A stretch of 34,875 nucleotides of DNA, taken from positions 1 through 34,875 of the forward strand of contig CAISCV010000080.1 of the NCBI GenBank assembly GCA_903883945.1, read 5' to 3'. The notes under the pieces were generated by a model, which worked only from the letters and a program-made list of their open reading frames with translations, did not search any database and was not told the origin of the DNA. Position numbers and translations under genes: made by a program. The DNA is from an uncultured Chitinophagaceae bacterium (lineage in GTDB: Bacteria > Bacteroidota > Bacteroidia > Chitinophagales > Chitinophagaceae). Position 1 is the first letter of the stretch; every line of letters begins with the position of its first letter. Shown here piece by piece: positions 1-34,875 of this stretch.

Positions 1-5
1 CCTAA

Positions 6-1631
6 TTACCTAGCCACATTCACCGCTCTCTTCTCTCTGATTACGGTTACTTTAATCTGACCAGGATAAGTCATTTCTGTTTGAATCTTCTGAGCAATTT
101 CAAAGCTTAATTTGTCGCTGTCGCCATCTGTTACTTTATCGGCTTCTACAATCACACGAAGTTCACGCCCCGCTTGAATAGCATAGGCTTTTTCAACACC
201 TTTATACCCCTGCGCCAACATCTCGAGGTCTTTAATACGTTGAATGTATTGTTGCATAATCTCACGCCTTGCACCGGGTCTTGCCCCACTGATGGCATCA
301 CAGGCTTGTATGATAGGAGAGATTACATATTGCATTTCCATTTCATCGTGGTGTGCACCAATTGCATTTACGATCGCAGGGTTTTCACCATACTTCTCTG
401 CTAGTTTGGCACCTAATAAGGCATGGCTTAACTCAGTTTCCTCATCAGGAACCTTACCGATGTCGTGTAACAAACCAGCACGTTTAGCCAACTTAGGGTT
501 TAAGCCTAATTCAGCCGCCATGATGCCACAAAGGTTGGCAGTCTCCCGACTGTGCATCAACAAATTCTGACCATAAGAAGAACGGAAACGCATACGACCG
601 ACCATCCTTACTAATTCTTTATGCAAACCGTGAATACCCAATTCAATTACGGTACGTTCTCCAATCTCCAACACTTGCTCTTCTAGTTGTTTGCGGGTTT
701 TCTCAACCACTTCCTCAATACGGGCAGGGTGAATACGACCATCAGCAATCAGACGTTGCAAACTCAAGCGGGCAACTTCTCTACGTAATGGATCAAAAGA
801 AGAAAGAACGATTGCCTCAGGCGTATCATCAACAATCAAATCTACCCCTGTTGCCGCTTCTAAAGCACGTATATTCCTACCCTCACGTCCAATAATTTGT
901 CCTTTTATTTCATCTGTTTCCAGATTAAATACAGAAACTGTATTCTCTATTGTTTGCTCAGCAGCAGTACGTTGTATGGTTTGTATTACAATCTTACGCG
1001 CTTCCTTATTTGCTTTAAGTTTAGCATCTTCAATTATTTCTTGTTGCAATACCAACCCTTGCGAATGAGCAGCCGACTTCATGGCTTCTACCAATTGGGC
1101 TTTAGCTTGCTCAGCTGTTAATCCTGCAACAGCTTCTAATCTTTGCTGGTGCTCTTGTTCGTGTTTCTCGTACTGTGCTTTTTGCTGATTTACAGCTTCA
1201 ATTTGTTTGTTAAGATTCTCTCTTACAGTATTAGTCTCGGCAATTTGTTTGTTAAGGTTGTCTTTTATTACGTCTTGATCCTTAATTAGCTTATCTAAAT
1301 TACCTTCTTTTTGAGCTATAGAGTTAGTCCGCTGATTAATCTCATTCTCTTTCTGTTTTGCTCTTGCTTCCGAGTCCGCAATCTTTTTGTTACGATCAAG
1401 AATCTCGTTGTCAAATTGTTCCCTTAGTTGTACAAACTTTTCTTTTGCCTCTAATTGTTTTTCTTTTTTGATTGTTTCGGCTCGCAATTCAGCTTCTTTT
1501 ATGATAGCTTGAGCTTTAGCATCTACGTCCTCCAGTTCTTGTTTTGTATTCTTAGCGAAAACCAACTTCCCCGCTACAACCCCGATAACAAGTGTTACTA
1601 CAATTGTTATTATAACCATTAATGTCTCCAT
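6..1631 (-). CDS. rny: Ribonuclease Y
   Basis: Membrane-anchored endoribonuclease that starts mRNA decay at the inner face of the membrane. The 541-residue product has an N-terminal transmembrane helix (about residues 5-24), a long charged coiled coil rich in K/E/Q (about 30-200), a KH RNA-binding domain with the [18 protein letters not shown] stretch, and an HD hydrolase domain with the LLHDIGKV metal-binding motif (about 390). All parts expected of the family are present and the length is close to the usual 510-530. The stop codon sits at the very left edge of the window, so the gene is complete. It diverges from pgk with a 311-bp shared upstream region. A second Met at residue 5 is an alternative start. 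Identification is firm from the domain order. Confidence 0.96.
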
Positions 1632-1719
1632 CCTGTTAGCAATTTTTTTAAATAGTTCAAAATCTTATTATTTCCTTTTTGCCCAACCTTCTATGTGTTA
1701 TAAATTGTGTGACAGTGGG

Positions 1720-1727
1720 CAAATATA
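1720..1727 (-). promoter_or_regulatory. Predicted -7 element of the rny promoter
   Basis: Read on the minus strand the sequence is TATATTTG, a full match to the Bacteroidota housekeeping -7 consensus TAnnTTTG. It lies 89 bp before the rny start. A TTTA about 16-19 bp further upstream could be a weak -33 element. The rest of 1632-1942, which has no gene, is AT-rich and holds only this site and the pgk promoter. The assignment is by motif only. Confidence 0.45.
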
Positions 1728-1877
1728 ATTGAATACTATTCTTAAAGTAAAGTGTTTTTGGTAGTGCCCCTTTAAAATGTAGGATATTTAGTGGATAAGT
1801 AACTAAATTGTATTGAAAATAATGGACTCGATCTTTTTTAATAACTTAAGTTTAGCGTATTAAACTTGTTTTTACTT

Positions 1878-1885
1878 TACTTTTG
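1878..1885 (+). promoter_or_regulatory. Predicted -7 element of the pgk promoter
   Basis: TACTTTTG matches TAnnTTTG exactly, with TTTAG 23 bp upstream as a possible -33 element. Transcription would start near 1890, leaving a leader of about 50 nt. This matters for start choice: an in-frame ATG at 1883 lies inside the -7 element, so translation must begin at the later ATG at 1943. Confidence 0.5.
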
Positions 1886-1942
1886 GACGGAGTTAAAGAA
1901 CTATTCCTACAAACATATTTTCTTTTAATAAAACTTTATATA

Positions 1943-3142
1943 ATGAGCAAATTTTCAGAACACAACTTTTCAGGGCAGAAAGTATTGATTCGAGTAGATT
2001 TTAATGTCCCTTTAGACAAACAGACCCTTGCTATTACAGACGATAACAGAATGAGGGCTGCTATCCCAACCATCCAAAAAATATTGGCAGATGGGGGAAG
2101 TGTTATTTTAATGAGTCACCTAGGCAGGCCAAAGGGTGGTCCTGAAGACAAATATTCTTTGAGGCATATCGTTATGCATTTAAGTGATTTATTGGAAGGT
2201 ATCGATGTTCAGTTTGCCGATGATTGCATTGGCGAATCTGCTGTTGAACTCTCTGCTGCGCTTAAGCCAGGAGATGTATTGTTGTTAGAAAATCTTCGTT
2301 TTTATAAAGAAGAAGAAGCGGGTGACGAAGCCTTTGCAGAGAAATTAAGCAAATTGGGAGATGTCTATGTAAATGACGCCTTTGGTACAGCACATAGATC
2401 CCATGCTAGCACTGCAGTAATTGCGAAATATTTTACTGCTGATAACAAAATGTTTGGCTTATTGATGAATGGTGAAGTTGCAAGCGCCGAAAAGGTGATG
2501 CATGATAGCGAAAAACCATTTACTGCTATTATTGGAGGTGCAAAAGTTTCTGATAAGATATTGATTATCGAAAATTTATTGAATAGAGCTACCGACATCA
2601 TCATTGGTGGTGGAATGGCTTATACATTTATGAAGGCTCAGGGTGGTCATATTGGTAAAAGTCTTTGTGAAGATGACCGTTTAGAAATGGCGCTTGATAT
2701 CTTGAAAAAAGCGGATGCTAAGGGCGTATGTATCCATTTGCCTAGTGATAGTATAATTGCAGATAACTTTTCTGCAGATGCAAATACCTCAACGGCACCT
2801 AGCAACGCTATTCCTGATGGATGGATGGGCTTAGATATCGGACCAAATGCTGAAGAACAATTTGCAAACGTAATCAAGCGTTCCAAAACAATACTCTGGA
2901 ATGGCCCTATGGGCGTATTCGAAATGGAGAAGTTCCAGAATGGCACCAAAACAATTGCGATAGCAGTTGCCGAAGCTACAGCCTTAGGTGCTTTCAGCCT
3001 TGTAGGCGGTGGTGACAGCGTTGCAGCAGTCAACCAGTTTGGCTTTGCCGAAAAGGTTAGCTACGTAAGTACTGGGGGTGGTGCTATGTTGGAATATTTT
3101 GAAGGAAAAGTATTACCAGGCATTGCTGCGATTACCGAATAG
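1943..3142 (+). CDS. pgk: Phosphoglycerate kinase
   Basis: Cytosolic glycolytic/gluconeogenic enzyme interconverting 1,3-bisphosphoglycerate plus ADP and 3-phosphoglycerate plus ATP. From the chosen start the protein is 399 residues, the normal length. Visible signatures are VDFNVPLD near the N-terminus (3-phosphoglycerate binding), SHLGRPKG, the GGAKVSDKI segment leading into the nucleotide domain, and the C-terminal GGGDSVAAV loop. The frame is open 20 codons upstream to 1883, but that ATG falls in the predicted promoter, and [20 protein letters not shown] is the expected family start. A strong terminator follows directly, so it appears to be monocistronic. Confidence 0.97.
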
Positions 3143-3175
3143 TTTTTAGTTAGTAGTTATGAGATAGTAGATATT
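3141..3175 (+). repeat. Degenerate 7-bp repeat tract after pgk
   Basis: Five consecutive heptamers all begin with AG: AGTTTTT at 3141, AGTTAGT at 3148, AGTTATG at 3155, AGATAGT at 3162 and AGATATT at 3169. The tract begins inside the pgk TAG stop codon and runs up to the terminator. AGATAGTAG (3162-3170) is an exact inverted copy of CTACTATCT (3222-3230) on the far side of the terminator. Confidence 0.6.
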
Positions 3176-3212
3176 AAAGAGCCGTTGACTTAATTAGACA
3201 ACGGCTCTTTTT
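3176..3212 (+). terminator. Intrinsic terminator of pgk
   Basis: A perfect 12-bp stem, AAAGAGCCGTTG (3176-3187) with CAACGGCTCTTT (3199-3210), surrounds an 11-nt loop and runs into a T tract. It lies 34 bp after the pgk stop. Confidence 0.9.
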
Positions 3213-3214
3213 AT

Positions 3215-3270
3215 TTACAGACTACTATCTATTATCTTAAAACTGATATTTCATCATTCTTAACTAAAGT
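3215..3270 (+). repeat. Degenerate 7-bp repeat tract abutting the selW-like start
   Basis: Eight consecutive heptamers begin with CT or TT, for example CTACTAT at 3222, CTATTAT at 3229, CTTAAAA at 3236, CTGATAT at 3243 and CTAAAGT at 3264. The phase holds up to the ATG at 3271, so the whole leader of the next gene is made of this tract. Read on the minus strand the units resemble those at 3141-3175, including a shared AGATAGT. No TAnnTTTG promoter is visible here. Confidence 0.5.
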
Positions 3271-3552
3271 ATGAAGCCCACTATTACAATCGAATGTTGC
3301 CCCAAGTGTAACTGGTTATTGAGGGCAGCTTACATGGCGCAAGAGATATTGACTACCTTTACAGAGGAGGTGCTGGGGGTATTGCTACGACCTTCGGAAG
3401 TTGCGGGTAGATATACCATCTTTATTGATGAAATAGCCGTCTTTGACAGAAAAGAAGCAGGAGGCTTTATAGAGATCAAAGAATTGAAACAACAGATTCG
3501 GGATAAAATTAACCCTGAAAAAAGCCTAGGGCATTCGGACAGAAAAAAATGA
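3271..3552 (+). CDS. SelT/SelW/SelH (Rdx) family thioredoxin-like protein
   Basis: A 93-residue cytosolic protein of the Rdx family, small thioredoxin-fold proteins thought to act in thiol redox reactions. A CxxC redox motif (C10-P-K-C13) follows the first beta strand, in the place where eukaryotic SelW has C-x-x-Sec. The following WLLRAAYMAQEILTTF helix and the later GGF segment fit the family. There is no selenocysteine; both redox positions are Cys. It stands alone between the pgk terminator and the convergent yicC. Its leader consists of heptamer repeats, so its promoter is unclear. The exact redox partner cannot be told from sequence. Confidence 0.8.
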   Translation: MKPTITIECCPKCNWLLRAAYMAQEILTTFTEEVLGVLLRPSEVAGRYTIFIDEIAVFDRKEAGGFIEIKELKQQIRDKINPEKSLGHSDRKK

Positions 3553-3674
3553 TACCCTGAAGAATTGATTCTATAAAGAGTCTACTCAGCAACTAAAGAT
3601 TATTATAGACACAACTAAATTGTCTTTTTAAGTAAGCTAGTTTGAAGTTATAAATACCTATAAAACATTTGTTG

Positions 3675-4550
3675 TTAGAGTACATTCAACACTTGTTCCT
3701 TCGCTTTTTCCAGTTCATCTTTCATTATCACGACACATTTCTGTATTTCGGAGTCATAAGCTTTAGATCCTGTGGTGTTTATTTCACGGCCAAACTCTTG
3801 TAACAAAAACGAAAGCCTCTTTCCTTTGCTTTTATCTTTCTCTGCTAGTATTGTTTTGAAGTAACTGATATGGTTTTTTAGGCGTACCTGTTCTTCACTG
3901 ATGTCTATACGTTCAATATAATAAATCAATTCTTGTTCTAGTCTATTACCGTCATAGTTCTCCTTCCCTACCCTTTCTTCTAATAGCTTAGTAAGGTTAT
4001 CCTTTGTTTTCTGTCTGCGATTAGGTTCAAGTGTAACAATGATGGCACTTTGAGCTTCTATGTTTGAAAGACGCAATAACATATCGGTTTCAATAGATTT
4101 ACCTTCATCCAAACGATGAACATTAAGATCTACAATAGCTGCTAAGAGTACTTTTTTAAATTCTTCCCAATCAGTGTCATCCAATACTTCATTAGAGCTG
4201 ACTACTATTTCTGGAAGCCGAAGAATGGCTGACAGCAACTGTTGGGTATCTGCATTTAATTCATCTGCAACCAGAACAACCGAGTTATAATACGCCTTCA
4301 ATAATTCTGTATTAATGCTAACAGGTTTTGCAATACCATTTTGTTTGATGGTAATGAAGCATTCTACACTTCCTCTTTCCAATGCCTCATTCAATATAGA
4401 GCGAATATCAAATTCGAAGGGCTTTAGTAAGGCAGGGAGTTGCATCCGCAAATCAAACTGTTTTCCATTAAGCGATCGTAGTTCTATTAAAAATACCTTC
4501 TCCCCAATTGTTTGTTCTGCGCGTCCGTAACCAGTCATTGAATAAAGCAT
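3675..4550 (-). CDS. yicC: YicC/YloC family endoribonuclease
   Basis: A 291-residue cytosolic protein of the YicC family, whose characterised members are endoribonucleases. The N-terminus MLYSMTGYGRAE is the family hallmark, and the C-terminal half carries the conserved long helical region (HISYFKTIL, KGKRLSFLLQEFGREINTTGSK, ending in MKDELEKAKEQVLNV). Length is normal. In many bacteria yicC is followed by guanylate kinase (gmk); here the next gene is the convergent selW-like gene, so that linkage is missing. It lies downstream of the Sus operon on the same strand but is separated from it by a strong terminator. A near-match promoter (one mismatch to TAnnTTTG) is visible near 4605. Confidence 0.92.
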   Translation of the reverse strand: MLYSMTGYGRAEQTIGEKVFLIELRSLNGKQFDLRMQLPALLKPFEFDIRSILNEALERGSVECFITIKQNGIAKPVSINTELLKAYYNSVVLVADELNADTQQLLSAILRLPEIVVSSNEVLDDTDWEEFKKVLLAAIVDLNVHRLDEGKSIETDMLLRLSNIEAQSAIIVTLEPNRRQKTKDNLTKLLEERVGKENYDGNRLEQELIYYIERIDISEEQVRLKNHISYFKTILAEKDKSKGKRLSFLLQEFGREINTTGSKAYDSEIQKCVVIMKDELEKAKEQVLNVL

Positions 4551-4628
4551 CGTATGTCTTTTTTAAAGCGATATAAAGGGAATCCCTAAGTCGGTAAAAG
4601 TAATAGAAATGACCATTGGATTAAAAAC

Positions 4629-4660
4629 AAAATGGGCTTTGCAATTGCAAAGCCCATTTT
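4629..4660 (-). terminator. Palindromic terminator of the Sus operon
   Basis: A perfect 32-bp palindrome centred at 4644/4645: AAAATGGGCTTTGCAA is followed at once by its reverse complement. On the minus strand the stem is followed by a T-rich run (TTTTGTTTTTAA), as expected for an intrinsic terminator. It lies 24 bp after the end of the last Sus gene and shields yicC from read-through. Confidence 0.85.
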
Positions 4661-4684
4661 AAAGAAGCAATAAACTAAACCCTT

Positions 4685-6199
4685 TTATTTTACAGTAAAG
4701 GTAAAGTCATAAAAGTTTGCAGTAATAGTATAGGTCCCACTAGTAGCAGGAGAATTGAAATTAGTACTTAAATTATAACCAAATCTACCGCCCGAACTAG
4801 GTACAGTTCCATCTGCAACAGCATATTTATTTGCCCAGCTACCTGCGACAGGCAACATTAAGTAACTCTTGCCACCAATTAAAGGCACAGTCAATTGAAA
4901 TCTAGCAGCATCTAATTGTGTAAATGCAGGATTTACTGCAGGATTAGAGTTGCTCCAACCATCTGCTGTAGCATCACCTACTATAAATAAATTGGTAGGG
5001 AATGTGCTAGTATATGGAGTAACGGTATAAATACCATCTTGGAAATTTACTGTTATGGAATACCAGCCAGAAGCAGTAGGTGAAGGCGTATTCGACCCCG
5101 GCACATCACCATCAACTAACAAAGTGCCACCTGTGGCACTTGTACCACCATATTTATGCCCCCAATCTCCATTTACAGGAAGAATCAAATATTGACTTCC
5201 ACCAATCAAATTAAAAACACCTCCATAAGTAACTGAATCAATCTGAGCGAACTGCTGTGAAGGCACTGGCACAGGATTACTCCAACCTCCCTGTGTAGCA
5301 CTACCTACTAAAAATAAAGTGCCAGATGCAGGAGGATCAATAGCTGGTTTATTTATAGGTGTCGCAGAAACCTTTATCACATTAGAAGCCAAGGAAGTGG
5401 TGGCTATTCCTGCCAATTTTGCTACTAACCTAAATTCTACATTTGAAGAAACCCCAAGAGGGTATCCTGCTTTGAGTAACAACCTGTTAATATACTTTTG
5501 AGTGAAAGAGACAAAGGATTGAGTACTATCAATTGCCACATTTTGCAACATTGAACTAGAAAAATTACTTCCAGCTTTATCCATTTGTAAAGTATAGGAA
5601 ACAGCATTGTTTGAAGTGTTTGACTTGAAAAAATAATTTGCATTTGTCCAAGAAAATTTAACTCCTTCTGTAGTTATAGTTTTTGAATCAATTAGAATGA
5701 TGCTAGCCACGGATGAAGTTAAAACGGGATTAGTTGCACCAAGAAATGAAGCATTTACATGCAATATATTTGAATAAAGTCCTTCATTATTATTTGCGTA
5801 TGAAGAAGTTATTCTGATATCTAATGGATATGAGTAACCAACATTTAAACCAAGATTAAAAAGAATCGCATTTATTTCGTTTCCTGTAAAAGATTTAACT
5901 AATACACCAGAATAAGTAAATTTAACTGAATGTAAAAAATTCCTACCCGTAGAATCAAACTCAATTATATACTTTGTTTTAGAGGTATCTAAGTTTGAAT
6001 AATTTGGATTTGTCCACTTGAGGGTAAGCAAGCTATTTAATGAATCTGCAGGAGTTGCTGCTATTGTGTTAACAGAACTAGTTAAAGTTGATGCGCTACC
6101 TTGTTTGTAAAAAGGAAGACTATCTACTTTATTTTCACAAGCTGTAATTATTGAGAATAAAACAGCTGTTAAAGTGAGAAACTTAATGATATTTTTCAT
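4685..6199 (-). CDS. SusF/SusE-like outer-membrane glycan-binding lipoprotein (long form)
   Basis: A 504-residue lipoprotein, last gene of the Sus operon. The signal peptide ends at a lipobox with Cys21 (SIITAC). Two SusE-type N-terminal domains follow in tandem (about 35-150 and 155-285; both carry a KWTNPNY/SWTNANY motif and a Y-[IT]-[IL]-[EQ] strand). Two C-terminal carbohydrate-binding-like repeats come next, each opening with an LFLVG or LFIVG strand and a GGWSNP/DGWSNS segment (about 293-395 and 398-504). In the starch system, SusE and SusF are surface lipoproteins that hold glycan without hydrolysing it. The gene starts 27 bp after the shorter paralogue. The ligand cannot be assigned; starch-like glucans are the family default. 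Confidence 0.88.
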   Translation of the reverse strand: MKNIIKFLTLTAVLFSIITACENKVDSLPFYKQGSASTLTSSVNTIAATPADSLNSLLTLKWTNPNYSNLDTSKTKYIIEFDSTGRNFLHSVKFTYSGVLVKSFTGNEINAILFNLGLNVGYSYPLDIRITSSYANNNEGLYSNILHVNASFLGATNPVLTSSVASIILIDSKTITTEGVKFSWTNANYFFKSNTSNNAVSYTLQMDKAGSNFSSSMLQNVAIDSTQSFVSFTQKYINRLLLKAGYPLGVSSNVEFRLVAKLAGIATTSLASNVIKVSATPINKPAIDPPASGTLFLVGSATQGGWSNPVPVPSQQFAQIDSVTYGGVFNLIGGSQYLILPVNGDWGHKYGGTSATGGTLLVDGDVPGSNTPSPTASGWYSITVNFQDGIYTVTPYTSTFPTNLFIVGDATADGWSNSNPAVNPAFTQLDAARFQLTVPLIGGKSYLMLPVAGSWANKYAVADGTVPSSGGRFGYNLSTNFNSPATSGTYTITANFYDFTFTVK

Positions 6200-6226
6200 T
6201 TTTTTAATTTTAATTAATTAGACAAT

Positions 6227-7093
6227 TTAAAGCTTTGTAACAATAAATTTACCCCTTTGAAAATCAACCTGTATTTTATATAATCCACTTACAGCAGGCG
6301 CAAGAATATCTTGCCCTTGAAACTGAAAATCACCACCATTTACTTCATTAGGATCATTCTTAGTAGCAATACTGTATTTATTAGTCCAATCGCCGTAAAC
6401 TGGAACAAAAGTGTATGAATTACCTCCTGTTAAATTTACTGTAATCTCGTATAAAGTAGCACTTAATCTAGTAAATTTTTGGCTCAAAAGTTCAGGATCT
6501 CCGCCTGCCATCCAATTTCCGGGAGTTGCACTACCAGTTATATATAATTTACCATCTCTAAATGATGAATCTGGATTGCCAGGAGGGGTGACTTTTGGAG
6601 GAATTGGATAAGGCTTAGCTAAATAAGCAATCTTGTTTGAGATTAAGGATGCACTTCCATTTATTAAATTAGATAGCACTCTGAACTCTAAATGATGATA
6701 ACTTACTATATCCAACCCAAGTTGATTCAACATGTAATCATTTAAAGCAGAATCTGTTAATGTAATAGACAAGTCCTTTGGAATTTGTAATTTTTTCAAA
6801 TTAGGGTTAGTAAAGTTTGACCCCACTGTATCTATTTCAAGCGTATACGTAACATCTTGTGAACTAATCCCAGTAGTAAACAAATAATTTGGATTTGTCC
6901 AATTAAAAATGAGTGCCGTAGCATATTCATTCGCATAAGAAATTCTGAGAGTGTCATCCTTAGAACTCGATGATATAGCTAAAACTGGTGCACTTCCTCC
7001 GTAATAATATATTTTGTTTTCATCTTTTTTGCAAGAGAAAAAAACTATACTAACAAGCATAGTAAAAAACAGACTCAATAGTACTTTATTCAT
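6227..7093 (-). CDS. SusE-like outer-membrane lipoprotein (short form)
   Basis: A 288-residue lipoprotein with a lipobox at Cys21 (VFFSC-KKDEN). It has one SusE-type N-terminal domain (about 33-160, with FNWTNPNYLF and VTYTLEIDTVGSNF) and one carbohydrate-binding-like repeat (about 178-288, opening GKLYITGSATPGNW). It is thus a half-length version of the adjacent 504-residue protein, and the two probably arose by duplication (inference). It lies 30 bp downstream of the SusD gene and 27 bp upstream of the long SusF-like gene, so it is cotranscribed with both. The product should sit on the cell surface next to the SusC/SusD transporter. Confidence 0.87.
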   Translation of the reverse strand: MNKVLLSLFFTMLVSIVFFSCKKDENKIYYYGGSAPVLAISSSSKDDTLRISYANEYATALIFNWTNPNYLFTTGISSQDVTYTLEIDTVGSNFTNPNLKKLQIPKDLSITLTDSALNDYMLNQLGLDIVSYHHLEFRVLSNLINGSASLISNKIAYLAKPYPIPPKVTPPGNPDSSFRDGKLYITGSATPGNWMAGGDPELLSQKFTRLSATLYEITVNLTGGNSYTFVPVYGDWTNKYSIATKNDPNEVNGGDFQFQGQDILAPAVSGLYKIQVDFQRGKFIVTKL

Positions 7094-7123
7094 AATAATG
7101 CTTTTTATTTCGTTTGAGATAAT

Positions 7124-8791
7124 TTAGAAGCCTGTATTTTGGTCTAAATTCGGATTACTATTTCTTACGCTAGATGGTATGGGAAATAAGTTATATTTAC
7201 TATCTGTTCCTGTACCTGAACTCACTCCACCTTTCCAAGGCCATAAATAGTTATTAGACGTCAAATAACCATACCTCACTAGGTCTGTTCTTCTGTGTCC
7301 TTCCCAGTATAATTCTCTTCCTCTTTCATCTAATACAAAATTTAAATCCAACTGCACAGCACTGATATTTCCCGTTGTATTACCATAAGCCCTCTGACGA
7401 AGCAGATTTACATAATCCACTGCTGTAGAACTAGAACCTCCAGCACCTCCCCTTAAAACAGATTCAGCATAAATCAAATACATTTCGGCCAAACGAAAAA
7501 CAGGAAAATCTATATCTGCGTAAGTAAAGCTTGTATGATCATTTACAGGAAGTCCGTCTGAACGAATGTTACGGAACTTATTCACATGAACTCCTGAACC
7601 TAAACTAGGAAAAACGCTTTCATTTACTGTTAATAAATCATTGGCAACTTCATTTTGTGTTGGAGAAGGTGAAAATTTAGAAGTAGTAAACATTGCCCTA
7701 GAATCTGTCAACCCACTAGGATCTGAGAATTTTGAAGACAACGCCTTAGTAGCGGTGTACCCTTTCCAACCAGCTCCACTTGCTCCGGTAAAGTAATCTG
7801 TTCCTTTGTCATCACCGCAAGCGGCATTTACTAAAAAGGTAGTATTACCATAGCCTTGAGTAACTAATCCATCACATTCTATAGCCCAGATAATTTCATT
7901 CGTGCGTTTGTCATTATCAGCCATAAATAATTGTCTGTAGTCGGAATTTAGAGCATAACCTCCATTAATTACCTTAGAAGCATAAGTAATAGCTGTATCA
8001 AAATGCTTGGTATCTGTTGGGGTATTCAAATACACATTTGCATTTAATTGTAACCTTGCCATTAAGGCCCAAGCAGCACCCCTATCTACCCTTCCGTAAA
8101 CTTGCGTTTGAGGAGCAGGCAAATCATTCTCTATTGACTTTAACTCATTCGATACATACTTAAATAAATTGGCTCTGCTTATTTGTGCGGGATTACCAGA
8201 ACCAGGTATATCATTTTCTGTAATAAAAGTTGACTTACCAAAAATATCCAGCATCACCCAATAATTGAAAGCACGTAAAAACCTAACTTCGGCACGAGAT
8301 GCCTTCAGATCGGTCAGTTGCTTAGCAGTTAACCCAATTCCTCCTAATTTTGAGTCAGATGATTGACGCAAGTACTCATTTATCAAAGTAATATTCCAAA
8401 TAGGTCTTGCATACATTCCTTTTATAAAAGGATCATCGCTAGTGTAATTTAAGTTGTGATAAGTCTTAATGGTCTGATCATTCCAAAAACATACAGCTTC
8501 ATCTGTAGTTAACTCCTGACAATTAAAGAATGGACGGATAAAAGCAATCTGTGATCCTTCGTCTAACCCACCAGATATATCTGGCGTACCAGAAGGCCCA
8601 GTATTACCACCAATCGACATGGCTCCATAAATCTTAGCCAATACACTTTGATACCCACTATATGAGTTGTAGACTTTGTTGGATGTTAAATCATTCTGTG
8701 GGAATAAATCAAGTTTCTTTTCACATGCTGATAACATCAATAAAATGCATAAGGAAAGAATGCCGTTTCTAAATATTTTATTATAGTTCAT
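7124..8791 (-). CDS. SusD/RagB family nutrient-binding outer-membrane lipoprotein
   Basis: Surface lid and substrate-binding partner of the SusC transporter. The 555-residue protein has a lipobox at Cys23 (MLSAC-EKKLDLFPQ), then the typical SusD N-terminus, where the mature protein begins with LDL-P-N-L and a YNSYSGYQSVLAKIYGAM helix. TPR-like helical regions include EVRFLRAFNYWVMLDIFG, and the C-terminal SusD/RagB segment has FRLAEMYLIYAESVLRGG, LDERGRELYWEGHRRTDLVR and the LFPIPSSVRNSNPNLDQN ending. It is separated from susC by 26 bp. The family transports glycans or peptides; the SusE/SusF partners favour a glycan. Confidence 0.94.
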   Translation of the reverse strand: MNYNKIFRNGILSLCILLMLSACEKKLDLFPQNDLTSNKVYNSYSGYQSVLAKIYGAMSIGGNTGPSGTPDISGGLDEGSQIAFIRPFFNCQELTTDEAVCFWNDQTIKTYHNLNYTSDDPFIKGMYARPIWNITLINEYLRQSSDSKLGGIGLTAKQLTDLKASRAEVRFLRAFNYWVMLDIFGKSTFITENDIPGSGNPAQISRANLFKYVSNELKSIENDLPAPQTQVYGRVDRGAAWALMARLQLNANVYLNTPTDTKHFDTAITYASKVINGGYALNSDYRQLFMADNDKRTNEIIWAIECDGLVTQGYGNTTFLVNAACGDDKGTDYFTGASGAGWKGYTATKALSSKFSDPSGLTDSRAMFTTSKFSPSPTQNEVANDLLTVNESVFPSLGSGVHVNKFRNIRSDGLPVNDHTSFTYADIDFPVFRLAEMYLIYAESVLRGGAGGSSSTAVDYVNLLRQRAYGNTTGNISAVQLDLNFVLDERGRELYWEGHRRTDLVRYGYLTSNNYLWPWKGGVSSGTGTDSKYNLFPIPSSVRNSNPNLDQNTGF

Positions 8792-8817
8792 TGTAATTGT
8801 TTTTTTGTTTCTAAATA

Positions 8818-11772
8818 TTAAAAATCAATACTCGCCCCAATTGCATACACTCTTGGTCTTGGATAGATATTTTTATCTATCCCATTACTAGCGTTCTCAG
8901 GATCTAGTCCAGTGTAATTTGTGATGACAAATACATTCTGAATACTTCCATAAATTCTTAATGCAGCCTTTTGATTCAATACCTTTCCAACATTGTATCC
9001 AAAATTGATATTATCCAAACGGAAGAAAGATGCATTTTCAATATAATAATCTGAAAATAATTGCTTGTTTACAAATCCAGTATTTGAGTAACTTCTGGAG
9101 CCATTAGAAATAACTGACCCGTTCAAAATAGAATTCTGGGTTCCATTATTTGATGCGAAATTGTTATACAAATAATTACCAAAAGAACCATGTCCAGACA
9201 GACCTAAACTATATTTCTTATAGGCAACCTGTGTGTTGAATCCTGCAAGGAGACTAGGTTGTACCGTTTTTGGATAATAATATTTTGCAGAAGTTCCATT
9301 TCTATTGATGTCTTCGTACAATCCTTCTATTGGTTTGCCTGTTTTACTATCATAAATTTGTTTATACGCATAGATGGCGTAAGGAGCGTATCCAACTTGG
9401 TGTTTTTCCAACTTATTACTTGTTCCTCCATCTAAGTTATCGCCAGCATCATTTCCTGCATAGGTAGGATCAACCACCGCGTACAGTTTTGTAATTTTAG
9501 TTGTTTGATACGTTACATTAAATCCAACATCCCATTTTAAATCTTTTTGTCTAACTGGAATGGTATTTATGACGAACTCTACCCCCTTATTTTCGATATT
9601 CCCAATATTTGAGTTTACAATTATATCATAGTTACCACCAGGAGGTTGAGGGAGACTACTGATCAAATCTGTTGTTTTCTTTTGGTAAACATCAATGCTT
9701 CCTGAAATTCTACTACCAAAGAAGGCATAATCCAATCCAAAATTCAGCGTCGCAGTTGTTTCCCATTTCAAATTTGGATTATAGGCAGAAGGACGGATGT
9801 ATTTTATTGTATCTTTTCCGAACATATAATAGGCACCTGGGTTACTTACAGAATATCTTGCTAGATAATCATAATCACCAATACCATCTTGTTGACCTGT
9901 TTTACCCCATCCAATTCGTAATTTCAGGTCGTTTATTTTATTGCTATTATTGAATAATTCGTCTTTCAACTTCCAAGCAAAGGCAAAAGCAGGAAAGTAC
10001 CCTACTCTGTTAGCAGAAGAGAATTTAGAACTTGCATCTCTTCTTAAGGAGGCTGTTAACAAATATTTATTTAACAACGTAACATTCAGTCTTGTAAAAT
10101 AAGACTCAAGCCTGTAAGTTGGTTTATCTGTTGCATAATTAGGTAGTGTATTTGCAATGGTATCTCCATTCAATTTATAGTTAGGGAAATTATATACATC
10201 AGTCTCAAAGTTTTGATAGCTATGACCAGCTAACACATCAAACTTCAAATCTTTTAATTCCTTTGTGTAGAATAAAGACGTTTCTAACAACTGACTTGCC
10301 TTGTCTTGTTTATACGGGTTTCTTCTACCTCTGGTATTATATTGTGTTACAATAACAGAATCGTAATGATCACTCCCTGTTTGATAGGCCAAGTCAGTAC
10401 CTGCATTAACCATTACATGCAAATCTGGTAGAAAGTGTAGTTTGTAATCTAATTGAATGTTTCCAATAAACCTGTTTACCGTTTCCTTATTGTTCCTAAA
10501 TTTCAACATACTCAGAGGATTTGGAAAACTTGCATTACCATTATTTCCAATTGGAGTACCATCAGCATTTAACCATTCAAAGTATCCACCATATTTATTT
10601 TTTTGGTTGATAGCTTGTGTTGGATCAAATGTAGCAGCAGCTCCAACAGCCCCTCCGTCGGCATGACGATATTTGGTGTTTGCATACTTTGCATTCACGT
10701 TAATAGTTAAATGATCTGTAAACAATTTAGGGGAAAGGTTCAAAGCAACTGCATTTCTATCAAACTGGTCTGTCAGTACAATACCACTTTGACTTAAATT
10801 TTCCAAAGACAAACGGAAGGGAAGCACTTTAGCAATCGAGCCACTTGCGCTAATATTTTTGTCCCAACCTATGGCCTTTTGATAAATTTGCTTTTGCCAA
10901 TCTGTATTTGCAGTACCCAACTGTGCAATTTGAGCAGCATTGCCTTTAGCTTTTACAATACTTCTAATTTCATCTCCATTAAATACATCTACATATTTAG
11001 TTATTTCTCCAACGGAGAATAAGGTATTAAAGTTAAACTTAACAGCCCCTTTACTTCCTTTTTTTGTAGTGATTACAATAACACCGTTAGAAGCCCTTGA
11101 ACCATACATGGCAGTTGAAGACGCATCTTTCAATACACTCATAGACTCTATGTCATTTGGATTAATTGTATTTAAAAGATTACCCCCACCGTTAATTCCA
11201 TTACCATCCACAGGAACCCCATCAATAACTATCAATGGATCATTACTTGCATTTAGTGAAGATCCTGTACGAATACGTATCGTACTTCCACCACCTGCGC
11301 TACCACCTCCTGATGTTATTTGCAACCCGGCTACCTTACCTTGAATCAATTGTTCGGACGAGTTAATGTTTCCCTGTTGAAAATCTTTTGCAGAAACGGA
11401 TGTAACAGAACCGGTTAAATCGCCTTTCTTTCTTGTCCCATAAGCAACTACCACCACATCACTAAGTGCCGCATTCGATTGTACCAAACTCACTGTAACT
11501 GGAGAATTGCTAGCAACAACTTCTTGTTTTGCATAGCCAATAGAGGTAAATACCAAGATAGCATCTCCATCTACCCTCACTTTAAAACTACCATCTACAG
11601 CAGTTTGTGTCGCATTCTTCGAACCCTTTACTTGTACTGTAATGCCAGACAAAGGCGTCCCATCTTTTGAATCGGTTACCTTTCCGGTAACAACTCTTTC
11701 TTGTGCAAAAGCTGTCATGCCGCAGATAACTGTCAACATAAGCAGCAAAGCAATCAATCGTTTAAAATTCAT
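8818..11772 (-). CDS. SusC/RagA family TonB-linked outer-membrane transporter
   Basis: First gene of the operon; a 984-residue TonB-dependent importer. Domains in order: signal peptide (1-23, cleavage after TAFA), a carboxypeptidase-D-like regulatory domain (about 27-112, VTGKVTDSKDGTPLSGITV and ILVFTSIGYAKQEV), the SusC segment VVVVAYGTRKKGDLTGSV (about 118), the plug (IRGRT-like IRIRTGSSLNASNDPLIVIDG and SMSVLKDASSTAMYGSRASNGVIVITT) and a long beta barrel ending YPRPRVYAIGASIDF. There is no N-terminal STN signalling domain, so control through an anti-sigma/ECF pair is not suggested. With the next three genes it forms a SusCDEF uptake unit. Confidence 0.96.
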   Translation of the reverse strand: MNFKRLIALLLMLTVICGMTAFAQERVVTGKVTDSKDGTPLSGITVQVKGSKNATQTAVDGSFKVRVDGDAILVFTSIGYAKQEVVASNSPVTVSLVQSNAALSDVVVVAYGTRKKGDLTGSVTSVSAKDFQQGNINSSEQLIQGKVAGLQITSGGGSAGGGSTIRIRTGSSLNASNDPLIVIDGVPVDGNGINGGGNLLNTINPNDIESMSVLKDASSTAMYGSRASNGVIVITTKKGSKGAVKFNFNTLFSVGEITKYVDVFNGDEIRSIVKAKGNAAQIAQLGTANTDWQKQIYQKAIGWDKNISASGSIAKVLPFRLSLENLSQSGIVLTDQFDRNAVALNLSPKLFTDHLTINVNAKYANTKYRHADGGAVGAAATFDPTQAINQKNKYGGYFEWLNADGTPIGNNGNASFPNPLSMLKFRNNKETVNRFIGNIQLDYKLHFLPDLHVMVNAGTDLAYQTGSDHYDSVIVTQYNTRGRRNPYKQDKASQLLETSLFYTKELKDLKFDVLAGHSYQNFETDVYNFPNYKLNGDTIANTLPNYATDKPTYRLESYFTRLNVTLLNKYLLTASLRRDASSKFSSANRVGYFPAFAFAWKLKDELFNNSNKINDLKLRIGWGKTGQQDGIGDYDYLARYSVSNPGAYYMFGKDTIKYIRPSAYNPNLKWETTATLNFGLDYAFFGSRISGSIDVYQKKTTDLISSLPQPPGGNYDIIVNSNIGNIENKGVEFVINTIPVRQKDLKWDVGFNVTYQTTKITKLYAVVDPTYAGNDAGDNLDGGTSNKLEKHQVGYAPYAIYAYKQIYDSKTGKPIEGLYEDINRNGTSAKYYYPKTVQPSLLAGFNTQVAYKKYSLGLSGHGSFGNYLYNNFASNNGTQNSILNGSVISNGSRSYSNTGFVNKQLFSDYYIENASFFRLDNINFGYNVGKVLNQKAALRIYGSIQNVFVITNYTGLDPENASNGIDKNIYPRPRVYAIGASIDF

Positions 11773-11876
11773 AGTCGAAAATTTACTGGTTAATGTAAAA
11801 TGTTTAGTAATAACTGTGTGTTTAAGTGAAAAACAATTTTTATGTATCTGTGGAGTAATGATTGGTGTAATGGGTA

Positions 11877-11884
11877 CAAATGTG
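11877..11884 (-). promoter_or_regulatory. Candidate susC promoter (-7 element)
   Basis: On the minus strand the sequence is CACATTTG, one mismatch from TAnnTTTG, with GTTG about 18 bp upstream as a possible -33 element. A start near 11870 would give a leader of about 100 nt, and the operator-like dyads would then lie about 110-160 bp upstream of the start, a place suited to an activator. The match is weak. Confidence 0.25.
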
Positions 11885-11982
11885 TTTGTATGAATGGTCT
11901 ACCAACAACCGTGGCAAATAGCAGTATTGTAACAATCGTAACTTCATACAAGCTTTTTTAGTAGTGCAATCGACTTAACTAA

Positions 11983-12030
11983 TGTGTACTTTTAACACAT
12001 TCTGACACAAAGATGTGTATTTTTTACACA
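11983..12030. promoter_or_regulatory. Two tandem operator-like dyads upstream of susC
   Basis: Two copies of TGTGT-N7-ACACA are present: 11983-11999 with spacer ACTTTTA, and 12014-12030 with spacer ATTTTTT. The first extends to a 7-bp perfect arm (AATGTGT with ACACATT, 11981-12001). Their starts are exactly 31 bp apart, about three helical turns, so both would face the same side of DNA. This is the geometry of paired binding sites for a dimeric regulator. The regulator is not encoded in this window. Confidence 0.45.
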
Positions 12031-12236
12031 ATGACAAAACTTTTTAAAAAATATTTTTCAACAAGGGTTTATAACTAAACACCAAAACAAGTCAAATACC
12101 AATACAGCAAAGGATTTCAGAAGATAAGTAGAAGATAAATTCATAGCATAGACTATACCTCGATTCATCCTAAACACTCATTCTATCCAATCACCTCTCA
12201 CAATTTCCCATACCAATATCAATAATTGTATTGTTT

Positions 12237-12278
12237 CACAACTCACTTCTCACAACTCACCCTACTGCTAACATTTCT
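12237..12278. repeat. Degenerate 7-bp repeat tract
   Basis: Heptamers in phase: CACAACT at 12237, CACTTCT at 12244, CACAACT at 12251, CACCCTA at 12258, then CTGCTAA and CATTTCT. On the minus strand the core reads GTGAGTT, GTGAGAA, GTGAGTT, closely matching the GTGAGTG units at 29384-29414. Confidence 0.5.
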
Positions 12279-12342
12279 TGCCTCGTTGATGCCATTTCTT
12301 GTCGATGTTCAGTGTGTCATCTCCTGAAATAGCTTGTCTACA

Positions 12343-12573
12343 TTTCAACATCGCATGTCGTTTATCCAACATCGCATGTCGATTATCCAACATCGCATGT
12401 CGATTATCCAATATCATGTGTCGATTATCCAACATCATGTGTCATTTATCCAACATCATGTGTCATTTATCCAACATCATCTGTCGATTATCCAACATCA
12501 TGTGTCGATTATCCAACATCATGTGTCGATTATCCAACATCATGTATCGAAATTCTAACGTCGGGGATCGAAT
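12343..12573 (+). repeat. 21-bp tandem repeat array (11 units), built from heptamers
   Basis: Eleven head-to-tail 21-bp units, phase starts at 12343, 12364, 12385 and so on to 12553; the first, tenth and last are divergent. A typical unit is ATCCAACATC followed by ATGTGTCGATT. Each unit splits into three heptamers sharing the pattern xTCxxxx: ATCCAAC, then ATCATGT or ATCGCAT, then GTCGATT. Neighbouring variants cluster (ATCGCAT types to the left, GTCATTT types in the middle), as expected from local duplication. Each unit holds the small dyad ACATcATGT or ACATCGCATGT. All three plus-strand frames stay open only because the period is a multiple of three. There are no spacers, so it is not a CRISPR array. 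Confidence 0.85.
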
Positions 12574-12750
12574 TGCTTTACTGGTTGCTTCCATTGATTG
12601 CCACGTTTATACCCCCTAATCTTACTAATATTATAACGACAGTAGCTATTTATAGCCAAAAGACCTCATCATGCTTACCTAAGTAGAGATATAATTTTAG
12701 CCGCAAAAACAAAACAACTTATTTTGATTTTCTAAAAATAATCCTGCTTT

Positions 12751-12843
12751 ATGAATAAAATTCTATTGTCCGTGACTTTTTTGGTACTAACATTTATTGG
12801 TTTAAGCCAAGAAAGAAAACTAGATTCCATCAACTTTATTTAA
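12751..12843 (+). pseudogene. 30-residue ORF with signal peptide, possible gene remnant
   Basis: ATG to TAA encodes MNKILLSVTFLVLTFIGLSQ plus ten residues (ERKLDSINFI). The first 20 residues form a convincing Sec signal peptide (K3, hydrophobic core, SQ cleavage context), but almost no mature protein follows. The next frame continues for 14 codons (LDSFTLVDNKEQSC) before its own stop, which suggests a truncated and frameshifted exported-protein gene. A genuinely short secreted peptide is the alternative. No homologue is recognised. Confidence 0.35.
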
Positions 12844-12928
12844 TTTAGATTCGTTTACTCTGGTAGATAATAAGGAACAAAGTTGCTAATCCTATGTGCA
12901 ATGTATCCTCATGTATTTATCTGTTCAA

Positions 12929-13657
12929 TCAAACCAAATGCGACAACAATATTCCCGTTGCCACCGCAGCATTCAGGCTTTCGGCACCGCCAATACGAGG
13001 AATCGTGACGGGGTTAGTAATTAGTGGCAACAACTCCGCTCCTATCCCTTTGCCCTCGCTGCCAATAACAAGGATACCTTCGGTTGGCTTGGGTATTTTA
13101 TAAATGTTTTCTCCCGAAAGCAGCGCACCGTATATGGGGATGCTTACATTCTTCAACAACTCGGTCAGGTTTCCATAGCTTACCGGTACGCGTATAAAAC
13201 TACCCATCGTACTCTGTATTACTTTGGGATTATATAACTCCACCGTAGTATGGCTACAAATAATCTGATGGATGCCAAACCAATCCGCAATACGAATGAT
13301 TGTGCCAAAGTTGCCCGGATCTTGAATGCCATCCAACACCAAAGATTGTTTTTGGGCAAAAGGAAGAACCGTTTGGGCAGTGGGCTGCTCCACCAAAGCT
13401 AATACTTGGTGGGAAGTTTGCAAAGAAGATATCCGATGCAAATCGTCCTCCGAAATAATGCAAAGAACGTCGCCCAAATGGGTATTTGTAGCTGCCCATT
13501 TGGAGGTTGCATATATTTTTTTTAGCTTAAAATGGCTTTGTATGATTTCTTCCACCAACTTTACACCCTCTGCTATAAACAACCCTTCCGTTTGACGGTG
13601 TTTTTTATGGCATAAAGATTGAATAAAATTAACTTCATTCTTACTTAACTTATACAT
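12929..13657 (-). CDS. TrmH/SpoU family RNA 2'-O-methyltransferase
   Basis: A 242-residue SPOUT-class methylase that transfers a methyl group from S-adenosylmethionine to a ribose 2'-OH in rRNA or tRNA. The N-terminal substrate-binding domain (about 1-90; FIQSLCHKKHRQTEGLFIAEGVKLV) is typical of RlmB/TsnR-like members. The SPOUT domain shows the three motifs: LDGIQDPGNFGTIIRIADWFG (N and R of motif 1), LVIGSEGKGI (motif 2) and IPRIGGAESLNAAVATGILL (motif 3, knot). The substrate nucleotide cannot be fixed from sequence. It diverges from tamL with only 5 bp between the start codons, so each promoter must lie inside or at the very edge of the other gene. Confidence 0.93.
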   Translation of the reverse strand: MYKLSKNEVNFIQSLCHKKHRQTEGLFIAEGVKLVEEIIQSHFKLKKIYATSKWAATNTHLGDVLCIISEDDLHRISSLQTSHQVLALVEQPTAQTVLPFAQKQSLVLDGIQDPGNFGTIIRIADWFGIHQIICSHTTVELYNPKVIQSTMGSFIRVPVSYGNLTELLKNVSIPIYGALLSGENIYKIPKPTEGILVIGSEGKGIGAELLPLITNPVTIPRIGGAESLNAAVATGILLSHLV

Positions 13658-13662
13658 AGCTA

Positions 13663-16041
13663 ATGCGTTTTAGTAGCAAAACATCTTTCCCCATTCTTCT
13701 GTTTATTACCCTTTGTTTTGCCATTTTTATTGAGTCTTGTACTATTGTTAGAAACTATCCAAAAAACAAACCCTTCGTTTACCTCAACAAGATTTCAATA
13801 GATGGAAATATTTCCAAAGATGAGAAAAAAAGACTTACCGAAGAACTTAATAATTATTGGGATGATAGTATGAAGGCCAACAGAATGCAACAACTAGTCT
13901 TTATTTACAAATTAAAAAATCCGCCCATTTTCGATTCCAATCATCTGTATGTTAGTAAGGGATTTATGAATGCTTATCTCAATTCGCAAGGATATTATCA
14001 CTCCAACTTCTTATCGTCCTTCCGATTCGATTCATCAAACAATAAAATAAAGACTACGGTTTGTTTTCGAATTTCTATTGGAAAGATCATTAAAATTGAT
14101 TCTGTCGCCTACAATTTGTTGGATACCGTGAATAAGCAGATTGACTCTACTTTACAAATTCTAACGCTTTCACAATCAAAAAATTCTTTACTTAAAAAAG
14201 GAATGCCTTACACAAAATTGGCAATCAACAATGAACTAGACATACTTACAGGCTGGTATCACCAGAATGGCTATTATAAATTCTCGAGAGATAACATTTA
14301 TGCACAATTGGATACACTCGATCCTTCGTTATTGATACTAACGCTCGACCCCATAAAAGAAGCAGAACTGATAGCTATCGCAGATACCAAAAACAAAGAA
14401 AATACCTCATGGAATATTACAATTGCGCAACGAAAAGGGAAAGACTCGCTTGCATTGCAAAAGTTTTATGTTGGTAAAGTGTATTATTATCCCGACCTCA
14501 AAAATGCGTATTACAATCCCGAAGCCACCATTGCCCGTTTAGACTTTAATACCTATAAGCACAAAGAAGCAACGGTATATTACAACAATGAAAAGTTCTT
14601 CTTCAGACCTTTAAGGGAACATACCTACCTACATTCCGGCGATTTGTACAACGAAGGATTATATTACAAAACAATCAATAAACTTTCTCAGATTGGCACC
14701 TGGAAACAGGTGGATATTCGACCTCAGATAAGGGATAAAGACAGCATAGACCTATATGTATTTATGGTGCCCGAGAAAAAGCAAAGCTTTACGGTAGACC
14801 AAGAATTTAGTAGAAACACAGGAGACCTCGGCTCAGGCAACCTGCTAGGGATCGGTACCAACTTTACCTACAAAAACAGAAATGTTTGGAGGCAAGCAAT
14901 TCAATCCCTTACGTCCCTTAGGTTTGGTGTTGAACTGAACATACAAAAAACAAACAACGCTTACGGCAACAATTCTTTGTTACAAACCACCCAGATAAAC
15001 TTAAGTCATACCTACGCCTTTCCTAGATTAATACAGCCTTTTACCCATTGGACATACCTAGATAAACTAGATAATAAACGTACCCTACTCAGCATAGCTG
15101 GGGCATATACTACAAGAAAAGATCTATATGGCCTAAGGTCTTTGGTAGCAAGCTGGGGATATGAATGGAGTAAAGGAAACAATACATGGTTGTTAAAACT
15201 ACCCAATGTAGAGCTATATAAAGTAGATACATTACAAGGATTAGATTCATTGTTTAAAACCACCCCATTCCTAAGAAACTCATTCCGGGATGGTAAAGTA
15301 ATTGGCCTAAGCTTATCGCTAGCAAAAACTTTTGTAAGTCGCCACGATCCATCTAAGAGTCATTACATCCGTTTGGGATATGAAGAGAGTGGTTGGGGAG
15401 TAAGCAATCTATTCCCAAGATTGCCCAATCTTTTTGTCTACAACAAATTAGAAGCAGAGTATCGTTATATCAAAAAATACCATAAAGACGAGTTTGCGTC
15501 TCGCATTTTTATAGGTGTAGGTTTACATGGCGATCAATCAATGCCCGTATTCAAACAATATTTTCTAGGGGGACCAAACAGTATGCGTGCATGGGGTATA
15601 CGACAACTAGGACTAGGCTCTTCCTTGTCTTCCGACACCAATACGAGTGGCTATACAGATAGGTATGGGGATTTAGCCCTTGAAGGCAATCTGGAGTATC
15701 GTTTTCAATTGGGGAGGATAAATGGAATTAAAATAGGTAGTGCTATTTATACAGATATAGGTAACATTTGGAATATAAAAAACCAAATAAATGGAGAAAA
15801 TGCGATGTTTCAATTGAGCCAACTAGGTAAAGACTTTGCCGTTGGAGTAGGAACAGGAATTAGAGTAGATTTCAACTACTTTCTGATAAGGGTAGATATC
15901 GCTTATAAGGTAAAAGACCCTGCAAGACAAGAAGATGATGGTTGGATGAATATCAAAAAAATCGAGTGGACCAACACACGCCCTAATGGTGTCGAAATAA
16001 AAAACTATGCTGTACAGTTAGGGATTGGTCTGCCTTTTTAA
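13663..16041 (+). CDS. tamL: BamA/TamA-family outer-membrane lipoprotein (TamL)
   Basis: A 792-residue Omp85-superfamily protein. In Bacteroidota the TamA role is taken by a lipoprotein form, TamL, which works with TamB in delivering material or proteins to the outer membrane. The signal peptide ends with Cys26 (FIES-C). POTRA-like soluble domains fill the first half (GKIIKIDSVAYNL; the LHSGDLYNEGLYYKTINKL segment near 330). A C-terminal 16-strand barrel carries the conserved GGPNSMRAWGIRQLG motif at about residue 636, the family's loop-6-like signature. The adjacent RNA methylase gene diverges by 5 bp. No tamB follows; the next gene is convergent. The TAA stop codon doubles as the left flank of an insertion-like element. 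Confidence 0.88.
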   Translation: MRFSSKTSFPILLFITLCFAIFIESCTIVRNYPKNKPFVYLNKISIDGNISKDEKKRLTEELNNYWDDSMKANRMQQLVFIYKLKNPPIFDSNHLYVSKGFMNAYLNSQGYYHSNFLSSFRFDSSNNKIKTTVCFRISIGKIIKIDSVAYNLLDTVNKQIDSTLQILTLSQSKNSLLKKGMPYTKLAINNELDILTGWYHQNGYYKFSRDNIYAQLDTLDPSLLILTLDPIKEAELIAIADTKNKENTSWNITIAQRKGKDSLALQKFYVGKVYYYPDLKNAYYNPEATIARLDFNTYKHKEATVYYNNEKFFFRPLREHTYLHSGDLYNEGLYYKTINKLSQIGTWKQVDIRPQIRDKDSIDLYVFMVPEKKQSFTVDQEFSRNTGDLGSGNLLGIGTNFTYKNRNVWRQAIQSLTSLRFGVELNIQKTNNAYGNNSLLQTTQINLSHTYAFPRLIQPFTHWTYLDKLDNKRTLLSIAGAYTTRKDLYGLRSLVASWGYEWSKGNNTWLLKLPNVELYKVDTLQGLDSLFKTTPFLRNSFRDGKVIGLSLSLAKTFVSRHDPSKSHYIRLGYEESGWGVSNLFPRLPNLFVYNKLEAEYRYIKKYHKDEFASRIFIGVGLHGDQSMPVFKQYFLGGPNSMRAWGIRQLGLGSSLSSDTNTSGYTDRYGDLALEGNLEYRFQLGRINGIKIGSAIYTDIGNIWNIKNQINGENAMFQLSQLGKDFAVGVGTGIRVDFNYFLIRVDIAYKVKDPARQEDDGWMNIKKIEWTNTRPNGVEIKNYAVQLGIGLPF

Positions 16042-16216
16042 ACCCAGATTTTGCAACAGAACACTACTGCAATTCTCAACTACTTCAAATACAAGCTTTT
16101 GATTGATTTATTCTCTTTCAACATAAAATATTATGCTTTCAATCGAAAAATCTACTCAAACACCTGTCTTTTTTGTATTTGATAATTTCGTAACGAGTCT
16201 ATTGCAAAATCTGGGT
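16042..16216. mobile_element. MITE-like element, 175 bp, flanked by TAA
   Basis: Perfect 15-bp terminal inverted repeats, ACCCAGATTTTGCAA (16042-16056) and its reverse complement (16202-16216), bound an element with no coding capacity. Further inverted pairs are nested inside: TCAAATACAA (16085-16094) with 16173-16182, CTTTTGATTGA (16096-16106) with 16139-16149 (two mismatches), and CATAA/TTATG at the centre (16122-16135). Direct TAA repeats flank it (16039-16041 and 16217-16219) and look like a 3-bp target duplication. The left copy is the stop codon of tamL. Its interior is far too short for a transposase, so any movement would need one in trans. A folded terminator without mobile origin is the alternative. 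Confidence 0.55.
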
Positions 16217-16220
16217 TAAA

Positions 16221-16330
16221 CATTTAATCACAACGAACACTAGTATTTACAGAAAGGACACAAAGATTTCATTTGTAAAAGCATTGTGTCCTTTCTGTTT
16301 TCTTAACCTAGTGTTCGTTGTGATTAAATG
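16221..16330. repeat. 110-bp compound inverted repeat between convergent genes
   Basis: Outer arms are 23 bp and perfect (16221-16243 with 16308-16330; arm core CACAACGAACACTAG). Inner arms are 15 bp and perfect, ACAGAAAGGACACAA (16249-16263) with 16284-16298. The arms are separated by 5 bp on one side and 9 bp on the other, with a 20-bp loop. The right arm ends exactly at the amn stop codon. It begins one base after the right TAA flank of the preceding element, so the two structures fill the whole gap between tamL and amn. Confidence 0.75.
16249..16304 (+). terminator. Probable tamL-side terminator within the compound repeat
   Basis: The inner 15-bp stem (16249-16263 with 16284-16298) is followed on the plus strand by TTTCTT, giving a plausible intrinsic terminator for transcripts coming from tamL. 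The minus-strand side lacks a T run. Confidence 0.5.
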
Positions 16331-17101
16331 CTAAAATTGCAAATGCCTTACCGTTGCGCCATTGTTTATAAGCTGTCTTAACGAGTCCATCCCAATTCTA
16401 ATATGACGTTCTACAAATTCAGTCGTTACTTTTTTATCACTTTCTTCTGTCTTTACACCATCGGGTACCATTGGAGAATCGCTTACCAATAACAATGCTC
16501 CTGTTGGTATCTTATTATAAAAACCAACAGTAAATATAGTGGCTGTTTCCATATCTATTGCATAAGCCCTTATCTTGGTAAGATACTCTTTAAACACTTC
16601 ATCATGCTCCCAAACCCTTCTGTTTGTTGTGTAAACAGTTCCAGTCCAATAATCTACCCCCGAATCTCTAATGGTAGTAGAAATAGCTTTCTGTAAAGCA
16701 AATGCAGGCAATGCAGGTACTTCTGGAGGAAAGTAATCGGCACTAGTTCCCTCGCCTCTTATGGCAGCAATGGGCAGTATCAAATCACCTATTTTATTAC
16801 GGCGTTTCAATCCGCCGCATTTACCCAAAAACAATACAGCTTTTGGGCTGATTGCACTCAACAAATCCATTACAGTAGCAGCACCTGGACTCCCCATCCC
16901 AAAATTAATGATGGTAATACCATCTGCAGTTGCACACTGAAATGGACGGTCTTTACCTAGTACAGGCACTTTATTCCATTCGGCAAAGAGTGTTACATAG
17001 TTTGCAAAGTTTGTAAGTAGTATATATTTACCAAAATTTTCTAACGGTTCACCTGTGTAGCGTGGCAACCAATTGTTTACTATTTCTTCTTTAGTCTTCA
17101 T
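16331..17101 (-). CDS. amn: AMP nucleosidase
   Basis: Cytosolic enzyme that splits AMP into adenine and ribose 5-phosphate, tuning purine nucleotide pools. The 256-residue protein is the short single-domain form common in Bacteroidota, lacking the extra N-terminal domain of the E. coli enzyme. The nucleoside phosphorylase fold is shown by TIINFGMGSPGAATVMDLL (phosphate-binding region), AVLFLGKCGGLKRRNKIGDLILP, the YAIDMETATIF motif with the purine-contacting Met-Glu, and LLLVSDSPM containing the catalytic Asp. A minus-strand -7 element lies 28 bp upstream. Convergent to tamL, divergent from the HsdR-N-like gene. A related purine phosphorylase is a less likely alternative. Confidence 0.87.
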   Translation of the reverse strand: MKTKEEIVNNWLPRYTGEPLENFGKYILLTNFANYVTLFAEWNKVPVLGKDRPFQCATADGITIINFGMGSPGAATVMDLLSAISPKAVLFLGKCGGLKRRNKIGDLILPIAAIRGEGTSADYFPPEVPALPAFALQKAISTTIRDSGVDYWTGTVYTTNRRVWEHDEVFKEYLTKIRAYAIDMETATIFTVGFYNKIPTGALLLVSDSPMVPDGVKTEESDKKVTTEFVERHIRIGMDSLRQLINNGATVRHLQF

Positions 17102-17128
17102 TATTTTTAATTTAATCTATTTATTTTA

Positions 17129-17136
17129 CAAAAATA
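17129..17136 (-). promoter_or_regulatory. Predicted -7 element of the amn promoter
   Basis: On the minus strand TATTTTTG matches TAnnTTTG exactly, 27 bp before the amn start codon. No clear -33 element is visible. Confidence 0.4.
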
Positions 17137-17155
17137 ATCTTTTTACAGCTAATAA

Positions 17156-17584
17156 ATGATAAAAGTTAACTACCCCCCATTTCGCTACAATATAAAGGGT
17201 GAAGAAAACAAGGAACTTATCTTTGATGAAGTACGAAAAAGGTGGGTACGATTAACACCAGAGGAATGGGTACGGCAGAACATGATACAATATTTACTAC
17301 AAGTGCTTACATATCCTGCATCGCTATTATCTATAGAAAAAGAACTAAAACTTGGAGAATTACGAAAACGTTGCGATGTGATTGTTTATAAAGGAGTTTC
17401 CCCATGGATGATTATAGAATGCAAAGAACCAAATGTTCCGTTATCGGAAAAGACACTACAACAGATATTACGTTATCACCTTGCCATACCTGTACCCTAT
17501 CTGTGTCTTACAAATGGTAATAATGTTTACCTTTTCGAGAAAATAAACAATAACTTCAAAGAAATAGGTGAATTTCCCAAATAA
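17156..17584 (+). CDS. Small protein with type I restriction HsdR N-terminal-like nuclease domain
   Basis: A 142-residue protein made only of the HsdR N-terminal domain, a PD-(D/E)xK nuclease fold. The active-site pattern is visible: RKRCD74-VIVY, then MIIE88-C-K90, with Glu62 in EKEL as a possible first helix residue. The segment WVRQNMIQYLLQVLTYP and the C-terminal LCLTNGNNVYLFEK also fit. There is no helicase part, no HsdM or HsdS nearby, and the gene ends normally, so it is not a recently truncated HsdR. Solitary copies of this domain occur in many Bacteroidota and their function is not established. It diverges from amn with 54 bp between starts. Confidence 0.8.
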   Translation: MIKVNYPPFRYNIKGEENKELIFDEVRKRWVRLTPEEWVRQNMIQYLLQVLTYPASLLSIEKELKLGELRKRCDVIVYKGVSPWMIIECKEPNVPLSEKTLQQILRYHLAIPVPYLCLTNGNNVYLFEKINNNFKEIGEFPK

Positions 17585-17631
17585 AAAATAAAAATACCTC
17601 TCTATTTAGTAATAAAACAAACTAATCCTAG

Positions 17632-17639
17632 TATTTTTG
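17632..17639 (+). promoter_or_regulatory. Predicted -7 element before the T9SS surface protein gene
   Basis: TATTTTTG, a full TAnnTTTG match, ends 15 nt before the ATG at 17655. TTTAG lies 22 bp upstream, the same pair seen at the pgk promoter. The leader would be about 10 nt. Confidence 0.45.
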
Positions 17640-17654
17640 AAAAAATAGAACCTC

Positions 17655-20240
17655 ATGAAATTAATTTTTAACAAACAATTGCTATATACGTCAGTTGTTT
17701 CTTTTTTTTTGCTAACTGCTGCAACTGCATTTTCCCAATTTAATTTGAATACAGGATTGGTGGCTTACTACCCTTTTAACGGGAATGCATTAGACTCTAG
17801 TGGTAATAACAACAATCCTAGTTACAACAATGCAACATTAGTTGCAGACAGGTTTGGAAATCCAAATAATGCCATTTCTTTCAATGGGTACAACAGCTAT
17901 ATACAAATACCCGGTAGTACGTCTCTTAATTCGGGTCCTTCAGTTTCAATAAGTGTTTGGGTAAAACCAAATGGTTTTTATACGGGTACCTGCAATGGTA
18001 ATTATATTCTATCGAAAGGATTAGAAACATCCACTAGCTATAATGCTGTTTTTTCAGATGCAGCCTATGATAATACTATTGGGAGGAATCAATGTAATTA
18101 TCCGACAGACACTAGTCATGAGTACTTTTATGGAATGAACTGTACCAGTACACCCAACCTCTTTATACATACAGGCTCTTGGTATCATCTGGTATACACA
18201 AATGATGGAAGTGTATCTAAATTCTATGTTAATGACAGTTTAATTTCATCCAACAGTGGCACTATAACCTTTAATAACAATGATCTCTATCTTGGCAGAT
18301 ACTTTAGTATTGGTAGTACCCCTTATTGGTTGAATGGGATTTTAGATGATATTCGTATATACAATAGGGCTTTAGACAGTAGCGAAGTAACTACTTTATA
18401 CTATCTGCCCAATCCAAATATTGCAACGCCTCCTATAATCGTAGATTCTTCCAAATGCAATGCCCAGTTAGTAATCTCTGGCTCCCCTACCAACAAACTT
18501 TTTCAAACTTCAGCCTTCTTAAATAATCCAAGTGCTGGTCCCAATGGAGATACCTCTGGCACCGAATTATATGCCTTTGCTTGGACTGCAAACAGCATAA
18601 ATATTCCCAACTATAATGGGAGATCGCTTATAAAATATGACATCAGTCAAATTCCAACAGGTGCGATTGTAAAAAGTGCAAAACTGTATTTGTATGCAAA
18701 ATTGCAAAACATTAATGGCGTGTTACATAGCCCTACTTATGGAACAAACAACACCGCTTTGTTACAAAAAGTAATTACACCTTGGACCTTAGATAACGTT
18801 AATTACTACACAAATTTAGTTGTAGACACAGCTAAAGAAGTTGTATTGGCCGAAAGCACTAGTCCTGCCCAAAACTATGTTGCCGACCTTACTGCTTATG
18901 CTCAAAGTTGGGTGAATAACCCTACAAGCAACAATGGATTACTTTTTAGGATGCAAACAGAGAACGACCCCTACAATTCTATGATATTCGAATCGGGGCT
19001 AGCATCTGATACAAGCAAAAGACCGCGATTAGAAATTTGCTATACCATTCCACCTCCGGTGGATACAACACATCAAACAATTACGCTCTATGGTGATAGT
19101 AATAACACAGGTTTTAAAGGGGTTGTGATAGTAAAAGATTCACTTTTAGGGCTTAATATAGATACGACTGGCGGACAAATCTGTGCTTACTCTTGGGGTG
19201 AAGATAGTATTACTATCACATACAAAAATGGATGGTCTATCATTCAATATGATGTAAGTCAAATACCGCCAACAGCAGTCATTGATAGTGCCGCCATATA
19301 CTTCTATGCCAAATTGGACAATTTAGATTGTGCAACAGGAAGCCCAACAATTGGTCCAAACAATGAAGGTATACTGAATAGAATACTAGATTATTGGGAA
19401 ACAGGAAATAACCAACATGCACCTATTGTAACAATTGATTCTTTAACCCCAGTTGATTTACCCGCAAGCTCTTCCCCTACCGAAGACTATAAAGCAAATA
19501 TTACTTCCTTTGTAAAAGCTTGGGTAAAGAATCCCTCTAGCAATCATGGAATGACTCTAAGACTAAAAAATACAGATGCTGGTAACAACTCTTTGATATT
19601 CGAATCTAGCAAATCTGCTAATAAGGCTAAGAGACCAAAGTTGTCTATCAGCTACACAGTACCTAAATCTTTACCAATTGTTCTTAGATCATTTACAGCA
19701 AGTGTCCTTACAAATCCCTATACACTGATAAATTTTGCTACAACTAATGAGGAAGATGCTACCACTATAAACATAGAAAGAAGTTATAACAATGTCGATT
19801 TCGAATTAGCGACCACTTTTAGAGCTACAGGAAACAATGGGTTGAACAACTACAGTTTCACAGACAAAATACAAACAACTGCCCTTAGAGTATATTATCG
19901 TTTGAAAGTTTTAAATAAAGACGGCAGCTATAGATATAGCAATATCATTGATTTATCACTTTCTAGTAACCAGAAAAATATGTCTGTTAGTATTTATCCA
20001 AATCCTATTCACAATACTCCTTTAAATGTAAATTTATATTTACTAAAGGAGGAAACAGTAATATTAAAGGTGTATGCTATGAACGGCAGATTGATGTTAG
20101 AACAAAAAATACAAGGAAATAAAGGACAGAATCTTATTAGCTTAGATAAATTTAGAATACTTAATGGGGGTATTTACACTTTAAACATTATAAGCAATAG
20201 TGAGGTTTTTAACCAGAAAATTATAAAAATTATGGATTAA
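17655..20240 (+). CDS. Secreted LamG/DNRLRE-domain protein with T9SS sorting domain
   Basis: An 861-residue surface or secreted protein. Signal peptide about 1-28 (ATAFSQ). A LamG/concanavalin-like jelly roll follows (about 33-250: LVAYYPFNGNALDSSGNNN, VSISVWVKPNG, LDDIRIYNRAL). Two tandem DNRLRE domains come next (about 268-465 and 478-672), each with a YDISQIPTGA or YDVSQIPPTA motif, a SAKLYLYAKL or SAAIYFYAKL strand, and a W-V-(N/K)-(N/P)-P-(T/S)-(S)-NNGL/NHGM ending. A beta domain (PIVLRSFTASVL) follows. The C-terminal about 75 residues form a type A T9SS sorting domain: SIYPNP, MNGRLMLEQK, LNGGIYTLNI and a basic end. It would be exported by Sec and then T9SS and attached to the surface. 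The binding target is unknown. A strong terminator follows. Confidence 0.88.
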   Translation: MKLIFNKQLLYTSVVSFFLLTAATAFSQFNLNTGLVAYYPFNGNALDSSGNNNNPSYNNATLVADRFGNPNNAISFNGYNSYIQIPGSTSLNSGPSVSISVWVKPNGFYTGTCNGNYILSKGLETSTSYNAVFSDAAYDNTIGRNQCNYPTDTSHEYFYGMNCTSTPNLFIHTGSWYHLVYTNDGSVSKFYVNDSLISSNSGTITFNNNDLYLGRYFSIGSTPYWLNGILDDIRIYNRALDSSEVTTLYYLPNPNIATPPIIVDSSKCNAQLVISGSPTNKLFQTSAFLNNPSAGPNGDTSGTELYAFAWTANSINIPNYNGRSLIKYDISQIPTGAIVKSAKLYLYAKLQNINGVLHSPTYGTNNTALLQKVITPWTLDNVNYYTNLVVDTAKEVVLAESTSPAQNYVADLTAYAQSWVNNPTSNNGLLFRMQTENDPYNSMIFESGLASDTSKRPRLEICYTIPPPVDTTHQTITLYGDSNNTGFKGVVIVKDSLLGLNIDTTGGQICAYSWGEDSITITYKNGWSIIQYDVSQIPPTAVIDSAAIYFYAKLDNLDCATGSPTIGPNNEGILNRILDYWETGNNQHAPIVTIDSLTPVDLPASSSPTEDYKANITSFVKAWVKNPSSNHGMTLRLKNTDAGNNSLIFESSKSANKAKRPKLSISYTVPKSLPIVLRSFTASVLTNPYTLINFATTNEEDATTINIERSYNNVDFELATTFRATGNNGLNNYSFTDKIQTTALRVYYRLKVLNKDGSYRYSNIIDLSLSSNQKNMSVSIYPNPIHNTPLNVNLYLLKEETVILKVYAMNGRLMLEQKIQGNKGQNLISLDKFRILNGGIYTLNIISNSEVFNQKIIKIMD

Positions 20241-20282
20241 TTACCAACTAAGTAATCTCTTTTACTGGCTAAAAGTTAATAC

Positions 20283-20322
20283 AAAAGGGTAGTTGCTTTT
20301 TAAAAGAAGTATCTACCCTTTT
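20283..20322 (+). terminator. Terminator after the T9SS surface protein gene
   Basis: A perfect 10-bp stem, AAAAGGGTAG (20283-20292) with CTACCCTTTT (20313-20322), has a 20-nt loop that can fold further (CTTTT with AAAAG). It lies 42 bp after the stop codon and is followed by an AT-rich tail. Confidence 0.75.
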
Positions 20323-20481
20323 ATAATTTTATATAACAAGATGCAATAAAAGTCGTTATTTTAGCGCACATTTAGTTTAAATTAAAATTTTTTGATTCAA
20401 TAGATAATTAAAAAAACATTAAAAAAATACCCCATAAGAACTCTTTTTTTATTACATTGCGGCAAATAATTTAAATGGCTT

Positions 20482-21870
20482 ATGAACAATAACAACACAT
20501 ATCTGCTTAAATTGTCTCTTTTATGCAGTGATTTTGCTATTATCAATTTCACTTACTTTCTATCCTACATCATTACCTCTCTCATAAGTAAACTTCATCA
20601 ATCTTTTTTCATAGAAACTATTTTGGCTTTCAACATCAGTTGGCTGGCATCTGGTCTTATTACTAGCATTTATAGCAATTATACAATGCGAACATTAGAG
20701 AGCGTTCTCCGGAGTACTATACAAACAAGTTTGTTGCATTTCATGTTCTTTTCTTCTTTCATTTTATTTTTTTACAGTACACATGTACGTTTCAATTTAC
20801 TATTAGTAAGCGCCGTGCTATTGGTATTCTTACTTTCAATGAGTAGAATTTACCTTACTTACATCATCGAATTTATTGCAAAGAAGTCTCGTCTAAATAA
20901 AAGAATTGCAATTGTTGGCCACAATGAGATGGGAGTTAAACTAGCTAACTATTTTATTGATCATACTTCAATTTATTCTTTTCACGGATTTCTAGATGTA
21001 AAACCTTCAGCCAAAGGAAGTGAACATGAAAGTATTGTAAGAACATTAGGAGACTGCGTGGATTATGCAGTAGAAAACAATATTAACGAAATATATTCCA
21101 CCATCTTACCTGATCAGAATGAAGCAATACAAGAATTAATTGAAAGTGCTGAAAAGAATTGTGTACGTGTAAAATTTGTCACACCTACAAACAATTTAAG
21201 CTCAAACTTTTATCAACTAGAATATTTTGATAATATTCCGATAGTAAGCCATCGCCCTGAACCCCTTCACAACCTGAAAAACAGATTAAAAAAACGTATT
21301 TTCGATGTACTATTCAGTCTGTTGGCAATTACACTCGTACTTTGGTGGCTAATACCTATTGTAGCTATTATTATAAAGCTTAACTCAAAAGGACCTATAT
21401 TTTTCAGTCAACTTAGAAGTGGCAGAGATAATAAACCATTTTTGTGCTTTAAGTTTAGAAGTATGACAGTTAACAAAGAGAGTAACCTGTTACAAGCCAC
21501 AAAAAACGATTCTAGGGTAACTACTGTAGGTCGGATACTTCGAAAAACTAGTTTGGATGAGTTCCCACAATTCTTCAATGTACTTAGAGGCAATATGAGT
21601 ATAGTTGGACCAAGACCACACATGCTGAAACATACAGAAGAGTATAGTGCTTTGGTGGATAAGTATATGGTTCGACAGTTCATGAAACCCGGTATCACAG
21701 GTTGGGCTCAGGTAAATGGTTATCGTGGCGAAACATCTGAAACAATAATGATGGAAAAAAGAGTAGAACACGATATCTGGTATATGGAAAACTGGAGCCT
21801 GATGTTAGATATCAAGATTATCTTCATGACGATCATAAATATCTTCAAAGGAGAGTCTGCCGCTTTTTAA
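20482..21870 (+). CDS. Undecaprenyl-phosphate sugar phosphotransferase (WcaJ-type, EPS initiation)
   Basis: A 462-residue inner-membrane polyisoprenyl-phosphate hexose-1-phosphate transferase that links the first sugar to undecaprenyl phosphate for exopolysaccharide or capsule synthesis. Four N-terminal transmembrane helices (about 8-130) lead to a cytosolic nucleotide-binding-like domain (RIAIVGHNEMGVKLANYF, about 145-250). A fifth hydrophobic helix follows, then the bacterial sugar transferase catalytic domain from about 270: KRIFDVLFSLLAI, FFSQLRSGRDNKPFLCFKFRSM, LRKTSLDEFPQFFNVLRGNMSIVGPRPH and PGITGWAQVNGYRGE. Motifs and length are intact. No other EPS gene is present in the window. The sugar is usually glucose in this subfamily, but that is not proven here. 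Confidence 0.92.
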   Translation: MNNNNTYLLKLSLLCSDFAIINFTYFLSYIITSLISKLHQSFFIETILAFNISWLASGLITSIYSNYTMRTLESVLRSTIQTSLLHFMFFSSFILFFYSTHVRFNLLLVSAVLLVFLLSMSRIYLTYIIEFIAKKSRLNKRIAIVGHNEMGVKLANYFIDHTSIYSFHGFLDVKPSAKGSEHESIVRTLGDCVDYAVENNINEIYSTILPDQNEAIQELIESAEKNCVRVKFVTPTNNLSSNFYQLEYFDNIPIVSHRPEPLHNLKNRLKKRIFDVLFSLLAITLVLWWLIPIVAIIIKLNSKGPIFFSQLRSGRDNKPFLCFKFRSMTVNKESNLLQATKNDSRVTTVGRILRKTSLDEFPQFFNVLRGNMSIVGPRPHMLKHTEEYSALVDKYMVRQFMKPGITGWAQVNGYRGETSETIMMEKRVEHDIWYMENWSLMLDIKIIFMTIINIFKGESAAF

Positions 21871-21893
21871 TCCTTAAAAAACTAATCTGGCAT

Positions 21894-22250
21894 TTATAGT
21901 AACTCCATCAAATACGATGAAGAAAAAAAGTACCGTTTTAGGTATGGTAATATAATCGAGTCATTAGGTTTTATATATTCTAAATTTGCTTTTAATCCTG
22001 TAACCTTTATATCCACGTCATTTAGTTGAGGGATATATATACTTCAAAACGACAATACTCTGCGTCCTAAAAGTGAAACATTATTCCAAACATAAATCTT
22101 TTCTCTCTTTTTCTTTGTGTAAATGAAGCTATGCTCCTTTGCGGTTATTATTTCCTTTCTTCTTAACCAAACGACATTAGATTGATTTCCCACAGAAGAC
22201 CATACCCTAAATCTCATCCCATGTAATTGCAAATAAGACAGAATTAAGTC
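21894..22250 (-). pseudogene. Possible decayed ORF interrupted by an in-frame TGA
   Basis: The 486-bp gap between the sugar transferase and the dioxygenase gene holds one minus-strand frame open for 69 codons (22250 to 22047). A TGA at 22044-22046 is followed by a further 49 codons in the same frame to TAA at 21894-21896. The downstream part (for example LNDVDIKVTGLKANLEYIKP) looks protein-like, whereas the upstream part includes a low-complexity lysine-rich stretch from a CT tract. No family is recognised. Chance openness cannot be excluded. Apart from the hairpin at 22231-22260, nothing else is seen in this gap. Confidence 0.25.
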
Positions 22251-22260
22251 TTATTTTTTA
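22231..22260 (+). terminator. Hairpin with T run
   Basis: A 9-bp stem, AAATAAGAC (22231-22239) with GTCTTATTT (22248-22256), has an 8-nt loop and the T run continues to 22259. It could end a long 3' extension of the sugar transferase transcript. The stem is AT-rich, so termination would be weak. Confidence 0.4.
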
Positions 22261-22356
22261 AATTAATTGCAGAAAATATATTTAATATCTGAATATTTCT
22301 CTATTTTCGCCCTCCGCCTAAAGCGTGGATATTTAATTAATTAAAAAAAGATTGTT

Positions 22357-23301
22357 ATGTCTATTCCCGTTGTTGATTTATCTGAGTTTTTAAGTGGTGA
22401 TGCTACACTAAAGGATAGTTTTGTACAAAGCCTTGGTTCTGCGTACGAAACAGTAGGGTTTGTTGCGGTAAAAAATCATGGATTACCAGATGCACTCATT
22501 TCTGAAATCTATGAATATGTACAAGCTTTTTTTTCGCTCCCAACAGAAGAAAAGAATAGATATCAAATCCCAGAATTAGCTGGACAACGTGGCTTTACTA
22601 GTTTCGGTACAGAACATGCAAAAGGTAGTGATGCGCCCGATTTAAAAGAATTTTTTCAGTTTGGTCAGATAGTAGATACCAACGATCCAATGAGGGCAAT
22701 CTATCCAGACAATGTAAAAGTAAACCAAATCCCAAAGTTCAATCCCACATTAGAAGAAGCTTACCGCTCCTATGAGAAAACGGGTAAGGCATTGTTACAA
22801 GCAATTGCTTTATATCTTGGTCTCGACGAACACTATTTTGATAAACATATCGAAAAAGGAAATTCAATTTTACGCTGTATACATTACCCTCCTATTACAC
22901 AAGCTCCCAAAAATGCAATGCGTGCTGAGCAACACGAGGATATCAATCTGATAACCTTATTGGTAGGCGCATCGGCTGATGGGCTGGAGATTTTGAGTAA
23001 GAAAGGAGAATGGGTTGCAGTAACTGCATTGCCCGATCAAATTGTAGTGAATGTGGGTGATATGTTACAGCGTCTCACCAACAACAAACTAAGAAGTAGC
23101 ACACACCGGGTTGTTAATCCTCCGGAAGCAAAGTGGGGAACACCTCGTTTTTCTATGCCATTCTTCTTACATCCTAAAAGCGAGATGAGTTTGTCATGCT
23201 TGGAACATTGCATAGATGATACACATCCAAAGCTATATACAGATATAACTGCAGGTGAATATCTAGACGAAAGATTGAGAGAAATAGGACTAAAGAAATA
23301 A
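22357..23301 (+). CDS. Isopenicillin N synthase-like 2-oxoglutarate/Fe(II) dioxygenase
   Basis: A 314-residue non-haem iron oxygenase of the IPNS/2OG family. The N-terminal DIOX_N region (IPVVDLSEFLSG, AYETVGFVAVKNHGL, FFSLPTEEKNRY) is followed by the double-stranded beta helix. The iron triad is visible: H193-E-D195 in EQHEDINLITLL and H250 in RSSTHRVVNPP. R264-F-S266 supplies the 2-oxoglutarate-binding Arg-x-Ser pair. All catalytic residues are present, so it should be active. The substrate is unknown; family members act on peptides, hormones and secondary metabolites. It has a 150-bp gap before mtaB and no biosynthetic neighbours, so a general metabolic role is as likely as a specialised one. 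Confidence 0.9.
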   Translation: MSIPVVDLSEFLSGDATLKDSFVQSLGSAYETVGFVAVKNHGLPDALISEIYEYVQAFFSLPTEEKNRYQIPELAGQRGFTSFGTEHAKGSDAPDLKEFFQFGQIVDTNDPMRAIYPDNVKVNQIPKFNPTLEEAYRSYEKTGKALLQAIALYLGLDEHYFDKHIEKGNSILRCIHYPPITQAPKNAMRAEQHEDINLITLLVGASADGLEILSKKGEWVAVTALPDQIVVNVGDMLQRLTNNKLRSSTHRVVNPPEAKWGTPRFSMPFFLHPKSEMSLSCLEHCIDDTHPKLYTDITAGEYLDERLREIGLKK

Positions 23302-23335
23302 TAGTTTTTACTCGCAAAAAGTTTAAAAGCCTAGG

Positions 23336-23425
23336 ATGGAGGAAATTGTTAAATTGTACTCTATTCTTGGCTTTATTTTTTTCTTTCTTGCAAGCATATA
23401 CTCATTAATAAATAGCGACACCTAA
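23336..23425 (+). CDS. Putative 29-residue single-TM small protein
   Basis: ATG to TAA encodes a peptide with a short charged N-terminus (MEEIVK), one hydrophobic segment (LYSILGFIFFFLASIYSL) and a polar tail (INSDT). This is the layout of a small inner-membrane protein. It fills most of the gap between the dioxygenase gene and mtaB. AGG lies directly before the ATG. There is no homologue I can name; a chance ORF in T-rich DNA is possible. Confidence 0.35.
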   Translation: MEEIVKLYSILGFIFFFLASIYSLINSDT

Positions 23426-23440
23426 TTAACATTTGATAGC

Positions 23441-23448
23441 TATTTTTG
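23441..23448 (+). promoter_or_regulatory. Predicted -7 element directly before mtaB
   Basis: TATTTTTG matches TAnnTTTG. Only four bases (CCCG) separate it from the mtaB ATG at 23453, so transcription would start at or next to the initiation codon. Confidence 0.45.
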
Positions 23449-23452
23449 CCCG

Positions 23453-24727
23453 ATGCAAAAACAACGTTCAGTAGCCTTTCATACACTCGGCTGCAAACTA
23501 AATTTCTCTGAGACATCTACTCTATCCAGACTATTGGAGCATGAAGGTTTTGAGAAAAAACACTTTGATGAAACTGCTGACATATACGTTATAAATACCT
23601 GTTCAGTAACTGATAATGCAGACAAAGAATGCCGACATCTCGTAAGAAGAATTCAACGTAATACACCCGAAAGCCTAGTTGTAATTACCGGATGCTATGC
23701 ACAACTAAAACCTCAAGAAATAGCTTCCATACCAGGTGTTGATCTTGTTTTGGGTGCGTCTGAAAAATTTAATATCGTAAAACACTTATCTGAACTTTCC
23801 AAAGGTGATAGCGCCAAAATATGTAGCTGTGAAATAGATGAAGTAACAGGATTTAATGCGTCCTTCTCCGCGAATGATCGTACCAGAACCTTTCTTAAGG
23901 TACAAGATGGCTGTGATTATACTTGTTCTTTTTGTACCATTCCAAAAGCCAGAGGAAAGAGCAGAAGCGACACTATTGCAAACGTATTAGAAAATGTAAA
24001 AGAACTTGCTAAAACACAAGTAAAAGAAATTGTGCTTACTGGCGTAAATCTGGGAGATTTCGGCAAAGGGCCAGAGGGAAATAAAAAAAATAATGAAGAT
24101 TTTTTAACCCTATTAGAACAATTAGATGAAGTTAGAGGTATTGAACGCTATCGTATATCATCCATTGAACCTAACTTACTTACCAACGAAATAATAGAGT
24201 TTGTTGCTAAAAGCAAAAAGTTAATGCCTCACTTTCACATACCGCTTCAAAGCGGAAGTAATACCATGTTGGCAGCTATGCGTCGTAGGTATAAAAGAGA
24301 GTTATACACTGAAAGAGTTGCATTTATCAAGCAACTTATGCCGCATTGTAGTATAGGCGTAGATGTAATTGTTGGATTCCCAGGCGAGACAGAAGAACTA
24401 TTTAAAGAAACCTTCGACTTTTTGCATAGCCTAGACGTCTCTTATTTACATGTATTTACGTATTCTGAAAGAGAAGGTACAGATGCACTCAATTTGAAGC
24501 CTGTTGTGCCAATAAGTATTCGAAATGAACGCAATAAAAAACTAAGAAACCTTAGCTATATGAAGTTGCAATATTTCACCCAACAACATGTAGGCAAACA
24601 GCGAAAGGTATTGTTTGAAAAGTATAATAAAGATGGGATAATGGAGGGCTACTCGGACAATTACATTCGCATTGCAACACCTTATAGAAAAGAATGGGCT
24701 AATGAAATTGTAGAATGGGTTATTTAG
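23453..24727 (+). CDS. mtaB: tRNA (N6-threonylcarbamoyladenosine37-C2)-methylthiotransferase
   Basis: Radical-SAM enzyme that adds a methylthio group to t6A37 in tRNAs reading ANN codons. The 424-residue protein has an N-terminal UPF0004 domain with cluster cysteines (C14 in HTLGCKLN, INTCSV, TGCYAQL), then the radical-SAM motif C154-x3-C158-x2-C161 in DGCDYTCSFCTIPKARGKSRS. The MtaB-type reading KLNFSET (rather than the MNxxDS of MiaB/RimO) supports the subfamily. A C-terminal TRAM-like region (QRKVLFEKYNKDGIMEGYSDNYIRI) completes it. The family length is normal. It ends 6 bp before the stop of the convergent YhhN-like gene. Confidence 0.93.
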   Translation: MQKQRSVAFHTLGCKLNFSETSTLSRLLEHEGFEKKHFDETADIYVINTCSVTDNADKECRHLVRRIQRNTPESLVVITGCYAQLKPQEIASIPGVDLVLGASEKFNIVKHLSELSKGDSAKICSCEIDEVTGFNASFSANDRTRTFLKVQDGCDYTCSFCTIPKARGKSRSDTIANVLENVKELAKTQVKEIVLTGVNLGDFGKGPEGNKKNNEDFLTLLEQLDEVRGIERYRISSIEPNLLTNEIIEFVAKSKKLMPHFHIPLQSGSNTMLAAMRRRYKRELYTERVAFIKQLMPHCSIGVDVIVGFPGETEELFKETFDFLHSLDVSYLHVFTYSEREGTDALNLKPVVPISIRNERNKKLRNLSYMKLQYFTQQHVGKQRKVLFEKYNKDGIMEGYSDNYIRIATPYRKEWANEIVEWVI

Positions 24728-24733
24728 TAGGGG

Positions 24734-25447
24734 TTATCTCGATGTCTTTCTAAAGCCGTTAATATTCAACAATTGAGCATAGCCATAGGAAAGCAAGACA
24801 ACCATTTCGAACCTGGGTGTAAATAATTTGTACCTATTAAATACAAAAAGAATTACGGAGAGAAGCGACAAAAAGGAGGCTGGAAGAAAGTATTTTATAC
24901 TCAACCTTTTTTTACTATTACTATCCAAAATATTGGTAGCAAATCCTACTGTAAGAATAAAACTTTCTATAAATAGTACAAAGGGTGTCTTGAATGATAA
25001 TATATAACTATGACTTATAAATTGAAAAAACATGAAATAAATCAATACACAGCCCAAAGAAAAAGTAATAGAGGGAAATACAGCCTTTGATAGGTTAATT
25101 TTTCTAATTTTAGCATAACAAAGCATGTAAAAAACGTTTGCTATTATACAAGCTCCTAAGCATATTAACAATGGATTATCTTTTTCGATACCGTTTCTGG
25201 TGTCACCAATAATAAATATCCTAAAAATATCTGATACCCATAGAAATCCAATAGCCGTAAAAAAGTATGTAACAAGTAATTTGGAATGTGTTGGCTTGAT
25301 ATTTAAATACAAATATAAACCTAAAACTGGCATTAGTAATGCTCTAACGATTGAAGCTGCTAAAAAATATTCCTCAAAAATGAGTACGCAACCTGTTATG
25401 AGCATTATCCAATATAACAAAAATATCAACGTTCTTGCGCTATCCAT
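24734..25447 (-). CDS. YhhN family integral membrane protein (lysoplasmalogenase-like)
   Basis: A 237-residue polytopic membrane protein with about eight hydrophobic segments. It fits YhhN/TMEM86: early RALLMPVLGLYLYLN (family K/R-P-x-x-MP pattern), FLWVSDIFRIF, then LLICLGACIIANVFYMLCYAKI, matching the family's glycine-then-FY segment, and a C-terminal SYGYAQLLNINGF. Characterised members cleave the vinyl-ether bond of lysoplasmalogens, but bacterial roles vary. Sequence similarity is by eye only. It is convergent with mtaB (6 bp) and divergent from the next gene. Confidence 0.55.
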   Translation of the reverse strand: MDSARTLIFLLYWIMLITGCVLIFEEYFLAASIVRALLMPVLGLYLYLNIKPTHSKLLVTYFFTAIGFLWVSDIFRIFIIGDTRNGIEKDNPLLICLGACIIANVFYMLCYAKIRKINLSKAVFPSITFSLGCVLIYFMFFQFISHSYILSFKTPFVLFIESFILTVGFATNILDSNSKKRLSIKYFLPASFLSLLSVILFVFNRYKLFTPRFEMVVLLSYGYAQLLNINGFRKTSR

Positions 25448-25541
25448 TCATTGAGTTTATACTGCGAATGTATTAGAATTAAACATATGATATATTTTTT
25501 CTGCATAATTTAAATGGCACAATACTTTACACTCAAACGGC

Positions 25542-25549
25542 TAGTTTTG
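25542..25549 (+). promoter_or_regulatory. Predicted -7 element directly before the two-TM protein gene
   Basis: TAGTTTTG matches TAnnTTTG and is separated by four bases (CAGG) from the ATG at 25554, the same spacing as at mtaB. A nearly leaderless transcript is predicted. Confidence 0.45.
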
Positions 25550-25553
25550 CAGG

Positions 25554-25907
25554 ATGCTTACAGAACAAGAAGAGATGTTTGTAAAATACTGGGAAAAGAA
25601 TAGAGAATCGGAACTCAAAAGTTTCAAACAATATATAAAAGGCTTATCCAGGGGACTTGCGATTGGGATAGCCATCATACTTTTAATAGCTACAGGCTGG
25701 TATAAACGTGCTAACATGGAAGCCAATAGCAAATTGAGTTTTACGATCTTCGCAATTGCCTTACTTGGTATTGCCGTATTTATGGCTTGGCTTTATAATA
25801 ATTACAAATGGGAGATGAACGAACAACAATATCTAGAATTAATGGCGAAAAAGAAACGATTAGAAAGGGAAAACAAACCCGAGTTAAAAGAAGACATCCT
25901 GAATTAA
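25554..25907 (+). CDS. Small two-TM membrane protein of unknown function
   Basis: A 117-residue protein. A charged N-terminal helix (about 1-33) precedes two transmembrane helices (about 34-47, LAIGIAIILLIATGW, and 62-81, FTIFAIALLGIAVFMAWLY). A highly charged C-terminal helix rich in K and E (about 90-115) follows. Both termini should face the cytosol. I do not recognise a named family. Its own near-leaderless promoter suggests it is real and independently transcribed. Its 3' end overlaps the convergent yraN by 24 bp, so the two transcripts must be antisense to each other there. Confidence 0.75.
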   Translation: MLTEQEEMFVKYWEKNRESELKSFKQYIKGLSRGLAIGIAIILLIATGWYKRANMEANSKLSFTIFAIALLGIAVFMAWLYNNYKWEMNEQQYLELMAKKKRLERENKPELKEDILN

Positions 25908-26234
25908 GAAGATTTCCTCAATATCCTTTTTTAGCATTATTGCAATAACATCAAACTGTATCAATTCCCACTGTGGATGGAGATAGAGATAAGCCTCTGC
26001 TCCCGTTTTTAGATTTTTCATTTTGGCCTTACTAATACTTTCTTCTGGCTGCCCATATTTGTAATTTGTTCTTGTCTTTACTTCTACAAAATGAACCTTA
26101 TTATTTAAACTTGCGATAATATCTATCTCCAGATGTTTATAGCGCCAGTTTCTTTCAATAATGTTAAAACCTTTCTTTTGCAAAAAGTTTGCAGCAATTG
26201 TTTCTCCTTTATCACCAACTTCTTTATTCTTCAC
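25884..26234 (-). CDS. yraN: YraN (UPF0102) family protein
   Basis: A nuclease-fold protein of unknown role; the family has a Holliday-junction-resolvase-like PD-(D/E)xK core. Visible are GDKGETIAANFLQKKGFNIIERNWR, EIDIIASLNNKVHFVEVKTRTNYKYG (D, then E-x-K) and the C-terminal FDVIAI. The frame is open to an ATG at 26288, but that start would overlap the divergent manA start by 26 bp and add 18 residues not expected in the family. The GTG at 26232-26234 gives 116 residues, the usual size, and is preferred. The 3' end overlaps the convergent two-TM gene by 24 bp. Function call firm; start less so. Confidence 0.85.
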   Translation of the reverse strand: MKNKEVGDKGETIAANFLQKKGFNIIERNWRYKHLEIDIIASLNNKVHFVEVKTRTNYKYGQPEESISKAKMKNLKTGAEAYLYLHPQWELIQFDVIAIMLKKDIEEIFLIQDVFF

Positions 26235-26262
26235 GTATATTCGATTTTCTAATTGATAAAAT

Positions 26263-27471
26263 ATGGATCTGGCAGGAAAGGCATTCAACCTAAAAGGAAA
26301 AGTACAGCATTATGCATGGGGTGGTTACGACTATATTCCCCAATTAATTGGGTTCGACAATACCGAACATAAACCTTGTGCCGAATATTGGATGGGAGCG
26401 CACCCTTCTGCCTCTTCCATCATCAGTGATGGTGAAAACAATGTCTCTCTAAACGAATATATCACTAATAATCCCACTGAAACAATTAATAAGCAAGTTT
26501 TTGATAGATTTGGTGAATTACCTTATCTATTTAAGATATTGGATGTAAAAGATATGCTTTCCATTCAAGTACATCCCACCAAAAAGGAAGCAGAAAAAGG
26601 TTTCGATTTAGAGGAGGCTGCGGGCATTCCTATCTCTGCATCTAACCGGAATTATAAAGACAGGAATCATAAGCCCGAAGTTATGGTGGCCCTTAGTGAA
26701 TTCTGGTTATTACATGGCTTTAAATCGGAAGAGGCACTTGAGAAGACCTTAGAGGACATAAAAGAATTTAATGTTTTAATTGGGCTTTTCAGACAAGAAG
26801 GTTACAAGGGATTATATCAGTTTGTGATGGAAATGTCTCAATCAAACATCGATACTTTATTATACCCATTAGTAGAAAGAGAATTAAGAAGAAAAGGTGC
26901 CAATGAACTAACCAAAGCGGATGCAGGTTGGTGGGTATGCAAATTGTTTGAAGATGGTCAGGAAATTAAAAACATTGACAGGGGGATATTCTCTATTTAC
27001 TTTTTTAATATTGTAAAGGCAAATGCAGGCGAGGCTGTTTTTCAGGGAGCAGGAATACCACACGCTTATTTGGAAGGACAGAACGTAGAACTTATGGCCA
27101 ACAGCGATAATGTGTTGCGTGGCGGACTAACCCCAAAGCATATTGATGTAACAGAATTGATGAAGCACACCTTATTCGAGCCTGTAACTCCTAATATTAT
27201 GACAGGGACAGATATTGGCAATAATGAGGTACACTATCCTTGCCCGGTTCCTGATTTTGGCATTAAAAAGATAAGCTTACAAGGAAATATTCACCAATCG
27301 TACGCCTATTCATTAGAAATAATTATTGCGATAGAGGGTGGTGCTGTTTTAAACGGCAGTAGAAACTTGGTGATTAAACAAGGCGAGGCTGTAGCCCTAT
27401 TTCCAGGCGAAAACTATACAATAGAGTCTAGTGGGAATTGTACGCTCTATAAAGCTTTTGTGCCTTCATAA
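26263..27471 (+). CDS. manA: Mannose-6-phosphate isomerase, class I
   Basis: Zinc enzyme interconverting mannose 6-phosphate and fructose 6-phosphate, linking glycolysis to GDP-mannose and surface polysaccharide synthesis. The 402-residue protein begins with KGKVQHYAWGGYDYIPQL. The zinc ligands are visible: Q102-x-H104 in SIQVHPTKKEAE, a Glu in NHKPEVMVAL (about 140) and H267 in GAGIPHAYLEG. NSDNVLRGGLTPKHID is the typical C-terminal signature, followed by a small jelly-roll domain. Length matches the type I family. The start is 28 bp from the preferred yraN start. TATATTCG, a one-mismatch -7 motif, lies at 26236-26243. Confidence 0.95.
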   Translation: MDLAGKAFNLKGKVQHYAWGGYDYIPQLIGFDNTEHKPCAEYWMGAHPSASSIISDGENNVSLNEYITNNPTETINKQVFDRFGELPYLFKILDVKDMLSIQVHPTKKEAEKGFDLEEAAGIPISASNRNYKDRNHKPEVMVALSEFWLLHGFKSEEALEKTLEDIKEFNVLIGLFRQEGYKGLYQFVMEMSQSNIDTLLYPLVERELRRKGANELTKADAGWWVCKLFEDGQEIKNIDRGIFSIYFFNIVKANAGEAVFQGAGIPHAYLEGQNVELMANSDNVLRGGLTPKHIDVTELMKHTLFEPVTPNIMTGTDIGNNEVHYPCPVPDFGIKKISLQGNIHQSYAYSLEIIIAIEGGAVLNGSRNLVIKQGEAVALFPGENYTIESSGNCTLYKAFVPS

Positions 27472-27505
27472 TTGATTTCTTATCACAAATAACAAATTAC
27501 CCAAT

Positions 27506-27859
27506 ATGAATGATTCATCGCCTCCACTAACCCACTTTGATAAAGAGAAATTAAAAAGTCGTATTGGTAATAATGAAGCGTTATACCAACAATTTATTAC
27601 CCTGCTGCTAAATACATTAAATGGACAAATTTCTACTATGCTTATCGAAATAAAAGAAGCTATTGCTACCGAGAATTTCGTACAGTTACATACATCAGCC
27701 CATAAAATTAAAGGCATAGCTCTTTCTTCTTCTTTCCAAAGACTAGCCCATCTAACTAGTACATTGGAACATACTACCGACAACAATAAAGAATACTTAG
27801 ACCAAATATTGAACGATATTACTGCTGAGGTAACCCTACTAAAAACGATTGTTGCCTAA
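27506..27859 (+). CDS. Stand-alone Hpt (histidine phosphotransfer) domain protein
   Basis: A 117-residue cytosolic protein consisting of a single Hpt four-helix domain, which relays phosphate between a hybrid histidine kinase and a response regulator. The phosphoacceptor is H66 in LHTSAHKIKGIALSSSF, with the usual Lys three positions on and the Gly four on. No kinase or receiver gene is nearby, so its partners are elsewhere. It follows manA by 34 bp and may be cotranscribed. Its TAA stop overlaps the TAG stop of convergent glgA, so the genes share 4 bp. Confidence 0.85.
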   Translation: MNDSSPPLTHFDKEKLKSRIGNNEALYQQFITLLLNTLNGQISTMLIEIKEAIATENFVQLHTSAHKIKGIALSSSFQRLAHLTSTLEHTTDNNKEYLDQILNDITAEVTLLKTIVA

Positions 27860-29259
27860 TAAATCCTTGTATAGGCTTCTACTACACTTTCCCAACTGTG
27901 ATCTATCTGCATCATGTGCTTACGCATTCTTTCCATCTGGGTTTTGTTTTTATATACCTCAATTGCCCTATGTATGGAGTGTGCAATATCATCTACCGTT
28001 GCATGATTAAATAAAATACCAAACCCTTCCCAATCTCCCATATCGGTCACCGTATCTATCAATCCACCTGTTCTGCGCACCATCGGTACTGTTCCATATC
28101 GCATGGCATACATCTGATTCAGTCCACAAGGTTCTACCCTACTAGGCATCAATAAAAAGTCTGCTGCTGCATATAGTTTATGACTCAATGCCTCGTCGTA
28201 ACCAATAAAAGTATTGTAATAGCCTGGGTACTGGCTAGTAATATTAAATAATTGCGACTCCACATATTTGTCTCCACTTCCCAATATCATATAACTTGCT
28301 TTTCCTGCCTGGTGATAGAGCACATTCTTAAAAGCATTTGGTAATATATCTGCAGCCTTCTCTCCTACTAGTCGTCCAATAAATACAAATAGCGGCAATG
28401 TTTCGTCTAGCCCATATTCTTCACAAATCTTTTTCTTATTCTTTTTCTTTCCTGCTGTTACACCTTTAACAGAGAAATTATTAGTAAGGTAAGTATCTGT
28501 CTCAGGGTTCCAGACTTCATTGTCAATCCCATTCAAAATACCTACACACTTCCCTCTCTCAAATTCAAACAAAGCTTCCAATCCATTGCTTTTATAGCGC
28601 AACTCATTCATATAGCTTTGGCTTACTGTTGTTACCTTCCATGCGCACTTTATAGCACTTGCCAATGGATTAATATTATTATTCCAATCCAGATCGCCCC
28701 ATTTAAAGCTGTCATAAGCAGGTAGATAATGGTATTTATCCCATCCTATATTACCCTGATACTGTGCATTGTGTATAGTAAGAACAGTCTTTACAAAAGC
28801 CAACTTTCTAAAAATAAAACAGTTCTTAACCATGAAAGGAATCAAACCTGCATGATAATCATGCACATTTATCACATCGGGATTGTGCTGCCAAGAACTT
28901 AACCAAGTTAAAACAGCAATCTGAAACGCAATAAAACGTTGCGGATCATCATTATATCCATAAATGGTTTCTCTATCCAACAAACCATTAATATCTACCA
29001 AGTACAAATCGAATCCTAAGTTATTCGTCTTTTCCTTTATGATAGTGAATTCAAAGTAGTATTCACCCAAATAGGCACTCCCTTTGTAGTCTACCACCCA
29101 CTCATTGGTATATAAAAACTTGGTTCGATACATCGGCATGACTACTTTGGCAAAATGCCCCGCTTTACACTGATATTTTGGTAATGCCCCTACTACATCT
29201 CCTAACCCGCCCGCTTTTGCAACTGGATAACACTCGGCACTCACGTGAATTATTTCCAT
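27856..29259 (-). CDS. glgA: Glycogen synthase (GT5, ADP-glucose type)
   Basis: Transfers glucose from ADP-glucose to the non-reducing end of alpha-1,4-glucan, making storage glycogen. The 467-residue GT-B protein starts MEIIHVSAECYPVAKAGGLGDVVGALP, with the KxGGLGDV ADP-glucose/acceptor loop. It includes DVINVHDYHAGLIP and TIHNAQYQGNIGWD, and in the C-terminal Rossmann half LFVFIGRLVGEKAADIL, MLGSGDK-like MILGSGDKYVE, and the catalytic EPCGLNQMYAMRYGTVPMVRRTGGL. A lysine-rich insert (GKKKNKKK, about 270) is unusual but should be a surface loop. No glgB, glgC or glgP is in the window. It is not linked to the Sus operon 16 kb away. Confidence 0.95.
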   Translation of the reverse strand: MEIIHVSAECYPVAKAGGLGDVVGALPKYQCKAGHFAKVVMPMYRTKFLYTNEWVVDYKGSAYLGEYYFEFTIIKEKTNNLGFDLYLVDINGLLDRETIYGYNDDPQRFIAFQIAVLTWLSSWQHNPDVINVHDYHAGLIPFMVKNCFIFRKLAFVKTVLTIHNAQYQGNIGWDKYHYLPAYDSFKWGDLDWNNNINPLASAIKCAWKVTTVSQSYMNELRYKSNGLEALFEFERGKCVGILNGIDNEVWNPETDTYLTNNFSVKGVTAGKKKNKKKICEEYGLDETLPLFVFIGRLVGEKAADILPNAFKNVLYHQAGKASYMILGSGDKYVESQLFNITSQYPGYYNTFIGYDEALSHKLYAAADFLLMPSRVEPCGLNQMYAMRYGTVPMVRRTGGLIDTVTDMGDWEGFGILFNHATVDDIAHSIHRAIEVYKNKTQMERMRKHMMQIDHSWESVVEAYTRIY

Positions 29260-29383
29260 AAAATTGGTTATTAATCGTACTGAAATTTGTTTTAAACAGG
29301 ATGTAAATGTAGGGTTTATCTTTATTTGAATGATTAATTATAGACGCTGCTTATTTAATGAGCGGAAACATTGTGCGTATTGA

Positions 29384-29414
29384 GTGAGTGGTGAGTGGTG
29401 AATAGTGCGTGAGG
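29384..29414 (+). repeat. Degenerate 7-bp repeat tract upstream of uvrA
   Basis: Heptamers in phase: GTGAGTG at 29384, GTGAGTG at 29391, GTGAATA at 29398, GTGCGTG at 29405, then AGG. It is the same family as the minus-strand reading of 12237-12260. Confidence 0.55.
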
Positions 29415-29482
29415 TTAATCAGGCTTCGCCATGAAAATTCTTTCTATTCACCTTCTTTAACTAAATGCCTCCACTTTTGTTC

Positions 29483-29490
29483 TACATTTG
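29483..29490 (+). promoter_or_regulatory. Predicted -7 element of the uvrA promoter
   Basis: TACATTTG matches TAnnTTTG and ends 16 nt before the uvrA ATG. No LexA-like dyad was noticed around it. Confidence 0.4.
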
Positions 29491-29506
29491 ATTCGATTAC
29501 ACAATT

Positions 29507-32458
29507 ATGGCAAAAGCATCAAAGACGACAGCATCAATTCCCACAACTACGACTATTATTTCGGAACCTACAGAATACATTGAGGTCTTTGGTGCAAGGG
29601 AACACAACCTTAAAAACATTGACATCTCTATTCCAAAAAACAAACTCGTTGTCTTTACAGGGGTTAGCGGCAGCGGAAAGTCTTCGCTTGCTTTTGATAC
29701 TATTTACAACGAAGGGCAACGTCGTTACATGGAAAGCTTTAGTGCGTATGCTCGTCAGTTTATGGGCGATATGGAACGCCCCGATGTAGATAAAATTACC
29801 GGACTAAGCCCCGTTATCTCCATAGAACAAAAGACTACTGGCAAAAATCCTCGCTCTACGGTGGGCACTGTTACAGAAATATACGACTTCCTGCGTTTAC
29901 TATATTCCCGTATTGGCGAAGCGTATAGTTATAACACCGGCAAAAAGATGTTGAAGTTTAGTGAAGAGGAGATTGTAGAAAACATCTTTGCTAAATTCAA
30001 TGAAAAGAAGATAGTCATTCTTGCACCACTCATCAGAGGGCGTAAAGGACATTACCGTGAACTGTTTGAAGATATCCGTAAGAAAGGTTTTCTGAAGGTG
30101 CGTGTGGATGGCGAGCTATTGGATATTACTGCCAAGATGCAGCTGGACCGGTACAAAATTCATGATATTGACGTGGTAATAGACCGTCTTCCGGTAACTG
30201 ATGATATGAAAGTGCGCCTCAGCCAAAGCGTTCAACAAGCATTGAAGATGGGTAAGGAGTTGATGTTTGTGCTGCCCCTGCCCCCATCCCCTAAAGGGGG
30301 GAGCGACTTGCATCCCCCCCCTTTAGGGGATGGGGGCGCGAACGGAGGGGGTGCGGTTATGTACTCCAAACAATTGATGTGTCAGGATACAGGCATCAGC
30401 TACGAAGAACCTTCTCCGAATGCCTTCTCTTTCAATTCGCCTTATGGTGCCTGCCCTACCTGCAAAGGATTGGGCAATGTATACACGGTAAGTATGGAAG
30501 CCGTTATTCCTGATTATTCTAAATCTATCCGAGAAGGGGGCATCATCCCTTTGGGTGAAAAGAGGGATACCTATCTGTTTAGAAGCGTGGAGACTTTAGC
30601 CAAAAAGAATAAGTTCAGTACAGATAAACCCATCAGCGAATTATCTCCCGCTGCTTTGAATCTGGTGTTGTATGGCAATCCAGAAGGTATCAGCGAGGAA
30701 GTTTTGGACTTTGAAAACATACCTGAATCTGACCCTTACACCTCTGTCTTTGAGGGAGTCATACCCATGTTGAAACGTTGGTTTGCTGGGGCGAGTAGTA
30801 CCGAAACCATGCGCGATTGGGTAGAGAAGTTTATGGAACTAAAGAATTGTCCTAGTTGCAATGGACAAAGATTACGTAAGGAAAGTCTATGGTTTAAGAT
30901 TGATGAAAAGAATATTGCAGACATCAGTAACCTGAATCTGGATAAATTACAGGTATGGTTTACCGATCTGGAAGACCGCTTGTCTACCAAACAAAATACC
31001 ATTGCTAAAGATATTTTAAAGGAGATCAGAGAGAGACTACAGTTTCTATTAGATGTAGGCCTTACTTACCTCACCATCAATCGCCCGTCTAAAACATTAA
31101 GTGGTGGCGAGAGTCAGCGGATACGTTTGGCAACACAAATAGGTAGTCAGTTACAAGGGATTACGTATATATTGGATGAACCTAGTATTGGTTTGCACCA
31201 ACGTGATAACCATCGGTTGATAATGGCTTTACAAAACCTGCGAGACATTGGCAACAGTGTATTGGTGGTGGAACATGACAAAGACATAATGCTGGCTGCC
31301 GATTATCTGGTAGATATCGGTCCCAAAGCGGGACGACACGGTGGTAGTATTGTGGCACAAGGAACCCCGCAACAAGTACTGGAAAGTGGTAGCGATACTG
31401 CTGCCTACCTCAACGGCACAAAAGGTTTGGAGATACCAAAAGAAAAACGTGAAGGAAATGGAAAAACGCTTGAACTAAAGGGTGTAGTAGGTAATAACTT
31501 AAAAGGCGTTAATGTTTCCTTTCCTTTAGGCAAACTGATTGTAGTAACGGGTGTGAGTGGCAGTGGTAAGTCTACCTTAATCAACGAGACCCTCTACCCT
31601 ATCCTATCCAAGCACTGTTATAATAGCCGTACCAACCCCATGGAGTTTAAGAGTATCAGTGGATTGGAGGCAATAGATAAGGTAATTGAGATAGATCAAT
31701 CACCAATTGGTCGTACCCCACGTAGCAATCCTGCTACCTATTGTGGGTTCTTTACAGACATCAGGACGTTGTTTGCCGCCATCCCCGAAGCAAAAATAAG
31801 GGGGTATGCAGCAGGGCGTTTCTCGTTTAACGTAAAGGGAGGCCGGTGCGATGTGTGTGAAGGTGGCGGCATGCGTACCATCGAAATGAACTTTCTACCC
31901 GATGTGTATGTGCACTGCGAAAAATGCAATGGCAAACGCTATAATCGAGAAACGTTGGAGATTCGTTACAAAGGAAAATCTATCAGCGATGTATTGAATA
32001 TGACTGTTGATGAAGCCACCGATTTCTTTCAGCCTGTACCTTGGTTATATCGCAAGATTAAGGTATTGCAAGATGTAGGTTTGGGCTACATCACCCTCGG
32101 ACAAAGTGCGGTAACCCTAAGTGGCGGAGAAGCACAACGGGTGAAGTTGAGTACCGAACTAGGAAAGAAAGATACAGGTAAAACCTTCTATATACTAGAT
32201 GAACCCACTACAGGGCTTCACTTTCAGGATATTCAGCACCTGATGGAAGTAATTAATAAACTGGTAGACAGAGGCAACTCTGTTTTGATTATAGAACATA
32301 ACCTAGACGTGATAAAAATGGCCGACCATATTATTGACCTTGGTCCCGAAGGTGGAGACGGTGGTGGTAAGATTCTCTTTGAAGGCACTCCCGAAGCAAT
32401 GATAAAGAACAAAGTAAGCCATACGGCCAGGTTCTTGAAAATGGAAATGAAAGCTTGA
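29507..32458 (+). CDS. uvrA: Excinuclease ABC subunit A
   Basis: DNA-damage recognition ATPase of nucleotide excision repair; works as a dimer with UvrB in the cytosol. The 983-residue protein has two ABC modules: Walker A G52VSGSGKSS and a second at about 682 (GVSGSGKST); signature loops [17 protein letters not shown] and [15 protein letters not shown]; Walker [11 protein letters not shown] and [10 protein letters not shown]. Zinc-binding pairs are CPTC with CPSC in module I and CDVC with CEKC in module II. Unusually, about 27 residues rich in Pro and Gly sit at about 257-283, just before [19 protein letters not shown], and are encoded by a palindromic DNA insert. The reading frame is kept and all catalytic motifs are intact, so activity is likely. 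The cupin gene follows with almost no gap. Confidence 0.96.
30281..30336. repeat. Palindromic (REP-like) element inserted in frame in uvrA
   Basis: Perfect 21-bp arms, 30281-30301 (core CATCCCCTAAAGGGG) and 30316-30336, enclose a 14-bp loop. The arms are almost pure G/C with a TAAA or TTTA centre, in sharp contrast to the AT-rich gene around them. Together with the G-rich bases that follow, they encode the Pro/Gly-rich stretch at about residues 259-283 of UvrA. Its composition, palindromy and placement in a variable protein loop point to a dispersed extragenic-type palindrome that landed in a coding sequence. Confidence 0.75.
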
Positions 32459-32463
32459 AAATA

Positions 32464-33147
32464 ATGAATGTAATAATGTACAAATACATAAAATATAAGT
32501 TATCTGTTATTGCTTTTCTACTGATTGGGTTTGGGGCTTTGTATGCAACCCCTACTCCATTAAAATTAAAAGATACCCTTGTTAGTATAGATTCATCGGG
32601 GCTTGATAATGAGTATGTTTCCGTAACAAAGAACGTTTCTAATGTGGGCAATTTAAAAGAGGGCGCCTATTCATATAGGATAATTGTTGCGCTAACAAAT
32701 ACAAAAATAAATAGCAACAGAGGGGTTATAAACCTGAAAAGGGGTGAAACAGTTGTATTCTCAGCCAATGACGTCTACCAATTACTTACAGGCGAATATT
32801 TTGAAGTATCCGTAAAAAAGAACCATCCAAAACCTGTTGCACCCAAGGTTTGGCATGAACCGGGTAAAAACAATACTGTTTTTGAGAATGATGAATTTCG
32901 CATTTTCGAAGAGCGGTTAGCTCCCGGTGGAGTGAGAGCGTTGCATAGTCATTTGGAAAGAGTGGTTGTACGATTAAATAATGTTCAGCTAACAGATCCA
33001 AGATTTTTTCCAATAGGAGAAGCAGGAAAAGGTATTCAGGTACCTAATACCATAAAATTTGCACCCCCTATGGAGCATGTTGTTAAAAACCTGGGTTCCA
33101 TTCCTTTATTTAATATTGTAATTGAATTTAAAGTCCCCAAATATTAA
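32464..33147 (+). CDS. Secreted cupin-domain protein
   Basis: A 227-residue exported protein. The signal peptide core is LSVIAFLLIGFGALYA, cleaved before TPTPLK. A short beta-rich region follows (about 35-115), then a C-terminal cupin fold (about 125-225) with ENDEFRIFEERLAPGGVRALHSHLERVVVRLNNVQL, where the H-x-H pair and following Glu resemble a cupin metal motif, and PPMEHVVKNLGSIPLFNIVIEFK. The substrate is unknown. In-frame starts are possible at TTG 32455 (overlapping uvrA), ATG 32464 and ATG 32476; the first ATG is used, though 32476 gives a more usual signal-peptide length. The TAA stop is the left flank of an insertion-like element. Confidence 0.75.
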   Translation: MNVIMYKYIKYKLSVIAFLLIGFGALYATPTPLKLKDTLVSIDSSGLDNEYVSVTKNVSNVGNLKEGAYSYRIIVALTNTKINSNRGVINLKRGETVVFSANDVYQLLTGEYFEVSVKKNHPKPVAPKVWHEPGKNNTVFENDEFRIFEERLAPGGVRALHSHLERVVVRLNNVQLTDPRFFPIGEAGKGIQVPNTIKFAPPMEHVVKNLGSIPLFNIVIEFKVPKY

Positions 33148-33308
33148 GAGCCTGTTTAAATTTTGTTTCTTAGAATTGCTATAGATTGTTTTTGAGCGAA
33201 ACAAGGCAATTTTTACAGCCGAAATCGGGCATCTTCGGCGAAAAAATTAACGAAGTTGCAGCCAAAAAGAAGCATAGCAAACTATTGAAATAAATTTTAA
33301 ACAGGCTC
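33148..33308. mobile_element. MITE-like element, 161 bp, flanked by TAA
   Basis: Perfect 13-bp terminal inverted repeats, GAGCCTGTTTAAA (33148-33160) and its complement (33296-33308), continue imperfectly inward, including TTGCTAT with ATAGCAA and, centrally, GCCGAA with TTCGGC. There is no coding capacity. TAA flanks both ends (33145-33147 and 33309-33311). The left TAA is the stop codon of the cupin gene. The GAGCCT terminus and a 3-bp T-N-A target are reminiscent of the IS1031 group of the IS5 family (from general knowledge, not searched). No transposase is present, so it would depend on one in trans. Confidence 0.65.
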
Positions 33309-33322
33309 TAAGTAATAAGCAT

Positions 33323-33364
33323 AAAAAAAGTCCCTCGAAAGTTTTTCTTCGAAGGACTTTTTTT
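33323..33364. terminator. Bidirectional terminator between convergent genes
   Basis: A 17-bp stem with one mismatch (33323-33339 with 33348-33364), an 8-nt loop, an A run on the left and a T run on the right serves both strands. It separates the cupin gene and its trailing element from the convergent 320-residue gene. Confidence 0.9.
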
Positions 33365-33368
33365 AGTT

Positions 33369-33396
33369 CTAACCACTAAGTACTAACCACTTTTAC
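33369..33396. repeat. Degenerate 7-bp repeat tract
   Basis: Heptamers in phase: CTAACCA at 33369, CTAAGTA at 33376, CTAACCA at 33383 and CTTTTAC at 33390. It lies between the terminator and the stop codon of the minus-strand gene. Confidence 0.45.
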
Positions 33397-34355
33397 AATA
33401 CTTTTATCGTAATATCTCCTTTTATTCTTTCGTCGGGGTTACAGATATTCAGGAAGCTTTCTTTGGTATTATCACCCATGTCAACAAGGTTATAAATACC
33501 GTCACTTTCGGGAGGTATTGATACAAACTTAGTACCTACTAAGCCATATCTTGAAACCGACAAAAATATTTTCATAGTGTTATTGGCTCTGCTGATTATC
33601 TGAAACTGTTGTGTAAGCGGATTTGCGAAAGTACGTTTGAGGCCATTTTTGGTTGAAAACTTCTTCACCTTCAGGTTAAAAACTATCTGTGGCTTATTAG
33701 TTAAATAAGCTTCATCAAAATATTTAGCTGCCAAAGCGGGATTGGCTTTGTAGGCATTAATTAGCAATCCATAGTTGCCTTCTATCTCATCGCACATTGC
33801 TATGCGGGCTGTTTCTACAGCAGCGCTATCAGTGATAGTCGATTCTTTAGAGGTTCCTTTGGTGCCATAAGCCAACAGCATAGCGGTGTAGAATGTTTGT
33901 ATTACTATTTTTACTGCGGCAAGGCTTGCGTCTGTGCCAATGGTGGTAAGCAATGTTTTCACAGCATTTACCCTGTTCTGCTGTTTGCCCTTGTTGAGGG
34001 TTGATTTTCCTTTGGAAAACAATTCTACCCATCGGATGCTTCCTTCGTTGTACACCACCTCAATGGCTGTTTGCCATTTCTTTACTTCTGCAGGCATCGC
34101 ATCCAATATCTGCGTGAAAGACAAAACGTTACCCCCTTGTATGTCTGATTGACTGGCGTGTGCTACCCTTGCTGCTTCAAAAATGTCGTACTTAGGTTTT
34201 ACATTGTTGTAACAGGTGAGTGCAATGGCCGATGTGGTGCTGTCTGCAAACAAGCTGTTGCAATGATTTAACCCAAATTCGGATGCTGCGGTGAAGTTGC
34301 CTCTTGTGGAAGTTTCGAAACGATTAACGAATAATCCTATTGGTTTGTCTGCCAT
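33393..34355 (-). CDS. Uncharacterised 320-residue protein
   Basis: I do not recognise a family. There is no signal peptide or transmembrane helix, so the product is likely cytosolic. The N-terminal two thirds look alpha-helical, with the repeated alanine-rich helices AVKTLLTTIGTDASLAAVKIVIQTFYTAMLLA and AVETARIAMCDEIEGNYGLLINAY. The last about 100 residues look like a beta sandwich: PQIVFNLKVKKFSTKNGL, LTQQFQIISRANNTMKIFLSVSRYGLVG, ending in short strands to DITIKVL. That C-terminal part could be a ligand- or partner-binding domain (inference). The start MADKPIGLFVNRFET is clear, with no good upstream alternative. It is bounded by a bidirectional terminator downstream and tandem 118-bp repeats upstream, so it is transcribed alone. 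Confidence 0.8.
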   Translation of the reverse strand: MADKPIGLFVNRFETSTRGNFTAASEFGLNHCNSLFADSTTSAIALTCYNNVKPKYDIFEAARVAHASQSDIQGGNVLSFTQILDAMPAEVKKWQTAIEVVYNEGSIRWVELFSKGKSTLNKGKQQNRVNAVKTLLTTIGTDASLAAVKIVIQTFYTAMLLAYGTKGTSKESTITDSAAVETARIAMCDEIEGNYGLLINAYKANPALAAKYFDEAYLTNKPQIVFNLKVKKFSTKNGLKRTFANPLTQQFQIISRANNTMKIFLSVSRYGLVGTKFVSIPPESDGIYNLVDMGDNTKESFLNICNPDERIKGDITIKVL

Positions 34356-34523
34356 GATACAAGTTTTGAAAAATGAATAAATACTTTTTCTACTCCAACT
34401 GTAACTAGGGAAATGAGGGGGCAGGTTTAGTTGTCGACCTAACTTAGATAATTAAGTTGCAAATGTAGCCTATTAGAAGTGGGGAATAGGGTATTTAGAA
34501 CAATTAGGAAAAATAAATATTTA

Positions 34524-34787
34524 TTAACGTTCCCGAAATCCTGCGGCGTCATTTCGAGGCACGAGAAATCTCACCGGATATTGGGAGCGAAATAGAAGAA
34601 TGAGATTTCTCCTAAGGTCGAAATGACGGTCGTTTTGTTTTTTAACGTTCCAGAAATCCTGCGGCGTCATTGTAAGGCACGAGAAATCTCACCGAATATT
34701 GGGAGCGAAATAGTAGAATGAGATTTCTCCTAAGGTCGAAATGACGGTCGATTTGTTGTTTAACGCTCCCTAAATCCTGCGGCGTCA
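34524..34787. repeat. 118-bp tandem repeat, two full copies and one partial
   Basis: Copies begin at 34524, 34642 and 34760 (exact 118-bp period) with TTAACG; the third stops near 34787. Inside copy 1 two nested inverted pairs are perfect: CGTCATTTCGA (34547-34557) with 34618-34628, and GAGAAATCTCA (34563-34573) with 34601-34611. Copy 2 keeps the inner pair but its outer left arm has drifted (CGTCATTGTAA). Each copy could fold into a long hairpin. No ORF is present. The remaining bases of the 34356-34858 gap are AT-rich; a 6-bp dyad, AACTTA/TAAGTT, lies near 34440-34457. Confidence 0.85.
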
Positions 34788-34858
34788 ATTAGTGTGCTTG
34801 GAATTCGAAATAAAATACAAATGCAGTTCCTTTACTTTTTGGAGTTATAAAAATTGAA

Positions 34859-34875
34859 ATGAAAAAAACCTACAA
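34859..34875 (+). CDS. Possible start of a gene running off the window
   Basis: ATG at 34859 opens M-K-K-T-Y before the window ends. The Lys-Lys after Met is typical of a signal peptide start, and the AT-rich upstream (with TACTTTTT, close to a -7 motif, at about 34833) would suit a Bacteroidota gene start. Five codons are too few for more. Confidence 0.25.

Follow-up and report, generated by a model that had tools for sequence, protein, structure and literature searches.

Twin TGTGT-N7-ACACA dyads upstream of susC as probable paired operators of an AraR-like NrtR-family repressor of starch genes in Chitinophagaceae

The susC operon and the dyads upstream of it

The window, by which we mean the whole stretch of 34,875 bases analysed here, carries four minus-strand genes headed by susC (8818-11772), which encodes a TonB-linked outer-membrane transporter of 984 aa (NCBIfam TIGR04056, 655.4 bits for a cut-off of 368.25). 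It is followed by a susD homologue (7124-8791; NCBIfam NF033071 SusD, 401.5 bits, under its cut-off of 725), a gene for a SusE-like protein (6227-7093; Pfam SusE PF14292, 54 bits, cut-off 25.2) and another for a SusE/F-like protein (4685-6199; Pfam SusE PF14292 98.9 bits and SusF_SusE 29.9 bits). Rfam analysis of the window revealed nothing at gathering score, and a tRNA search of the same stretch gave none.

Upstream of this operon, TGTGTACTTTTAACACA (11983-11999) and TGTGTATTTTTTACACA (12014-12030) are the only matches to TGTGT-N7-ACACA in the window. The two dyads have equal arms and equal spacer length and start 31 bp apart, as an earlier note on this DNA had described, and they lie 211-258 bp upstream of susC (start at 11772, minus strand), in agreement with the 210-260 bp that it had estimated. 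The pattern is expected 0.03 times per shuffle, and two sites appeared in none of 100 dinucleotide shuffles of the window; this result, together with the exact conservation and spacing at susC described below, leaves a negligible probability to chance dyads in AT-rich DNA. On the minus strand, reading towards susC, the promoter-upstream copy (dyad 1, 12014-12030) is TGTGTAAAAAATACACA and the promoter-downstream one (dyad 2, 11983-11999) is TGTGTTAAAAGTACACA, the latter separated from the susC start by a leader of about 210 nt (11773-11982). A longer form, TGTGTA-N5-TACACA, is conserved in relatives and is preceded by TT at susC, the dyad at 11983 being one position off this form.

Conservation was analysed in the 13 genomes of the genus, 10 of which have a susD orthologue (E of 1e-100 or lower); the other three, without a susD match, were left out of the susC alignment. 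From 12 candidate loci, one (L159) was dropped for having no susC match, and the 11 aligned regions comprise all 10 susD-bearing genomes of the genus and one genome from another genus (G058). Most of these loci were chosen through the motif, yet no susD-bearing genome of the genus is missing from them. All 11 regions showed a 12/12 dyad at the position of dyad 1 and a second one (11/12 or 12/12) at exactly 31 bp, so that the conservation upstream of orthologous susC genes, proposed earlier as a check, was indeed found. Moreover, the sequence TTGTGTAAA-N-A-[AG]-TACACAT[AC]TTTG is identical across the 11 regions, with flanks that mostly diverge.

Sites in the same genome and in relatives

A scan of the 4.09-Mb genome, also suggested in the earlier note, detected 11 exact TGTGT-N7-ACACA sites versus 3 for the reversed control. 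Eight of them are located upstream of susC (2), GH13 genes (4, on contigs C53, C63, C113 and C30, in the last of which the site at 24978 has the GH13 gene behind it), a malQ gene encoding a CBM20-GH77 protein (1, C211) and a gene for a Nudix-winged-helix regulator (1, C93). No labelled starch-type or regulator gene was found downstream of the exact sites on C100, C241 and C281. Four of the six GH13 loci found in the genome thus have the exact pattern upstream; it is absent upstream of the other two, C241:20032 and C267 (the latter with CBM48, amylase and amylase-C domains), and the genome's own phosphofructokinase (PFK) and phosphorylase genes showed no site either.

A search of the same genome allowing two mismatches was too loose (198 matches versus 167 in the control), so the sites with one change from TGTGTA-N5-TACACA on C128, C183 and C204, among the matches listed, rest on their target genes: a fragment of an MFS sugar transporter at a contig end (C128), a SusE/F-domain protein gene at 275 bp, with another gene 214 bp away on the opposite side (C183), and a GH31 gene (C204). 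Membership of the regulon was judged improbable for the exact sites on C100 and C281 and for the one-change sites on C269 and C51. On C241 (L016:3079), a perfect TGTGTATTTAATACACA is followed at about 65 bp by a 1004-aa frame that has no Pfam match, and sites also precede large proteins in L087, L088 and L126 (PATR repeats, metallophosphatase, G8/TIG domains); these frames may be further members of the regulon.

A similar analysis was carried out in relatives, where 64 of the 77 exact TGTGTA-N5-TACACA sites outside the window's own genome were taken up from the places listed, in 60 stretches. A starch- or sugar-type gene was present within 400 bp downstream of 50 of these 64 sites, the labels being SusC (22), GH13 (12), MalQ (5), phosphorylase (3), MFS (3), PFK (2), regulator (2) and GH97 (1). 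Of the 22 proteins labelled SusC, 12 share at least 40% identity with the window's SusC and 10 fall below 40%; seven of the 50 labels match a reference protein that comes from their own locus (among these, L113:4216 also matches the regulator); Pfam assigned those seven references to MFS, phosphorylase, GH97, PFK and three alpha-amylase proteins. In a second set (the genus plus G021, G136, G143 and G150), 42 of 59 sites were upstream of a starch- or sugar-type gene, three of the 42 being labelled first with ligA while the regulator lies on the opposite side; one locus (L169) is common to both sets. The remaining sites (14/64 and 17/59) had no starch-type label or fell inside a frame, with three in-frame sites in each set (3/64 and 3/59), of which that in L164, from the second set, is still 55 bp upstream of a regulator gene. 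Single sites in relatives were also found upstream of an aldolase and of a ROK-family kinase. The regulon thus varies between species, since the window's genome has no site at PFK or phosphorylase genes.

These targets bear on the resemblance to CRP sites that the earlier note had hinted at. TGTG and CACA are indeed common to the dyad arms and to CRP, but the family-wide form has TGTGTA/TACACA arms and spans 17 bp, whereas the CRP site TGTGA-N6-TCACA has other arms and spans 16 bp, and the labelled targets are alpha-glucan and sugar genes. A CRP/FNR-type regulator is consequently a very improbable binder and that hint finds no support; the best candidate is an AraR-like protein of the NrtR family.

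In addition to the dyads, two short words were observed in the leaders of operator genes, counting related genes apart: GATTGCT in the 110 bp before the start codon of 14/150 operator genes versus 4/479, and TGCTTG within the same distance in 20/150 versus 6/479. GATTGC is also present at positions 11966-11971 of the window (minus strand) and in many target leaders, such as those of L014, L090, L093, L102 and L208. These words may mark either an additional element of the regulon or a translation start that the genes share.

The candidate regulator and its distribution

The candidate regulator (P0001; contig C93, 7764-8504) showed matches to Pfam PF00293 (34.3 bits, cut-off 21.1), PF21906 (85.2, cut-off 27) and PF19368 AraR_C (36.1, cut-off 23.8). 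This combination of an N-terminal Nudix-like domain and a C-terminal NrtR winged helix places it in the NrtR family, and no other NrtR_WHD protein was found in the genome. By inspection, its Nudix signature is degenerate, RILKERTGM in place of the REUXEEXGU of the family (PMC4666351), and presumably inactive. An NrtR of the NAD type was rejected as an assignment, as NCBIfam NF050029 gave only 118 bits versus a cut-off of 400; NrtR of NAD metabolism differs from the C93 protein in governing NAD genes, with ADP-ribose (PMC4666351). Its representative SoNrtR (3gz5/3gz6), also a Nudix domain plus winged helix, is the second-nearest solved structure, at 28-29% identity.

The nearest solved structure is AraR of Bacteroides thetaiotaomicron (BtAraR; phmmer E 1.3e-49), closeness being judged by phmmer and Foldseek, whose top hits for the predicted model (mean pLDDT 85) were to 5bs6, at about 36% identity. 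BtAraR (BT0354; PDB 5bs6, 5dd4, 5ddg, 5deq) belongs to the NrtR family, and its crystallised operator contains GTGTTACTTTTACAC, that is, GTGT-N7-ACAC (PMC4666351), which equals that of the window's GTGTACTTTTAACAC. Its contacts with DNA are Lys179, Arg180, Asn181, Lys184, Lys204 and Arg205 (PMC4666351); in the C93 regulator R180, N181, K184 and R205 are identical, with K179 replaced by R and K204 by H. The corresponding residues (R197, R198, N199, K202, H222 and R223 in C93 numbering) are invariant in 16/16 aligned orthologues. For this mapping the chain index equals the paper number plus 3, and residue types agree with the paper at all 18 places. The likeness extends to fold, domain order, operator, tandem sites at target promoters and DNA contacts kept or conservatively changed.

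The sugar pocket showed a different picture. Arg86, His131, Phe129 and Val92 are retained, so that two of the three polar arabinose-binding residues (Arg86 and His131) are kept, whereas Arg34 is replaced by Ser, Phe36 by Leu and Gly48 by Asp; at the Arg34 position, 14 of the 16 orthologues have Ser and the other two Cys. These changes would fit a sugar different from arabinose. An AraR orthologue responding to arabinose was rejected on the loss of Arg34 and on the labelled targets, which are starch and sugar genes, in a labelling that did not use arabinose-gene names. Spacing differs too: the dyads here are mostly 31 bp apart from start to start, and the 21-bp sites of AraR are 3 bp or 42 nt apart (PMC4666351).

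Regarding its own control, the C93 gene is preceded by a site, TGTGTATTTTATACACA, whose first base is 83 bases ahead of the start codon. An own-gene site (10/12 or better) is present in just 7 of 30 orthologues, every one among the 12 closest, and one at 11/12 in 22 of the 78 named loci.

An orthologue of the regulator (55% identity or more) was detected in 39 of 60 family genomes, with G014 and G023 counted as positive despite stop codons inside the matched stretch. The 39 positive genomes contain 78 exact TGTGTA-N5-TACACA sites (reversed control, 5), with at least one in 28 of them and none in 11, and the 21 negative genomes contain 6 (control 0), found in only three: G043 (83% complete) with four, and G009 and G053 with one each. 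The Fisher test for co-occurrence across the 60 genomes (p 2.8e-5) is inflated by relatedness. Across 119 genomes of the order, 33 sites were found in the 11 from the window's own family (control 1) and 16 in the 108 others (control 30), and regulator matches of 53% or more occurred, among the matches listed, only in that family, the others reaching at most 51%.

Flanks were viewed for 28 of the 39 regulator loci, and in 17 of these 28 genomes a GH13 gene or a susC (40% identity or more) is found no more than about 9 kb from the regulator; of the 20 fetched by the regulator alone, 11 have such a neighbour. In relatives the genes often run ligA - amylase - regulator - susCDEF, and both the amylase gene and susC are then preceded by sites; the window's genome has the regulator next to ligA, with the sus operon on a separate contig. 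Ferruginibacter paludis, Segetibacter aerophilus and Sediminibacterium magnilacihabitans also showed GH13 or susC neighbours. With 6 kb taken on each side, the 47 full-length named loci included ligA in 41 cases, a GH13 or susC neighbour (the latter at 40% or more) in 20 and at least one site of 11/12 in 28; no such starch neighbour was found within 6 kb in 27 of them and no site in 19, and Sediminibacterium roseum, soli, ginsengisoli and goheungense had neither within that distance. Taken together, the 78 named loci contain 67 sites of 11/12, compared with 18 on the reversed sequence.

It could be argued that the dyads are operators of some other dimeric regulator of starch genes (LacI/MalR type, GntR or TetR), the Nudix protein being merely adjacent. 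In one relative (L080) susC does adjoin a gene that looks LacI-like by eye in its first residues, and an exact site is missing from some regulator-positive genomes. A central CG, usual in LacI sites, is however absent from the dyads. Linkage, own-gene sites and co-occurrence all favour the Nudix regulator, whose closest characterised relative, BtAraR, reads the same GTGT-N7-ACAC (PMC4666351), and we consider a different regulator clearly improbable.

The sites, their conservation and spacing, their targets, the linkage and co-occurrence with the regulator and its residues, all obtained by computation, point instead to the C93 protein. The proposal that the dyads are sites of a dimeric regulator of the susC operon is strongly supported by this comparison, both by conservation and by the other sites near glycan genes, whose absence the earlier note had named as its refutation. 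They are very probably operators, and we estimate at roughly 0.85 the probability that they are paired operators of this AraR-like NrtR-family repressor, running a starch/maltodextrin regulon.

Promoter architecture and proposed mode of control

The Bacteroidetes -7 promoter consensus is TAnnTTTG. T[AC]TTTG directly follows dyad 1 in all 11 susC regions, with dyad 2 starting 8 bases past it, and it resembles this element; in the window, the candidate, recognised by resemblance, is CATCTTTG (12008-12015, minus strand), which overlaps the end of dyad 1 by two bases. The earlier note had placed the dyads above the best candidate promoter, which is probably wrong, as the conserved -7-like TTTG sits between them. 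Across all targets, -7 boxes beside dyads were found in 42 of 61 cases versus a shuffle mean of 27 and a maximum of 39, a modest enrichment in which one of the offsets counted overlaps the dyad. Boxes after the dyad alone (14; shuffle maximum 19) or before it alone (35; maximum 35) did not exceed the shuffles, and exact TANNTTTG gave no more than scattered matches beside the dyads. As the relaxed count only modestly beats the shuffles, the promoter reading rests on the susC alignment.

Regarding spacing, 165 distinct sites of 11/12 or better included 22 pairs with a partner within 75 bp, 13 of them at 31 bp and the rest at 24-30, 38 and 55 bp. Twelve of the 13 pairs at 31 bp are susC regions, ten from one genus, and are not independent. 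The spacing on which the earlier note had based cooperative binding is thus kept, which fits cooperation but does not demonstrate it; the 31 bp could also be fixed by the promoter element between the dyads.

In the mechanism that we propose, one dimer would bind each TGTGTA-N5-TACACA dyad, and the pair of dimers, sitting on roughly the same side of the helix, would flank the -7-like TTTG and cover the core promoter of susCDEF, shutting it off. A starch-derived sugar, with maltose, glucose or a derivative as candidates, would then fill the Nudix pocket and shift the winged helices as in BtAraR, and the genes would be switched on. Repression with release is the likely mode because BtAraR loses affinity for DNA with its sugar (PMC4666351), and the TTTG between the dyads fits repression.

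The same regulator could instead act as an activator, or dyad 2 could be a roadblock in the leader rather than part of a promoter block. The susC dyads are more than 200 bp upstream, a distance that suits a simple operator poorly if the leader is short, the promoter position is itself deduced, and the -7 enrichment across targets is modest. Nevertheless, the TTTG is kept between the dyads in 11/11 susC regions, many non-susC targets have their site 20-60 bp from the start codon, and the affinity of BtAraR for DNA is lost with its sugar. We regard activation or a roadblock as unlikely, though with some weight, and retain repression by paired operators.

Control of sugar genes by the NrtR family is already known for arabinose (AraR, tested) and predicted for xylose (XylR). 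XylR (BT0791) of B. thetaiotaomicron belongs to the same divergent Bacteroidetes sugar branch of the family, a likeness drawn from its description (PMC4666351, PMC3878776). The C93 regulator differs from BtAraR in that its predicted targets are starch genes, and its effector would be a starch product. It is filed, apart from AraR, as a putative member of the AraR-like branch whose target pathway is new, because our search of open-licence papers found no NrtR/Nudix regulator of starch.

The homologous starch operon of B. thetaiotaomicron is governed by SusR, a membrane-spanning activator whose predicted sites are direct repeats centred 67 or 77 bp from each other (PMC3878776). A site of that type was excluded here, where the dyads are 17-bp inverted repeats paired at 31 bp. 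We find it reasonably probable that Chitinophagaceae, judging by the named relatives, use a soluble Nudix-fold starch sensor in place of SusR, which would make starch a third NrtR sugar besides arabinose and xylose, with a fixed two-operator susC promoter and a regulon that reaches phosphofructokinase, an aldolase and a ROK-family kinase in some species. This would suggest that one Nudix fold senses different sugars while the head that reads GTGT stays. If true, this identifies the regulator together with its operator, its likely regulon and the positions to mutate, and starch control could be tested in Sediminibacterium, Segetibacter, Ferruginibacter or Chitinophaga.

Other features were observed in the window and the genus. 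Tandem arrays in which the period is 21 bp, equal to two helical turns and seven codons, or a multiple of it (42, 63, 84, 105, 126) occur in this genome and across the genus, many of them seemingly intergenic: in the window at 12356-12550, and at L015:1007-1240, L019:10432-10629, L021:1816-1899, L024:1-292, L025:5097-5428, L027:1445-1691, L188:2926-3054, L192:4175-4551, L199:2807-2999 and L205:2604-2739. Their unit sequences vary by locus, and arrays with other periods are also present. In addition, a 142-aa protein (window 17156-17584) matches the N-terminal domain of type I restriction R subunits, the rest of the subunit being absent. Proteins of 320 aa, alike by eye, lie beside repeats in the window (33393-34355) and at L017:7017-7979 and L025:5725-6687, with no Pfam match in the two that were scanned. 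Finally, positions 34520-34787 of the window comprise 2.3 copies of a 118-bp repeat.
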